Positions 1-62,376 of a DNA stretch of 62,376 nt are shown in pieces. A program made the position numbers and the translations under genes. The notes under the pieces are model-generated. The model was not told where the DNA came from and did no database searches. It saw only the letters and a list, made by a program, of their open reading frames with translations. Position 1 is the first letter of the stretch. The number at the start of each line of letters is the position of its first letter. Source of the DNA: Desulfobacterales bacterium (GTDB lineage: Bacteria > Desulfobacterota > Desulfobacteria > Desulfobacterales > JALSRD01); assembly GCA_026984935.1 (NCBI GenBank), contig JALSRD010000039.1, positions 1 to 62,376 of the forward strand, written 5' to 3'.

Positions 1-38
1 TATCTCATGGTTGTCTATGGATGCAGCGCGATAATTTT

Positions 39-210
39 TAGCGTCATTGGTATGTTCGGAAACCTTCCCTTTTGACTTCAAAATTGTCTGCCCTGCGGGA
101 GCGCCGATTTTACCGCCTCTACTGTGTTGCAGGGCATTTGCGTCTGTATACGACAGCTGCATGCCCTGCGCCTTGTATAGGCGGCAAACGCGACGCTTGC
201 AAAATTCAGG
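39..210 (+). repeat. Structured intergenic repeat, copy A
   Basis: This stretch is a diverged copy, in opposite orientation, of the sequence at 7124-7327. Shared blocks include 'TATGTTCGGAAAC', 'GGGAGCGCCGATTTT', 'CCCTGCGCCTTG' and 'GCGGCAAACGCGACGCTTGC'. A hairpin arm pair is preserved: GCAGGGCA (129-136) with TGCCCTGC (162-169), and the other copy keeps the pairing although the loop differs. Short ORFs can be read through it but they are not conserved as protein between copies, so I treat it as non-coding. The rest of positions 1-297 holds no gene I can support. Confidence 0.7.
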
Positions 211-297
211 TCTTAAGCCGTCAAATTTCCTGCCCCGCCTTCCCGTGCGCCTATCCGCCAACAGCCATCAGTCGACTTTTTCCTCGATGGCAGGCCG

Positions 298-2952
298 CTA
301 GACCAACTGGTGCAGCCGGTTGAGCAGGTCGTCGAAATCGCCGCCGCTGAAGCAGTACCGCATTTCACGAAAATCTCTGCGCAGCGTGCGCACCGCGTCC
401 GCCACGTTTTGGCCTTTTAGAATCACATCGGCCATCAGCTGCGCCAGTTTGGCGAAATCCGTCTCGGCCATGCCGAAGCGCGTCATTTCCTGGGTGCCCA
501 TGCGCAGCGACCCGGAAGCCGTGAAGCCTTCTTCCTCGGGAGACGCCTGGTAGTTGAGGATGATGTTGTTCTCCTCCAGGCGGCGGGCAATTCCAGGCCC
601 CTTGGCATAGCCCACCTTCAGGATGACCTGGTGGGTTTCGGTGTATGAAACCGCCGGGTCCCCGGCCACCTCCAGGCCGCTGTCTTTCAGCGCGCGCGCA
701 AATGCCTTGGCGTTGGCGATCACCGCCGGCTGGTAGGCCTCCTTGAAGGTGTTCATCTCGTAGGCGGCGAGCAGCAGACCCAGCAGGGTGCCCAGGTGGT
801 GGTTGCTCAGGCTGCCGGGGAAAGCCCTGCGCTGAATGGCTTCCCACAGCGCGTAGCGCGCATCGTTTTCGGCAAAGTTCACACCGATGATCCCCCGCTG
901 GGTGCCGAAGTAAGTCTTGTGGGTCGAACCGGTCACGATGTCCGCGCCCTCGCTGAAGGGCTGCTGGAAATGGGGGCCCACCAGCCCCAGCACGTGCGCC
1001 ATGTCGTACATCAGGATGCACTCCGGTGCCAGGGCGTCGATCATCGCGCGCAGCTCTTTCACCGGTTCGCGGTGGATCATCATGCTCTTTCCCAAAATGA
1101 CCAGCTCGGGCCGGTGGATTTCGAACAGTTTACGTGTGGCCTCCACGTCGATCTTGTACGGGTTTTCCGCAAGCACCGGGAAGTTGACCACCGCGGGTTT
1201 CTCCCAGGCGGGATCGCGCACCACAAAGTCCCGCAGGGCGCCCATGGGCTGGGCGCTCAGGTGGCCGCCCCTGATGATGTGGTTGTTCATGACCTTGCGC
1301 ATGCGGCGCTGTTCGGATTTGCGGTCGGCGCGGTTTAAAAAGTCCACCATGGCGCTGAAAACCGCGGTGTTGGCCATCTGGCCGGAGATGACGCGCGCTT
1401 CAACTTCGCTGCACGCCAGGTACTGTTTCAGCTCGGCCACCAGGAGATTTTCGACCTCGCAAATAAAATCGGTGCCCTGGTAGTAGAAAATGTCGGCTTC
1501 CTTCAGCGCCTTAACCGGTTTGTGTTCGGCGTAACGGCCGGAAGGGTCCATGATCGACAGCATGCGCGCCAAAGCCGAGGGGGTCTGCTCCGACGGAATC
1601 AGGTTGATGCACTCCTGCTGGCGCCATTGGGTGTTGGCCGCGGCTTTCTCAGCCAGGCGGCGTGCGTCGGCCATCTTCTGTTCGGCGGCGCTGCGTACCG
1701 CACGGGCGCTGCGCAATTCGGTATGCAGAATCGGCCAGGCATAAGGCGGGGCTTCGTTTCGCAGGTGATAGGGCACGATCACGGCCCTGGCGCGTTTGCC
1801 CCGGATTTCGATTTCGATTTCATCGCCCTCCACCAGGGTGCTGTCGACCAGCGCCAGGGCAATGGCCCGCCGCCCCTTTTCTTCGCTGAGGCGTGTAAAC
1901 AGGCCGCTGCCCGCTGGCTTCCAATAGGGGACCATGGTGCCGCTGGTGACAAAGCCTGCATGACGGCCGTTTTGGAAAACCCTGTTTCCGGCGCGTGCGA
2001 TCCCGCGGTCGATCAGGGCCACCGGCTGGGTGATGCGCGCAAGGGCGTCCATTTTCGTGAAATTCCGGTCCAGGAACCGCCGGTAGGCGGCAAACTGGGC
2101 ACTCAACGGGCCTTTGCCCACAAAATCCTTTTTCAAGGGCGAGAAACTGACGGCGAAACGCGCCAGCTGGCAAGAGAAGATGGGAATGGGACGGCCCTCG
2201 GGGTCGGTGCCGAATTCATGGCCGTATAAAGGCAGCGCAGCCTCTAAACGCAGGGTGTCGCGGGCGCCCAGCCCCACCGGCTCGGCGCCCCCGGCCAGCA
2301 GCAGGTCCCAGATCATGAAGGCATCTTTATTTTCGATAAACAGCTCGAAGCAGATGGGCTCGCCGGTGTAGCCGGTACGTCCGACCTGCACTTTCGCACC
2401 GTTGATCTCGACGATTGCCAGGGCGTTGCGCATGGGCTCGGGAAGCCGGCCGCGGGTGATGATTTTAGAGAGGATCTCCTTGGAGAGCGGGCCCTGCAGG
2501 CTGAGCATGGCCAGTTCGCTGGTGCGGTCGGTAAGCTCGACACGGCCGAAGCGGGCGGTGAAATTCTGGAAATGCGCCCAGTCCTTCTCGCGGTTGGAGG
2601 CGTTGACCACCAACAGGAAGGCGTCTTCGACAAAACGGTACAGGTAGGCGTCATCGATGGCGCACCCGCTTTCATCGGGAATGATGGTGTACTGCGCTTC
2701 GCCCACTTCCAGGGCGGCGGCGTTGTTGCTCAAAACGTGCTGCAGAAAGTCCAGCGCGTTTTCGCCACGGATGGTGAACCGGCCCATGTGAGAGACATCG
2801 AACAGCCCCGCATTCCTGCGGGTTTCAAGATGCTCATGCACGATGCCCTGCGGGTACTGTATAGGCATGTGCCATCCACCGAATTCCACCATCTGGGCGC
2901 CCAGTTCTACATGTCGATCGTGAAAAATAGTCTGATGCAGTCTCTCTTCCAT
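298..2952 (-). CDS. gcvT/glyA: GcvT-GlyA fusion: aminomethyltransferase plus serine hydroxymethyltransferase
   Basis: The 884-aa protein has an N-terminal GcvT-like domain (about 1-430; 'GGWHMPIQY', 'GLFDVSHMGRF', 'RTGYTGEP', 'GLGARDTLRLE') and a C-terminal fold-type I PLP domain of the serine hydroxymethyltransferase family (about 460-884). The PLP lysine is K679 in 'GSTHKTYFGTQRG'. GcvT moves the methylene group of glycine-derived aminomethyl-lipoyl protein to tetrahydrofolate; SHMT interconverts glycine plus 5,10-methylene-THF and serine. Both use methylene-THF, so a fusion makes chemical sense. The start at 2952 follows an AAAGGGGGG ribosome site; a 45-codon upstream extension is low-complexity and rejected. 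Both halves are diverged from standard family members, so the exact activity of each is inferred. The gene is divergent from the hydroxypyruvate reductase. Confidence 0.85.
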   Translation of the reverse strand: MEERLHQTIFHDRHVELGAQMVEFGGWHMPIQYPQGIVHEHLETRRNAGLFDVSHMGRFTIRGENALDFLQHVLSNNAAALEVGEAQYTIIPDESGCAIDDAYLYRFVEDAFLLVVNASNREKDWAHFQNFTARFGRVELTDRTSELAMLSLQGPLSKEILSKIITRGRLPEPMRNALAIVEINGAKVQVGRTGYTGEPICFELFIENKDAFMIWDLLLAGGAEPVGLGARDTLRLEAALPLYGHEFGTDPEGRPIPIFSCQLARFAVSFSPLKKDFVGKGPLSAQFAAYRRFLDRNFTKMDALARITQPVALIDRGIARAGNRVFQNGRHAGFVTSGTMVPYWKPAGSGLFTRLSEEKGRRAIALALVDSTLVEGDEIEIEIRGKRARAVIVPYHLRNEAPPYAWPILHTELRSARAVRSAAEQKMADARRLAEKAAANTQWRQQECINLIPSEQTPSALARMLSIMDPSGRYAEHKPVKALKEADIFYYQGTDFICEVENLLVAELKQYLACSEVEARVISGQMANTAVFSAMVDFLNRADRKSEQRRMRKVMNNHIIRGGHLSAQPMGALRDFVVRDPAWEKPAVVNFPVLAENPYKIDVEATRKLFEIHRPELVILGKSMMIHREPVKELRAMIDALAPECILMYDMAHVLGLVGPHFQQPFSEGADIVTGSTHKTYFGTQRGIIGVNFAENDARYALWEAIQRRAFPGSLSNHHLGTLLGLLLAAYEMNTFKEAYQPAVIANAKAFARALKDSGLEVAGDPAVSYTETHQVILKVGYAKGPGIARRLEENNIILNYQASPEEEGFTASGSLRMGTQEMTRFGMAETDFAKLAQLMADVILKGQNVADAVRTLRRDFREMRYCFSGGDFDDLLNRLHQLV

Positions 2953-3117
2953 GGTTTTAGCCCCCCCTTTGATGCCGTGTGGCCGGCTGCGTGTGAAAAC
3001 CGGCGATGCACCGGAAAAAAGCCCCGGCGCGGCCGAATGATCTTGATTGCAGATACCACTTTTATGATGAAAAAGAAACAAAAACAATAAAAAATTTACG
3101 ATTACCTAAAGACTGGG

Positions 3118-3170
3118 ATTGAAATTTTCAATTTACCTATGATAGAGAGAATGTGGTGCAGGTACTGCAC
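3118..3170. promoter_or_regulatory. Two palindromes between divergent gcvT/glyA and hydroxypyruvate reductase
   Basis: Positions 3118-3132 read ATTGAAA-T-TTTCAAT and positions 3156-3170 read GTGCAG-GTA-CTGCAC; both are perfect inverted repeats in the divergent intergenic region. Either could be a repressor or activator operator controlling one or both genes. No clearly spaced sigma70 pair is convincing here. The regulator is unknown. Confidence 0.35.
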
Positions 3171-3244
3171 GCTGCAAGCGGCGCGAAAGGCCGCGCAGCA
3201 TCTTGGCCGCCAGACGGCATTGACACCATCAGGGAGGAGAGACG

Positions 3245-4402
3245 ATGAACACACAGGCATGGACCATACACAACCCTTCGGGAAGCCGGCGTGTGGTGGT
3301 GACCAAGGAACTTCCCGGCCAACGCTGGCTGGAAATTCTGATTGCGGCCGACTGCCGGGTGGAGGTCAGTCCTTCGACAGACATCCTGGGTACGGACGAA
3401 ATTGCAGCCGCCATTGGCACGCGCTGTGAAGGCGCCATCGGCCAGCTGACCGAAGCATGGAAAGAGGCGCTTTTCAGCGCTCTTGCCGTCGCTGGCGGCC
3501 GGGCCTACAGCAACTATGCGGTGGGCTTCAACAACATCGATCTGGATGCTGCCACGCGGCACGGCATTCCGGTGGGCAACACCCCCGGCGTGTTGACCGA
3601 AACCACAGCCGAAATGGCCGTGGCCCTGACTTTCGCAGCCGCACGCCGTGTGGTTGAAGCCGATCGCTTTTTGCGTCAGGGCCGATACAAAGGCTGGTTG
3701 CCGACGCTCTTTATCGGCGAAATGCTGCAGGGCAAGACCATAGGCATCATCGGCGCCGGGCGCATCGGATACGCCTATGCGCGCATGATGGTAGAGGGCC
3801 ATAAGATGAATGTCATCTACTACGATATTCATCCCAATCCAGTGCTGGAGGATTTTGTCGCCGCCTACGGCCGCTTTTTGGAATCCCGGGGCGAGACGCC
3901 TGTTGCCTGCCGGCGCGCCCGGGATGTGGCCGAAGTCCTGCAGACGGCGGATGCCGTCAGTCTGCACGTGGTGCTGGATGAAAGCACGCACCACCTGATC
4001 AACGCCGACAGCCTGGCGCTGATGAAGCCGCAGGCCATTCTGGTGAACGCCAGTCGGGGGCCCGTCATCGACGAGGCGGCGTTGGTGGATCACTGCCGCA
4101 AAAACCCCGACTTCCGGGTGGGGCTGGACGTGTTTGAAAACGAACCGCAACTGGCGCCCGGCCTGGAAGAACTGCCCAATGCGGTGGTCGTACCGCACAT
4201 CGCATCGGCCTCCACCTGGTCGCGGCAGGGAATGGCGATCCTGGCGGCCAGCAACGTGGCCGCCATGCTGATGGGATACCCGGCCTGGAACCGGCCGGAC
4301 ATCTCCGCCTTCCTGGGAGACGCGCCGCCCAAAGCGGCCCCCAGTATTCTGAATGCCGAGGCGCTGGGCGTGCCGCTGTACACCAACGGAGGGGCGGAGT
4401 AG
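3245..4402 (+). CDS. Hydroxypyruvate reductase (D-2-hydroxyacid dehydrogenase, plant HPR1-like)
   Basis: The 385-aa protein belongs to the NAD(P)-dependent D-isomer 2-hydroxyacid dehydrogenases. The Rossmann motif is 'GIIGAGRIG', and the catalytic Arg, Glu and His lie in 'NASRGPVIDE', 'DVFENEP' and 'VPHIASAS'. The opening 'SRRVVVTKELPGQRWLEIL' and the length resemble the plant peroxisomal hydroxypyruvate reductase group more than SerA or short bacterial GhrA, from memory of the families. The expected reaction is hydroxypyruvate to D-glycerate (and glyoxylate to glycolate). The start has a GGGAGGAGAG ribosome site. Its neighbours (SHMT, aminotransferase, folD) fit a serine-to-glycerate route. 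Confidence 0.8.
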   Translation: MNTQAWTIHNPSGSRRVVVTKELPGQRWLEILIAADCRVEVSPSTDILGTDEIAAAIGTRCEGAIGQLTEAWKEALFSALAVAGGRAYSNYAVGFNNIDLDAATRHGIPVGNTPGVLTETTAEMAVALTFAAARRVVEADRFLRQGRYKGWLPTLFIGEMLQGKTIGIIGAGRIGYAYARMMVEGHKMNVIYYDIHPNPVLEDFVAAYGRFLESRGETPVACRRARDVAEVLQTADAVSLHVVLDESTHHLINADSLALMKPQAILVNASRGPVIDEAALVDHCRKNPDFRVGLDVFENEPQLAPGLEELPNAVVVPHIASASTWSRQGMAILAASNVAAMLMGYPAWNRPDISAFLGDAPPKAAPSILNAEALGVPLYTNGGAE

Positions 4403-4730
4403 TTGGGCTGCTTGGGTTCATTTGGTTATTAAGTTATTGAGTTCTTGGGTTATTTGAGTAATGTTGGTAGCAGTCGGTTGGCGGAAAGAATAGCGGAGTG
4501 GGGGGATTGATTGGTTAAAGAACTGCATGTTGACATAGAATTCCCTGAACCCAATAAACCAAACAAACTCAACAAACCCTATTGACCGTTAGCGCTCGTG
4601 ACGTCCGAGCCGTGCGAGCAGTTATTTTCACTGCCGTCAAAGTTTTCCTTGCAGGAGGATCACCACTAGCCCTCCGCACTCCCGAAACCCAGTAAACCCG
4701 AAGAATCCAACAAACCTCAAAGGAGCTACC
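4403..4730. other. Intergenic region with AACCCAATAAACC-type tracts
   Basis: This 328-bp gap holds no plausible gene. It begins with TTGGGTT/TTGGTTATT-rich sequence (about 4412-4457) and later carries near-complementary 'GAACCCAATAAACC' (about 4548-4580) and 'AACCCAGTAAACCC' (about 4687-4720) tracts, so the ends could pair. Related tracts occur at about 35660-35690, 35812-35828 and 48660-48712. An AAAGGAG ribosome site for the next gene closes the region. Confidence 0.5.
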
Positions 4731-5927
4731 ATGAAAATCGCAGAGCGCATCGAGAACCTGGGAACCGAAACCGCTTTTGCCGTGTCCGCCGAAGCGAACG
4801 CTTTTGCGGCCCGGGGCCACCGGGTTTATCCATTTCACCTGGGCGACATGAATCTGCCGACACCGGCAAACGTGGTCGAAGCGGCATTTAAGGCCATCCG
4901 CGACGGCAAGACCGGGTACTGCCCCAATTACGGCATTCCGCAGCTGCGCGAAGCGCTGGCCGCTGACATCAGCGCTTCCCACAAGATGGACTGCCGCATG
5001 GAAAACGTGGCCATTCAGCCGGGCGGCAAGCCGGTGATCAACAAGTTTCTGCTGGCTTTGATGAACCCCGGCGACGAGGTTTTGTATCCCAACCCCGGCT
5101 ATCCCATTTATGAATCTTTGATCGAATTTTACGGCGGCCGGGCCGTACCGTACGGCTTTGTCGAAGGTGACGGCAATTTTGAGCTGGATCTGGCAGCCAT
5201 CGAAGACAAGATCACCAGGCGTACCCGGCTGCTGGTGTTAAACGACCTGCAGAATCCCACCGGTGCTGAGTGCAAGCCGGCTGAATTCGAAAAGCTGGCC
5301 GAACTGGTGGAAAAGCACGACCTGTACGTGCTGTGCGACGAGGCCTACTTCGATATCCGTTACACCGGCGCCAGCGCTTCTTTTGCCGCACTGCCCAAAA
5401 TGGCCGAGCGCTGTGTGATGCTGTACACCTTCTCCAAAAAATTCGCCATGACCGGCTGGCGTCTCGGGGCGGCCATCGGCCCCAGGGATGTCATCGACAT
5501 CATCGCCAAGCTGGCGGTCAACGATGAATCCTGCTCCAACCACTTCATCCAGTATGCAGCCATCGAAGGGCTCACCGGCGACCCGGGTCCGGCCAAAAAG
5601 ATTCTCGCGACCCTCAAAGAGCGGCGCGATGTGGCCGTGGATATCTTAAACAGCATCGAGGGGGTGACATGTTTTCGGCCCGATGCGACCTTTTATCTGT
5701 TTCCCAACATCACGCAGGCCATGCGCAACAAGGGGTTTGACGACTACGACACGGCACGCCTGGAAATTTTGCACAACACCGGTGTTTCGGTCTGTACGCG
5801 GCTGCACTTCGGCCGTGCACTTCCCGGAGAAACCGATTTTTACATCCGCCTGGCATACTCCGGCATCGATACCGACGATATCCGGGAGGGCCTGGGCAGG
5901 CTGAAGGAATTTCTGGAGGATTTCTAG
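4731..5927 (+). CDS. Class I/II PLP aminotransferase
   Basis: The 398-aa fold-type I aminotransferase has the PLP lysine in 'YTFSKKFAMTGWRLG', the Asp-Tyr pair in 'LCDEAYFD', the Asn in 'NDLQNPTGA' and a C-terminal substrate-carboxylate Arg in 'FYIRLAYSG'. It looks like an aspartate/alanine-type aminotransferase; substrate cannot be read from sequence. Between hydroxypyruvate reductase and folD, a serine- or glycine-linked transamination (for example serine to hydroxypyruvate) is an attractive guess. The start follows AAAGGAGCTACC. Confidence 0.8.
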   Translation: MKIAERIENLGTETAFAVSAEANAFAARGHRVYPFHLGDMNLPTPANVVEAAFKAIRDGKTGYCPNYGIPQLREALAADISASHKMDCRMENVAIQPGGKPVINKFLLALMNPGDEVLYPNPGYPIYESLIEFYGGRAVPYGFVEGDGNFELDLAAIEDKITRRTRLLVLNDLQNPTGAECKPAEFEKLAELVEKHDLYVLCDEAYFDIRYTGASASFAALPKMAERCVMLYTFSKKFAMTGWRLGAAIGPRDVIDIIAKLAVNDESCSNHFIQYAAIEGLTGDPGPAKKILATLKERRDVAVDILNSIEGVTCFRPDATFYLFPNITQAMRNKGFDDYDTARLEILHNTGVSVCTRLHFGRALPGETDFYIRLAYSGIDTDDIREGLGRLKEFLEDF

Positions 5928-5942
5928 ATGGGTTGGTGCCGG

Positions 5943-5998
5943 CTGCCGACGGCAGATTGGCGACGACTCTTGACATGCAGCCGGGATTGACATAAGAA
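5943..5998 (+). promoter_or_regulatory. Putative folD promoter with adjacent palindrome
   Basis: TTGACA (5970-5975) and TAAGAA (5993-5998) are separated by 17 bp, a good sigma70-type -35 with a moderate -10. A perfect palindrome CTGCCG-A-CGGCAG (5943-5955) lies upstream and could be an operator or the terminator stem of the preceding gene. Confidence 0.45.
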
Positions 5999-6116
5999 TC
6001 GGGCGGATTTGCCATGGACGGACCTGCCGGGCGGGCGTGTGTTGCCGCCGCGCCAACGATACACCGCCATCGGCTGGATTTGGGGTAACCGCCACCATTT
6101 GCGAAAGGAGAGCAGC

Positions 6117-7025
6117 ATGTCAGCAAAACTCATCAAGGGAACGGAGATCCGGGAGCAGATCCTGGAGGAAATCACAGCCGAAGTCGCCGAAATCAAGGAA
6201 AAGTACGGGAAAGTCCCGGGCTTGGTCACCATCCTGGTGGGCGAGAATCCGGCCTCCATCTCCTATGTCACCCTGAAGATCAAAACCGCGCACCGCGTCG
6301 GCTTCAACGAGATCCAGGATACTCAGCCGGTGGACATCTCCGAGGCGGACCTGCTGGCACTGATCGACAAGTACAACCGGGACGAGACGATCAACGGCAT
6401 TTTGGTCCAGCTGCCTTTGCCCAAACACATTGACGAGAAGAAGGTGCTGAACGCCATTGATCCGGACAAGGATGTGGACGGATTCCATCCGGTGAACGTC
6501 GGCCGCCTGATGATCGGCGGTGACGAAGTCAAGTTCCCGCCATGTACACCGGCGGGTATTCAGGAGATGATCGTACGCGCCGGTGTAGAGACCAGCGGCG
6601 CCGAAGTGGTGGTCGTGGGACGCTCCAACATTGTCGGCAAGCCCATCGCCAATATGATGCTGCAAAAGGGGCCGGGTGCCAACGGGACGGTGACCGTGGT
6701 GCACACGCGCACGCGGGACATGGCGGCGCACTGCAAACGGGCGGATATCCTGATCGTGGCCGCGGGTGTGCCCGGCCTGGTCAAGCCTGAATGGATCAAG
6801 CCCGGCGCATGTGTTATCGACGTGGGGGTCAATCGGGTGGGCGAAAAGATCAGTGAAAAAACCGGCAAAAAAATCGCCATCCTCAAGGGGGACGTGGATT
6901 TTGACGCCGCCAAGGAAATTGCCGGCTACATTACACCGGTTCCCGGTGGTGTGGGGCCCATGACGATCACCATGCTGATGAAAAATACGCTGAAATCCCT
7001 CAAGTTCCAGCTGGGCTTGATGTAA
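6117..7025 (+). CDS. folD: Bifunctional methylene-THF dehydrogenase/methenyl-THF cyclohydrolase
   Basis: The 302-aa FolD converts 5,10-methylene-THF to 10-formyl-THF through methenyl-THF in the cytosol. Family signatures are visible: 'YVTLKIKTAHRVGF' with the catalytic Lys, 'GILVQLPLPKHI', 'DKDVDGFHPVN', 'PCTPAGI', 'VVGRSNIVGKP' and 'GGVGPMTITML'. The ATG at 6117 follows a strong AAAGGAG; an upstream TTG extension has no family similarity. It supplies or drains the methylene-THF used by the GcvT-SHMT fusion in the same cluster. Confidence 0.95.
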   Translation: MSAKLIKGTEIREQILEEITAEVAEIKEKYGKVPGLVTILVGENPASISYVTLKIKTAHRVGFNEIQDTQPVDISEADLLALIDKYNRDETINGILVQLPLPKHIDEKKVLNAIDPDKDVDGFHPVNVGRLMIGGDEVKFPPCTPAGIQEMIVRAGVETSGAEVVVVGRSNIVGKPIANMMLQKGPGANGTVTVVHTRTRDMAAHCKRADILIVAAGVPGLVKPEWIKPGACVIDVGVNRVGEKISEKTGKKIAILKGDVDFDAAKEIAGYITPVPGGVGPMTITMLMKNTLKSLKFQLGLM

Positions 7026-7047
7026 AAAAGGACCGTCGGCCCTTTGC

Positions 7048-7097
7048 GCCGCACCGGACCACGCATGGATGCGGCGGTGGTGCGGCCGGGCCGGTTT
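7048..7097 (+). terminator. Hairpin after folD
   Basis: GCCGCACC (7048-7055) pairs with GGTGCGGC (7079-7086), with a TTTT run at 7094-7097. The stem is strong but the T-run is offset and short, so efficiency is uncertain. Confidence 0.4.
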
Positions 7098-7123
7098 TCC
7101 TGCTGAATCGACGGTGTTGCAAC

Positions 7124-7327
7124 TCGGATTTGGCAAGCGTCGCGTTTGCCGCAGATCCAAGGCGCAGGGCCTGCGGCTGTGTGTGCTGCCGCAAGTGCCC
7201 TGCCAAGTGGTAAATGCGGCAAAATCGGCGCTCCCGGCTTGTCGGGGCGCAGCTGAAAGCAAAGTCTGAAGGGCGTACAATTTTTTAAAATAAAAACGGA
7301 AAGTTTCCGAACATACCCCCGACGCTA
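7124..7327 (-). repeat. Structured intergenic repeat, copy B
   Basis: Reverse complement of the element at 39-210, roughly 60-70% matching by eye with several long identical blocks. The hairpin arms GCAGGGC (7164-7170) and GCCCTGC (7197-7203) are kept, and this copy has an extra inner pair (CTGCGGC with GCTGCCGCA region) not seen in copy A. No gene is supported between folD and the M23 peptidase apart from this element. Confidence 0.7.
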
Positions 7328-7330
7328 ACA

Positions 7331-7392
7331 AATATCGATATTCATTTATAGACAGCAATGAGGTAACATTATATAACTATTACAAAGTTATA
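7331..7392. promoter_or_regulatory. AT-rich palindromes upstream of M23 peptidase
   Basis: AATATCGATATT (7331-7342) is a perfect 12-bp palindrome, and TATAACT (7372-7378) is repeated inverted as AGTTATA (7386-7392) seven bases on. The segment is strikingly AT-rich for this GC-rich window and probably contains the promoter of the peptidase-secA pair. No regulator can be named. Confidence 0.35.
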
Positions 7393-7415
7393 AGTTTAAA
7401 AAATGTCTGCGCAAG

Positions 7416-8372
7416 ATGCAGATAAATGCTGCCATGCCCAAAAGAATCTCCTTTCTGGTTGTCAATCACGGTGAGTCGACCGTAAAGCGCTTCAGCGTCT
7501 ACAGTTCGCTGATCTACCTGCTGCTGCTTTGCGTGGTGCTGGCCGGGCTCTGCATGGGCGTGATGATTTACGACTACCTGCATTTGCAAAAGAGCAGGGG
7601 CTATGCCCGCCGCCTGGAGCAGAAGGTTGCATCCCAGGCCGGCATGCTGGCCGACCGACAGCAGAAGATCGAAGATCTCGAGGCCGGTGTGCTGGATTTG
7701 AAAAGCAGAATTCTGGCGCTGGGCGATCTGGAAGAACAGATCCGCCGGATCGCGCGTGAGGGACACGGGACCAAGGGGGAAAGCGCATCCGGCGGGGCTT
7801 TCGGAATCGGCGGCGCCATGCCCGAAGATATTGCGCCGTGGAAACAGAAATCGCGCGATGAGCGGGACATGATCGCCCGGATTCGCGGACAGGTCCGGCT
7901 CCTGACCTCGACTTCCGAAAGCCAGAGAGCCAGTCTCGCAACCCTGCTCGGCTATTTAAACAGTCAGAAAAAACTCTTTGACTGCACGCCTTCGATCTGC
8001 CCGGCCCATGGCCGTATTACCTCGCGTTTCGGATACCGCAAATCACCTTTCGGCGGGCGCCGTGAGATTCACAAGGGAATCGATATCGGGGCTCCCGCCG
8101 GTACGCCCATCATGGCCGCCGCCGATGGCGTGGTGATTTTTGTGGGTCGCAAAAGCAGTTTTGGCCGCACCATCATCCTCGATCACGGCCGGGGCCTGAC
8201 GACTCGCTATGCCCATTGCAGCAAGATCTTGAAAAAAATTGGTCAGCGGGTTAAGAAGGGCGACATCATCGCCCGCATGGGGAGCACCGGACGCAGCACC
8301 GGACCGCATCTGCACTATGAGGTGCGTGTCAACGGCATGGCGATGGACCCTTCGAAGTTCATCCTCAACTGA
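7416..8372 (+). CDS. M23 family metallopeptidase with membrane anchor and coiled coil
   Basis: The 318-aa protein has a short cytoplasmic N-terminus, one transmembrane helix (about 28-52), a coiled-coil segment (about 62-120) and a C-terminal LytM/M23 domain. Zinc-site motifs are present: 'HKGIDIGAPAGTP' (HxxxD) and 'GPHLHYEV' (HxH). It should be a periplasmic murein endopeptidase or an activator of amidases. No good ribosome site marks the start; the ATG at 7434 (MPKRISFLVV) is an equally likely start. An M23 gene directly before secA is a common deltaproteobacterial arrangement, from general knowledge. Confidence 0.85.
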   Translation: MQINAAMPKRISFLVVNHGESTVKRFSVYSSLIYLLLLCVVLAGLCMGVMIYDYLHLQKSRGYARRLEQKVASQAGMLADRQQKIEDLEAGVLDLKSRILALGDLEEQIRRIAREGHGTKGESASGGAFGIGGAMPEDIAPWKQKSRDERDMIARIRGQVRLLTSTSESQRASLATLLGYLNSQKKLFDCTPSICPAHGRITSRFGYRKSPFGGRREIHKGIDIGAPAGTPIMAAADGVVIFVGRKSSFGRTIILDHGRGLTTRYAHCSKILKKIGQRVKKGDIIARMGSTGRSTGPHLHYEVRVNGMAMDPSKFILN

Positions 8373-8544
8373 ACACCTTTTACGGTCCCTGCACGTAAAA
8401 CGCTTGCCTCCACGCGTGCGGATGGTTACATTTTCCATCAACAAGCCTTGTTTTCAGCGGATTTTTCTGGTTTAATGCGGCCAAATGGCCGATATTATCT
8501 GTTGTGCCGGTCTGGAGTCCGGCCACTGGCTGCCCGCAAAACGG

Positions 8545-8560
8545 CCCGGCTTCGGCCGGG
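8545..8560 (+). other. UUCG-tetraloop hairpin upstream of secA
   Basis: CCCGGC-TTCG-GCCGGG is a perfect six-pair stem closed by a TTCG loop, about 75 bp before secA in the 262-bp gap. There is no adjacent T-run, so it may be an RNA-stability or leader element, or a weak terminator of the peptidase gene. Confidence 0.4.
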
Positions 8561-8634
8561 TGCCCGCGTTTGTCTCGTTTTTCAAACGTCACGGGAGGCA
8601 GCCGGATCTTTTTTGAAAAGGAGCGCGGGCCGTA

Positions 8635-11163
8635 ATGTTTTCCGGATTTTTGACTAAAGTTTTTGGAAGTAAAAACGAAAGAGAATTAAAAAGACTTCAA
8701 CCAATGGTTGAAGCAATAAACGCCCTGGAAAGCCGCATGCAGAAAAAGGGCGATGATGAGCTTGCGGCCATGACCGCCGAATTCAGGCAACGGCACGCCA
8801 ACGGCGAGAGCTTGGATGATCTGCTGCCCGAGGCCTTTGCTGTTGTGCGCGAAGCGTCGGTGCGGACCCTCAAGATGCGGCATTTCGACGTGCAGCTGGT
8901 CGGCGGCATGGTGCTGCACCAGGGCAAAATCGCGGAGATGAAGACCGGTGAGGGCAAGACCCTGGCGGCCACCCTGCCGGCTTATTTGAACGCGATTTCC
9001 GGTAAGGGCGTGCACATCGTGACGGTGAACGACTACCTGGCCAAGCGCGACACCGAATGGATGGGCAACATTTACCGCTTTCTTGGACTGTCAACGGACT
9101 GTATCGTCCACGGGCTCGATGACGAGGAGCGCAAGGCGGCTTACGGCGCCGACATCACGTACGGCACCAACAACGAGTTCGGCTTCGATTACCTGCGCGA
9201 CAACATGAAATTTGACGCCGAGTCGCTGGTGCAGCGTGAACTTAACTACGCCATTGTCGACGAAGTGGACTCCATCCTCATCGACGAAGCCCGGACCCCG
9301 CTGATCATTTCGGGACCCGCCGAGCAGTCCACCAGCCTGTACTATCAGGTCAACAGCATCATCCCGCGCCTGAAGGCCGAAGAGGACTACACCAAGGACG
9401 AAAAAACACGTACCGTGGTGCTCACCGAGGCCGGCGTGGCCAAGGCCGAGAAGATTCTCAAGGTCGAAAATCTCTACGACCCCAAGCATATCGACCTGCT
9501 GCACCACGTCAACCAGGCGCTGAAGGCCCACGTGCTGTTCAAGCGTGATGTGGATTACATCGTCAAGCACGGCGAGGTGGTCATCGTCGATGAGTTCACC
9601 GGCCGCCTGATGCCCGGGCGGCGGTACAGCGAGGGGCTCCACCAGGCCCTGGAAGCCAAGGAAAACGTTAAAATCGAGAACGAAAACCAGACCCTGGCCT
9701 CCATTACCTTCCAGAACTACTTTCGCATGTACAACAAACTGTCCGGCATGACGGGCACCGCCGACACAGAGGCGGCCGAGTTCAAGAAGATTTACGACCT
9801 GGACGTATGCGTCATCCCCACCAACCAGCCCATGATCCGCGAAGACCGCCCGGATGTCATCTATAAAACCCGGCGCGAAAAATTCGAGGCCGCCATGGAT
9901 GAGATCATCGCCTGCCACCGCAGGGGACAGCCGGTGCTGGTGGGTACGATTTCCATCGATGTTTCCGAAGACCTGAGCAAGAAACTAAAAAAGCGGGGTA
10001 TCCCGCATACGGTCTTAAATGCCAAAAATCACAGCAAGGAGGCCGAAATCATCGCCAATGCGGGCCAGAAGGGCGCGGTGACGATTTCGACCAACATGGC
10101 CGGCCGCGGAACGGATATCGTGTTGGGAGAAGGCGTCGCCGAACTGGGGGGATTGCACATTCTGGGGACCGAACGCCACGAGAGCCGGCGCATCGACAAC
10201 CAGCTGCGGGGACGCTCCGGCCGGCAGGGCGACCCCGGCTCTTCGCGTTTTTACCTGGCGCTGGAGGATGACCTGCTCAGAATTTTCGGTGGCGAGCGTA
10301 TTACCGGTATCATGGAAAAACTGGGCATGCGAGAGGGCGAGCCCATCGAGCACAACCTGATCAGCAAGGCCATTGAAAATGCCCAGCGCAAAGTTGAAGG
10401 CCACAACTTCGAAATCCGCAAGCAACTGCTGGAGTATGACGATGTCATGAACCAGCAGCGGGAGGTCATCTACCGCCAGCGGCGGGAAGCCTTGAGCGGT
10501 GCCTCACTGAAGGAGGCCATCGAGGACATGATCCGCGAAAAGGCCGAGGAAATTGCCGCCGAATATACTGACGAACGGGTGCCGGCCGAGGAATGGGATA
10601 TGAAGGCCATCAGCGATGCGGTCTTCGAACAGTTCAACTTCCGCCTCGGGGCTATCGATGCGCAGACCCTGGACGGCCTGACCCGTGAAGGCCTGGCCGA
10701 GATGATCTACGATGCGGCCCACGCCTTGTACGAGCAGAAAGAAGCCCTGGTGGGTGAAGCCGATTTCCGGGAACTGGAGCGGATGGTGATGCTGCAGACG
10801 GTGGACAGCCTCTGGAAGGATCATCTGCTCAGCATGGACCACCTCAAGGAGGGCATCGGCCTGCGCGGATATGCCCAGCAGGATCCGCTGATCGTCTACA
10901 AGAAGGAAGGCTTCGAGATGTTCCAGGGCATGATCTCGCGCATCAAGGAGCAGACCTTAGGCATCCTGTTCAGAATTCAGATCGCCGAACCCGAAAAAAT
11001 CCGGGAAATTCAGCGCCCCAAGCAGCAGAATCTCACGTTCTCCAGCGGTTCGGAGGAGGAACAGAAAAAAAGCCCCGTGCGGCGCAAAAGCAAGAAGGTC
11101 GGGCGCAACGACCCGTGCCCCTGCGGCAGCGGCAGGAAGTTCAAAAAATGCTGCGGCCGCTGA
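8635..11163 (+). CDS. secA: Preprotein translocase ATPase SecA
   Basis: The 842-aa SecA is the motor of the Sec export channel at the inner membrane. Seen in order: N-terminal '[15 protein letters not shown]', Walker A 'MKTGEGKT', '[16 protein letters not shown]' (Walker B), the preprotein cross-linking region, '[16 protein letters not shown]' and '[26 protein letters not shown]' in the second nucleotide-binding fold, a helical wing/scaffold, and a C-terminal SEC-C zinc finger '[13 protein letters not shown]'. Length matches the family. The start follows AAAGGAGCG. Confidence 0.98.
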
Positions 11164-11276
11164 GCCTGTCGCGCAATTTAGACCAGGAGCTCTTTACAAG
11201 ATGCCCCGGCGATGATTATAATTGAATTGACCCACCGGGGATACGCGCGGTGATTTCTGTCTGTGAGGAAAAACCC

Positions 11277-11591
11277 ATGCCGGATACAGACCCTGCCGTC
11301 AAGGAGGACCTGGAAAGCGAGGCGCAGGATGAAACCACCGAACCGCCTCTGTACCGGGTGCTGCTGTTGAACGACGACTATACCACCATGGAATTCGTGG
11401 TGCAGGTCCTGATGACGGTGTTCAACAAATCTGTGGCCGAGGCCACGCGGATCATGCTGAGTGTCCACCACAGGGGGATCGGCGTGTGCGGCCTGTATCC
11501 ATACGAGGTCGCAGAGACCAAAGTGGAAACCGTGCACGCCCTGGCCCGTGAAAGAGGATACCCCCTGAAGTGTACCATGGAGCAGGAATAA
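11277..11591 (+). CDS. clpS: ClpS, N-degron adaptor of ClpA
   Basis: The 104-aa ClpS binds N-terminal destabilising residues and delivers substrates to ClpAP. Signatures include '[17 protein letters not shown]' (start of the binding pocket, NDD...TMEFV), '[14 protein letters not shown]' and '[15 protein letters not shown]'. The ATG at 11277 follows GAGGAAAA; an earlier in-frame GTG at 11250 lacks a site. The stop is 3 bp before clpA, so they are co-transcribed. Confidence 0.95.
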
Positions 11592-11594
11592 AAA

Positions 11595-13838
<2,244 letters not shown>

Positions 13839-13850
13839 CCCCCTGACGCC

Positions 13851-14555
13851 ATGCCGGTTTTTCAGCTCTCCGAACGGCTGGCTTTTCCGCCGGCGCGGCT
13901 GGCCCGGGCAGACGGTCTGCTGGCCGTGGGCGGCGACTTGAGCCCGCAGCGCTTGTTGCTGGCCTACCGTATGGGGATTTTCCCCTGGTTTTTGCAGGAC
14001 GAACCCATTCTCTGGTGGTCCCCCGATCCGCGTCTGGTGCTTTTCCCGGACGAACTGCACGTTTCCAGAAGGTTGCGCCGCCTGATCAGACAGGCAAAAT
14101 TCCGCATTACCGCGGACCGTGCCTTCGAAGCCGTCATACGGGCCTGCGCCGAGACGCGGTTGGCAGAAGGGCAGGGTACGTGGATCGATACCCGCATGAT
14201 CGACGCTTACTGCAGGCTTGCGCAGATGGGTTACGCGCATTCCGTGGAGGCCTGGCTTGACGGTGGGCTGGCCGGCGGACTGTACGGAGTCCAGTTGGGC
14301 GGCTGTTTCTTCGGAGAGTCCATGTTCACACGCGTGAGCAATGCTTCCAAGGTCGCTTTTGTAAGCCTGGTGGCGTTTCTGGTGCAGCACCGGGTAACGC
14401 TCATCGACTGCCAGGTGACCACGCAGCACATGCTGGGCCTGGGTGCCCGCGAAATCCCGCGCGACCGTTTTCTGGAGCTGCTGGCGCATGCGGCACAGCA
14501 GCCGCCCGAAAGGGCCAGCTGGTATTTACCCGACAAGGTGGTGGGTCGGAAATGA
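13851..14555 (+). CDS. aat: Leucyl/phenylalanyl-tRNA-protein transferase
   Basis: The 234-aa Aat transfers Leu or Phe from tRNA to proteins with N-terminal Lys or Arg, creating N-degrons read by ClpS. Family motifs: 'GLLAVGGDLSPQRLLLAYRMGIFPWF', split here as 'LAVGGDLSP' and 'AYRMGIFPWF', 'WWSPDPRLVLFPDELH', 'TWIDTRMIDAYCRLAQMGYAHSVE' core 'GYAHSVE', 'GGLAGGLYGVQLGGCFFGES' core 'GCFFGESMF', and 'DCQVTTQHMLGLGAREI' core 'QVTTQHMLGLGA'. It completes a clpS-clpA-aat N-end-rule operon and overlaps the HIT gene by 4 bp (ATGA). Confidence 0.96.
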   Translation: MPVFQLSERLAFPPARLARADGLLAVGGDLSPQRLLLAYRMGIFPWFLQDEPILWWSPDPRLVLFPDELHVSRRLRRLIRQAKFRITADRAFEAVIRACAETRLAEGQGTWIDTRMIDAYCRLAQMGYAHSVEAWLDGGLAGGLYGVQLGGCFFGESMFTRVSNASKVAFVSLVAFLVQHRVTLIDCQVTTQHMLGLGAREIPRDRFLELLAHAAQQPPERASWYLPDKVVGRK

Positions 14556-14881
14556 CGGACAACTGCCTCTTTTGCCGTATCGCCAATGGCCGCAGCGATA
14601 CCGAATTTATCTATGAGACGCCGGAGATTGTGGTGTTTGACGACATCCACCCGCATGCGCCGGTGCACCTGTTGATCGTTCCGCGCAAACATGTTCGCAG
14701 CGTCAACGACATCGACGGCGGCGATATGCCGCTGGTCGCTGAAATGATCCGGGTGGCGCAGCGCATGGCGGCGCGGACCGGCGTGAAGCGATCCGGCTAC
14801 AAACTGCTGTTCAACGTCGAGCGCGGCGGGGGTCAGGTCATCTTCCACCTGCATCTGCACCTGATGGGCGGCTGGCGTTAA
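14552..14881 (+). CDS. HIT family (HinT-like) nucleotide phosphoramidase
   Basis: The 109-aa histidine-triad protein carries 'CLFCRI' near the N-terminus, 'HPHAPVHLLIVPRKH' and the triad 'HLHLHLMGG'. HinT-type enzymes hydrolyse AMP-lysine or adenosine phosphoramidates. Length and motifs match bacterial HinT. Start overlaps the aat stop, indicating translational coupling. Confidence 0.9.
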   Translation: MTDNCLFCRIANGRSDTEFIYETPEIVVFDDIHPHAPVHLLIVPRKHVRSVNDIDGGDMPLVAEMIRVAQRMAARTGVKRSGYKLLFNVERGGGQVIFHLHLHLMGGWR

Positions 14882-14958
14882 GCGGCGCAGGCCAGCCCGC
14901 AGGGAACAGTTTCCGTGGCTTTGAAGCTCTGAGGCCACCGGCCGCCCTTTGGCCGGCA

Positions 14959-15708
14959 CTAGGCGCGGTTGATCACCGCCGCCATGTAGCCGGCACCGAA
15001 GCCGTTGTCGATATTGACCACCGCCACGTTGGAGCTGCAGCTGTTGAGCATGGCGAAAAGCGCGGCCAGGCCGCCCAGGCTGGCACCATACCCGACACTG
15101 GTGGGAACCGCGATGACCGGACAGCCGACCATGCCGGCCACCACGCTGGGCAGGGCCCCTTCCATGCCGGCGACGACCACGATGACCGCCGCCTGGTGAA
15201 TGCGCCGGCGGTACTTCAAAAGGCGGTGAATTCCGGAAACGCCCACATCGAATATGCCTTCGGTCCGGTTTCCCATGACACGACAGGTGATCAGCGCCTC
15301 CTCGGCCACCGGAATGTCCGAGGTTCCGGCGGACAGAACCAGGACGGTTCCCCGGCCGGTGACGGGCGGTTTGCCCTTTTGCCAGACCAGCATGCGGGCC
15401 GTTTCGTGATAGACCGCCTGCGGGAACTGCTTCTGCAGGCGGGCGCCTTTGTCTGCATCGATGCGCGTAACCAGTACGACCTCCTCATGGCGCACCATTT
15501 TGTCCATGATGCCCGCGATCTGGGCGGCATTTTTTGACTGGCCGAAAATCACCTCCGGAAATCCCTTGCGCAGGCTGCGGTGATGGTCGATATGGGCGTA
15601 CTCGATATCTTCCACGTACAGATTCTGAAGCCGGGCAAGGGCATCGCCGACGGGTGTTTGGCCGGAAGCAACGGATTCAAGCAGTTCCTGCAGCATTGCT
15701 GGATGCAT
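14959..15708 (-). CDS. larB: LarB-like nickel-pincer cofactor carboxylase
   Basis: The 249-aa protein has a PurE/AIR-carboxylase-like C-terminal domain ('VLSAGTSDIPVAEEA', 'DVGVSGIHRLL', 'VVVAGMEGALPSVVAGM', 'PVIAVPTSVGYGAS') behind a LarB-type N-terminal half ('RKGFPEVIFGQSK'). LarB carboxylates and hydrolyses nicotinic acid adenine dinucleotide in nickel-pincer nucleotide synthesis. The other Lar genes (larC, larE, larA) are not nearby. The ATG at 15708 (MHPAMLQ) has GAGG about 12 bases upstream; the longer ORF start is not supported. Confidence 0.88.
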   Translation of the reverse strand: MHPAMLQELLESVASGQTPVGDALARLQNLYVEDIEYAHIDHHRSLRKGFPEVIFGQSKNAAQIAGIMDKMVRHEEVVLVTRIDADKGARLQKQFPQAVYHETARMLVWQKGKPPVTGRGTVLVLSAGTSDIPVAEEALITCRVMGNRTEGIFDVGVSGIHRLLKYRRRIHQAAVIVVVAGMEGALPSVVAGMVGCPVIAVPTSVGYGASLGGLAALFAMLNSCSSNVAVVNIDNGFGAGYMAAVINRA

Positions 15709-15904
15709 GTGACGTCGGTCCTCGCATGATTGGGTTTGGGGTCGGCGCGATGCGCGGTAAGCACCGTTAATTTGCAATCTACGCCCATGCTTAACGCCAA
15801 GTCAAGAATTCAGGCCGCGCTTGAGGCCGGAGCACCTTTGTGTTACAAGAAATCCACAGCGCCCGTCGTGCAGCCGCCTGAAGCATTGGTGCAGGGGATT
15901 TCTC

Positions 15905-17023
15905 ATGTCCGAGCGAAAGTACTGGTTTGTGCCTTTTTCCGGTGAAGGCTGGCAGGCATTTTTCGATGCCGGCGGGCATAGCCTGGTGTTTGGCGGACAA
16001 TCCGCCCGCAGAAGTGCTGACGTGCGGCCGGGAGACTACCTGCTCTGCGGCCTGATGGGGATCGCGCGCTTCGTCGGAGTGTTGAACGTACTCGACGTCA
16101 AGCGCGATGACCGCTTAGCCGATCTGCAGTCCGGCCGTTGCCGCCTGACCCTCAAACCCCTGATCCAGCTGACGGCCGAAACCGGTCTGCCGGCCGTTGA
16201 GCTGAAAAGCCGCCTGGGCTGTTTCCATGCGTCGGGACATCCCCACGGCTGGATGGAATGCTTCTGGCGCGCCTTTATTCCCTGGGCGGCACGAGACGGG
16301 GAAAAGGTCGTTGCCGCACTGCTGAAGGTCCGCCAACATCCGGTGAAACGCCCGCTGGGAGGTGGTGCCCTTTCAGCGCGCCCGCAGGCCTGCGACGCGG
16401 CCGGCCGCTTGGTGACCACAGTGCATGCGGGCGGTGCTTGCGTCGCTGCAGTGCCCTTTACCGCTGCCGGCGATCCCGGTCCTGTTGAGGGCCGGCAGCG
16501 CCTTGTCCAGGCGTTTTTCCTGAAACTCGGGCGTGCATTGGGTTTCGATACCTGGATACCCGCCCGGAACCGGCAGTGCAAAGTCGGCGGCCGGCCGCTG
16601 GGCATGTGGCCGGGAGTGCGGTCCGGCCTGCAGCTTGCGGTGCCCGGCATGGCGCGCCGCGTTCTTGAAAACATGGATGTGCTGTGGCTGGAGAACCGGC
16701 AGGCGCAGGCGGCGTTTGCCATCGAGGGCAATGGCACTGTCCTGGCGGCGCTGCAGGACATCGCCGACTTTCTGGTGCTGCAGCCCGACACGTGCATTCC
16801 TTTCTACCTGGTGGCGCCAGACGGACGTAGACCGGACGTCATCCGCCAGATCAACCGTGCGGCTTTTGCGCCGCTGCCGCTGCCGCCGGCGATTGCCTGC
16901 CGCTTTATCTCTTTTCGCGCCATCTACCGCACGATCTCCAGGCTCAGGGAAGAAATGCCGCGCCTGACGCCTACGATACTGCTCGAAATCTCCGAATCCT
17001 GTGAACCCGCAGAGGCGGTTTGA
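15905..17023 (+). CDS. EVE/PUA-like domain fused to restriction-nuclease-like domain
   Basis: The 372-aa protein has an N-terminal part (about 1-110) resembling EVE/PUA-like folds ('KYWFVPFSGEGWQAF', 'RPGDYLLCGLMGIARFVGVL'), which in known cases bind modified bases. The C-terminal part (about 205-345) matches the pattern of PD-(D/E)xK-like proteins: 'FDTWIPARN', 'ENMDVLWLENRQAQAAFAIE', 'FLVLQPDTCIPFYLVAPDGRR'. In relatives I remember the core reads FEVEHTT; here it reads FAIEGNG, so an acidic residue appears lost. Start at 15905 follows CAGGGGATT. Isolated gene with no methylase nearby. Function unproven; domain calls are from pattern memory. Confidence 0.55.
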   Translation: MSERKYWFVPFSGEGWQAFFDAGGHSLVFGGQSARRSADVRPGDYLLCGLMGIARFVGVLNVLDVKRDDRLADLQSGRCRLTLKPLIQLTAETGLPAVELKSRLGCFHASGHPHGWMECFWRAFIPWAARDGEKVVAALLKVRQHPVKRPLGGGALSARPQACDAAGRLVTTVHAGGACVAAVPFTAAGDPGPVEGRQRLVQAFFLKLGRALGFDTWIPARNRQCKVGGRPLGMWPGVRSGLQLAVPGMARRVLENMDVLWLENRQAQAAFAIEGNGTVLAALQDIADFLVLQPDTCIPFYLVAPDGRRPDVIRQINRAAFAPLPLPPAIACRFISFRAIYRTISRLREEMPRLTPTILLEISESCEPAEAV

Positions 17024-17042
17024 GCCTCAATGGCTTTTGGGC

Positions 17043-17070
17043 AAAAAAAGGCCGCTTACGCGAGACGGCC
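17043..17070 (-). terminator. Intrinsic terminator of the CDP-alcohol phosphatidyltransferase gene
   Basis: On the minus strand GGCCG TCTCGCGTAAG CGGCC is followed at once by seven T residues. It lies 17 bp after the stop of the minus-strand gene and sits between convergent genes. Confidence 0.8.
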
Positions 17071-17086
17071 ATGCGTACCGGAAGGG

Positions 17087-17701
17087 CTATTTGGGCAGCA
17101 GCCTGGCGCGTACGTACAAAATACGCTGGATTGCCGTGGCCAGTGTCAGCACGCAGAACAGAACCAGGCCGGTCCACAACAGGTAATCCTGTGCATCGGG
17201 AAACAGCGCCAGCAAAAGCGCCCACACAATCAGGTAGAGTGTGCGGAAGCCGCGCTCCATCAGGCCGATAGCAAGGACTTGACCCAGGCTTTCGGCGCGT
17301 GCCTTGGAGTAGCTGATCAGGAAGGTAAACAGGAGGGCGCAAAGCACCAGGATCGCGGATGAGGCGGCAGCATCCCGCCGCCAGAAACGTACCCAGAAGC
17401 CGAGCAGGTAGAAAAAATCGGAGAACCGGTCCAGTGTGGAATCGAAGAAAGCCCCGTAGGCGCTCTGCTTGCCGGCGCTCTTGGCCAGCAGCCCATCCGT
17501 GGTATCGGCCAGACCGGAAAGCCCGATGAAAATCATGCCCGCCAGGGGTGAGAAGTAAAACGCCAGCGGTGCACAGGCGGCAATGACGACGCCCAGCATG
17601 GTCAACTGGTTGGGCGACTTGACGTGGCGCTGTAAAAAGGGCAGCAGCCTGTTCAGAAGCCGGTAAAACCCGTTGGCGATGGGGGTGCTTCGCAGTGACA
17701 T
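17087..17701 (-). CDS. CDP-alcohol phosphatidyltransferase family membrane enzyme
   Basis: The 204-aa integral membrane protein has about five to six hydrophobic helices and the CDP-alcohol phosphotransferase motif at 'DGLLAKSAGKQSAYGAFFD' followed by STLD. The consensus is DGxxARx8Gx3Dx3D; here the Arg is Lys, with spacing intact. Family members make phospholipids by displacing CMP from a CDP-linked donor with an alcohol. The alcohol cannot be read from sequence; the protein resembles PgsA-like or archaetidylinositol-phosphate-synthase-like members. Confidence 0.82.
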   Translation of the reverse strand: MSLRSTPIANGFYRLLNRLLPFLQRHVKSPNQLTMLGVVIAACAPLAFYFSPLAGMIFIGLSGLADTTDGLLAKSAGKQSAYGAFFDSTLDRFSDFFYLLGFWVRFWRRDAAASSAILVLCALLFTFLISYSKARAESLGQVLAIGLMERGFRTLYLIVWALLLALFPDAQDYLLWTGLVLFCVLTLATAIQRILYVRARLLPK

Positions 17702-17822
17702 GGGGCCTCAGTGTGCACGCGGTTTAAAAGCAAAGCGCCGCTTTAAATTCGCAGCCGGCCGTCCGATGTTCAAGTTATAGGCCGCTGTTTTGCGCGCTGC
17801 GCAGGCATCCGAGCTAGGGCAT

Positions 17823-18767
17823 CTACTGCTTGATGTCCTGTTCCAGAAATTTTTTGGGCTGGCTGGATGTCCTGCCTTTTTGCGTGCGGGGTGCAGCTCC
17901 GGCGGGCGGACCGAAAGTGGACAGCAGGGATATCTGCCGCTGCAAGGCTGATATCTTCTCCTCGAGCCGGGCTGCCACGGCGCTCAATTCCTTTCGGCTC
18001 CGCAAAGCTTCAACCTGCATTTCGGTGCGCAGCATTTTGCGGTCCAGCTTGGCGTCCGCCAGGCGTTTGAGGCCTGCCTGCAGGGCTTCAATATTCCGAC
18101 GCACTTTGGCATTGGTCTGGCGGACGGCAGAGGCATCCCCAGAGGCCTTCTTGGCCGCCGCGGCCAGGCCGGCCGTCTGCTGCTGTATATGGCCGAGGCG
18201 TTTTTCGACGGCCGCCAGGCGGTCGAAAGCGGTTTTTTGAAGGCCTTTCAGGGCGCTGTCCAGCTGGTCCAGTTTTCGTGCAACGCCGCGCAATTCTTTT
18301 TTCATCTTTTCGAGTTCGGCCAGGCGCTTCTTCTGGCCGGCGACGACCGCCGACAGTTGCTTTAAGGATTTGCGGGTCTTTCCGATTCCGGCAGCCAGGG
18401 CGGCACGCGCCTTGCGGCTGGCGGATTTCTGTTTGTCCAGTGCTTCGGCCAGTTCGGCCTGCTTGACCGACAGGGAAGAGAAGCTCGATTCCAGGTCTTT
18501 GGACAAGTTTAAAACTTCCGCCGAACCGCTGTCCTGGGTCTGGCTGACCCTGCGCTTGATATCCAGGTATCCCAGCAGCACGATTACGATGAGCAATAGG
18601 GGCAAAAGCAGGGTGAAGACGTTCACGCGCCGGTTCAGGCGCCGGATATCCGCGCGGCCGATGTCCGGCTTCAAGACGCTTTCCTCCTGCAGGAGGATTT
18701 CTTCCTCTTCGGGAGGCGGTTCAGGGCCCAGCCTGAATTCGCGCGGGCGTGGCGGATGGTCGCTCAT
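17823..18767 (-). CDS. Single-pass membrane protein with long coiled coil
   Basis: The 314-aa protein starts with an acidic, proline-rich cytoplasmic tail ('PEPPPEEEEILLQEE'), one transmembrane helix (about 50-67, 'VFTLLLPLLLIVIVLLGYL'), then a Lys/Ala/Leu/Gln-rich coiled coil to about residue 285. I recognise no family. Its start is 6 bp after the guaA stop, so it is read from the guaA transcript. Likely a periplasmic-facing structural or scaffold protein, by inference. Confidence 0.7.
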   Translation of the reverse strand: MSDHPPRPREFRLGPEPPPEEEEILLQEESVLKPDIGRADIRRLNRRVNVFTLLLPLLLIVIVLLGYLDIKRRVSQTQDSGSAEVLNLSKDLESSFSSLSVKQAELAEALDKQKSASRKARAALAAGIGKTRKSLKQLSAVVAGQKKRLAELEKMKKELRGVARKLDQLDSALKGLQKTAFDRLAAVEKRLGHIQQQTAGLAAAAKKASGDASAVRQTNAKVRRNIEALQAGLKRLADAKLDRKMLRTEMQVEALRSRKELSAVAARLEEKISALQRQISLLSTFGPPAGAAPRTQKGRTSSQPKKFLEQDIKQ

Positions 18768-18773
18768 AGGCTG

Positions 18774-20303
18774 CTATTCCCACTCGATAGTGCCGGGGGG
18801 CTTAGAGCTGATGTCGTAGACGACCCGGTTGACACCCCGCACTTCGTTGATGATCCGGTTGGACAGGTGCGCCAGCAGCTTGTGCGGCAGGCGTGCCCAG
18901 TCGGCGGTCATGGCATCCTTGCTGGTCACCGCGCGGATGGCGACGATGTTTTCATAGGTGCGCTGGTCACCCATCACCCCCACACTTTTAAGTGGCAGCA
19001 GAACGGCAAAGGACTGCCAGAGCTTTCTGTAATAGCCGGCTTTACGGATCCCGTCGAGCAGTAGATCGTCTACCTGCCGCAGTACCGCCAGGCGCCGGCG
19101 GGTGATTTCACCGATGATCCGGATCGCCAGCCCCGGACCCGGGAACGGCTGGCGCCAGACCAGTTCGTCCGGCAGGCCGATGGCGGCGCCCAGTTTGCGG
19201 ACTTCGTCCTTGAACAGGTAGCGCAACGGTTCGATGAGTTTGAGCTTCATGCGCTTGGGCAGACCGCCGACGTTGTGGTGGGACTTGATCATCGCCGTGG
19301 GGCCTCCGAACGCCGATACCGATTCGATGACATCCGGGTAGAGGGTGCCCTGGGCCAGAAATTCCGCATCCTTGATTTTCCCGGCTTCGGCTTCGAAAAC
19401 CTGCATGAAAACGTGCCCGATGATTTTGCGCTTTTTCTCGGGATCGGAAACGCCTTTCAAAGCTTTCAGGAAGCGGCCCTGTGCCCGCACGAAACGGATG
19501 CGGATATCCAGGTGACGGGTCAACCGTTCGCGCAGTTTGGCGGCTTCGTCCAGACGCAGCAGGCCGTTGTCGACAAAGATGCAGGTCAGCTGCTTTCCGA
19601 TGGCGCGGTGGATCAAAAGCGCCGTAACCGAGGAATCCACGCCGCCGCTCAATCCCAGAATGACCTTTTTGCCGCCCACGGTGTGGCGGATTTCGGAAAC
19701 CGTATCGCGTGCAAAAGACTTCATGGTCCAGGACCGTTTGCAGCCGCACACGTCGAACAGGAAGCGCCGCAGCATTTTCATGCCCTGGGGCGTGTGGTGG
19801 ACTTCCGGGTGAAACTGCAGACCGAAGAGTTTCCGGCGGCTGCAGGACATGGCGGCCACCGGTGTGTTGGGAGTTACAGCCGTCACGGCAAAGTCCGGCG
19901 GAAGGCGGTCGATTACGTCGCCGTGGCTCATCCAGACCGTGGTGTGCTTGTCTACATCGGCAAACAGGCCGCGGCGGCGTTTGACCGTCAGTTGCGCAAA
20001 GCCGTACTCCCTCCGGCTGGCCCTGACCACCCGTCCACCCATGGCATGCACCATGAACTGCATGCCGTAACAGATGCCCAGTACCGGCACGCCCAGTGAA
20101 AAGATCGCCGGGTCGACCTTGGCACTCCCGTCATCATAGATGCTGGCCGGACCGCCGGAGAGGATGATGCCTTCCGGCTGCATGGCGACAATCTGATCCA
20201 GATTGACCGACGGCGGTTCGATCTGGCAGTAAACGCGGCATGCGCGTACGCGCCGGGCGATGAGCTGATTGTATTGTGAACCAAAATCGATGATCAGAAT
20301 CAT
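18774..20303 (-). CDS. guaA: GMP synthase (glutamine-hydrolysing)
   Basis: The 509-aa GuaA turns XMP to GMP using glutamine and ATP. The amidotransferase domain (1-190) shows '[19 protein letters not shown]' core '[13 protein letters not shown]', '[11 protein letters not shown]', the catalytic Cys in 'LGICYGMQF' and 'QFHPEVHHT'. The synthetase part has the PP-loop '[11 protein letters not shown]' and the C-terminal dimer domain ends '[13 protein letters not shown]'. The ATG at 20303 follows GGGGGAAGACCC. Confidence 0.97.
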
Positions 20304-20378
20304 GGGTCTTCCCCCGGCCTGGCAACGTGGCGGTCGAAGTTCGCGCAACTTGGCGAAACGATTTGCGAAAGATGAATG

Positions 20379-20407
20379 AATATGGTAAACACGGCCGCAA
20401 ATGTCAA
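20379..20407 (-). promoter_or_regulatory. Putative guaA promoter
   Basis: On the minus strand TTGACA (20407-20402) and CATATT (20384-20379) are separated by 17 bp in the divergent region between guaA and the TrpF-like gene. The consensus -35 makes this a strong sigma70-type candidate. Confidence 0.6.
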
Positions 20408-20461
20408 CGCTAAATTTTTAGGTTCGCTTTTTCGACCGCACGGGGGCCGCCGGAAACCGCC

Positions 20462-21253
20462 ATGATCATACAGATCTATGAAATCCAGACACAGCAGGAG
20501 GCGCAGGCCTTGATGGACCTGGGCGTGGACCACATCGGCAGCGTGCTGCTCCCGTCACAGGACCGGAAAAATCCACAGCTCAAGGCCACCATTGACTGCG
20601 TGCGAGATGCCGGAGCCGTGAGCAGCCTGATCCCGCTTTTCAGCCGGCCGCAGGCCGTGCTGGAGGCCCTGGCGTATTACCAGCCGGCTGTGGTGCACTT
20701 CTGCGATGCGCTGCCCCTCAACGGCCGGTCGGAGGAACGGCTCCAAGAGCTGGTGGCGCTGCAGCGGCTGGTCAGGCGCGAATTTCCTGCCATCAGGGTG
20801 ATGCGCTCCATTCCGGTGGCGCCACCGGGCCAAGCCGCATGCTGCCCAACGCTTGCGCTGGCGCGGCGTTTCGAAGCCGCCAGTGACTACTTCTTGACCG
20901 ATACCCTTCTTTGTGACAAGGATGGCCCCGAAAACAAACAGCCGGTAGATGGCTTCATCGGCATTACCGGTACGATCTGTGACTGGCAAATGGCCCGCCG
21001 CCTGGTTGCCGCGAGCAGCGTGCCGGTGATCCTGGCCGGCGGGATCGGCCCGCACAACGTCTACGATGCGGTCATGGCCGTCCAACCCTGGGGGGTGGAC
21101 AGCTGCACGCAGACCAATTTGCACGATGAAAAGGGGTGCAGCATACGCTTCAAGAAGGACCTGCGCCGCGTGGCGCAACTGGTTTCAGAAACCCGCTATG
21201 CCGAGGAGCAGCTTACCGCGCGCGGTGCTGGAAGGTGCGGATCTGGACATTGA
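20462..21253 (+). CDS. TrpF-like TIM-barrel protein lacking the catalytic Cys
   Basis: The 263-aa protein resembles phosphoribosylanthranilate isomerase, most clearly at the end: 'PVILAGGIGPHNVYDAVMAVQPWGVDS'. The usual N-terminal 'KICGI' with the catalytic Cys is replaced by 'IQIYEI', while an Asp remains in 'DYFLTDTLLCD'. It is longer than TrpF (about 200-210 aa) and has no trp genes around it; it precedes efp by about 30 bp. A different activity on a phosphosugar substrate is possible. The ribosome site is weak. Confidence 0.65.
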   Translation: MIIQIYEIQTQQEAQALMDLGVDHIGSVLLPSQDRKNPQLKATIDCVRDAGAVSSLIPLFSRPQAVLEALAYYQPAVVHFCDALPLNGRSEERLQELVALQRLVRREFPAIRVMRSIPVAPPGQAACCPTLALARRFEAASDYFLTDTLLCDKDGPENKQPVDGFIGITGTICDWQMARRLVAASSVPVILAGGIGPHNVYDAVMAVQPWGVDSCTQTNLHDEKGCSIRFKKDLRRVAQLVSETRYAEEQLTARGAGRCGSGH

Positions 21254-21283
21254 GCGTGTCCGTCCACGGAAGGAACAGTATTT

Positions 21284-21847
21284 ATGTATGAAAGCGGAGA
21301 CTTACGCAAAGGATTGAAAATAGAGATCGACGGTGAGCCGTATGTGATCGTGCAGTTTGAGTTTGTCAAGCCCGGCAAAGGGCAGGCGCTCTACAAGTGC
21401 CGCCTGAAAAACATGGTCACCGGTGCCCAGTTTGACAAGACCTTCCGCTCCGGCGAAAAGTTCAACGAAGCCGACCTGGTGGAAGAAGAGATGGAGTATC
21501 TGTATGCCGATGGCAGCAGCTACTGCTTCATGAACACGACGACCTATGAACAGGAGTTTTTGTCTGCCGAGCAGGTCGGCGAGGCCACCAGTTTCCTGAA
21601 GGAAAACACGCGCTGCGCGGTGCTGCTCTTTCAGGGAAAGCCCATCGGCATCACCTTGCCGTATTTCATCGACCTGAAGGTGGTCAAGGCCGATCCCTGG
21701 GTCAAGGGGGACACGGCTTCGGGAGACACCAAACCGGCCACGCTGGAAACCGGTTACGTCTTACAGGTGCCGCCCTTTGTCGAGGAGGGCGAGGTCATCC
21801 GCATCGACACGCGTACCGGCCAGTATGTGGAGCGCGTCAAGCAGTAG
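21284..21847 (+). CDS. efp: Elongation factor P
   Basis: The 187-aa EF-P relieves ribosome stalling at proline runs. It has the three-domain layout and the conserved loop 'KPGKGQALYK', with K32 at the position that is beta-lysylated in E. coli (K34). The C-terminal signature 'VPPFVEEGEVIRIDTRTGQYVERV' is present, core 'EGEVIRIDTRTGQYVERV'. No epmA or epmB lies in the window. The start follows GGAAGGAACAG. Confidence 0.96.
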   Translation: MYESGDLRKGLKIEIDGEPYVIVQFEFVKPGKGQALYKCRLKNMVTGAQFDKTFRSGEKFNEADLVEEEMEYLYADGSSYCFMNTTTYEQEFLSAEQVGEATSFLKENTRCAVLLFQGKPIGITLPYFIDLKVVKADPWVKGDTASGDTKPATLETGYVLQVPPFVEEGEVIRIDTRTGQYVERVKQ

Positions 21848-21862
21848 AAAGCGCGGCATTTT

Positions 21863-21955
21863 GCTCCGGCTGCGGCGCCGGAGCTGGCATGCAAAACAGC
21901 TTCCTGTCGTAAAACACCCATGCACCCGCCGCACCGCGGGCGCGGCCGGTGCATC
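21863..21955. terminator. Hairpins between convergent efp and DUF3047 genes
   Basis: GCTCCGG (21863-21869) pairs with CCGGAGC (21878-21884), and ATGCACC (about 21919-21925) with GGTGCAT (about 21949-21955). The stems are good but no T-run follows on either strand, so termination is only suggested by position between convergent genes. Confidence 0.35.
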
Positions 21956-21992
21956 AACACCGAAAACCTGCGACCTGGCTGTGGCGCGAAGC

Positions 21993-22754
21993 CTATCGGC
22001 GTGAGAAGGCAATGTCGCCGAAATAGCCGACCGCCGATTGACCGGTGTCGTCCGTATCGGTCATGATGGCGACAGCCGCCACCGGCGGCGGCGGCGTGCC
22101 AAAGGCCCTTTCGAAGTCCTCGAACAGATTGCGGTGCTCTTCAACCCATCTGCCGGCCTGCTGATTTCCGCTTTCCACGGCAATCATCATGAAACGGCCG
22201 GAGTACGGGCTGACGACCACGGTGCCCGCCGGGGTTTTGTTGGCCCAGATGTAGTTCAGGCATTTTCCGGAAAGCGTCTTAGCGTGCGTCAGGCCCGTAA
22301 CACGTGAGCCGGCTTCTTTCAGGATGCCGGTTTTTGAATCCGGATCGGAGAAAAAAATAAAGATACGGGCGGCGTAGTCGTCGCCGCCTCTGCGGTGAAC
22401 GTCGCCTTTGACATTGACGCGTGCTATTTTCCAGCGCCAGTTGAGAATCGGGTAAACCCCGGGATCGATGCGGACGATACGGATCAGCGCGGAAGCCGAC
22501 CGCCGGCTGACGGCCCGGATTACCGTCGTATTGCCGTCTTTGACCAGCGTGTAGCGGGTGTGGCGTTTGATTTTCGGAAAGACCAGCGGCTGCCAGCCAT
22601 TCGGCAGCGGCCCGCCGGCACGGGCGGCTGAAAAATTCGCGACGGTCAGGATTTGCGGGGGACCTGCATGTGCCCGGCTCGGCTGCAGGCCAAACGCCGC
22701 TGCCAAAAAAATGATGGCGTGCATTCTGAATATGCCGTAACGCCTGGAACGCAT
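21993..22754 (-). CDS. DUF3047 secreted protein
   Basis: The 253-aa protein has a signal peptide (about 1-30, cleavage near 'SRAHAGPP') and a DUF3047 body: 'LNWRWKIARV', 'GGDDYAARIFIFF', 'NYIWANKTPAGTVVVSPYSG' core 'NYIWANKTPAG', 'EEHRNLFEDFERAFG' and 'AIMTDTDDTGQSAVGYFGDI'. The family is periplasmic and of unknown function. ATG at 22754 has GGAGG 11 bases upstream; the longer ORF start is not supported. Confidence 0.8.
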   Translation of the reverse strand: MRSRRYGIFRMHAIIFLAAAFGLQPSRAHAGPPQILTVANFSAARAGGPLPNGWQPLVFPKIKRHTRYTLVKDGNTTVIRAVSRRSASALIRIVRIDPGVYPILNWRWKIARVNVKGDVHRRGGDDYAARIFIFFSDPDSKTGILKEAGSRVTGLTHAKTLSGKCLNYIWANKTPAGTVVVSPYSGRFMMIAVESGNQQAGRWVEEHRNLFEDFERAFGTPPPPVAAVAIMTDTDDTGQSAVGYFGDIAFSRR

Positions 22755-22908
22755 GATCTGTGGCCTCCGCCGGGGCGGTCGATAAAGAGAGTCTGGAATC
22801 GCGGGTGATGGTTTCGTAAAAAGGCCGTGCTTTTTACGAATCTGTCCCATTTATAATATCAGAAACCGGCCGAGGGTTAAACGCCAAACTGCAAAAAGGA
22901 GTTGCGTC

Positions 22909-24042
22909 GTGATCTGGCAGAAGGTCTATGACAATTATCCGGTCAACCGGCACCTGATCTGGCTGAACAACTGCGGCACGACCCCGGCGGGAACGCATAT
23001 CGTCGAGGCCGTGACCCGTTTTCTCGCGGGATACGCCGAAAAAGGGGTGCTCAGCGAGCGCGCCCGGTACGGCGATGTGCGCCGGCGCATCAAGGCGATC
23101 CTGGCGTCTTTGCTGCACTGCGGGGCGGACGAGCTCTGCCTGATCCACAACACGGCCGAGGGGATGAACTTCATCTCCCACGGCCTGGCGCTTAAACCCG
23201 GCGATGAAATCATCCTTATGGAAAATGAATACCCCAGCAATGTGTACCCCTGGTGGCACTGGCAAGAAAAGGGGGTGCGCATCCGTACGGCACCCATGTC
23301 CGAAACCCCGGGGAAGTTTCTGGAAAATTTCAAGGGCCTGGCCACTGCCAGAACCCGTGTGGCGGCCCTGTCGGCCGTGCACTGGTGCACCGGTATGCCC
23401 TTGCCGCTGGAGGCGCTGGGCGCTTTCTGCCGCGCAAAGGGGATCGAACTGGTGGTCGACGGCGCCCAGGGGGTCGGCATGCAGGCCTTGGACGTGCGGG
23501 CGGCCAATATTTCGTACATGGCCTTTCCGGCCTGGAAATGGCTCATGGGGCCTCTGGGTCTGGGAGTGCTCTACGTGGCCAAAGAAAAGCTCGATAACCT
23601 GACACCGGTTTTCGTGGGCACCGAATCCGTCATCGACGATCAGGCCTACCTGCCCTATAAAAAGCAGCTCAAACCCACGGCCGACCGCTTCATCCTGTCC
23701 ACGGCCAATTTCAACGACTGGGTGTACTTTCTGGCGTCGCTGGAATTCTTGCAGCAGATCGGGTTTGAAAAAGTACGGCGGCGGCTGATGGAATTGAATT
23801 CGGTTCTGTGCGACGAACTGCGCCGGGCCGGCTGCCGTCTGCTGTCCGACGGTTTCGCCGGCCAGCGCTCGGCCATCTGTGTTTTCGAAAAGCCGGGTAT
23901 GGCCGCTGCAGATCTGCTGCAACGCTTTTCGGCTGCCGGCATCGTGGCGGCCGAGCGCCTGGGCCGCATGCGGCTGTCGCCGCACATATACAACTCTTTT
24001 AAACAGTTTGACAAAGTGACCGACGTGCTCAAGTCCTGGTGA
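22909..24042 (+). CDS. Class V aminotransferase (cysteine-desulfurase/epimerase-like)
   Basis: The 377-aa fold-type I PLP protein begins with GTG after AAAAAGGAG. Motifs: 'NNCGTTPAGT', 'HNTAEGMNFIS', 'VDGAQGVGMQALDV' (PLP-binding Asp and Gln/His region) and the likely PLP lysine in 'FPAWKWLMGPLG'. Such proteins include isopenicillin-N-epimerase-like and cysteine desulfurase-like enzymes. I see no obvious mobile catalytic Cys loop, so desulfurase activity is doubtful. It sits just before the secreted-protein cluster but is separated by a 110-bp gap. Confidence 0.75.
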   Translation: MIWQKVYDNYPVNRHLIWLNNCGTTPAGTHIVEAVTRFLAGYAEKGVLSERARYGDVRRRIKAILASLLHCGADELCLIHNTAEGMNFISHGLALKPGDEIILMENEYPSNVYPWWHWQEKGVRIRTAPMSETPGKFLENFKGLATARTRVAALSAVHWCTGMPLPLEALGAFCRAKGIELVVDGAQGVGMQALDVRAANISYMAFPAWKWLMGPLGLGVLYVAKEKLDNLTPVFVGTESVIDDQAYLPYKKQLKPTADRFILSTANFNDWVYFLASLEFLQQIGFEKVRRRLMELNSVLCDELRRAGCRLLSDGFAGQRSAICVFEKPGMAAADLLQRFSAAGIVAAERLGRMRLSPHIYNSFKQFDKVTDVLKSW

Positions 24043-24152
24043 TCCGGGCCGATAGATAACTTGTTGCAGATTCCTTTTTAAGACCGGCAAGAGTATTGGC
24101 AACACCGGCCATTCCCGTGGATCACCGTAACCGTAAGGCAAGGGGGAAGACG

Positions 24153-24587
24153 ATGAAAATGGCCAACACGGTGAAGATGCTGGCAATTGTTTGGATGGGG
24201 TTGCTGCTGTATGCCTGCGCAAGTCCGTCGCCGCCGCTGATCGATCGTCAACTGGGACTTTTCACGGTGGCCTCGACGCAGAACGTCTCTCATTTGAGAT
24301 ACAAGTCGCTGGACACCATCCGCTACCGTGTCAAGGGCCAGAGCTGCATCGAGGTCGATCCGCATACCCTGGCCTACATCAAGGGGCCGCGGGACGATCG
24401 CGTCCAGCGGGCGATGGATGCCGCCATTGAAAGCGGGCACGATCAGGGGATGAAGGGGGATCTTTTGATCAATGTCCGCATCCGGGAAAAAACCGTCTTT
24501 CTGCCGCCGCGCAAAGACGAGGATGCGTCACCGCACCGTATGGAATGCATCACCGTCGACGGAGAACTGGCGGAACTGGCACAGTAA
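24153..24587 (+). CDS. Small secreted lipoprotein, first gene of exported-protein cluster
   Basis: The 144-aa protein has a lipoprotein signal ('GLLLYACAS', Cys about residue 22), so it should be anchored to a membrane. The rest is hydrophilic with 'RYRVKGQSCIEVDPHTLAYIKG' core 'GQSCIEVDPHTLAYIKG'. I recognise no family. ATG at 24153 follows AGGGGGAAG. It is 43 bp before the CsgG-like gene, in the same direction. Confidence 0.7.
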   Translation: MKMANTVKMLAIVWMGLLLYACASPSPPLIDRQLGLFTVASTQNVSHLRYKSLDTIRYRVKGQSCIEVDPHTLAYIKGPRDDRVQRAMDAAIESGHDQGMKGDLLINVRIREKTVFLPPRKDEDASPHRMECITVDGELAELAQ

Positions 24588-24630
24588 AGAGCTGCACATT
24601 TTCGGAATGTCTTTGAAAGGAGGATTGAAG

Positions 24631-27150
24631 ATGGTTGAAAGCGGGGCGCGACGTCACCTTTTGCTCGGAAATGACGGCCATGCCGATCGACGGCGGATCC
24701 TGTGGCTGCTGCTGGCAAGCTGGCTCTGCTGGGCGCTGCTGGCGGCCTGTGCCGCGGGGCCCCGTCCGGAAGGCTCGGATTTTATGTCCGAGGACAGTAC
24801 ATACAGCGACCAAGGGTCGGTCAGCGCGCCGGAAAACAGCCGTGCCGACGTATTCGTCAGTCCGCGGGCCAGGGAAAAGGTTTTTCACAAAGTAGCGGTG
24901 ATGCCCTTCCGGGCGCCGGTCGAACTCGTTGGCGCCAGCATCGCCGACATGGCGGCCACCGAGATTTTAAAGACCTACAAGTACCGCCTGATCGAAAGAA
25001 GCCAGATGCAGCAGGTGCTTCAGGAGCAGTCGCTGGGGTTGAAGGGCGTCACCGACAGCGCCATGGCCATGAAAGTGGGCAAGATTCTCGGAGTGGAGGG
25101 GGTCATCGTGGGAACGGTGCCCGAATACGGCATGCGTGCCGTGGGATCGCTGGAGCTTCCGGCCGTGGGCATCAACATCCGCCTGATCGACACCGAAACC
25201 GGCGCCATCATCTGGACCATCACCGATTCGGCCATATCCAAGAAAGTCGTCAGCCTCTCGGCCTTCACCCGCCGCATGGTGAAATCCATGATCCGGCGCC
25301 TGGCGCAGGAGTGGGTGCGGGCCGGCGATACCTATGCCGTCAACCTGCAGCCGCCCCAGGTGGTATCCTACCAGGGCAAGATCCGCTCTGCGGTCATCAA
25401 AGTCTACGCCGGACCCCGCGAGAAATTTAAAAGCTATAGCCTCTACCGCAGCCGCACCAAAAACGGCCCCTGGGAAAAAGTGGCCACGCGTCGGAACAGC
25501 GGAGAAAAAACCATTGTTCTGAAAGACAAGAACCTGCTGGACGCGGAAACCTACTACTATAAGATCGGCGCGGTCAATGCGCTGGGCCTGCACGCCGCCG
25601 CGGAAAAACCGTTGCGCATCACCACCGCCGGACCGCCGCAACCGGTCACGGGTCTGCGCGCCGACGGCGGCCGGATCCGCATGGTGGCCCTGTCCTGGAC
25701 ACCCAGCCGCAGCCCGACGGTGTCCGGCTACGTCCTCTACCGTGCCGACAGCCGGCATGGCCCCTTTAAACAGATTAAGGTGTTCAACGAGCGCAGCCGC
25801 CACCAGTATGTGGACCGGGGAAAGGGCAGCTCCTATCGTGATTACGGTGATTTGGCGGACCAAAAAACCTACTACTACAAGATTCAGGCCGTCAACGTGG
25901 TCGGGGTCCACAGCCCAGACTCGCCGGTGGTCACCGCCGTCACCGCCGGACCGCCGGAACCGGTTACGGACCTGCGTGCCGCCGGCGGCCAGATCCGGCA
26001 TGTCACCTTGACATGGACCCCCAGCCGGCGCAAAACAGTGGCCGGCTATGCCCTCTACCGGTCCGACGCCGAATCAGGCGTGTACAAAAAAATCAAAGAG
26101 TTGAAAGACCGCCGGGCCCACCGCTACATTGACCGCGGCGACGGTGCCAGTTCGTTCAGCGACACCGGAAAACTGGCTGATCACAAGAAATATTTTTATA
26201 AAATCCAGACGATCAACATCGCCGGCGTGCACAGTCCGGACGCGCCGGCTGCCACCGCCGTTACCCGGGGGGCGCCGCCGCAGGTCACGGGACTTGCGGC
26301 CAAAAGCCGGCTGGCGCGTAAAGTCGCCTTGAGCTGGACAGCGCTCACCGGCAAAGCGATCAAGGGGTATCTGATTTTTCGCAGCACCCGCGCCGACGGT
26401 CCGTTCACCAAGGTTGCCCTTGTCAAGGACCGCCGCAAAAACCGCTATGTGGACCTGGGCAAGGAAAGCGCGTGGAGCGACCGCGGCAAACTCAGGGACC
26501 ACACCCGCTATTTTTACAAGATCCAGTCCGTCAACATCGTCGATGTCCACAGCGTCGATTCCAAAACGGCCACAGCGGTCACCAAAGCGGTGCCGGCGGC
26601 TGTGGCCGGACTGGCCTGTGAACAACTGGCAGTCAAGCGCGTGGATTTGCAGTGGCGGCCGAATCCGGAAAACGATATCCAAAAGTACGAACTTTTCCGG
26701 GGACCGGCGGCCGGAAAGGTCACCGATCGTATTGCCAAGCTGCCGGCAAAACAGACACAGTACCGTGATACGCGTTTAAAGGACGGCCGAACTTACTGCT
26801 ACAAACTGCGGGCCGTGGATAAGGATGATCTTCAGGGGGCTTTCAGCCATGTGGTGTGCTCGCGAACCAAACCGCTTCCCCGAAAGCCGCAGGGACTGAC
26901 CGCAAAATACGAAAACCGGCAGATCGTTTTGCAGTGGCGGCCGAATCCGGAAAACGATATCCTGCGCTACCGGGTCTTCAGGCACGGTTTCCTGTCCTGG
27001 TCGCTGCTGGGGGAGGTAACCGGTGTCGTGTACCGCTATGGTGGAAAAATCAAGCCCGGCGAAAAAGACACCTTCAGGGTGGTTGCCGTGGACAAAGACC
27101 ATCTCGCCAGTCCGCCCTCCGACGAAATCATTTTCCGGGTGCCGAAATGA
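24631..27150 (+). CDS. CsgG-like lipoprotein with six fibronectin type III-like repeats
   Basis: The 839-aa protein has an N-terminal signal with lipobox 'LLAACAAG' (Cys about 36), a CsgG-superfamily domain (about 85-235; 'KVAVMPFRAP', 'YRLIERSQMQQVLQEQSLGL', 'GVEGVIVGTV', 'VGINIRLIDTETGAIIW') and then six beta-sandwich repeats of about 95-100 residues, recognisable by 'YYYKIxAVN' and 'PVTGLRA...LSWTPS' patterns. CsgG forms the outer-membrane export pore for curli, but many CsgG-domain lipoproteins are not pores. The start at 24631 follows AAAGGAGG. Repeats 2-4 are most alike, suggesting recent duplication. Confidence 0.8.
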   Translation: MVESGARRHLLLGNDGHADRRRILWLLLASWLCWALLAACAAGPRPEGSDFMSEDSTYSDQGSVSAPENSRADVFVSPRAREKVFHKVAVMPFRAPVELVGASIADMAATEILKTYKYRLIERSQMQQVLQEQSLGLKGVTDSAMAMKVGKILGVEGVIVGTVPEYGMRAVGSLELPAVGINIRLIDTETGAIIWTITDSAISKKVVSLSAFTRRMVKSMIRRLAQEWVRAGDTYAVNLQPPQVVSYQGKIRSAVIKVYAGPREKFKSYSLYRSRTKNGPWEKVATRRNSGEKTIVLKDKNLLDAETYYYKIGAVNALGLHAAAEKPLRITTAGPPQPVTGLRADGGRIRMVALSWTPSRSPTVSGYVLYRADSRHGPFKQIKVFNERSRHQYVDRGKGSSYRDYGDLADQKTYYYKIQAVNVVGVHSPDSPVVTAVTAGPPEPVTDLRAAGGQIRHVTLTWTPSRRKTVAGYALYRSDAESGVYKKIKELKDRRAHRYIDRGDGASSFSDTGKLADHKKYFYKIQTINIAGVHSPDAPAATAVTRGAPPQVTGLAAKSRLARKVALSWTALTGKAIKGYLIFRSTRADGPFTKVALVKDRRKNRYVDLGKESAWSDRGKLRDHTRYFYKIQSVNIVDVHSVDSKTATAVTKAVPAAVAGLACEQLAVKRVDLQWRPNPENDIQKYELFRGPAAGKVTDRIAKLPAKQTQYRDTRLKDGRTYCYKLRAVDKDDLQGAFSHVVCSRTKPLPRKPQGLTAKYENRQIVLQWRPNPENDILRYRVFRHGFLSWSLLGEVTGVVYRYGGKIKPGEKDTFRVVAVDKDHLASPPSDEIIFRVPK

Positions 27151-27203
27151 CGGCGGCTTGCCGGAAGAGATGTGCTCCACCAAACCGATGTGAGGAAACC
27201 ACC

Positions 27204-28055
27204 ATGGGTATGCGTGTTGTTAAGCTGTCTTGCCTGTTCGCTGTTTTTCTGGTCGCGGCCGTGGTCTTGGCCGCGCCCCGTCTGTATGCCAGGCCGACTG
27301 TGCCGCGTTTCATGCTGCTGATCGATGAAAAGAACATGGGCACCTACAGCATGGGGGATGCCGAACGGGTGCTGACCGGCGCCCTGCTCAAGCGCGGCGC
27401 GGAAGTGGTCGACGCGGAACTGGTCAAGACCAAGGTCAACCGGGATAAGGCCCTGCAGGCCATGGCCAGCGGGCCCCGGGCGGCCGCCGCCCTGGGACTG
27501 TCCTTCGGCGCGGATGTGATCATCGTGGGACGCGCCATCGCCAAGGGCTCGGCCGACCGCGTGCAGGACACGTCCTTTCGGTCCTACCGCGCAACCGTCA
27601 GTTTAAAGGCCATTCGTACGGATACCGCCGCAATTATCGATGTCGATACCGCCACGGCGGCCAAAATCCACGTGGACGACATCATCGGCGGCTCCCAGGC
27701 CATCCAGGCGGCCACCGCCCTGGCGGCCCGGCGCATGCTGCCGAAAATTTTAAACCAATGGAACCTGGCGGCCAGCGGCCAACCGCATAAAATTCAGTTG
27801 ATGCTGGGAAACGTGGATCAGGTCTGGCAGGTGGCGGCGGTGAAAAAACTGTTGCGCGGGAAAATCCGCGGTGTGGATGATGTGGTCCAGCGTAGTTTTG
27901 TCTCCGGCGTGGCGGTTTTCGATGTCTACTGGAAAGGCGGCTGCCAGAAGCTGGCCGAGGCGCTGACGCTGGCCAGGCCGCGCTACTTCCGCATCAAGGT
28001 GGTGGGCGTGACGGCCGCCAAGCTGGACGCCAAACTGGTGGCGACGGGATCCTGA
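27204..28055 (+). CDS. Secreted CsgG/FlgT-like protein
   Basis: The 283-aa protein has a signal peptide (cleavage near 'RLYARPTV'). The middle ('AERVLTGALLKRGAEVVD', 'GADVIIVGRAIAKG', 'VSLKAIRTDTAAIIDVDTATAA') follows the CsgG/FlgT-like pattern of a Rossmann-like secreted fold, and the C-terminal part 'VAVFDVYWKGGCQKLAEAL' looks like an adjoining FlgT-type domain. The assignment rests on pattern memory. The ATG at 27204 follows TGAGGAAACC; the longer ORF overlapping the previous gene is rejected. Co-directional with its neighbours. Confidence 0.65.
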   Translation: MGMRVVKLSCLFAVFLVAAVVLAAPRLYARPTVPRFMLLIDEKNMGTYSMGDAERVLTGALLKRGAEVVDAELVKTKVNRDKALQAMASGPRAAAALGLSFGADVIIVGRAIAKGSADRVQDTSFRSYRATVSLKAIRTDTAAIIDVDTATAAKIHVDDIIGGSQAIQAATALAARRMLPKILNQWNLAASGQPHKIQLMLGNVDQVWQVAAVKKLLRGKIRGVDDVVQRSFVSGVAVFDVYWKGGCQKLAEALTLARPRYFRIKVVGVTAAKLDAKLVATGS

Positions 28056-28133
28056 GATGGGCTGCAAGGCGGGCACCATCGTGATGCCGCATTTTTCTTT
28101 GAACCGCGACCCGTTTTCGTTAAGGGGCATGTC

Positions 28134-31100
28134 ATGAAAGCAGCGGGCTTTTGGCGAACCGCCTTTGCGGGGCGCCGCCGGCCGTGGGTGGCGCTGGGTA
28201 TCACCAGCATGTTGGTGATTTTTTTGGCCGCCACCGTTTTTGCCGGTGGTAACGCCGCCAAAAAACAGACCTGGACGGACAAACTCGCGCACATCGGCGG
28301 CAAGGTGCTGGACGGGGTTACCAAGGCCAAATCGTGGGTGTCCGATAAGGTAGACAAAGTTAAAGGCTTTTTTACCAGTGACCCCATGCTTAAATATATG
28401 AGTCAAAAAGAACGGCGGCAGAACGAAGCGGCGCGTCAGCGTATTTTGAAGGTCATGAAGTCCAGGCGATTTCGTACGGAACGTGAGAAACGCGAATGGC
28501 AAAAGGACTTGTTCGACGATCTTGCGAAACGGGGTATCGTGACAAAGGACCCCAATGCCCCGGGTGGGGATGGCGGCGCCAGCCAGTTCTGGTATGACCT
28601 GGAGCACAAAAGCGGCCAGTTCAAAAAGTTCCCGCCGGGCGCGTTGAAGATCGATGAACAGCTCAAGGCGGATGATGTAGACTACCGCGAAACTTCCAAT
28701 GAACTCGGACAGACCCGCGTCAGAATGCTAAGTAAGGAATACAAACGGGCAGGAGATGCGACTGTTAAGGAAGTAAAAAAGTCAACGGATGCAGCAACCG
28801 GAGCAGGTGTGGCTGAAGAGGCCATCAAAGACAAAGTGGATGAAGCCGAAAAAAATGTTCAACAGGGCATAAATATCGCCAAAAAAGTAAAAGAAGTCGC
28901 CAAAGATGCCGGAGAGAATGTAGACGACGCGCTCGGAAAGAACAAAACGCTGAAGGAAAATCAGAAAAACCTGAACGATCTTAAACGCCGGCGGGCGTTA
29001 GAGAAAGCAAGGGAAAAATCCGCTGATGCCGGTGCTGGCGCGGACAAGGAGAAAGGGGAGAAGGCCGGTGAAAACGGGCCGAGCGGTTTAAATAACAAAC
29101 GGGCGCGGAAGCCAGAAAGGGACCGCGGCGCCGGCGCAGAGCGTGCAAAAAACGCCAAGAACGGGCCCGGTCGCGTCGTCGACGAAGCCGGCCGAAAGAT
29201 TCCGGCCGGCGAATTTGCAAACGGGGATACCGTGGTCTCCAAAAACGGCGATGAATACGAAAAACGCAACGGAAAATGGGAAAAAACCGGGGAAAATTAC
29301 GGTACCTACAAGCCGTCGCCGGAAGGCAACACCGAGCGGGCAACCAAATCAGCGCCGGAAACGGCGCCGCGCAAAGAAATGACGGCCAAAGAGTGGCACA
29401 ACAAGCTCAAGAAAAACGATCCCGGGGCATGGAAGAAAGTCAGCGACGCGCTTAAAAGCGGCGACCCGGACAAAGTGGACGATGTGCTCAGGGCCCTGGG
29501 CGCGAAATCCACCGGCGGTGAGGGGGGCGGGGACCCTCTCCGGGATGCCGAGGAGGAATCCGGCGGGGCCGCCGCCGCGGGTGGCGCTTACAAACCGCCG
29601 GCGTCTTCCAGCGGCCTTCCCTATGAAAATCCCAACAGCTGGGTGCCGTCCGGCCGGGAAGCGACGGCCGTCGAGCGAAGTGAAAGCGCCCGGGCCGCCG
29701 ACGCCGCCCGGATGGGGCGTATTGTGGCCCAGGGCCAGAGCGTGGATGAAAATATCGCCAATGCCGCCAACCAGCACGACAGCGCCGAGTCGGCCGCCCG
29801 GGGGCGGCGCCGGCGCAGCAGTGCCATGGCCGACGCCATCGTGGGGGGGCTGACCTCCGGGGTGGCGGCCGGTGTGGACGCCGCCGCCGGCACCATCGGC
29901 GCCGGCGCGGGCAACGTGGTGGCGGGGAAAATCATGCCCAAAGACGAAGGTGACGCTGCCGGCGGGCAGGCAGAAGGCGGTTCGTCAGATATGGGTGCAG
30001 ATGCTTCTTCCGGAAACGGTGGGAATGCAGATGCCGGCCAGGCGGCCGGCAGCAAGGGCATGAGTGTTCAGGTAGTGGGTACGGCGCCGCCGGGCCAGTG
30101 CAAGATTGTGTCCGGCCAACTGGTCCCGGTGGCGGGGTATAAGAAAAGGATTGCCGGCCAGACGGTTACGCTGAGCGGCCCGGTGTCAAGATCCACTGTG
30201 AGCTCGGGAAGCGGATCCTTCAGCTTTTCCGCTGTGCCGGCCGGCAATTATACGATTGCGGTGGCGAGCTGGGACTACGGCATGACCAGCGCCAGCTTGA
30301 AGGCACCGTCGGGTAAGGCCATTCGCATTGTGCTCAAAGGTTCCTGTCCTTACCTGTATGTCCTGAGCGGTGATGGCTTTGCCCGCGAAAACGACGTTTA
30401 TTCAACCGCACGCATGCGACCCGCGGAACTGTTTGCCGCCCTGGATGACCATCGGAAAACCGTTGCTGCGCTGCAGGTGCGCCATCTGAGCATTTCATCC
30501 ATTCCGGCGTGGTTGATCAGACAAAAGCGCTATCGGGATTATTATCGCATTTGGCACAAGCCGACGGTTAACAAAACCGGAAATTATGTCCTTAAACTGG
30601 TTGAGCGTGCCGGCGAGCACTCCTTTACCGATCTGGTCAAACTACAGGCTGTAAAGCTGGGCAGGGGAATGCAGGCGGCTGTTACCCGTGATGGCCGGTT
30701 TTTCTATTATAAAACACCATTGCATGCGGTGGATTCTTTTTTGCATATGAAAGGCAGGGTGCATAACCACGAGAAAGCGCATGGTGAAAGTTCCAGCAGC
30801 ATATGCCTTTATGACCATCAGCACATCCAGTTGCACTTGCCGCGCGAAGCTTTCCATAGTGGCGTGCTGGCGGTTTGCTGGCGCGGTTTCCTGGACGGGA
30901 CGGCTGAAGGCCACACGGCCTCGGCGGGTCGTCCCTGGCTGGCGCTGCAACGTCAAACTCCCGGGGGGAAGTGGCGGACCGTTGCTTACGACTATCCGCG
31001 TGATGAAGTTACCTGGAGTGTTTTTCAACTGCACGGACGTGAAGACTGGGACGGGGATGGGAACATTCGCCTTGAAGTCACCAGTTGTTTGCCGGAAAAA

Positions 31101-31379
31101 TTTCACAGTTTGATAGACGCATCTTGGGGCCGGGCTGTGGACTTGCCGGTAAAACCGATCACGCTGGAGCTGAAGTCTGCCAGGCTTGGCCAAGCCCGCG
31201 ACGTGCGCAGCCGGCTTGCCGCATCGGACGGGGTATCCATGCATTTAGGCCCATCGCAGGAAGCCGTGATGGAGTTCGGTGGTCAGAAAATTGAGGCAAC
31301 AGAAACCTATGCCTTTTTTTTCGTGGCCGAGGGATTCTATATCCCGGCGCCCCAGATTCGGGTGGCCGCAATACCTTGA
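28134..31379 (+). CDS. Large secreted protein with disordered Lys/Ala/Gly-rich middle
   Basis: The 1081-aa protein has an N-terminal signal (about 1-37, 'FLAATVFAGG'), a helical charged region (40-150), a long Lys/Glu/Ala-rich then Gly/Ala/Pro-rich low-complexity stretch (about 180-640), a carboxypeptidase-regulatory-like beta domain (about 660-735; 'IAGQTVTLSGP', 'SFSAVPAGNYTIAV') and a folded C-terminal region (about 740-1081) with several aromatic and Cys residues. I recognise no full-length homologue. Base composition of 28.7-29.1 kb is more AT-rich than its surroundings. It may be a surface filament or matrix component, by inference only. Confidence 0.7.
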   Translation: MKAAGFWRTAFAGRRRPWVALGITSMLVIFLAATVFAGGNAAKKQTWTDKLAHIGGKVLDGVTKAKSWVSDKVDKVKGFFTSDPMLKYMSQKERRQNEAARQRILKVMKSRRFRTEREKREWQKDLFDDLAKRGIVTKDPNAPGGDGGASQFWYDLEHKSGQFKKFPPGALKIDEQLKADDVDYRETSNELGQTRVRMLSKEYKRAGDATVKEVKKSTDAATGAGVAEEAIKDKVDEAEKNVQQGINIAKKVKEVAKDAGENVDDALGKNKTLKENQKNLNDLKRRRALEKAREKSADAGAGADKEKGEKAGENGPSGLNNKRARKPERDRGAGAERAKNAKNGPGRVVDEAGRKIPAGEFANGDTVVSKNGDEYEKRNGKWEKTGENYGTYKPSPEGNTERATKSAPETAPRKEMTAKEWHNKLKKNDPGAWKKVSDALKSGDPDKVDDVLRALGAKSTGGEGGGDPLRDAEEESGGAAAAGGAYKPPASSSGLPYENPNSWVPSGREATAVERSESARAADAARMGRIVAQGQSVDENIANAANQHDSAESAARGRRRRSSAMADAIVGGLTSGVAAGVDAAAGTIGAGAGNVVAGKIMPKDEGDAAGGQAEGGSSDMGADASSGNGGNADAGQAAGSKGMSVQVVGTAPPGQCKIVSGQLVPVAGYKKRIAGQTVTLSGPVSRSTVSSGSGSFSFSAVPAGNYTIAVASWDYGMTSASLKAPSGKAIRIVLKGSCPYLYVLSGDGFARENDVYSTARMRPAELFAALDDHRKTVAALQVRHLSISSIPAWLIRQKRYRDYYRIWHKPTVNKTGNYVLKLVERAGEHSFTDLVKLQAVKLGRGMQAAVTRDGRFFYYKTPLHAVDSFLHMKGRVHNHEKAHGESSSSICLYDHQHIQLHLPREAFHSGVLAVCWRGFLDGTAEGHTASAGRPWLALQRQTPGGKWRTVAYDYPRDEVTWSVFQLHGREDWDGDGNIRLEVTSCLPEKFHSLIDASWGRAVDLPVKPITLELKSARLGQARDVRSRLAASDGVSMHLGPSQEAVMEFGGQKIEATETYAFFFVAEGFYIPAPQIRVAAIP

Positions 31380-31446
31380 GCGCCAACACAGAAAAAACTC
31401 GGATCGGCCAATGATGCCAGATTCCAAAAAAGAGGGAATGTGTCAG

Positions 31447-32505
31447 ATGATTTTCAGATGCCGGGTCTTGGGTTGGGCAGGGGTTCTTTGCCTGGCAGCC
31501 GTGCTGCTGGGCGGTCAACCGGCTTTTGCCAACACCAGCGCCGAGCGCTACGCCCAGGCGGTGCAGCAGCTTAGAAACGACGGCTATCCCGGCATCGATA
31601 CGGCCCTGGCGCGCTTCGAAGCTGTCATCCGCAGCGATCCGGCTTTTACACCGGCCTATGTGGCCGCCGCCGACGCCCTTTTGGTCAAATACGAGTTTTC
31701 CAAAAAAAAGTCCCGAAAATGGATGCAGCGGGCACAGCGCTATCTCAACACCGCCATTGGCCGACAGCCACGGGCGGAGGATTTTTATTTCAAACGCGCC
31801 CTGGTGCGCCTGAACCTGGAAAAAACGGCCGCTGCGGAATCCGATCTCAAACGCGCCGTCGCCCTGCGGCCGGATTTTTTAAAGGCCCAGGTCCTGTACC
31901 TGCAGTACCTGCTGTCAGCACGGCGCGTGGCCGAGGCCCGGCGCCTGGCGGACCGGTGGATCGGGCGATACGGCCGGAACCCTGCGCCGCGCAAGTATTT
32001 CGGCGATTTGTTCTTTCAAGCCAGGGACTACCGTCAGGCCCTGGGGTACTACAGCCAGGTGGTCGGACAGGTTAAAAAGGCGCCCAACACCTATGACGCC
32101 ATGGGGCGTGCGTACTGCCGGCTGGACAAGAGAAAAAAAGCCGTACGGGCCTTTAAAAAAGCGCTCGAGCAGGATCCCGGGCGCTACCAGACGCATTTCG
32201 CGCTGGGCACCTGCCTGTCGGAAAACGGTGATCTGAAAGACGCCATCGATCATTTCCGGCGCTATCTGAAGCAGGTGCCCGACGATGCGGCCGCATGGAA
32301 CAACCTGGCGTTGCTCTATGAACGGCTCGGCCGGACCACCGATGCCCGCCTGGCCTGGATGCAACTTAAAAGCCAAACGCGCGATAAACGCTATCAGCAG
32401 CGGGCTGAAGCGCACCTGTACCGGCTGGCCAGTGAAGCGGCAGGGGGAAAATCCGCCGGTGGCAGCGCGCCGGCCGGCGGCGTGAAAGGGAGGAAAAGCC
32501 CATGA
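31447..32505 (+). CDS. Secreted TPR-repeat protein
   Basis: The 352-aa protein has a signal peptide (cleavage near 'QPAFANTS') and about six to eight tetratricopeptide repeats through residue 330 ('AALGYYSQVVGQ'-like helices, 'AWNNLALLYERLGRTTDA', 'TYDAMGRAYCRLDKRKKA'). TPR proteins mediate protein-protein contacts, here in the periplasm. I prefer ATG 31447, nine bases after GAGGGA; ATGs at 31411 and 31438 are alternatives. The stop overlaps the next start (ATGA). Confidence 0.8.
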   Translation: MIFRCRVLGWAGVLCLAAVLLGGQPAFANTSAERYAQAVQQLRNDGYPGIDTALARFEAVIRSDPAFTPAYVAAADALLVKYEFSKKKSRKWMQRAQRYLNTAIGRQPRAEDFYFKRALVRLNLEKTAAAESDLKRAVALRPDFLKAQVLYLQYLLSARRVAEARRLADRWIGRYGRNPAPRKYFGDLFFQARDYRQALGYYSQVVGQVKKAPNTYDAMGRAYCRLDKRKKAVRAFKKALEQDPGRYQTHFALGTCLSENGDLKDAIDHFRRYLKQVPDDAAAWNNLALLYERLGRTTDARLAWMQLKSQTRDKRYQQRAEAHLYRLASEAAGGKSAGGSAPAGGVKGRKSP

Positions 32506-33512
32506 GTGGCAAATATGCGGTGCCGCTGGTTGCCTGCTGCTGTCTGGCCGTGCTGACCGGGTCAGTTGCCATGGTGCGGGCCGCCGATGCCCGGATCGCC
32601 CGGCTGGACCGCATCATCGGCCACATTCAGGAGGTCATTCTGCACGCCACCGGGCTTTACAAAAGCGGCAAGCTTAAGCCGGGGCATCCCTTTGTGGCGA
32701 AAATCACCCCCAAGGTACAGTTGGCCTTTCACGCCCAGCGCTTCACGGCCGACCTCAAAACCGCTTTCAATGTGCATGACCGCTTGGTGCTCTATCGGCG
32801 CAAAATGGCCGGCGTCCAAAACGGACATGCGCGCCATGCGGCCGCCCATCCCAAAAAAAACCGGCGGCAGGTGGCCGCGGTAGATGCGCCTGAACCCGCA
32901 GATGACATATCCGCCATGCGGCAGGCGGAAAAGCAGACGGCAGCCGCAGCGCCGCGCTCCCATGCCCAATTGCCGCTGAACTACGATATCTACCAGGACT
33001 ACCGCAAGGCGCATGCCGGTCGCCTGCGCCAACAGGACCGTGCCGCCGAGGCCGACATGGCGGCGGTGCTGAACGAAAGAAAAGCCGCCGAAGCCGCGCA
33101 GCTGCAGATGCGCCGGCGCAAGCAGCAACTGCAGGCTCAGGCGACCAAGTGGCAGGCGGAACTGGACCGGCAGGCATCCCAGTCGGCCAAGGCCGCGGCC
33201 AAGTGGGAAAGCGAACACAGCTTCGGCGCCTACGCTACACGGTTTTTGGGCACCGTGCTGCAGACCGCCGTGGGATCCTTTTCCACGGCTTTCCTGACAC
33301 CGGTGGCCACGGGCCTGGCCAACAGAGCCGTTAAATCACTTTTCCCCTCGGTCAATACCGCCAGTCTGGCGGCCCAGGCGGCGACGTCGTCCGCCACGCG
33401 CGTGGCGGTAACCAACCTGGGCAGCGCCGCCGGACAGGCGGCGGCCAATGGGGCCACAAACCGCCTGTCAGGAACGGCCGGCCCGCAGGGACTGCAGCCG
33501 CCCGCCTATTGA
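32502..33512 (+). CDS. Secreted protein with coiled coil and Ala/Ser-rich C-terminus
   Basis: The 336-aa protein has a signal peptide (cleavage near 'AMVRAADA'), an N-terminal helical segment, a Gln/Ala/Arg-rich coiled coil (about 165-240) and a hydrophobic Ala/Ser/Thr-rich C-terminal region (about 245-320, 'TVLQTAVGSFSTAFLTPVATG') that could embed in or contact a membrane. No family recognised. It overlaps the TPR gene by 4 bp, so the two are translationally coupled. Confidence 0.7.
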   Translation: MSGKYAVPLVACCCLAVLTGSVAMVRAADARIARLDRIIGHIQEVILHATGLYKSGKLKPGHPFVAKITPKVQLAFHAQRFTADLKTAFNVHDRLVLYRRKMAGVQNGHARHAAAHPKKNRRQVAAVDAPEPADDISAMRQAEKQTAAAAPRSHAQLPLNYDIYQDYRKAHAGRLRQQDRAAEADMAAVLNERKAAEAAQLQMRRRKQQLQAQATKWQAELDRQASQSAKAAAKWESEHSFGAYATRFLGTVLQTAVGSFSTAFLTPVATGLANRAVKSLFPSVNTASLAAQAATSSATRVAVTNLGSAAGQAAANGATNRLSGTAGPQGLQPPAY

Positions 33513-33567
33513 ACCGTTTTTTTTATAAAAACATAGAGTGCGGCAGGAGGAGATTGTTTCGGGGGAA

Positions 33568-33915
33568 ATGGCGAGCCGATACCTATTCATGGGACTGTGC
33601 GTGTTGGCGGCAATGCAGGCTTTCCCGGCGGCAAAGGCGGCCGGTACGTTCCGGTATGATCAATACCCCAAGAACCCCTTCAACCCGGCCAACAGGTACG
33701 ATCCCGACAACCCCTGGCGGCCCCAGAACCGTTACGCGCCGGACAGCCCGCTGAATCCGGCCAACCGCTATGATCCCCAAAACCCGTTGAACCCCGCGCG
33801 GCGCTATGACCCGGCAAACCCCTTGAATCCGCTCAACCGCTACAACCCGGCCAACCCTTTGAGCCCGGGAGAAATCTACGATCCCCACAAGCCTTTGGCG
33901 CCGCTATATCCCTAG
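33568..33915 (+). CDS. Small secreted NPxNRYDP-repeat protein
   Basis: The 115-aa protein has a signal peptide (cleavage near 'FPAAKAAG') followed by about six imperfect repeats of 11-13 residues on the pattern NPLNPANRYDPxN. The mature protein is almost entirely Asn, Pro, Tyr, Asp and Arg and should be extended rather than globular. Similar Asn-Pro-Arg-Tyr repeats occur in small proteobacterial proteins of unknown role. A GTG at 33538 is an alternative start. It closes the exported-protein cluster and is 26 bp from the convergent cbiO. Confidence 0.7.
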   Translation: MASRYLFMGLCVLAAMQAFPAAKAAGTFRYDQYPKNPFNPANRYDPDNPWRPQNRYAPDSPLNPANRYDPQNPLNPARRYDPANPLNPLNRYNPANPLSPGEIYDPHKPLAPLYP

Positions 33916-33941
33916 TGGGACGGGTTTTCGGTTGCAGGGCG

Positions 33942-34742
33942 TCAGTGGCGGTGGGGGTGCTTGTGGGTGGCTCCCGAGGGGTGGTAGTGACGGTGCGAGT
34001 GGATCAGGTTTGCCTGGACCAAAAGCTCCTGATCGTCCAGGACCGCCTGGGGCGATCCCTCCCGCAAGAGACGGTGATCCTCACCGAGCACATAGCATTT
34101 GTGTGCCACGAGATGTGCAATTTCCAGGTCGTGGGTGGCGATCACCAGCGTCTTGCCCTGTTCGGAAAGCTGCAGCAGAAAGTCGATCACCCAGCTCTGG
34201 GTGCGGGGGTCCAGGGATGCCGTGGGTTCGTCCAGCAGCCATACCTCGGGATCCAGGGTCAGGGCTGCGGCCAGGGCCACCTTTTTCTTCTCGCCTTCGC
34301 TCAGGTGATAGGGCGCCCGGTCCGCCAGTGCGGCAATCCCCAGCAGTTCGAAAGCCTGCGCCACGCGCCTTGCAACCGCTTCCTGGGCCAGGCCCATCTG
34401 CAGGGGGGCAAAAGACAGCTCGTCTTTGACCGTGGGCAGGAAAAGCTGCACGTCCGGGTCCTGGAAAACCAGGCCGACACGGCGCCTGAAATCCCGTGAA
34501 AAGTCCGTATCCTGCAGGCTTTTCTCCGTCAGGCGCACATCATAGGCGCGGATATCGCCTTTTTGCGGGAAATAGAGGCCGTCGAGAATCTTGAGCAGAG
34601 TGGATTTTCCGGAGCCGTTGGCGCCGAGCACCACAATGGCCTGGCCGGAGTGGATCTGCATGCTGATATCTGACAGACCCGGAGTCTGATTCAGGTAGCG
34701 ATAGGTCACGGAGCTGAGTTTGAAAACAGGTGTTTTGTTCAA
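33942..34742 (-). CDS. cbiO: Cobalt/nickel ECF transporter ATPase CbiO
   Basis: The 266-aa ABC ATPase has Walker A 'LGANGSGKST', signature 'YHLSEGEKKKVALAAAL' core 'LSEGEKKKVALA', Walker B 'VWLLDEPTASLD' and the switch His in 'VIATHDLE'. It energises CbiMQ-type uptake of Co or Ni ions. The C-terminal tail is histidine-rich ('HSHRHYHPSGATHKHPHRH'), which could bind metal. The apparent start is TTG, 4 bp after the cbiQ stop; no in-frame ATG fits. Confidence 0.9.
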   Translation of the reverse strand: MNKTPVFKLSSVTYRYLNQTPGLSDISMQIHSGQAIVVLGANGSGKSTLLKILDGLYFPQKGDIRAYDVRLTEKSLQDTDFSRDFRRRVGLVFQDPDVQLFLPTVKDELSFAPLQMGLAQEAVARRVAQAFELLGIAALADRAPYHLSEGEKKKVALAAALTLDPEVWLLDEPTASLDPRTQSWVIDFLLQLSEQGKTLVIATHDLEIAHLVAHKCYVLGEDHRLLREGSPQAVLDDQELLVQANLIHSHRHYHPSGATHKHPHRH

Positions 34743-34746
34743 GGTT

Positions 34747-35604
34747 TCACCGCAGCCACAGCCAGAAGGTAATCAACATACAGACCATGCCCGTCCAGAT
34801 CCAGTCCCAGGACGAAAGCCGGAATTTCTCCATCAGCCTGGGCCTGCCGGTCCACCCACGGGAAAGCATGGCGAGATGTACGTCATTGCTCAGTTTATAG
34901 GATTTCCCGACCAGCACGCCGATCCTGGCCGCTGTCCAGCGGCGTCGCTCGTGGAAATTCGAGTGCGTGATCAAGCGGCTCTTTCGTGCCAGGAACATGT
35001 CTTGCACCACGCGCAGGAAAAGAAAGATATAGCGGTACGTCATCGCCAGGATAAGAATCACGACCTCCGGCACTTTCAACACGGACATGGCTTTGAGCAA
35101 CGAGACCCACTCGGTGGTCAGGACCAGGAGCACCGCCAGCGAGACAGAGGTCGCCACCCGCATGACCAGCAGTCCGGCGCTGTAGAGCCCCTGGTAGGTG
35201 ACGGCGATTACCGCCGGGATGAAAAACGGGCCGAACTGATGGGGTTCGGCAAACCGGTAAACCACGAATAGACTCCGGCCCGGCGTAAAAACGTTGAAGA
35301 GCGCCGGCAGTGCGATAACCCCTGTAAAAATCGGGATAAACACCCAAACCCGTTTGATGAAAAAACCCATGGGAAGGCGTGCCGACAGTCCGAGTACCAG
35401 GGTCAGGATGTAGAACCCGGCCAGGACCTCGATGCGCTGGACAAAAGCCGTCACGATCAACAGGGCCAGAAAGGTGACCAGTTTTACGCGCGGATCGAGA
35501 ATTTGCAGAAATCCCCTGGCGCCGGCGAAACGCCGGGCGAAAAGTGCATTTTCGATGGCCTGGGTGGTTTCCGCCAGGGTTTTGGCTACAAAATCACGTC
35601 GCAA
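34747..35604 (-). CDS. cbiQ: Cobalt/nickel ECF transporter T component CbiQ
   Basis: The 285-aa membrane protein has about six helices and the coupling motif region 'ALRMAMLSRGWTGRPR' type 'LAMLSRGWTGRPR', typical of EcfT/CbiQ. I choose a TTG start at 35604, nine bases after GAGGAGG; the open frame extends far upstream but through repeat sequence with no family similarity. It transmits ATP hydrolysis from CbiO to CbiM. A 248-bp gap containing a dispersed repeat separates it from the upstream cbiN-like gene. Confidence 0.88.
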   Translation of the reverse strand: MRRDFVAKTLAETTQAIENALFARRFAGARGFLQILDPRVKLVTFLALLIVTAFVQRIEVLAGFYILTLVLGLSARLPMGFFIKRVWVFIPIFTGVIALPALFNVFTPGRSLFVVYRFAEPHQFGPFFIPAVIAVTYQGLYSAGLLVMRVATSVSLAVLLVLTTEWVSLLKAMSVLKVPEVVILILAMTYRYIFLFLRVVQDMFLARKSRLITHSNFHERRRWTAARIGVLVGKSYKLSNDVHLAMLSRGWTGRPRLMEKFRLSSWDWIWTGMVCMLITFWLWLR

Positions 35605-35763
35605 CGCTGTCCGCCTCCTCGAAATAAAAATATTCAGCTCCTCCACACAGACCCCAAGAGCCCGATACACCCAATAGACCCCACGAAAACAAGTTGACAG
35701 GTGGCAGAAAAAATATTGGCGGACAGGGTGCGGGATGGCGGCACAGGGGCTTGCATATTGGCA

Positions 35764-35796
35764 TAGATTCCTCCGTGCAAGCCCGGGGGGGCTTAC
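35764..35796 (+). repeat. Dispersed short hairpin repeat, copy 1
   Basis: Positions 35764-35796 (TAGATTCCTCCG...CTTAC) match 48593-48624 almost base for base. The core 'GCAAGCCCGGGGGGGCTTAC' can fold AAGCCC with GGGCTT. Both copies are followed by AACCCAAT-type tracts. The rest of the 248-bp cbiN-cbiQ gap holds such tracts (35655-35690, 35812-35840) and no gene. Confidence 0.65.
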
Positions 35797-35852
35797 AGGA
35801 CAAAGCCAAGAAACCCAATCGACCCCAAGAACACGGCAAACCCGATAAAGGT

Positions 35853-36164
35853 TCAGTTTTTCCTGTGCACAAGGACCTTTCCCAGGATCCAGGTCAGTAG
35901 CGCCACCAGCAGAATGCCGGCTATGGCCGAGATGATGTAGCCGGTGGAATCCGCCGTGCCGGATACCGTGTAATCCGCAAGCGGCGCATGCCAGAGGCCC
36001 GCGAAACGTTTCAGGCCCTGCGGTATGAACCCGATCATCTTCTTGAACTGCGCGGCACTCCACTCCCCCCAGGCATCACCGGTCGCCAGCAGGCCGATGG
36101 GGGAAAGGAGGGCCAGCAGGCCGATGCCGATCCAGAGTTTTTTGATCTCTTTCATTATGTTCAT
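35853..36164 (-). CDS. CbiN-like/PDGLE-domain component of cobalt-nickel transporter
   Basis: The 103-aa protein has two transmembrane helices flanking a periplasmic loop: 'LLALLSPIGLLATGDAWGEW' core 'LLSPIGLLATGDAWGEW' and 'GYIISAIAGILLVALLTWIL' core 'YIISAIAGILLVALL'. This fits the PDGLE/CbiN-type small subunit that assists CbiM. Its ATG overlaps the cbiM stop as TAATG, so the two are coupled. Downstream ATG 36155 is an alternative start. Confidence 0.8.
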   Translation of the reverse strand: MNIMKEIKKLWIGIGLLALLSPIGLLATGDAWGEWSAAQFKKMIGFIPQGLKRFAGLWHAPLADYTVSGTADSTGYIISAIAGILLVALLTWILGKVLVHRKN

Positions 36165-36859
36165 TATGCAGCGACCTTTCCGGCAGGGGTTTGCATCAGC
36201 ACACCGGGCATGGATTTGTGCAAGAAGAGGACCACCCCGCCGCTGACCGCCGCTTCGGCAAATCCGGCCACGGTCAGGTGGGCGAACATCATGGCCGGTA
36301 TGGTGTGGGTCAGGCCGTAGGGGCAGTAAAGCGGTGTGCCGCTGGCGGTATGGAAAAGCAGGGGCTGCAACCCGAATTCGACGGCTGCCGCCAGGGCGGC
36401 GGCATTGATGCCCGCATATCCCCCCACGGCAGCACCGATCCACTGGCGGGGTGAATCAAAGGGCGCGTGGCCGGCGATGAGGCGGTAGATAAAGTAGCCC
36501 ACAAAAGGCAGCACCATGGCCATGTTGAAACAGTTGGCGCCAAAGGCCAGGATGCCGCCGTCGCCGAAAAAAATCGCCTGTATCAGGACCGCGGCCGAAA
36601 TGCCGATGGCCGCGGCCCAGGGCCCGAGAACCACCGCCATGAGGGTGCCTCCCACGGCATGCGCGGATGTACCTCCGGGAACCGGTGCATTGAACATCAT
36701 GATCACAAAGGAAAAGGCGGCAAAAACGCTGAGTAGGGGTACGGTCTTGGTGGTCAGTTTCTTCTTCACCCTTTTGGCCGCCACGTACCAGAAAGGTGCG
36801 GCGGCGGCGTACATGACGGCGCAGGTCTGTGGACTCAGGTAGCCATCCGGAATGTGCAT
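36164..36859 (-). CDS. cbiM: Cobalt/nickel ECF transporter S component CbiM
   Basis: The 231-aa membrane protein starts 'MHIPDGYLSP', whose Met1/His2 coordinate the metal in the NikM/CbiM family, and has 'PVPGGTSAHAVGGTL', 'LIQAIFFGDGGILAFGANCFNMA' core 'FGDGGILAFGANCFNMA' and a second His-containing segment. It binds Co2+ or Ni2+; which metal is not decidable from sequence, and there is no cobalamin gene beside it. ATG at 36859 follows GAGGAGCAGAGC. Confidence 0.92.
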   Translation of the reverse strand: MHIPDGYLSPQTCAVMYAAAAPFWYVAAKRVKKKLTTKTVPLLSVFAAFSFVIMMFNAPVPGGTSAHAVGGTLMAVVLGPWAAAIGISAAVLIQAIFFGDGGILAFGANCFNMAMVLPFVGYFIYRLIAGHAPFDSPRQWIGAAVGGYAGINAAALAAAVEFGLQPLLFHTASGTPLYCPYGLTHTIPAMMFAHLTVAGFAEAAVSGGVVLFLHKSMPGVLMQTPAGKVAA

Positions 36860-36872
36860 GCTCTGCTCCTCT

Positions 36873-36927
36873 ACAAAAAAAGACCAAGAAGCGGCGGCCG
36901 GAGGTTCAACCGGCACGGCCTTCTTGG
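36873..36927 (-). terminator. Intrinsic terminator/attenuator upstream of cbiM
   Basis: On the minus strand CCAAGAAG (36927-36920) pairs perfectly with CTTCTTGG (36891-36884), with an inner GCCGG/CCGGC pairing, followed by TCTTTTTTT. It lies between the putative promoter and the cbiM ribosome site, so read-through is needed to express the operon, which is the hallmark of attenuation. Confidence 0.75.
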
Positions 36928-36941
36928 CCTTGTTGATGCGT

Positions 36942-37040
36942 TTACTTTTTATTCAGTTGCTGAGGGGGAAAGGTACAGATTATAACCCCGCCCGCGACGC
37001 GGGCAGCACTTTTCTTAGGCAACTTCTTATTGCCGCTCAT
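36942..37040 (-). CDS. Possible 32-codon leader peptide before cbiM
   Basis: An ATG at 37040 preceded by GGTGGGA opens a 32-codon frame (begins MSGNKKLPKK, ends PPQQLNKK, TAA) that stops 14 bases before the terminator stem. The promoter would give only a short 5' end before this start. The peptide is Lys-rich and has no His or metal-like run. Coding is unproven; it may simply be leader RNA. Confidence 0.3.
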   Translation of the reverse strand: MSGNKKLPKKSAARVAGGVIICTFPPQQLNKK

Positions 37041-37056
37041 TTCCCACCTGTCGATT

Positions 37057-37085
37057 ACAATAACCGGAAGCCGCCTGGTTGTCAA
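37057..37085 (-). promoter_or_regulatory. Putative cbiMNQO promoter
   Basis: On the minus strand TTGACA (37085-37080) and TATTGT (37062-37057) are 17 bp apart, a near-consensus sigma70-type promoter about 200 bases upstream of cbiM. The resulting leader of roughly 190 nt contains the terminator. Positions 37086-37227 show no gene. Confidence 0.65.
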
Positions 37086-37227
37086 GAAAAACCTGGGCTT
37101 TTTGGAAAGATGGCGGGTGGGGGGGCGGCGCAGCTGCAATCACCTCCTGCTGCACCCGGCCGTCAGTGGAGGGCCGCCTTCCGTCTGTCAGCGGCTGGCG
37201 CCGTCCAAGGGCCGGTACCACGTTTTT

Positions 37228-37884
37228 TCACAGGGGATTTTTTGCGCCAACGCTTTTGATGGGCGTGGTTTTAAGGGGAGCCGGCATGCGGTCTGCGGAC
37301 GGAGCATGCCGCAGACCGGCCTTCCAGGCGGGCGTTGATTGTATGGCCGCGATCACCGCGGCAGGCCCGTCGGCCACTGTAATCATTTCCCGGTGCCGGC
37401 GATCCAAAAAGCGTTCGGCGATCATTTTGTCGTAAAATTCTAAAAAGGGGTTGAAAAAGTCGGCGACATTGACCAGGATCACCGGGTTCGGATAGCGTCC
37501 CAGGCGTTTCAGGGTGATGACTTCCAGCAGTTCATCCAGGGTCCCCGTGCCGCCGGGCAGCGCGATGACGGCATCGGTGCCTTCACGCATCAGGACCTTG
37601 CGCTCAGGCATGGAGGGGACGACGATCAACTCGCTGATGCCGGGGTGGCCCCACTCCAGTTTCTGCATGAAATCCGGAATAATTCCGATGACGGTTCCCC
37701 GGCGGTGCAACGCGCCTGCGGCTAGATGCCCCATGAGGCCGACGGCACCGCCGCCGTATCGAATCGTAATGTGATGCAACGCCAACGTCTCTCCGAGAAG
37801 GGCCGCTGCGCGGTAGTATGCAGGGTGAGCCTTGCGGCTGGAAGCGCAAAAAACGCAAACGGACTGGATCGGGGATGGATTCAT
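37228..37884 (-). CDS. LOG family (TIGR00730) nucleotide phosphoribohydrolase-like protein
   Basis: The 218-aa protein has a Rossmann-like lysine-decarboxylase-like fold with the family motifs 'YGGGAVGLMGHLA' and 'ALPGGTGTLDELLEV'. Characterised members release bases from nucleoside 5'-monophosphates, including cytokinin ribotides. Bacterial roles vary. ATG at 37884 (MNPSPIQSVCVFCASS) is the family-like start; the upstream extension is rejected. Divergent from ftsH. Confidence 0.85.
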   Translation of the reverse strand: MNPSPIQSVCVFCASSRKAHPAYYRAAALLGETLALHHITIRYGGGAVGLMGHLAAGALHRRGTVIGIIPDFMQKLEWGHPGISELIVVPSMPERKVLMREGTDAVIALPGGTGTLDELLEVITLKRLGRYPNPVILVNVADFFNPFLEFYDKMIAERFLDRRHREMITVADGPAAVIAAIQSTPAWKAGLRHAPSADRMPAPLKTTPIKSVGAKNPL

Positions 37885-38062
37885 CTCTTCGTTCTCTTTT
37901 CCGGGTGGTGCGGTTAGATTTATTTTTTTGAGTAGCAACAAAGGGCCGGCGTTGCGATCCTCCACAGGGCCGAGATCCACCCATAGCACAATTGTTCCCA
38001 GATTCCAAAACACCCGCACAAGCGGCATGGCAGCACGCCGACCTGGTCGGTACCATAACTGC

Positions 38063-38091
38063 TTGTCAACCGGCCCCTTTTGAATTACTAT
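38063..38091 (+). promoter_or_regulatory. Putative ftsH promoter
   Basis: TTGTCA (38063-38068) and TACTAT (38086-38091) are separated by 17 bp, about 60 bp before the ftsH start. Four to five of six positions match consensus in each box. A heat-shock sigma32 promoter is not evident. Confidence 0.5.
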
Positions 38092-38150
38092 GTGTCTGCA
38101 AAAGCGTGCGCCAAACCAAATTAAAGAAAAGCCAAAAGGAGATACGGTCG

Positions 38151-40067
38151 ATGAAACCCGGTGTAAACCAGTTCAATTTAGGCCCCCAGGAACCGGATAT
38201 GCACGTCAACAAGCCGCCGGAAAGAAAGAGCTGGCAGAAACAGGGCCCTTTTTCCCTGTGGTATTTCGTGATTATGTTTGTGCTTTTTTATCTCTTTCAA
38301 TCCGCCATTCAGATCAAGCGGCAGGAGATACCATACAGCCAGTTTCAAAAGTACGTATCCGCCGGGCAGGTGCAGGAATGCGTGATCGAGGGCAACACCA
38401 TCGTCGGCAGGCTGAAAACCGACGATCCCAAAACCGGCAAGCCGCGCTACTTTGTCACCGTTCGATTGGAGGACCCGGCGCTTGCCAAGGTTCTGGATCA
38501 ACATAACGTCAGATACCGTGTCGCCGTTCAGCACCACTTTCTCAGCAATCTGATTTTTGGTTGGATACTGCCCTTTGCCTTCATCTTTGCGCTATGGGGA
38601 TTTTTGGCGCGCCGAATGGGGACCGCGGGGATGAATTTTTTAAATATCGGCAAAAACCGGGCCCATATCCATGCCGAAAATCTTCCCAAGGTGACTTTCG
38701 AGGACGCCGCCGGAGTCGACGAGGCCAAGCAGGAGCTCCAGGAAGTGATCGAATTTCTCAAAAACCCCGGGCACTTCCAGCGCCTGGGCGGACGCATGCC
38801 CAAGGGAGTGCTGCTGGTGGGCCCGCCGGGAACCGGCAAAACCCTGCTGGCCCGCGCTGTGGCCGGTGAAGCCGGGGTGCCTTTTTTCAACATCAGCGGA
38901 TCCGATTTCATCGAAATGTTTGTCGGTGTGGGTGCTTCGCGGGTGCGGGATCTTTTTGAGCAGGCGCGCGCCAAAGCGCCCTGCATCATTTTCATCGACG
39001 AGATGGATGCCATCGGCCGCCAGCGTGGCGGGCCGGTAGCGGTGGGTGGCCACGATGAACGCGAACAGACGCTGAACCAGCTGCTGGTTGAAATGGACGG
39101 CTTTGACACCGCCAAGGGGGTGGTGGTGCTGGCGGCCACCAACCGCCCCGACGTGCTCGACAAGGCGCTTTTGCGACCCGGGCGCTTTGACCGCCAGATC
39201 GTGGTGGACAAACCGGATCTTAGAGGCCGTGTGGAGATTTTGAAAATCCACACCCGCCATCTCAAACTTGCACCGGACGTGGACCTGGAAGTTGCCGCCC
39301 GGCGCACGCCCGGGTTTGTGGGCGCCGATCTGGCCAACATGGCCAATGAAGCGGCAATCCTGGCGGCGCGCAGGAATCACGAGGCCATTACGATGGTCGA
39401 TTTCGAGGCCGCCATCGACCGTGTAATCGCCGGGCCCGAGAAGAAAAGTTCCACGCTGGGACCGGATGAAAAGCATCGCGTGGCTTACCATGAATCCGGG
39501 CATACGCTGGTGGCGGAATTTGTCCCCACCGGAGAACCGGTACACAAGGTCTCCATCATCCCGCGCGGTATCGGCGCCCTGGGGTACACGCTGCAGCTTC
39601 CTGAAAAAGAGAAGTTTCTGGCCACGCGCAACGAACTGCTGGACCAGATCGCCATTCTGCTCGGTGGAAGGGTTAGCGAGGAGATCGTTTTTGACGACAT
39701 CTCGACGGGTGCCCAGAACGATCTTGAACGGGCCACGGAAATTGCACGCAACATGATCTGCGCGTACGGCATGAGCCCAGAACTGGGCCCGCTGACCTTC
39801 GGCAAAAAACGCACATCCCTGTTTTTGGGCACTGATTATGGGGAGGAGAAAAACTACAGCGAAGAAACCGCCCGCATGATCGATGCCGAAGTCAAGCGCA
39901 TCGTCGAAGAACGCTACCAGAAAGTGCGCACCCTGCTGACCGAAAAGCGGGCCCTGCTGGACGCCCTGGCCGCTGAACTGGAGCGAAAAGAAGTGCTTTC
40001 AGGAGAGGAAGTGGCGGCGATTCTTAAAACGCAGGCCCACGAAGCCGCGGCAGGCACGGCAGCGTGA
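38151..40067 (+). CDS. ftsH: ATP-dependent zinc metalloprotease FtsH
   Basis: The 638-aa membrane AAA+ protease has two transmembrane helices (about 35-52 and 135-155), the AAA module with '[19 protein letters not shown]' core '[13 protein letters not shown]', Walker B '[12 protein letters not shown]', pore motif '[13 protein letters not shown]' and the second region of homology '[21 protein letters not shown]' core '[14 protein letters not shown]'. The zinc site is HESGH. It degrades misfolded membrane proteins. ATG 38151 follows AAAAGGAGATA. A cardiolipin synthase gene follows by 34 bp. Confidence 0.97.
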
Positions 40068-40101
40068 GCACTGTTTTGGCGAAAGAAAGCGGAAGCCAAA
40101 C

Positions 40102-41526
40102 ATGACGCTGTCGCACTGGCTGGTCGCGCACCTGCAGGAAATCGTCGGTTACCTCTTGGCGATTCTGCTGATTCCGCGCATTTTACTGGAACGCCGCCAT
40201 CCCGGGGCGACCATTGCCTGGCTGCTGGTGATCGCCGTCATTCCATTTTTGGGCGTGCCGCTGTACTTTTTAATCGGCGGCCGCACCATCGAACGTATCC
40301 GGCAGATCAAAGGCAATCCCGTTGACATCCGCAAGCCGGGTGCACGCAGTGTGATTGCGTCTCTTTCCGCCGGACATGCCGGGATCTGCCGATTGTTACA
40401 GAAAACAGGTGCGTACCCCCCGGAGGCCGGGAATCGGGTGCGCATCGTGGCCGACGGCGTGGATGCCTATGGCGCCTTGATGGAAATGATCGACCGGGCA
40501 CAGGTTTCCATCGAGATTGCGACGTTCATCCTGGGCCGCGACGCGGTCGGCGCCGGTGTCGTCGGCGCCTTATCCCGTAAGGCGCGCCAGGGCGTTCAGG
40601 TCCGGCTGCTGCTGGACGCACTGGGCTGCCTGCGCAGCCGGGGAAAATTCGTGCAGCCGGTGCGTGAGGCCGGCGGCCGGGTAGGAATTTTCCTGCCGAT
40701 CTTACCGCTGCGGCGGCGCTGGTCCGCCAATTTGAGAAATCACCGCAAGATGGCCATTGTGGACGGCAGCAGTGCCATGCTGGGGGGCATGAACCTGGCG
40801 GATGCGTACCTGGGGCCCCAGCCAAAAGCCGACCGCTGGAAAGACGTCGCCATTCTGATCGACGGTGCCGTAGCGGGCGATGTGCGCAGCATCTTCTGGC
40901 AGGACTGGGTGTTCAGCACCCAGGAGACCGTGGATGCGCTGCCGCCGGTGCAGGAGGCGTGCGTAGGCCCGGGGGACGGTTCCATCGTTCAGGTGGTAGG
41001 CGGCGGTCCGGACATGCCGCTGCGGCCCCTGTACTCCGGTGTGCTGGCGGCCCTGAACCAGGCCCGCCAGAGCATCTGGGTCGTGACGCCCTACTTTGTG
41101 CCCGACGATCCCCTGGCAGCTGCGCTGGAGCTTTCCGCCCGCATGGGCTGCGACGTACGGCTGATTCTGCCGCAACACTCCAACCACCCGCTGGTGGACC
41201 TGGCGGGAAGTTCGTTTTTGCCGGACCTCCTTCGCGCGGGCGTGGGAATCTACCACTACACACCCGGCATGCTGCATGCCAAGATGATCGCCGTGGATCA
41301 CCAGCTGGCCATCATCGGATCGGCCAACATGGATATTCGCAGTTTTCAGCTCAACTTTGAAATTGCGACTTTTTTATACGATGCTGACGATGTCGCCATC
41401 GTGCTGGACAATATGCGGCTGCTCATGCAAAAATCACGCCAACTTTCGGCGGCGGACATGCATGCAAAGGGCAGGGGCCGCCGTTTTGCCGAAGACATCT
41501 GCCGGGTTTTCTCACCTCTTTTGTAA
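40102..41526 (+). CDS. cls: Cardiolipin synthase (phospholipase D family)
   Basis: The 474-aa protein has two N-terminal transmembrane helices (about 10-60, 'RRHPGATIAWLLVIAVIPFLGVPLYFLIGG' region, core 'LGVPLYFLIGG') and two HKD motifs: 'NHRKMAIVDGSSAMLGGMN' and 'HAKMIAVDHQLAIIGSAN'. It makes cardiolipin from phosphatidylglycerol at the inner membrane. Length is standard for ClsA-type. Co-directional with ftsH. Confidence 0.93.
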   Translation: MTLSHWLVAHLQEIVGYLLAILLIPRILLERRHPGATIAWLLVIAVIPFLGVPLYFLIGGRTIERIRQIKGNPVDIRKPGARSVIASLSAGHAGICRLLQKTGAYPPEAGNRVRIVADGVDAYGALMEMIDRAQVSIEIATFILGRDAVGAGVVGALSRKARQGVQVRLLLDALGCLRSRGKFVQPVREAGGRVGIFLPILPLRRRWSANLRNHRKMAIVDGSSAMLGGMNLADAYLGPQPKADRWKDVAILIDGAVAGDVRSIFWQDWVFSTQETVDALPPVQEACVGPGDGSIVQVVGGGPDMPLRPLYSGVLAALNQARQSIWVVTPYFVPDDPLAAALELSARMGCDVRLILPQHSNHPLVDLAGSSFLPDLLRAGVGIYHYTPGMLHAKMIAVDHQLAIIGSANMDIRSFQLNFEIATFLYDADDVAIVLDNMRLLMQKSRQLSAADMHAKGRGRRFAEDICRVFSPLL

Positions 41527-41554
41527 CCGCCCCACAGTCTGGCTGAAAAGGCTT

Positions 41555-44240
41555 TTACTTCGAGGAAGTTTTGGGCTTGGGCGCCGGCACTGCCTGGCGG
41601 CCCTTGGGCGTTATAGGGGGAGCTTTGCCGGGTTTGACAATTTTAGGTACCGGGAACTGCTCCAGGGTTTCCCTGTTTTTGGATTTGAGGGTTCTCTCCA
41701 GCTTCTTCAGGGCGGATGCCAAGGTGACGTCCATGGCCACGGCAGCACCCTGGCTGACAATCAGGCGCTTGAGCTCCGGAATGGGAGAGCGGGTCGAGGA
41801 CCGCAGGTACATGGGTTCGATGTAAAGAATCACCTGCCCGACGGGCAGGAGAATCATGCGGCCGCGGATGACTTCCGAGCCAATCTGGTCCCAAAGGGTA
41901 AACTGCTTGGCGATACTGGTATTCTGATCGATCAGGGCATCAATCTGCGCCGGCCCGTAAACCTGCTCTTCCGTGGGGAAACTGTACACGACCAGCTTGC
42001 CGTAATTTTTGCCGTCACATCGGGCGATGGCAAGCGCACGGGAGTTGTCGCGGCTTTTGGGGCTCATGGGAATCAATAACAAAAATTCCGATTTGTCAGG
42101 TCGGAACAGATTCAGCGTCAGATAGTAGGGCTTTATTTCAAAGGGTTTTTCATGGCGGTAGGTTCTCGAAAAGCTCCAGATATCCTCCTGGCGGTAAAAT
42201 AGCTCCGGATCGGTCTGGTGATATTTGGAGTAGATATTCATCTGGGTGTGGAAAATATCCCTGGGGTAACGGATGTGCTTCCGCAGTTCCGGAGGCATCT
42301 TGTCCAGGGGCTGAAAAAGGCCGGGGTACATGCGTTGGTAAGCCCTGATGATGGGGTCCGAGGGATCAGAGACAAAGTAGGTGACACGCCCGGTGTATGC
42401 ATCGACGATGATTTTTAAGGCATCCCGGATGTAGTTGTACTTTCTCCCCTTTTCCCGCGTGTACTCGGAATCAGGATACCAACGCGAAGTCGTGAAGCCG
42501 TCTTCGATCCAGTACAGTTTTTTCGATGTGATGACGATGTACGGATCGTCATCCAGTTTTACAAAAGGCGTCAGGGCCGCGATGCGCTCCAGGATATTGC
42601 GCCTGAAGAGCAACCGGCTGCGGTCGGTGGACTTGGTGGTGAAAAAGATATTTTTATCTTTAAAGTAAACGGCGAGCAGAAACCTCTGGAACAGGGAGGA
42701 GACCGGCACCCCGCCTGTGCCGCTGTAGTTGGTCAGGACATTGGTCGGGCCCTTGGGGTAGTCGAATTCGCCCACGGTGTTGGGCGCAATGACAAAGGGA
42801 TAAGATTCCGTACCGTAGTAGATTTTGGGTTCTTTGATCGTAAAGCCGTATCGGGAGCGCGGCGGTATGTCCTGGATGAACCAGGTCATGAACTGATTCC
42901 CTCCCTGGGCCGCCGGCGTCATGACCAGGCCGTTCCCATGGGTGTACTGTAAATGCCGGTTCACCCAGCTTTTGGCGTAGTCCGGGAGCTTGGCGGTGCT
43001 CATTTCCCGGGCCGAAAGATAAACCTGTTGGTAGACTTTCCCCACCCGGTATCGGTCGACATCGATGCCCCGAAAATCGTAGTAGGGCCGGATGGCCTGT
43101 AGTTGTTCGTAAACCTGATCCAGGATCTCTTTTTCCCACACGGGTATATTGTGGATGATTTCTTTGACGTTGGGAGTAACTCGCCAGGGAATGGGCTCCG
43201 TGTGAAAGGGTTTGATTTTAACCTGATCGAGTTTGTAACCCGCCAACGTGGAAACGATATTAGCGGTAATGTATGGTTTCTCGCGGATGATTTCGTTGGG
43301 TTTGACGATGTATTTTTCCGTCATCTTCGGCAGGTACGATGAATACCGCAGCCCGGTAGCGGCAAGAAAAGCGACGGCGATGACAATCGTCGTTTTCAGG
43401 CCCTTGCGGTAATGGATGAAATAGGCCGATGAAAATGCAAGCGCCGCAAAAAGGAGCATACAGATCCAGATCAGCGGCAGGATGATCCACATTTCCACGA
43501 AACCAGGCCCGAAGAAAAAAGGCTCATGGGCGGCCGTGTAGACCAGCTCATGGCGCTGCAGAATGTATCCCCAGACTTGAATGGCCACGATCGTGAAAAT
43601 CAAAATGCTCAGATGGGTACGGGCACCCCGCGGCAAGTGCCGGTTTTCACCTGAAAGCATCCGGTGCTCGAGCCAGTAAAGGAACAGGATTGCCAGAAAG
43701 AGGATGGATACGGCAATGAGCAGGCGGTGCTGGAGGATGAGGTAGATGGGCAGCGAGAAAAGATAGTAACTGACCGGCTTGCTGAACATCGGATCCAGAG
43801 TCGCGACGTTGGGGCCGAATAAATAAAACAGGGCGGCCTCCCACTGACGATAGAGCGGCAATGAAACCGTGATCGCCACAATCAGCGACAGCGGTGTATA
43901 AAGCTTCAGGGAGCCGGACCGGAACATGCGGATCAACTCCCGGTAGCGCTTGCGGGACATGGGTTTTTTTTTGTGACCGGGGTTCGATTTTAGCCCCCAG
44001 GTAGCGCGACGCGATCCAGAAATTAAAGAAAAAAATGGCAAAAAACAGAAGCGTTGCCCCGCTGAAAATGATGTACTTGTATGTCAGCCGCAACCAGAAG
44101 TAACCACCATAATGCAGCGCCGTAAACCACTCCAGGTTGACGAGAAAATTCACAAAAACGAGGCTGAAGGCAACGACACCGGCGCCAGCCGCTGCCAGCG
44201 CTAGAATTGATATAAGCAGCCAGCGTTTCCACTTTTTCAT
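41555..44240 (-). CDS. UPF0182 family membrane protein, interrupted by a frameshift at an A9 run
   Basis: The gene encodes a UPF0182-type protein: an N-terminal set of transmembrane helices and a large C-terminal extracytoplasmic domain ('FIQDIPPRSRYGF', 'YYGTESYPFVIAPN', 'FDYPKGPTNVLTNYSGTGG' core 'EFDYPKG', 'YLRSSTRSPIPELKRLIV' core 'SPIPELKRLIV'). The first about 95 codons (from 44240, after AAGGAG) lie in one frame to 'PRSQKK', the rest in another from 'KKPMSRKRY'. The switch falls exactly in nine A residues (minus strand, about 43971-43963), where one base fewer would restore the frame. It could be sequencing error, a real mutation, or slippage-dependent expression. Function of the family is unknown. 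Confidence 0.75.
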
Positions 44241-44386
44241 CATCTTCTCCTTAACCCATTGCGATCAGTTTCGTCCGCAGGCCGGTTGTTGACGTTTTCG
44301 GCGCACAAGGAGATTCGCAGTGTCGGGTGCATGCTTTTGTTTTGAACTGCCGGGCACCGAAGCCCATGCGCTGGTCCGCAGACACT

Positions 44387-44698
44387 TCAGCAGTATTTTG
44401 CACCGACGCCATAATATACACGCGCACCGTCTGATCGCCTCTGCGTCCATTTCACTTCGGCTGCCGTAACGCAGCGAAGATCGCTGCAGGCTTTCTGGTC
44501 ATCATCGGACCGGAATGTTTTCAATCTGATCCAGATAATCGTTCGTTCCGGGATCAAGCGGTCTGATTCAAAATAAAGCCCATTGCGGCTGTGGTTGATC
44601 ATCATTGCGTCACTGGTCTCACAGCTGCAGTGCGAAGTGACCGGCTGCCAGCAAATCGGGATTTTTTTGCAAATCCTTGGATCCCTGCGCTTTTCCAT
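44387..44698 (-). CDS. Small PilZ-domain protein
   Basis: The 103-aa protein has the c-di-GMP-binding PilZ signature: RxxxR near the start ('EKRRDPRICKKIPI') and '(D/N)xSxxG' as 'NHSRNGLYFES', ending 'YYGVGAKYC'. Single-domain PilZ proteins act as c-di-GMP receptors. ATG at 44698 follows AGGGAGAAATT. Not visibly in an operon; the flanking gap to the UPF0182 gene (44241-44386) holds nothing recognisable. Confidence 0.75.
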   Translation of the reverse strand: MEKRRDPRICKKIPICWQPVTSHCSCETSDAMMINHSRNGLYFESDRLIPERTIIWIRLKTFRSDDDQKACSDLRCVTAAEVKWTQRRSDGARVYYGVGAKYC

Positions 44699-44857
44699 AA
44701 TTTCTCCCTGCGCTTGCAATGCCCCCTGATAGCCGTCCCGGTAAATTGAAAACCAATTCGCTGTTTTTTAAATAATATTTTGGGGAAACAACAATTTCTG
44801 CTACCTATGTTACGTTGCAAAAGATTTTACTTGCCGGTTTCATGTTTGCACTCCTGT

Positions 44858-46783
44858 CTACAGCTCAACCTGCACCCCCAGTTCAATGACCTGCCGGGAG
44901 GGAATCCTGAAAAATTTTGTGGGGTCGCGGGCCGAGCGGGACAGAAAAACGAAGAGCTGTTTGCGCCAGGCGGGCATGGCGGCGTCTTTACTGACCAGCA
45001 GGTTTTCGCGGCCCAAAAAGAAAGTCGTCCGGTCGGGATCGAAGGGTGCGCCGGCGATGCGCAGCTTTTTTAACGCCCTCGGGATGTCAGGGTGTTCGCT
45101 GAAGCCGTAGTTGAGCATCACGCGAAAGAACCCATTGCCGATATCCTGAAGGTCGATGCGTTCGGATGGAAAGACACGCGGTATCTCCCGGGTGGTCACA
45201 TTGAGCAGGATCACCTGCGCATGCAGAATTTTGTTATGCTTGAAATTGCTCACCAGTGTAGTGGGCACACCATTTGGGTTGGCCGTCAGAAACACGGCTG
45301 TTCCCGGTACCCGGATCGGGTTTTGGCCGGATATTTCATTGAGGAAAGTCTTGAGACGCACCACCCTGGCATCCAGCTTGCGCTTGAGGAGCCTGCGTCC
45401 CTGCTTCCAGGTCGTCATCACGGCAAAAACGGCGGAAGCCACCAGCAGGGGCACCCATCCACCGGAAACGACTTTGGTGATGTTGGAGCTGAAAAAGGCC
45501 AGGTCGACGCACAGCAGCCCGGCACAAGCCGGCAACGCAACGGCCAGGTGCCATTTCCAGCGGCGGTGGGCGACGAAAAACACGAGGATTGTGGTTATCA
45601 CCATGGTTGCCGATACGGCGATGCCGTAAGCCGCAGCCAGGCTGCCGGAGTGGCGAAATCCCAGGACCAGGCCCACGGTGCCCAACATCAGGAGCCAGTT
45701 GACCGACGGCACATAAACCTGCCCGATCTGTTCCGGCGATGTATGCACAATGGCCAGACGGGGGCAGTATCCCAGCTGAACCGCCTGGCGTGTCAGAGAA
45801 AAGGCACCGGAAATCACGGCCTGCGAGGCAATAACCGTGGCGGCCGTAGCCAGCATCACCATAGGGTATAAGGCCCAGGCCGGTGCCAGTTTGTAAAACA
45901 GGTTTTCCACGGCCCCCGGGTGGCCGAGCAGCAGGGCGCCCTGGCCGAAGTAGTTGAGCAGCAGGGCGGGAAAGACGAAGGCAAACCATCCCGTCTGAAT
46001 GGGCCTTTTGCCGAAGTGCCCCATGTCGGCATACAGCGCTTCTCCGCCGGTGACCACCAAAAAGACCGTTCCCAGTACGACGAAAGCCCGCCAGCCGTTA
46101 TGTGAAAAAACGGCCCACGCATATCGCGGGTCGAATGCCGCCAGAACCCGTGGGTTTTGTAAAACCGACACCAGACCCAGAAGGCCGATCACCGTGAACC
46201 AGACCAGCATGACAGGACCGAAAACCGCGCCGATCCCGGCGGTGCCGTGGTGCTGGAAAGAAAAAAGCAACACCAGAATGAAAAGAGCGATGGGGATGAC
46301 GTATGGCTGGAAAAGGGGGGTGGCCGCATTGAGGCCCTCCACGGCGCTTAACACTGAAATGGCCGGGGTGATCATGCCGTCGCCATACAGCAGGGCCGCG
46401 CCGAACAGTCCCAGTGTGCCCAGAACCACAAGGCGTACTGGTTTGATTTTGCGGATTCTGAGGACCAGGGTGGTCAGCGCCAGGATGCCGCCTTCACCGC
46501 GATTGTCGGCGTCCATGACAAAGAGCAGATACTTCAGCGAGATCACCAGGATGAGGGACCAGAAGACGAGCGAGAGAATCCCCAGCACGTTGGCGGCGCT
46601 GACCGCCAGGCCGCCCGCGCCCCGGAAACACTCGCGCACGGCATAGAGCGGGCTCGTGCCGATATCGCCGTACACCACTCCCAGCGCGGTCAGCACCAGC
46701 CTGGCGGATGGTGCCGGGGTTGTGTCCTCGTGGCTGTTCCGGTTCACATATTGCCTGTTTGCAAAAGCGGTTTCAAGCTGCAT
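44858..46783 (-). CDS. kup: KUP-type potassium uptake transporter
   Basis: The 641-aa protein has about twelve transmembrane helices and Kup signatures 'LGVVYGDIGTSPLYAVRECF' core 'YGDIGTSPLYA', 'DNRGEGGILALTTL', 'LLYGDGMITPAISVLSAVEG' core 'YGDGMITPAISV', 'GGEALYADMGHFG' and 'NYFGQGALLL'. A hydrophilic C-terminal domain follows (about 450-641). It imports K+ with protons. The start is uncertain: ATG 46783 (MQLETAF) lacks a clear ribosome site, and the longer ORF adds 16 unlikely residues. Confidence 0.92.
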   Translation of the reverse strand: MQLETAFANRQYVNRNSHEDTTPAPSARLVLTALGVVYGDIGTSPLYAVRECFRGAGGLAVSAANVLGILSLVFWSLILVISLKYLLFVMDADNRGEGGILALTTLVLRIRKIKPVRLVVLGTLGLFGAALLYGDGMITPAISVLSAVEGLNAATPLFQPYVIPIALFILVLLFSFQHHGTAGIGAVFGPVMLVWFTVIGLLGLVSVLQNPRVLAAFDPRYAWAVFSHNGWRAFVVLGTVFLVVTGGEALYADMGHFGKRPIQTGWFAFVFPALLLNYFGQGALLLGHPGAVENLFYKLAPAWALYPMVMLATAATVIASQAVISGAFSLTRQAVQLGYCPRLAIVHTSPEQIGQVYVPSVNWLLMLGTVGLVLGFRHSGSLAAAYGIAVSATMVITTILVFFVAHRRWKWHLAVALPACAGLLCVDLAFFSSNITKVVSGGWVPLLVASAVFAVMTTWKQGRRLLKRKLDARVVRLKTFLNEISGQNPIRVPGTAVFLTANPNGVPTTLVSNFKHNKILHAQVILLNVTTREIPRVFPSERIDLQDIGNGFFRVMLNYGFSEHPDIPRALKKLRIAGAPFDPDRTTFFLGRENLLVSKDAAMPAWRKQLFVFLSRSARDPTKFFRIPSRQVIELGVQVEL

Positions 46784-46877
46784 GGATACGTGCCGTGTCT
46801 GAAAGATTGCACTGATCCGGAAGGTTGTCAAGCGACGGGGCGCCGCCGGAAGGTTTCAGGCTGGGCATGAGAAGCGA

Positions 46878-48068
46878 TCACGACAACTGGCCGATAAAAG
46901 CCGCGATGCGCTCGATTCCCTGTTCGATGGTTTTGCGGGCGGCGGCAAAGCTCAACCGGATGTGGTGTGGTGCACCGAAAGCTTCACCGGGCACGACGGC
47001 CACGCCGGCATGCTCCAGCAGCCGCATGGTGAAATCCTGGGAGCTGGTAAGTTCCTGTTTGCGGTATTTTCTGCCGAGCAGGTTCCGGATGTCGGCGAAC
47101 AGGTAGAAGGTCGCCGCCGGCTTGCGGCAACGGATGCCAGCGGCGTTCAGGCCGGCGACCATCAGGTCCCGGCGCCGTCGGTAGGCGTCCGTCATGTCAG
47201 AGATGGTTCCCGGCCGGCAGTCCAGAGCGGCGGATGCTGCGGCCTGCGAGATGGAGCTGGGGCAGGTCGTGCGCTGGCCGGCCAGCTTGGCCATGGCGGC
47301 GATGATATCGGCGCGTCCGGCGGCGTATCCGATTCGCCAGCCGGTCATGGCAAAGGCCTTGGAACAGCCGTTGATGGTCACTGTCAGGTCAGCGATGCGC
47401 CGGTCGCATGCGGCAATGCTGTGGTGCCGGCCGTTAAAGACGATCTTTTCGTAGATTTCATCCGAGAGAATACGGATGCCGTGCCGGCGGCAGACATCGG
47501 CGATGGAAAGCAATTCTTCACGGGTATAAACGTTGCCGGCGGGGTTGCCGGGCGTGTTCAGAATCAGCACCCGGCTGCGTGCGCTGATCGCCCGTGACAG
47601 GTCGTCGGGGCTGAGTTTGTAGCCCAGATCGGCCCGCAGGGGCGTAAACACCGGTATGCCGTCGGCCAGTTTGACCATTTCCGGATAACTCACCCAGTAA
47701 GGCGTCGGGACAATGACCTCCTGGCGGGCACCGACCAGGACTTCTATAGCCAGCGCCAGCGCCTGTTTGGCACCGGCCGTGACCATGATCTGGTCATCGG
47801 TGCAGTGGAGCTGGTTGTCGCGGGACAGTTTGCGGCAGATGGCCGCCCTGATTTCAGGCGTGCCCCTGACCGGTGTGTAGCGTGTGGCTCCACGGGAAAT
47901 AGCGTCTATGGCGGCGTTTCTGATGACAGCCGGCGTGTCGAAGTCCGGCTCACCGGTGGCCAGCTGGATGACATCGCGGCCCCGAAGTTGCATCGCCAGC
48001 GCCAGTTCGCCGATCTGAACCGTTTTGGAGGCGGCAATGCGGGAGACTCTGTCAGAGATTTGCAGCAT
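46878..48068 (-). CDS. Class I aminotransferase, aspartate aminotransferase-type
   Basis: The 396-aa fold-type I enzyme has 'LATGEPDFDTP', 'YTPVRGTPEIRAAI', 'NTPGNPAGNVY', 'SDEIYEKIVF', PLP lysine in 'NGCSKAFAMTGWRIGY' and C-terminal 'HIRLSFA' with the substrate Arg. It belongs to the subgroup of prokaryotic aspartate/prephenate aminotransferases; the substrate cannot be fixed. An inverted repeat lies in its leader (48090-48126). Confidence 0.85.
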   Translation of the reverse strand: MLQISDRVSRIAASKTVQIGELALAMQLRGRDVIQLATGEPDFDTPAVIRNAAIDAISRGATRYTPVRGTPEIRAAICRKLSRDNQLHCTDDQIMVTAGAKQALALAIEVLVGARQEVIVPTPYWVSYPEMVKLADGIPVFTPLRADLGYKLSPDDLSRAISARSRVLILNTPGNPAGNVYTREELLSIADVCRRHGIRILSDEIYEKIVFNGRHHSIAACDRRIADLTVTINGCSKAFAMTGWRIGYAAGRADIIAAMAKLAGQRTTCPSSISQAAASAALDCRPGTISDMTDAYRRRRDLMVAGLNAAGIRCRKPAATFYLFADIRNLLGRKYRKQELTSSQDFTMRLLEHAGVAVVPGEAFGAPHHIRLSFAAARKTIEQGIERIAAFIGQLS

Positions 48069-48089
48069 GGATGGTTGTCCTTGACGTGC

Positions 48090-48126
48090 GGTTAACGCCT
48101 ACAGGCCGGCTGGTCGGCGTTAAACC
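48090..48126 (-). promoter_or_regulatory. Inverted repeat in leader of the aspartate-type aminotransferase
   Basis: GGTTAACGCC (48090-48099) and GGCGTTAAACC (48116-48126) form a 10-11-bp inverted repeat about 25-60 bp upstream of the aminotransferase start and downstream of the arsR stop. It could be an operator or an RNA hairpin; no T-run follows. Confidence 0.4.
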
Positions 48127-48190
48127 GGCATCAGCGGGTGGTGCGTCGATCTGCCGCACGAACGTGCAAGAGGAAGGCGCACCAAGGGAG

Positions 48191-48535
48191 CTACTTGCCG
48201 CAGAGCGTTTCACGGTTCAGAAAGGGCGCTTTCTTGAGCAGTTCAGCTACCTGCGGATCGTCGTCGAGCCAGTGGCGCAGATTGTCCAGCATGCTGGCCA
48301 CGTAGTGGTTGTTGCGGTCGTCGGCGGGAAAATAATTGACCCAAAGGCCGTCCTTCTGAAAGTCCACCAGGCCGGCGTCCTCCAGGATCTTCAGATGCTT
48401 GGAAACACTTGGCTGGGAAATGCCCAGCGCGCTCTGCAGCTCGCAGACGCACATGGTTTTAACCTGCAGCATCTTTACGATTTTTACGCGGTTGGGGTCG
48501 GACAGGGCTTTCATGACTTTGATGAAAGTTTTCAT
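48191..48535 (-). CDS. ArsR/SmtB family metal- or thiol-sensing repressor
   Basis: The 114-aa winged-helix protein has 'ALSDPNRVKIVKML', the metal-site-like 'CVCEL' on helix alpha3, recognition helix 'ISQPSVSKHLKILEDAGLV' core 'QPSVSKHLKIL' and beta wing 'KDGLWVNYF'. The CxC pair is the arsenite/metal site of ArsR, but the third Cys is not obvious, so the signal may be a metal or a thiol/sulfide state. It lies downstream of the FAD oxidoreductase and the rhodanese-ferritin gene in the same direction and may regulate them. Confidence 0.9.
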   Translation of the reverse strand: MKTFIKVMKALSDPNRVKIVKMLQVKTMCVCELQSALGISQPSVSKHLKILEDAGLVDFQKDGLWVNYFPADDRNNHYVASMLDNLRHWLDDDPQVAELLKKAPFLNRETLCGK

Positions 48536-48592
48536 GGCTGGCGGTTTCCCCCTTTCGTTTTCCTCCTTCTACCCGGATCTTGCGTATAAATG

Positions 48593-48624
48593 TAGATTAC
48601 CCCGTGCAAGCCCGGGGTGCTTAC
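48593..48624 (+). repeat. Dispersed short hairpin repeat, copy 2
   Basis: Matches 35764-35796 with a single-base gap and a few substitutions; shares 'CCGTGCAAGCCCGGGG' and 'GCTTAC'. It is followed by 'AACCCAATAACCCCAATAACC' type tracts at 48686-48712. It occupies the 177-bp gap between arsR and the FAD oxidoreductase, which holds no gene. Confidence 0.65.
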
Positions 48625-48712
48625 CGGCATTCGCCACGCCGCCTGGCTGGCAGCGACGGGTAAACCCAAAGAAAAAAAATTACGAACCCAATAACCCCAA
48701 TAACCCCAATGC

Positions 48713-49825
48713 TCACTCGATAGCCTGAAAGCGGCGCATGAAGCGGCGGTCGATGTAGTCCTTGGCGATAAACGCCGGCCAGCCGCCGAAGGTCATGCCC
48801 GACTTGTGCAAAATTCCCCTGCGGCCCCCCAGATTGAAGATCAGCAGATAGGCGCCGCCGTGATGAAAAGGCTCAAGCGGCCTGTCCTCCAGAGAAGCCA
48901 TGAGATTGTGATACAAGACCGGATTCTGGCGCACGGCGTAAACACCCACCTTGTCCAGAGGGTGGTCCTCGAAGTAGATGCAGTCCCCGCCGCCGAATAT
49001 TTCCGGGTAGGCCACGCACTGCAGGTAGCGGTTGACACGCAGGCCGCCGTCGGGTCCGGTGGGCAGGCCGGAGCGGGAAAAAATCTGCGACGGTTTGACA
49101 CCCAGCGCCAGGAAAATCAGGTCGCAGGCCTGCTCGTGGCCGTTTTCAAGGCGGATCCGGCCATCTGTGATTTCGTTCACGCGGCTGTGTTCGAGGATTT
49201 GGATGCTGCGCCGCGTGAGGGAGCGTACGGCCATTTTGCGGATGCTGTCCGGAAAGGTTTTCATCAGGCGGCTGGCGGCGAAGATTGCAATGTCCGGCAT
49301 GTGGGCGGCATGGCGTTTCGCCAGCTGCCAGACGTTTCCGGCAATTTCCACCGCGGAGGGGCCGCCGCCCACGATACCGACCGAAATATGCCGCCGTCCC
49401 GCTTTTTCGAGGATGCGCGTGCGTGCATCGATCAGTTTTTCGATGGGCTTGACACCGAAAATGTCGGCACTGGCGGCGGTCATCCGCGGTTGCGGAACGT
49501 AGCTGCCGGCGTTGCAGGACAGCACATCGTAAGACAGGCGCTGGCCGGATTCCAGAAAAATTTCGCGCTGGCGCGCATCGATGCGCACCACTTTGTCCGT
49601 GATGAATGTGCCGCCGTCTTTCTCGACCACATGGCGCGTGGCAAAGCGGATTTCCTCCGGGGTGTAGGTGCCGCCCAGCATGCCCGGGCCCATGCCTGAA
49701 TAGTAGTGATAGGGTGACGGCCCGATTACGCTGACCCGGTGGCCCTTTTGCGTGAAGTTCCGCAGATGGGCAAGGGTTACCATGTGCGCATGGCCGCCGC
49801 CGATGAGCACGAGATGTCTGGGCAT
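48713..49825 (-). CDS. FAD-dependent pyridine nucleotide-disulfide oxidoreductase (NDH-2/SelD-associated type)
   Basis: The 370-aa flavoprotein has an N-terminal FAD motif in 'LVLIGGGHAHMVTLAHLR' core 'LIGGGHAHMVTL', a second nucleotide motif 'VGIVGGGPSAVEIAGN', and 'GGGDCIYFED' near the FAD ribityl site. The pattern 'GGGHAH...YYSGMGPGMLGGTY' resembles the NDH-2-like domain fused to selenophosphate synthetase SelD in some bacteria, from memory. It probably oxidises NAD(P)H or a sulfur/selenium species with a quinone or thiol acceptor. It starts 38 bp after the rhodanese-ferritin stop, suggesting one operon. Confidence 0.82.
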   Translation of the reverse strand: MPRHLVLIGGGHAHMVTLAHLRNFTQKGHRVSVIGPSPYHYYSGMGPGMLGGTYTPEEIRFATRHVVEKDGGTFITDKVVRIDARQREIFLESGQRLSYDVLSCNAGSYVPQPRMTAASADIFGVKPIEKLIDARTRILEKAGRRHISVGIVGGGPSAVEIAGNVWQLAKRHAAHMPDIAIFAASRLMKTFPDSIRKMAVRSLTRRSIQILEHSRVNEITDGRIRLENGHEQACDLIFLALGVKPSQIFSRSGLPTGPDGGLRVNRYLQCVAYPEIFGGGDCIYFEDHPLDKVGVYAVRQNPVLYHNLMASLEDRPLEPFHHGGAYLLIFNLGGRRGILHKSGMTFGGWPAFIAKDYIDRRFMRRFQAIE

Positions 49826-49863
49826 GCTTTCTCCCTTGGTTGGATGAACCGTTTCGGATGAAT

Positions 49864-50703
49864 TCAGCCGTCGTCACTCAGTTGCGCCATGAGCTTCCCC
49901 AGCTGCGCCATATGGGTGCGCTCCTCTTCGGCAATACGTTTCAGCACGGATCGGCTGTGGGGGTTGGAACCGATTTCCGCCGCCCGTTGATAGAGGTCGA
50001 AAGCCTGGGCTTCGATGGACATGGCCAGCGAAACGATGTCGGCCGTCGACTCGAGGTCCGGGTCAAAGATGCGCAGGTACTCTGCGGTGGTCAAACCACC
50101 CTCCATGGCCGGGGCCGCCTGTTTTGCGGCAAACGTCTCGTGGGTCCACGCTTCGCCCGACAACGCGTTGTATTCATTCAAAAGGCGTTCCTGGTGCTTG
50201 ATTTCGATGGCCGCAAGGCGGCTGAAAAGCTGTTTTACATCGTTGTTTTGCACCTGTTTGCGCATGGACAGGTAAAACTCGCGCAGGCCTTCTTCAAGGG
50301 CGAAGGCCACGGTCAACGTTTCTTGGGGGGATTCATGCCCGCTAAAGAGCTCTAACCCCTGTTCCGGCAGGCCATAGGCGGCCGGGCTGTCCCATTTCTT
50401 GATCCCGCCGGAGATGTTGTATACCTGGTAGCCTTTGCCGGCCAGCATTTGCGCAGCCACCCGGCTGCGCCCGCCCACCCGTCAGTAGACCAGGGTAGGC
50501 TTCTGGGGGTTGATCTCGCCCAGGCGCTCTGAAAGCTCGGGAAGCGGTATCAGTTTGGCGCCCGGCAGGTGACCGGCCTGGTACTCCTCCGGCTGGCGGA
50601 CATCCAGGATGGTGAAAGATTCGGCCGAACGGGTCTGCATGAAATCCCGGGCCTCGGCGGCATCCAGGGATTTTACGGGCGTTAAAAATTGTTTCCAGCG
50701 CAT
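49864..50703 (-). CDS. Selenoprotein: rhodanese domain (Sec74) fused to ferritin-like domain
   Basis: An open frame of 280 codons is interrupted once, by TGA at codon 74 (50484-50482). Before it, a rhodanese domain ('FTILDVRQPEEYQAGHLPGA') runs to 'KPTLVY'; after it comes 'RVGGRSRVAAQML', the exact continuation of the rhodanese active loop, whose usual text is CRxGxRS. The TGA thus replaces the catalytic Cys. A perfect hairpin sits 12-31 bases downstream. Residues about 125-279 form a ferritin/rubrerythrin-like four-helix bundle with 'EEGLREFY', 'EIKHQERL', 'SIEAQAFDLY' and 'EEERTHMAQL' carboxylate/His ligands. Likely role: sulfur or selenium transfer coupled to di-iron redox or peroxide defence. 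Start ATG 50703 follows AAAGGAGAGG. Confidence 0.85.
50451..50470 (-). promoter_or_regulatory. Putative bacterial SECIS hairpin
   Basis: On the minus strand GCGCAGCC-GGGT-GGCTGCGC forms an uninterrupted 8-bp stem with a four-base loop, at +12 to +31 relative to the UGA. Bacterial SECIS elements are small stem-loops just after UGA with a G in the first loop positions; the loop G residues at +20 to +22 fit the usual 16-37 nt window. Confidence 0.75.
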
Positions 50704-50837
50704 GGGTTTCCTCTCCTTTCAAAAATCCTTACAAGAAAAGAGTATGCCAAAAGGGCGTTTGCGGGTCAAGTGAATTAGATGTGCAGCACGGGCCGGACCG
50801 GCGGATATGCCGGCCACAGCGTGCGATTGGACGGCAG

Positions 50838-50866
50838 TTGACGGCAACCTTGGCAGTTGGTATATT
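50838..50866 (+). promoter_or_regulatory. Putative promoter of the membrane protein-ferredoxin-helicase set
   Basis: TTGACG (50838-50843) and TATATT (50861-50866) are 17 bp apart, about 50 bp before the membrane protein start. Both boxes match five of six consensus positions. Confidence 0.6.
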
Positions 50867-50918
50867 GAAAACAAAAACAAATCAACGCACGGCCCACAAG
50901 GCGTGCGTGGAGCACATG

Positions 50919-51368
50919 ATGACCCTGCAGCGTTACAAACCGGGCGTTTCCAAACACTGGCTGCTGGTGCTGGCGGGCATCAGTTGGAGCGCGGTGGGTG
51001 TGGTGCTCTGCCGTATGGGCTATGTATGGCTGCGCGCCGTCCCCATCAAGCTGGGCGTCACGATCGCTTTGTGTGGATTGACGGGCGCGTTGCTCGTCCA
51101 TCGTTTCGGGTTTTCGAAAATTGCCGGTAAAAACATTGCCCGCGTTTGCCGCCTGCCGGCCAAGAGCTGTATCTTTGCCTTTCAGGCCTGGAGGAGCTAT
51201 CTGATCATCGTGGTGATGGTTGCCCTGGGAATTTCCCTGCGCCATTCACCGATTCCCAAATACCTGCTGGCGCCTGTCTACATCACCATCGGAGGCGCGC
51301 TGTTTCTGTCCAGCCTGGGATACTACAGCGGCTGCTGGCGGGTCTTCCGGCAGGGGGCCGGCAACTGA
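50919..51368 (+). CDS. Small polytopic membrane protein of unknown function
   Basis: The 149-aa protein has four predicted hydrophobic helices (about 15-33, 42-60, 90-107, 115-133) separated by basic loops, including 'RLPAKSCIFAFQAWRSY'. I recognise no family. I choose ATG 50919, six bases after GGAG; ATG 50916 is equally possible. It precedes the ferredoxin by 52 bp in the same direction. Confidence 0.7.
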   Translation: MTLQRYKPGVSKHWLLVLAGISWSAVGVVLCRMGYVWLRAVPIKLGVTIALCGLTGALLVHRFGFSKIAGKNIARVCRLPAKSCIFAFQAWRSYLIIVVMVALGISLRHSPIPKYLLAPVYITIGGALFLSSLGYYSGCWRVFRQGAGN

Positions 51369-51420
51369 GCGGCGGCCCCTGCGGGATGCAGCAGCCCGGT
51401 TACGAGAAAGGATTCTATTG

Positions 51421-51723
51421 ATGCCCACCACGCGCAGGTCACCCTACATCTGCCACGTATTGGTCTGTACCAACGATCGTCAGGGCCGCCGCAAGTCATG
51501 CGCCGATGGCAACAGCGCCCAGGTGCGTGCGGCGCTGAAAAAGGAAGTCGGCGAGCGCGGCTGGCGGGGCAAGGTGCGGGTGTCGCCGTCCGGCTGTCTG
51601 GGTCTGTGCGCGGACGGGCCCAATGTGTTGATCTACCCGCAAAAGATCTGGTTTCCCGGCGTGTCCACGGCGGATGTCCCTGACATTGTGGCGCGCATGG
51701 CGCAGATCGTCGACACGGCTTGA
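51421..51723 (+). CDS. Thioredoxin-like [2Fe-2S] ferredoxin
   Basis: The 100-aa protein has the thioredoxin-fold ferredoxin pattern: 'HVLVCTNDRQGRRKSC' for the first two Cys and 'SGCLGLCADGPNVLIYP' for CxxxC. Such proteins carry one [2Fe-2S] cluster and pass electrons, as in the NuoE-like and Aquifex Fd4 class. ATG 51421 follows AAAGGATTCTATTG. Its stop overlaps the apparent TTG start of the helicase gene. Confidence 0.88.
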   Translation: MPTTRRSPYICHVLVCTNDRQGRRKSCADGNSAQVRAALKKEVGERGWRGKVRVSPSGCLGLCADGPNVLIYPQKIWFPGVSTADVPDIVARMAQIVDTA

Positions 51724-54440
51724 ATGAAACGAGACGCGCAATGCTGGCGCCATTTGGCGAAAAAATCGAAAAACTCCCCTTTGTGTACGCGCACTGCGGC
51801 CGGCAGGCCTGCGGCGGAAACCGCATCTACGCACTTGCCGCCGCCATCGTTGCCCCCGCAGAAGCGCGGCGGCGCTTCAGCTCCCTGGTTTCCTACACCG
51901 CCTTCGGCGCTGGCGAGCGCTACCGCTCCAATCTCTCCCGGGAAAAGCTGCACCGGGCACCGCCGGCAGATGAAGTCCGGGAGCAGATCCGGTGTTTTCT
52001 GGCCGATGCGCCTTTTATCCTGACCTTGAACAGCGGCGAAGATCTGGCCGAGTTGGCTGCGTTCTGCGGCGTTGCGCGCTGCCTGGACTTAAACTTCGCC
52101 GCTGAGTTTCTGGTGCCTCATCTGCACAGCCACGCGCCGCGCCGCCTGTGGTCATACATCCACGGCAAAGACCGCGAACAGATCAGTTTTTCCGCCGCCG
52201 AACAGGTGCAGCTGTCCATGGATCTTTTCAAACACCTGACCGGCCGGCTGCTCAGCGACCGCCAGCATGCCGCGGCACCGGCGCTGCGGTACTTTCTTGA
52301 AAAGAGCGATTCGCTGTTCGGTACGCTGCTGGTGCAGACCGCACGCCGCTACCGTGAGTTCTTCGGCGGGCTTTTCGATCCCTGCAGCCGTCCGGATACC
52401 GGGAACTGGCAGGCGTTTTTGCAGCGCGCGGCCTTTCCCGGGGCGGAGCCGGACGAAAAACCGCCGTGCCGCAGCATACCGGAGGATGCGCTCGCCGAGC
52501 GCTTCCAGCAGTTGGCAGAACATGCGCCGGGTTTTCAGTTCCGGCCGCTGCAGGCCTCTTTCGCCAACAGCATTGCGCGCGCTTTCAACGAAAGCGGTAT
52601 CCTCTGCCTGGAGGCCGGCACCGGCACAGGAAAAACCCAGGGGTACCTGATCCCGGCGCTGGAGTTTTTGTACCGCAACCCTCACGCGCGGGTGATCATT
52701 TCCACCTATACCAAAAACCTCCAGGAGCAGATTTTTACCAGGGAAATCGCTGTTGCCAGGAAGAGCTGCGGACTCTATGCCGACATACCGGCCGCGCTGC
52801 TCAAGGGCAAATCAAGCTATGTGTGTGCACAGAAGCTCGACGACGCTTATGAAGAGGGCGACCGCGGCGGCCGCCTGCTCAGCTGGCTTTACTTTTTAAA
52901 CAGCATCTTCTGGTACCGCCAAGCCGATGTCGAAGGCATCGGGGACGCAGTGCGCAGCGTCCTCGATAACGACCTGTTTTTAAGCCACGTGCGGGATTTG
53001 GTCAGCGCCCGCAGCGGGTGCACACCAAAACACCTGTCCTGCCCCGCGCAGGCCGCCGCCGCCCAGGCCTGCAGTGCGCGCCTGGTGGTCACCAACCATC
53101 ACAAGCTGGCGCTGCTGGAGCAGGATCCCGTGCTCGCCGGACGATTCCAACATTGCATCATTGACGAGGCCAATCATTTCGAGTCAGCGGTGCGCAATGC
53201 GCACACTCTGGAAGCCGATACGGCCGACGTCGCCAAAGCCGGCGGTTATCTCGCACGCAGCCTGCAAAAAATCGGCCGTCGCGCACCGGCTACGCTGCGG
53301 ACGACGGTGCGCGATGCCCTGGGCGGCATCGACCGGCTGCAATACGAAACGGACGTATTGGGGGATGTGCTGCGCCGCATCGATCCGTCGCTGCGGCCCA
53401 TGGCGGAGGCCGTGCTGCCGACGGTGCACCCACGTTACCGCCAGGGGCGGCTGCTGGACCATCTGCAGGCGATCCAGGCGGCCCTGAAAACCGTCCGGCG
53501 CGGGCTGGAGATCCTGCTGGAAGAGGAAAACCGCCGTGTCCTCAAGGTGGCACTGCGGACCTTCCGCAAGATGCGTGCGGAGCTCAGGCTGCTGACCAAT
53601 TACGGGGACTGCCTGCATCAGATCGGCACGTGCACGGCACTGGAAAACAGCGTTCTGACCTACCGGCTTTTCAAACGGCGCCACGTGCTGGCGGCGGCAC
53701 CGGTGGAAGTCGGCGGGATCATTCGTGAAAACATTTACAGAAAGCGCGACAGCGTCGTATTCATCGCCGCCACCCTGCGCTTTAAAGAGCGTTTCGATGA
53801 TTTCAGCGAAATCGTCGGACTGGACGAACCGCTCGAGGGCCCCTGCGGCCGTCCGCGGTGCGTGCGGTTTCAATCTCTCCCGACGTGCTTTTCAGACGAC
53901 CGTCTTGAGATCGTGGTGCCCGACGATGCCGTCAGCGGCCGTTATCGGAACAAGGCGGCATGGCTGGATTCGGTCGCCGCCCGCCTGCCGCAGCTGATCA
54001 GAAAAAACAGGGGGCGGACGCTGGTGCTCTTTGCCAGTTACAGCGATCTGGCCGTCATTGCCCGCAAAATACAGCCGGCCATGCAGGCTGCGGCCCTGCC
54101 GCTGCTGGTACAGCAGCCCGGCCGCTCCACCGTGGGCCTCTGCGACGCCTTCCGCAGTGTGAAAGAAAGCGTGCTGCTGGGGGTCGATACGTTCTGGTAC
54201 GGTGTCGATTTCAAGGGCGACACCTTAACCCAGGTGATCATCACGCGCATACCCTATCCGTCGCCGCAGGATCCGGTACTGCTGGCCCGCAGGGCGATGT
54301 TTCCGCCCGAGCGCTACTGGCGGCGTTACCACTACGACAAAGATATCAAGCTGCGGCAGGGAATTGGCCGCCTGATTCGTTCCGCCACCGACCGCGGGCG
54401 CGTGGTGATCCTCGATGCGCGCTACCGTGGCGGCCGATAG
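51720..54440 (+). CDS. DinG/XPD-type superfamily 2 DNA helicase with Fe-S motif
   Basis: The 906-aa protein has a helicase core from about residue 270: Q-motif-like 'FQFRPLQASFANSIARAF' core 'FRPLQASFANSI', Walker A 'EAGTGTGKTQGYLIPAL' core 'EAGTGTGKT', DEAH box 'IIDEANHFE' and C-terminal 'GIGRLIRSATDRGRVVILDAR' core 'GIGRLIRSATDRG'. Four Cys between motifs I and II ('SSYVCAQKL', 'SGCTPKHLSCPAQAAAAQAC' region) match the XPD/DinG 4Fe-4S cluster. The first about 250 residues look like a degenerate or absent exonuclease domain. Start is uncertain: TTG 51720 or ATG 51741. Role likely in unwinding R-loops or damaged DNA. Confidence 0.82.
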   Translation: MNETRRAMLAPFGEKIEKLPFVYAHCGRQACGGNRIYALAAAIVAPAEARRRFSSLVSYTAFGAGERYRSNLSREKLHRAPPADEVREQIRCFLADAPFILTLNSGEDLAELAAFCGVARCLDLNFAAEFLVPHLHSHAPRRLWSYIHGKDREQISFSAAEQVQLSMDLFKHLTGRLLSDRQHAAAPALRYFLEKSDSLFGTLLVQTARRYREFFGGLFDPCSRPDTGNWQAFLQRAAFPGAEPDEKPPCRSIPEDALAERFQQLAEHAPGFQFRPLQASFANSIARAFNESGILCLEAGTGTGKTQGYLIPALEFLYRNPHARVIISTYTKNLQEQIFTREIAVARKSCGLYADIPAALLKGKSSYVCAQKLDDAYEEGDRGGRLLSWLYFLNSIFWYRQADVEGIGDAVRSVLDNDLFLSHVRDLVSARSGCTPKHLSCPAQAAAAQACSARLVVTNHHKLALLEQDPVLAGRFQHCIIDEANHFESAVRNAHTLEADTADVAKAGGYLARSLQKIGRRAPATLRTTVRDALGGIDRLQYETDVLGDVLRRIDPSLRPMAEAVLPTVHPRYRQGRLLDHLQAIQAALKTVRRGLEILLEEENRRVLKVALRTFRKMRAELRLLTNYGDCLHQIGTCTALENSVLTYRLFKRRHVLAAAPVEVGGIIRENIYRKRDSVVFIAATLRFKERFDDFSEIVGLDEPLEGPCGRPRCVRFQSLPTCFSDDRLEIVVPDDAVSGRYRNKAAWLDSVAARLPQLIRKNRGRTLVLFASYSDLAVIARKIQPAMQAAALPLLVQQPGRSTVGLCDAFRSVKESVLLGVDTFWYGVDFKGDTLTQVIITRIPYPSPQDPVLLARRAMFPPERYWRRYHYDKDIKLRQGIGRLIRSATDRGRVVILDARYRGGR

Positions 54441-54478
54441 TGCTCCGGATGGGGGGGTGCCGATACCGGTTACCGGCC

Positions 54479-55000
54479 TTACCCTTTCATCCCGGCGATG
54501 ATGGCGCGCAGGAAGGCCGGCAGGTCGTCGGGCATGCGGCTGGTGATCAGGTTGCCGTCGACGACGACTTCGCGGTCGACCCAGGTCGCGCCGGCGTTGG
54601 TCACATCGTCCTTGATGGCGAAAAACGAAGTGACCGTTCGGCCGGTGAGAATGCCCGCCGACGCCAGCATCCAACCGGCGTGGCAGATGGCGGCCACCAC
54701 CTTGCCGGCCGCGAACATGTCGGCCACCAGCCGCACCATGGGCGCATGGCGGCGCATCATGTCCGGTGCGTAACCGCCCGGGATGACAACGGCGTCGAAA
54801 TCAGCGGCCGCCACCTGATCGGCGTTGCGGTCCGCCTTGACCGTGGTGCCGTCCTTGCCGGCGTACACCATGGCGCTGCCCGATCCCACCACGGTGACCT
54901 GTGCTCCGGCCTCCTTGAGGCGGTAGTAGGGATACCAGAATTCCTGGATATTGAACATCTGCTCCACGAGAATGATGACGCTTTTATCTTCAAGTTCCAT
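54479..55000 (-). CDS. DJ-1/PfpI family protein
   Basis: The 173-aa protein has the class I glutamine-amidotransferase-like fold: 'VIILVEQMFNIQEFWYPYY', 'DAVVIPGGYAPDMMR', nucleophile elbow 'AAICHAGWMLASAG' with Cys followed by His, and 'VDGNLITSRMPDDLPAFLRA' core 'LITSRMPDDLPAF'. This is the PfpI/YhbO subgroup, linked to protease, glyoxalase or deglycase activity. ATG has GGAAATT upstream. Minus-strand gene before the coiled-coil membrane protein. Confidence 0.88.
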   Translation of the reverse strand: MELEDKSVIILVEQMFNIQEFWYPYYRLKEAGAQVTVVGSGSAMVYAGKDGTTVKADRNADQVAAADFDAVVIPGGYAPDMMRRHAPMVRLVADMFAAGKVVAAICHAGWMLASAGILTGRTVTSFFAIKDDVTNAGATWVDREVVVDGNLITSRMPDDLPAFLRAIIAGMKG

Positions 55001-55095
55001 GAGAATTTCCTTTCATGGTCGTTATGGTGGCATGTCCGTGCGGCAGGCGGACCGCGGCGCGCGCTGGCGCACGCACGCGACGCATTCACCGGCCC

Positions 55096-55455
55096 TCAAG
55101 GCTTGTCGTACTGCTGCTGCAGGCGTCGCGCATCGGCGGCCTCACGCTCCAAGGTTTCCAGGCGCTTGTGCAACTGCATAAGCTGCGCGCTGATCAGACG
55201 CAGACTTTTCAGTACATGCATCTGGGGACCCGGCTCGGTCTGCTTCGTCGGTTGCAGCAGTGCCCCGAGCCGGTCGAGTTCGGCGTTGAGTTCCGTTAAC
55301 ATTGCGTTTTTTTCTTTCTGGGATTGTCGGGCAGTCGGCGGCATGCCGGCCGCCTGCGGCGGGCGCCGCTTTTTTCTGGCCTGATGGGTCATCCAGTAGC
55401 CGATCAGAACCGCTGCCAGGATGGTTAAGAGAATGAAAACCGGGTCGGCGCCCAT
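55096..55455 (-). CDS. Small membrane-anchored coiled-coil protein
   Basis: The 119-aa protein has one N-terminal transmembrane helix ('VFILLTILAAVLIGYWM'), a basic stretch ('HQARKKRRPP') and a coiled coil (about 45-115). No family recognised. ATG 55455 follows GGAGAAAATCC; a longer ORF from 55569 overlaps oleC and is rejected. It lies just downstream of oleC on the same strand and may share its transcript. Confidence 0.6.
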   Translation of the reverse strand: MGADPVFILLTILAAVLIGYWMTHQARKKRRPPQAAGMPPTARQSQKEKNAMLTELNAELDRLGALLQPTKQTEPGPQMHVLKSLRLISAQLMQLHKRLETLEREAADARRLQQQYDKP

Positions 55456-55477
55456 GGATTTTCTCCGCTGTCTCGGA

Positions 55478-57148
55478 TTACCTTCTGGTTTCAGCATCCG
55501 GGCCGAGCCGCTTTTGCGCCCAGACTGCCAGCTTTTCACGAAATATCTTCGAATTGTGGCGAATGTCAACCGGAAAGTCGGTGTGCAGCAAAATGGTGGA
55601 AATGGCGGCGGTTAATGGGCTCTGCTTCGCCAGTGCCAGCAGTTCACGCTGGATTTTGGCTTTTGCGGCGCGCTTGACCCGCCGGCGCAGCTCGACGCAC
55701 ATGACCGGTTGCTGGTGCGGCGGCCGCCCGATGCCCACCAGCGCGCTGCGCCGTACGGCGGGGTGACGGTTGAAGATCGCTTCGCAGGGCACGGTGTAGA
55801 GCATCTGCCGCTGCATGACGACACGCTGGCTCTTGCGGCCGCAGAACCACAGGCGGCCCCGTTTGTCGATCCATCCCAGGTCACCCATGCGATGCCAGAA
55901 ACGGTCGCCGTCTGCAATTTTGGCCAGCCGGTCGGCAGCCGGGTTCTCGAAATAGCGGCGGGTGACCAGGTCTCCGCAAACAGCGATTTCGCCGATTTCC
56001 CCATCGGGCACCTCCAGTTCCGGTCGCCAGTTTTCGATGGCCCCGTCGCTGATCGTAATGATGCGCAGCCGCGTGCCGGCCAACGGTCGCCCCACGCACA
56101 TGCCGTAGCCCTGTTCGCTCAGTTCCCGGGTCTTGCCCAGAATTTCGGCGCTGGCGATGGATGTCAGCGGGACGGCCTCGGTGGCGCCGTAAGGCGTATG
56201 GATCTCGCTGCCCGCAGCCAGCATACCGGCAAAGCGCGCGATATTTTCCGGATACACCGGCGCTCCGGCCGACACGACGCGTTTCAAGGAGGGCAGTTTG
56301 ATGCCGTGGGCCCGGCCGTAGCGCCCCACGCGGTCCAGCAGGGCCGGGGAGGCGAACATGTTGGTGACGCCGTGATTGGTGACAGCTTCGATGATTTTGC
56401 GCGGATCCACGTGCGCCGGCCGGGTGGGGTCCATGTCCGGTATGACGGCGGTCATGCCCAGGGCCGGGTCGAACAGCGCGAACAATGGAAAAGTGGGCAG
56501 GTCGATTTCCCCCGGACGGATGCCGAAGGCCTCCCGTATCTGGTGGATCTGGGCCCGGAAGTTGGCGTGCGTGTAAACAACGCCCTTGGCCGGACCGGTG
56601 CTGCCGGTGGTGAACAAAATGGCCGCCGTGTCGTCGGCGCCGGTGGTGGTCGGCGTAAGCGGTGCAAATGGCGACCGCGACAGGTGCGCCAGGGTCGTGC
56701 CGCCCCAGAACCACCGTTTCCCCACCGTGACCCAGACCGACACGCTGCGGAAAAATTTGGGGAAGCATTTTCGCAGGGCATGCGCCGGCGGGATGCCAAT
56801 GAAGGCCTGCGGCCGGCTGGACTGCAGACAGTGCAGCATACGCCAGAGCCCCATGCCCGGATCGACGACCACCGGTACGGCTGCGGCCTTGAAGAGCGCG
56901 AAGGTCAGCACGAAAAAGTCCAGGCTCGGCCGCACCATCACAATGGTACGCATGCCGGGCGCCAGGCCGTATGCGCCAAGTGCCCGGGCCAGACGGCTGG
57001 ATTCGCGCTCCAGCTGGGCGAAGGTCAGGTGGGTATAGGCCACGCGCCCAAACCGGTCGCGGGTGTGCGGAAAAACCACCGCCCGCCGGTGGGGATGGGC
57101 GCGTGCGGCGTTGCTGAGCAGTTCGGCGATGTTGAAGGCTTCGCTCAT
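55478..57148 (-). CDS. oleC: OleC-like beta-lactone synthetase (AMP-dependent ligase fold)
   Basis: The 556-aa ANL-superfamily protein has the P-loop-like 'ILFTTGSTGPAKGVVYTH' core 'FTTGSTGPAKGV', 'TPYGATEAVPLTSI', 'GEIAVCGDLVTRRYF' and 'HRMGDLGWIDKRGRLWFCGR' core 'MGDLGWIDKRGRL'. OleC turns a beta-hydroxy acid into a beta-lactone in long-chain olefin synthesis. 'FPLFALFDPALGMTAVIPDMDP' core 'FALFDPALGMTAVIPDMDP' is typical of OleC-like members, from memory. It overlaps oleB by 4 bp, and the oleA-oleB-oleC order supports the call. Confidence 0.88.
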   Translation of the reverse strand: MSEAFNIAELLSNAARAHPHRRAVVFPHTRDRFGRVAYTHLTFAQLERESSRLARALGAYGLAPGMRTIVMVRPSLDFFVLTFALFKAAAVPVVVDPGMGLWRMLHCLQSSRPQAFIGIPPAHALRKCFPKFFRSVSVWVTVGKRWFWGGTTLAHLSRSPFAPLTPTTTGADDTAAILFTTGSTGPAKGVVYTHANFRAQIHQIREAFGIRPGEIDLPTFPLFALFDPALGMTAVIPDMDPTRPAHVDPRKIIEAVTNHGVTNMFASPALLDRVGRYGRAHGIKLPSLKRVVSAGAPVYPENIARFAGMLAAGSEIHTPYGATEAVPLTSIASAEILGKTRELSEQGYGMCVGRPLAGTRLRIITISDGAIENWRPELEVPDGEIGEIAVCGDLVTRRYFENPAADRLAKIADGDRFWHRMGDLGWIDKRGRLWFCGRKSQRVVMQRQMLYTVPCEAIFNRHPAVRRSALVGIGRPPHQQPVMCVELRRRVKRAAKAKIQRELLALAKQSPLTAAISTILLHTDFPVDIRHNSKIFREKLAVWAQKRLGPDAETRR

Positions 57149-58110
57149 GACCGATAAACCGCCCCGGTGTTTTTTTGCAGAAAGTGCCGCACCCTCGCGC
57201 TGACCGCCTGGGGGGCATCTTCCAGCAGATAGTGGCCGGCATTTTTAAAAACATGCACTTCGGCCTGCGGCAGGCGCCGGCGCCAGGCGGCAAGGTAGTC
57301 TGTGTCAAATACGAAATCTTTAGCTCCCCAGCAGATCAGGGCCGGCCGGTTTTTAAAGCGCTTCAGGCCGCCATCGACCCTCCGGGCCAGTTCATAGGAC
57401 GGGTCGCAACGAGACAGCGGGATGTCGCGCACGAACCACAGTGTCGCCAAGCGGCTTGCCGGGGTGGCGTAGGGCGCCAGCAGGGCCTGCCGGATCTCGG
57501 GCTTAAGCGGCCGGGCCGGCGCCATGTAAACCGCGGCGCGTGCAAAAAGGTTCAGCCCCAGCACCGCGCCGGCGGCCAGGGGGCCGCCCCGGCGCACCAG
57601 CTGCAGCCGCAGGGGGAGTTTTTTGCCGCCCGGCGGCAGGAAAGCGGCCGTGTTCAGAATCACCAGGCGTGCGACGCGCCGGGGATGCCGCACAGCCCAT
57701 GCCATGCCGATCATACCGCCCCAGTCATGCATCACCAGGGTGACGCCGCGCCGGATGCCCAGTGCGTCGATCAGTGCTTCCAGGTCGTCCACGCGGCTTT
57801 GAAGCCGGAAATCGTAGCCGCCGGGCCGCGGTTTGTCCGACAGGCCGCAGCCCATGTGGTCGGGCACGATCACCCGGCAGAAATCCCGCAGGCCGCATAT
57901 CAGGTGGCGGAAGTAGAAGGACCAGGTGGGGTTGCCGTGCAGCATCAGTACCGGCGGGCCGCTTCCCTCGTCGAGGTAATGGTAGCGCAGGCCGTGCAAA
58001 GACAGGAAGTGGGACCGGAAAGGGTAGTGTCCGGCCAAGTACCGCCGGTTTGGGGTGGGCGCTTCTTTGCGGGTGCTTTTTCGCGGCCGGTTTGGCTGTT
58101 CTGGCGGCAT
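57145..58110 (-). CDS. oleB: OleB-like alpha/beta hydrolase (beta-lactone decarboxylase)
   Basis: The 321-aa haloalkane-dehalogenase-like hydrolase has the nucleophile Asp129 in 'VMHDWGGMIGMAW', 'HGNPTWSFYFRHL' (oxyanion and halide-like Asn/Trp) and the catalytic His in 'NAGHYLLEDAP'. OleB decarboxylates the beta-lactone to a cis-olefin. ATG 58110 has GGAG 11 bases upstream, overlapping the end of oleA; the ORF's earlier start is rejected. It overlaps oleC by 4 bp. Confidence 0.9.
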   Translation of the reverse strand: MPPEQPNRPRKSTRKEAPTPNRRYLAGHYPFRSHFLSLHGLRYHYLDEGSGPPVLMLHGNPTWSFYFRHLICGLRDFCRVIVPDHMGCGLSDKPRPGGYDFRLQSRVDDLEALIDALGIRRGVTLVMHDWGGMIGMAWAVRHPRRVARLVILNTAAFLPPGGKKLPLRLQLVRRGGPLAAGAVLGLNLFARAAVYMAPARPLKPEIRQALLAPYATPASRLATLWFVRDIPLSRCDPSYELARRVDGGLKRFKNRPALICWGAKDFVFDTDYLAAWRRRLPQAEVHVFKNAGHYLLEDAPQAVSARVRHFLQKNTGAVYRS

Positions 58111-58114
58111 GGGC

Positions 58115-59155
58115 CTACCACTCCAGCCCAAGCATCAGGCAGTTGAGCCCGCTGCCGATGCCCAGGAAGGCCACTCGCTGGCGGTGCTTGAGAAACCGGC
58201 GTTCAGAGGCAATGGCCGCCGTGATGGGCAGCGAAACCGTGCCGATGTTGCCCAGGTGGGCAAAGGTGGAAAAGTCTTTGTGCGCCGGGATGCCCAGCTT
58301 TTCCAGGATGGTCCGCTGATGGGTGGCGCCCACCTGGTGACAGATCACCTTGTCGGGCAGGTCCGCCGGCCAGGCCAGTTCAGCGCGAAAAGCCCTGAAA
58401 GTCTCGATGCCCAGGGCCACCCCGTGGTTCAGCACCGCCACTGAATCGGTTTCCATAAAACGCGTGCCTTCAGCCAAACGGCCGTGCTCCGGACCCCAGC
58501 GGCAGAGGTCATGGTAGGCCGGCGCACTGCGCGCAACGCCGCCGGCCAGGCGGTGTCCACGGCTGTTGGCCGCAGCGCCGGTGAGGACGACGGCCACCGC
58601 GCCGGAGCCGCCGGTCAGGGTGGCCACGGTTTTCTTGAACATCTCCATGGTGGGGCATTCGAGCAGGCGCTGAACCGAGATGTCGATGATCTGGCGCGAG
58701 GACTCGCAGGAGAGCACCATACCGGCCTCGATCTGCTTGAGTTCGATGGCGGCGGCGACCTGCAGCATGCCGTTTAAAACCCCCAGGCAGGCATTGGAGA
58801 CATCGTAGATCTGGGCTTCGGGGCCCACACCCAGGCGATGGGCGACTTCACAGGCCGTGGCCGGCTCCAGCCAGTCCCGGCAGACGCCGCCGTAAACCAG
58901 CATGCCGATGTCAGAGACGTCCACGGCCGACTGGTCCAGGGCTTTGCGGCCGGCCTGCAGCGCTCCCTGACTCATGGTGAAATCCGTGCCCCACAGGCGA
59001 CGCTCCCGCACTCCGGTGAGCGCTTCGAGTTGCCCCGGTTGAAAGTGGAGTTTGGCATACAGCGGTGCCAGGCGCTCCTCCAGGTCTTCGGAAGTCAGCA
59101 CGTTGGGCGCCAGCTCGTAGCCAAAGGCGTCGATGTAGACATTCGAAAAAAGCAT
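58115..59155 (-). CDS. oleA: OleA-like acyl-CoA head-to-head condensing enzyme
   Basis: The 346-aa thiolase-fold KAS III-like protein has Cys123 ('NACLGVLNG'), His273 ('ICHQVGATHQ') and Asn303 ('HLGNIGTVSLP'). Glu97 in 'DWLEPATAC' may be the OleA-type glutamate that reaches the partner active site. OleA condenses two acyl-CoAs to a beta-keto acid. It precedes oleB by 4 bp and follows the synthase gene by about 60 bp. A plain FabH is less likely given the oleBC context. Confidence 0.9.
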   Translation of the reverse strand: MLFSNVYIDAFGYELAPNVLTSEDLEERLAPLYAKLHFQPGQLEALTGVRERRLWGTDFTMSQGALQAGRKALDQSAVDVSDIGMLVYGGVCRDWLEPATACEVAHRLGVGPEAQIYDVSNACLGVLNGMLQVAAAIELKQIEAGMVLSCESSRQIIDISVQRLLECPTMEMFKKTVATLTGGSGAVAVVLTGAAANSRGHRLAGGVARSAPAYHDLCRWGPEHGRLAEGTRFMETDSVAVLNHGVALGIETFRAFRAELAWPADLPDKVICHQVGATHQRTILEKLGIPAHKDFSTFAHLGNIGTVSLPITAAIASERRFLKHRQRVAFLGIGSGLNCLMLGLEW

Positions 59156-59218
59156 CTTGCGATTATACCTGCGGTAAATGGTGTTGTGTTTTTTTTAGGG
59201 CATACAAATATAACGTGC

Positions 59219-62200
59219 TCAGTGCTGCGGCACAAGGGCAATGCCGAAATCCTGCATTTCATAGATGCACAGGCCATCCACCTTCAGGAATCCGGAGGCC
59301 AGCAGGCGCGGTTGCGGCGGCGGGTCAATGCGATGGATTACGGCTTCGACGGTTACGTGCCGGTTTTGCGGGGTGACCTGACCGCGGTAGACCCAACGGT
59401 GCGCTTTCCCGACGACCAGCGAAAAGCAGTGGTCCTTTTCGAGCTGTGGCCAGCGTGCCAGTGCCGCGTGCTTCAGCAGTTGGATGAAAGCTTCTATCCC
59501 CAGGGAACCGGGCCAGACCGGGTCCTGGAAAAAGTGGGCCGCAAAAAACCACTCGTCCGGGTCCACGCGTTTGATCCCGCGAATATAGCCGCGCCCGTGG
59601 GGGCCGCCGTCCGGAATGTAGGCCTCGATGCGATCGAGCATGCGCAGGGCGGAAGCGGGCATGCGCAGGCCCCGGGCGGGATCTCTCGGAGGGCCTTGCG
59701 CCGCCGCTGCTGGGGTGAGCGGCGGGATGTCCTTGAAATCGCAGAAAGATGCAGCCGCGATTTCCGGTTTGGCGGGCTGCCAGCAGCGCGTCTCGGCATC
59801 TGCAATGCCATTTTGCCGCGACAGCGCCCGACGGGTGAAAAAACCAAAGTAGGTGCTGCCGGTGTACACCGGTTGGTCACTTGTCAGAATTTCAAAATCG
59901 AAATGCTCGATGATCATGTCGGCGGCCTGGCTGACCTTGGTCAGGCGGGCCCGCAGGCACAGTTCCTGTGGGCCGGGGCCCACGTCGGCTGCCAGGCGAC
60001 CCCGGCCGCCGAGATTGCGAAAGTGCAAACCAACCCGGCTGGCAAGCGCCGATCCGAGATAGGCGGCCAGCCATCCGCAGGATTGCAGCGCGCATTCCAG
60101 CAGCACGCAGTAAGGCATGTGCGGGTTGCGATCGGCGGCAAAGTACCAGTTGCTCGGCCGGACGTGATGTTCGGCCGTGATCCAGCCGCCGGGTGCCAGC
60201 TGCAGGGCCGGCGGTTCGGCGTCGGTAACGCGGTCGAGGAAAAGAAACGGCGGCGACGGCAGGCGTGCTACGAAGTCGCCGTTGTCAAAGCGTGCATAGG
60301 CCTGGCCGAAACAGGCCGAGGGCCGGCCGCGGGCGAAAGCTTCGAGCTGCGCACGGTCGCAAAGCGGACCGGGTCGGGTCCGGGGCCACAGCGTCTGGAT
60401 TTCAGCTTGTGTGACGTTGGTCATTTTCAGGGTGAGGTCGTCGAAAGAGACGATGTGGTGGTCGTCGGCGAACATGTGGGCGTCGGCCACGGCATAGGGC
60501 TCCGGGCCGTACCCCAGTTCCTTGACTTCAACCTCGTAGACCACGTGGCGGGTGCGGGGGGTAACCGGGCCGCGGCATTTCAGGCGACTGGCAATACCGG
60601 CAACGGGCTCATAACAGGTGTCGGGGCGGTCGCTGAGCCATCCCATACGCTGCAGAAAGATACGCAGCGTGTGGGCGCAGCACTCGTACATCAATGTTCC
60701 CGGCATGACGCGGTCATCGACGAAATGGCAGGTCAGAAACCAGTCGTCGGGGTGGATGTCGCTCTGGGACCGGATGCTGCCCAGGCCGTAGCGCCCGCCG
60801 GCGGGGTCGATTTCAAGTACACGGTGGATAAGCCGCATGTGCCCCCCCGGCAGCCGCAGGCCGGGGGCGATGGATTTGCCGGCAAAGGCCGGCCCGAAAC
60901 ACTGCTCCAGCGCCCCGCGGCGCAGGGCGTCGATCTGGCGTTCATCGTAAGTTTCATGGGCCTCAAAAGGCGCAAGCGGCCGCCATCCTTGGGGAAGCCT
61001 GCCTGGCTGCGGGGACCGTGCGGACGCTTTGCGCACGATACCGCCGGAGGACTCGATTTCCGTGGCGGTAAAGAAGCCGGCACATCCGGACCGCATGGAG
61101 ATCAGGCGCTGATCGCCGATATAACCGTCGAAATGAAAAAAGAAAAGGTAGGTTTCCCCCTGGCGCACGAATCTTTCGATTTCGATTTCATAGCGGACCA
61201 CTTCGTTGGGCACCGGCAGGCCGCGGTGGAAAGTGACGCTGGCATCCAGCAAGCGGTAGGTGCGTCTGCCGCGCACCGCCAGATCGATACCCAGGTAGGC
61301 ACACAGGAAAAGGTCAGCCTGGCCGGCCTCCACCGCGATGCACACCGGCGCCCGGCCGCCGTCCAGGTACCAGGCATTTTGCTTGACATCGTGTTCGGTG
61401 ACGATCTTGCCCGGTCCCAGTGAACCCTTGCGGCCGTGGATCGATAAAATCCGGTCGACCAGCATCAGGGGCTCATCGGGCAGGCGTACGCGGGCGGCAA
61501 AGCGGTCGACCTCGGCAAACTCGGGCCCCAGCACCCTGGCCGCGCTGCCGGTGGCAAATTCCAGGCACTGCTCGCGGGAAAAGGCCGGTGGGTTTTTAAC
61601 GCGTGGTCCCGCCGGACTGGCCGGTACCTGTCGATGGAGGTCCGTGTACAGCTGCAGTGCGCCTGCATAGCTGTCAAGCAGGCGGGCCGAGAGCTGCAGG
61701 AATCTGCGGTGGGCCGCGGCCGTGGCGTTACTGTTTTCCAGCAGGCGTTCAAGTGCGCGCGCCGGAACGGCTTTGGATCTCGGCTGCAGTGGCGTGGAAG
61801 GTGCCGTTTTACGGGGTTTCGCCCGCAGACAGCGGCGGGCTGCGTCCGGGATGGGCAAAATGCCGCCCACCGGCAGATGCAAAAGCCGCTCCGCCGGCGG
61901 GTTTTGCGTCCCGGGGTGTGCATCCCGGGCGTTGTCATATAGAAAGGACAGGCCGACCGGGACCGCTTGGAGCAGCAGCCGGGCCAGCAGGTGCAGCAGT
62001 CCGGCGATTTCGTCGCGTCCCGGCGGGTTTGCCGAAATGGCCAGGTGCGGGCGGTCTGCCAGAATGTCCGCGATCATGCGCGTGCACGAGGCGCGCGGCC
62101 CGGTTTCTACAAAGATGCGCACGCCGTCCGCATAAGCCCGCTGGATGAGCGCGGGAAAGTCGAAGCCGTCCAGAGCCTGGGCGAGGATCGAGTCGGCGGC

Positions 62201-62376
62201 CGTGTCCGGGTTGAGGTCGTAGGCGCGCGCCCAGGCGCAGCTGTAAAAGCGTATGCCGGCGACGGGCCGTGTGGCGGTGCGGTGCAGGTTGCGGTAGGCG
62301 TCGCGGACACTTTGCACGGCGTCGCAGTGTACCGTGGTGGTGCCTCGCAGGTAGACGGCATCGGCGGCAAGCGCCT
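59219..62376 (-). CDS. PfaC-like multidomain synthase, C-terminal part (AT-like plus four FabA-like hotdog domains)
   Basis: The frame is open to the window edge, so the N-terminus is missing. Visible in about 1050 residues: the end of an acyltransferase-like domain ('GIRFYSCAWARAYDL', 'VRIFVETGPRASCTRMI'), a linker, then four FabA-type hotdog units: near 'EPLMLVDRILSIHG', 'MRLIHRVLEIDPAGG' with 'FVDDRVMPGTLMYECCAH', 'PFLFLDRVTDAEP' with 'MPYCVLLECALQSCGWLAAYLG' core 'LLECALQSCGW', and 'LRMLDRIEAYIPDGG' with 'FFQDPVWPGSLGIEAF'. PfaC of PUFA synthases carries paired DH domains of this kind; heterocyst-glycolipid synthases are an alternative. Located just upstream of oleA, it may make the unsaturated acyl chains that OleABC joins. 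Confidence 0.8.
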   Translation of the reverse strand, partial: ALAADAVYLRGTTTVHCDAVQSVRDAYRNLHRTATRPVAGIRFYSCAWARAYDLNPDTAADSILAQALDGFDFPALIQRAYADGVRIFVETGPRASCTRMIADILADRPHLAISANPPGRDEIAGLLHLLARLLLQAVPVGLSFLYDNARDAHPGTQNPPAERLLHLPVGGILPIPDAARRCLRAKPRKTAPSTPLQPRSKAVPARALERLLENSNATAAAHRRFLQLSARLLDSYAGALQLYTDLHRQVPASPAGPRVKNPPAFSREQCLEFATGSAARVLGPEFAEVDRFAARVRLPDEPLMLVDRILSIHGRKGSLGPGKIVTEHDVKQNAWYLDGGRAPVCIAVEAGQADLFLCAYLGIDLAVRGRRTYRLLDASVTFHRGLPVPNEVVRYEIEIERFVRQGETYLFFFHFDGYIGDQRLISMRSGCAGFFTATEIESSGGIVRKASARSPQPGRLPQGWRPLAPFEAHETYDERQIDALRRGALEQCFGPAFAGKSIAPGLRLPGGHMRLIHRVLEIDPAGGRYGLGSIRSQSDIHPDDWFLTCHFVDDRVMPGTLMYECCAHTLRIFLQRMGWLSDRPDTCYEPVAGIASRLKCRGPVTPRTRHVVYEVEVKELGYGPEPYAVADAHMFADDHHIVSFDDLTLKMTNVTQAEIQTLWPRTRPGPLCDRAQLEAFARGRPSACFGQAYARFDNGDFVARLPSPPFLFLDRVTDAEPPALQLAPGGWITAEHHVRPSNWYFAADRNPHMPYCVLLECALQSCGWLAAYLGSALASRVGLHFRNLGGRGRLAADVGPGPQELCLRARLTKVSQAADMIIEHFDFEILTSDQPVYTGSTYFGFFTRRALSRQNGIADAETRCWQPAKPEIAAASFCDFKDIPPLTPAAAAQGPPRDPARGLRMPASALRMLDRIEAYIPDGGPHGRGYIRGIKRVDPDEWFFAAHFFQDPVWPGSLGIEAFIQLLKHAALARWPQLEKDHCFSLVVGKAHRWVYRGQVTPQNRHVTVEAVIHRIDPPPQPRLLASGFLKVDGLCIYEMQDFGIALVPQH

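Follow-up and report, generated by a model that had tools for sequence, protein, structure and literature searches.

Rhodanese-like selenoproteins have been tabulated as forms 1-5 (PMC9312934, PMC13188914), and form 2 is printed in those tables with the motif UxxG and MBM9537886.1 as its example. In further sources, a Sargasso Sea family of rhodanese selenoproteins (PMC1088965), a "sulfurtransferase homologous to a rhodanese-like protein" among selenoproteins (PMC5029168, PMC2398784) and a rhodanese-like domain selenoprotein in a deltaproteobacterial MAG (PMC8318568) are reported. The protein analysed here is like these in having a rhodanese domain with a predicted selenocysteine (Sec), and the UxxG of form 2 fits its U74-R-V-G77; form 2 may therefore already include this fusion. 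The words "ferritin" and "rubrerythrin" have 0 occurrences in PMC9312934 and PMC13188914, and the accessible parts of PMC9312934, PMC13188914, PMC1794560, PMC8318568, PMC4561486, PMC5029168, PMC1088965, PMC7376266, PMC5317093, PMC10599522 and PMC2398784 describe no fusion to a di-iron domain. A literature search, incomplete in its coverage of the likely papers, returned no description of the di-iron fusion or of a gene pair with a flavoprotein. Thus, rhodanese selenoproteins are already known. What is new here is the flavoprotein gene that adjoins the fusion in 33 of 40 neighbourhoods, and the fusion also extends the rhodanese selenoproteins by a domain architecture that is well supported.

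Persulfide and CoA-disulfide reductases fused to a rhodanese (3NTA, 3ICR, 8A56, 6PFZ) share with this locus a rhodanese fold and an FAD enzyme, and they are among the better sequence matches of its rhodanese domain. In those proteins the flavin enzyme and the rhodanese form one chain, whereas here they are encoded by two genes, and the pair is further set apart by its predicted Sec, its putative di-iron domain and a flavoprotein with a lone invariant cysteine, C282. Rubrerythrin/ferritin-like proteins (for example 2OH3 and the nigerythrin 1YUZ) have the same four-helix fold and two ExxH motifs, and the proposed ligands are invariant here, but our protein has no rubredoxin match, lacks cysteine outside position 74 and is fused to a rhodanese. 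Finally, the partner flavoprotein resembles the TIGR03169 (Nterm_to_SelD) and NDH-2 proteins by a full-length match and a TM score of 0.90, respectively, but it scores below the TIGR03169 cut-off and lacks a SelD fusion.

The reading frame and codon 74

The window, i.e. the whole stretch of 62,376 nucleotides that was analysed, is contig JALSRD010000039.1 (positions 1 to 62,376) of assembly GCA_026984935.1, from a Desulfobacterales bacterium. The features discussed below are as follows.

48191..48535, minus strand: ArsR/SmtB-type regulator (NF033788, 90.2 bits, cut-off 55)
48713..49825, minus strand: 370-residue FAD oxidoreductase of NDH-2 fold, likely operon partner (PF07992, 104.3 bits; TM 0.90 to YjlD)
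49864..50703, minus strand: coding sequence of the rhodanese/di-iron fusion, a predicted selenoprotein of 279 residues with Sec at 74 (translation with TGA read-through; homologues along the whole length that carry Cys or TGA at 74)
49891..50322, minus strand: rubrerythrin/ferritin-like four-helix domain, residues 128-271 (Pfam PF02915, E 6.5e-15, 56.2 bits)
50389..50646, minus strand: rhodanese domain, residues 20-105 (Pfam PF00581, E 1.6e-19, 70.7 bits; rhodanese fold, Z up to 15.1)
50451..50470, minus strand: SECIS-like hairpin, 8 bp with a GGGT loop, bases 12-31 past the TGA (folding; conservation in UGA rows)
50482..50484, minus strand: in-frame TGA, codon 74, predicted to be read as selenocysteine (only TGA, TGC or TGT in 134 homologue rows)
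50713..50717, minus strand: ribosome-binding-like AGGAG, 9 bases 5' of the ATG (sequence inspection)

The sequence-only reading had placed a 280-codon frame, broken solely by a TGA at codon 74, at 49864-50703 without naming a strand. These coordinates are correct, and the description holds on the minus strand, where the frame (50703-49864) runs from ATG to a terminal TGA (49866-49864) with codon 74 as its sole internal stop, followed by RVGGRSR; a plus-strand reading was rejected on account of three stops in that frame. A GTG-started ORF of 204 aa downstream of the TGA (50478-49864) appears in the ORF list, in agreement with the gene splitting that had been expected, and ORF calling without UGA read-through would cut this widespread fusion gene.

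Homologues were drawn from 291 genomes of the source organism's class and from genome contigs. The 134 rows obtained are the best 110 class-genome places (window included) and all 24 from the contig search; sequences were fetched for the best 80 class-genome places lacking a locus, some genomes are present in two collections, partial rows were kept in the count, and the rows represent 129 distinct proteins. Codon 74 was TGA in 74 rows, TGC in 34 and TGT in 26 (70, 34 and 25 of the distinct proteins), and no row had any other codon. Among 29 rows from a scan of the phylum, 12 had TGA, 17 Cys and none another codon; one of the TGA rows, L199, repeats L125, leaving 28 new rows (11 TGA, 17 Cys). 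The sequence-only reading had held that Cys or UGA at this position with no frame loss would support Sec, and solely TGA or Cys was found in the 134 + 28 rows. Its description of the fusion as unusual, on the other hand, needs qualifying, as this is a widespread family in its lineage.

The closest relative is a genus mate with 71% identity; it shares the TGA at codon 74, and its terminal stop is TAA. Relative to this protein, dN was 0.19 and dS 1.25 upstream of the TGA, and 0.25 and 1.22 downstream, values which indicate that purifying selection is acting on either side; for more distant relatives, dS was mostly unusable. The TGA goes beyond chance, since every row examined has TGA or Cys at this codon and selection acts on both sides. 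It could be argued that it is a sequencing error, or marks a broken gene or two separate genes, given a draft assembly of 112 contigs and the GTG-started ORF that follows the TGA. However, 73 other rows, amounting to 69 additional distinct proteins, also have TGA at this codon and the remaining rows have Cys, purifying selection is indicated on either side, and a split would sever the rhodanese domain at its active site. Sequencing error and pseudogene were therefore rejected on the first two grounds, and any account without a selenoprotein is very improbable. Instead, UGA 74 almost certainly encodes Sec, at the active site of the rhodanese domain.

The genome, which is 99.45% complete, contains selA, selB, selC and selD, the four genes that had been named as a check, all above cut-off (selA 613.6 bits, selB 387.2, tRNA-Sec 76.1, selD 362.3). 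Its selD itself holds one TGA, in the context TCG-U-AAKVSP, with a hairpin after the UGA. Across the class, selA was detected in 280 of 291 genomes; it was present in 57 of the 60 class genomes with the UGA form (window included) and in all 48 with the Cys form; the three UGA-form genomes in which it was not detected are MAGs that are 80-92% complete. The presence of selA fails to separate Sec from Cys forms among the class genomes, and since all 48 Cys-form genomes carry it, losing the Sec system does not account for the Cys forms. On a tree of 114 full-length distinct proteins, Sec and Cys were exchanged at least 18 times. In a class where selA is this common, these switches amount to a natural experiment on what makes an enzyme that handles sulfur acquire selenium or give it up.

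The hairpin downstream of UGA 74

Bacterial SECIS elements consist of a stem-loop shortly 3' of the UGA with a G in the apical loop, and the hairpin in the window follows this rule on both points. The perfect 8-bp stem with a GGGT loop, which had been noticed from the letters as beginning at base 12 past the TGA, is present, with 11 bases intervening. Folding of the UGA plus 45 nt as RNA gave -28.9 kcal/mol (z -3.80), and 0 of 200 shuffles were equally stable. The Rfam SECIS models gave no match at the hairpin; the sole Rfam match, SECIS_4 on the plus strand at 50575-50619, lies away from it and scored 14.5 bits versus a gathering score of 38.

For the comparison of homologues, a core stem of 6 pairs was defined (bases 13-18 with 25-30) and was counted where at least 5 of the 6 were paired, a criterion set after sight of the window's hairpin, with the window itself among the 70 UGA rows. 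The core stem formed in 68 of 70 UGA rows as compared to 16 of 59 Cys rows, while synonymous recoding led us to expect approximately 2.9 of 6 core pairs in UGA and Cys rows alike. This difference is largely due to Ala codon 83, which is GCT in 61/70 UGA rows and 14/59 Cys rows and enables pair 16-27 (formed in 61/70 and 15/59, respectively). The outermost core pair, 13-30, formed in 40/70 UGA rows versus 12/59 Cys rows, an A-U replaces C-G at pair 15-28 in two UGA rows, and the best uninterrupted stem showed a slight separation (mean 6.24 in UGA rows versus 5.83 in Cys rows).

Because Fisher p values on the stem ignore kinship, a tree-based control was run, using a tree of the 114 full-length distinct proteins made by a quick method with residue 74 masked. 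Supported branches yielded 8 independent pairs; on average, the stem went with UGA in 5.6 of them and against it in 0.0, with a median p of 0.031 (range 0.016-0.375), whereas codon 83 alone gave a median p of 0.125. Beyond the class, in the phylum scan, the same criterion identified the stem in 6 of the 11 rows with UGA and in 2 of the 17 with Cys, and this weaker signal suggests that distant members may use another stem. The prediction that UGA 74 is decoded by SelB and tRNA-Sec, aided by the hairpin just 3' of it, is strongly supported.

Domains of the fusion protein and its flavoprotein neighbour

The sequence-only reading had proposed a rhodanese-ferritin fusion with UGA in place of the active-site Cys, and the Pfam matches, the fold matches and the TGA/Cys-only homologues all agree with this. 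The AlphaFold model of the fusion had a mean pLDDT of 80.3, with residues 100-112 poor, and its first 50 Foldseek matches were mostly rhodanese domains. In fold, its rhodanese part most resembles the rhodanese domains of NADH-dependent persulfide and CoA-disulfide reductases; by sequence, its best solved relative is the thiosulfate sulfurtransferase 1YT8, with 3ICR third. The active-site loop is conserved in an alignment of 39 sequences, in which position 74 (TGA read as Cys) is invariant. The protein has both the rhodanese fold and a Cys/Sec in the active-site loop. No NCBIfam model scored the protein above its cut-off, and assignment to NF041203, the CxU-type rhodanese-related (seleno)protein, was rejected (21.2 bits versus 115; residue 72 is V).

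Residues 128-271 gave fold matches to a COG1633 protein and to ferritins with Z of 12-13.6, in a range that helical bundles reach easily. In rubrerythrin/ferritin-like proteins, two ExxH motifs and two further Glu residues bind iron. The corresponding residues here, E137, E167xxH170, E231 and E261xxH264, are invariant in the same 39 sequences, and we propose a putative di-iron site on the basis of this ligand pattern and the fold. Of the rubrerythrin-like module suggested earlier, the ferritin-like di-iron domain stands, while the rubredoxin part of a full rubrerythrin was not found. Classical rubrerythrin carries a rubredoxin FeCys4 domain; this identity was rejected for our protein, which has no rubredoxin match at E 0.001 and no Cys apart from position 74. 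Since there is no second Cys, another molecule must provide any resolving thiol or electrons.

The flavoprotein gene begins 38 bases past the stop of the fusion gene. Of the 40 fetched flanks, 33 have a homologue adjoining the fusion gene on the same strand: it lies downstream in 31, where 13 to 269 bases separate it from the fusion's aligned end, and directly upstream in two (L194, 219 bases; L195, 84 bases away). Among the other neighbour families, with ORFs overlapping the fusion or flavoprotein genes left out, the most frequent is present in 9 of the 40. The pairing is common to UGA-form (22/25) and Cys-form (11/15) flanks and is therefore independent of selenium. In the phylum scan, 6 of the 29 rows had a flavoprotein homologue within flanks of 1.5 kb, so that the pairing is mainly a feature of the class. 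Separately, contigs labelled Candidatus Scalindua (L056, L058, L060) carry a Cys-form fusion of 57-59% identity with the flavoprotein adjoining, reflecting either inter-phylum transfer or misbinning.

The high frequency of the pair bears on one alternative, in which the fusion is a rhodanese-type sulfurtransferase acting on thiosulfate or persulfide, its di-iron domain is structural or an iron store, and the flavoprotein is an ordinary quinone reductase linked by chance. The conserved active-site loop, the relationship to 1YT8 and the NDH-2-like fold of the neighbour are consistent with this account. However, none of the proposed di-iron ligand columns varies across the 39 sequences, and this and the excess of the pair over the next family (33 versus 9 of 40 flanks) argue that the parts matter together. 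We regard this alternative as unlikely.

The flavoprotein has a TM score of 0.90 to YjlD, an NDH-2 protein, and may have NADH:quinone activity. Sulfide:quinone oxidoreductase (SQR) has conserved redox cysteines; an identity as classical SQR was rejected, despite a similar overall fold, on account of the single invariant Cys column, C282, in 43 sequences. The flavoprotein also matches TIGR03169 over its full length with 259.2 bits, the best such match in the genome but below the cut-off of 310; as a stand-alone ORF of 370 aa with this score, it was rejected as Nterm_to_SelD. This match nevertheless raises a second alternative, namely that the selenoprotein serves the supply of selenium or sulfur, with the rhodanese feeding selenophosphate or cofactor synthesis and the flavoprotein reducing elemental Se or S like the related domain fused to SelD. 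SelD fusions with an NADH dehydrogenase-like domain are described in PMC4561486, in line with this idea. On the other side, the TIGR03169 score is below cut-off, the genome's selD is a separate, UGA-containing gene elsewhere, and the di-iron domain is left unexplained; with selA in 280/291 class genomes, co-occurrence is uninformative either way. A role in Se or S supply thus seems rather improbable.

A proposed redox role for the gene pair

We favour a reading in which a Sec-containing fusion protein and its flavoprotein act together in sulfane-sulfur or peroxide redox chemistry, with a probability of about 0.5 for this explanation as a whole. SelB and tRNA-Sec would decode UGA 74, assisted by the hairpin, to give one 279-residue selenoprotein, in which Sec74 would occupy the place of the persulfide-forming Cys of rhodaneses. 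Sec74 might then take up sulfane sulfur (Sec-S-) or undergo oxidation by peroxide, and the earlier suggestion of a selenium-based sulfur carrier is a reasonable inference. The resolving thiol or electrons would be supplied from outside the fusion protein, the NDH-2-like flavoprotein being the likely electron source or sink for the rhodanese, the di-iron site or both, and connecting the fusion protein with NAD(P)H or quinone. For the mechanism we draw an analogy to NADH-dependent persulfide reductases, suggested by the closeness of the rhodanese folds.

The source organism is probably an anaerobic sulfate reducer, judging from the names of its relatives (the 71% relative is labelled Desulfobacteraceae). 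In such an anaerobe, the likeliest job of the pair would be to clear the polysulfide or persulfide and the peroxide that arise when sulfide meets oxygen. This redox-detoxification role is plausible, at somewhat less than even odds. More tentatively, and with the odds clearly against it, the two genes could form a selenium-dependent redox module in which a flavin and a di-iron site are coupled to reduce or oxidise Sec-bound sulfane sulfur, which would make the pair a novel type of persulfide/peroxide enzyme in anaerobes of the sulfur cycle. The recurrent flavoprotein partner renders the function of the fusion directly testable. According to PMC7376266, the Desulfovibrio rhodanese Dde_0806 rises when cells are exposed to Pt/Pd; the paper also cites a rhodanese mutant as incapable of using hydrogen as donor.

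The ArsR-type regulator, among the flanks examined, lies beside the gene pair solely in the genus mate (L157, the same as L053), and its membership of the module is uncertain; it scored 48.5 bits versus a cut-off of 115 as TsoR. The order of this regulator (48191-48535) and an aminotransferase gene (46878-48068) is kept in the genus mate and absent from the other flanks.

Elsewhere in the window, four ORFs cluster on the minus strand of 55478-62317. Judged by eye on their translations, three of them resemble an AMP ligase (55478-57148), an alpha/beta-hydrolase (57145-58131) and a ketoacyl synthase III (58115-59155), and the fourth is large and contains FabA-like stretches (59219-62317); we take this cluster to resemble ole long-chain olefin genes beside PUFA-synthase genes.
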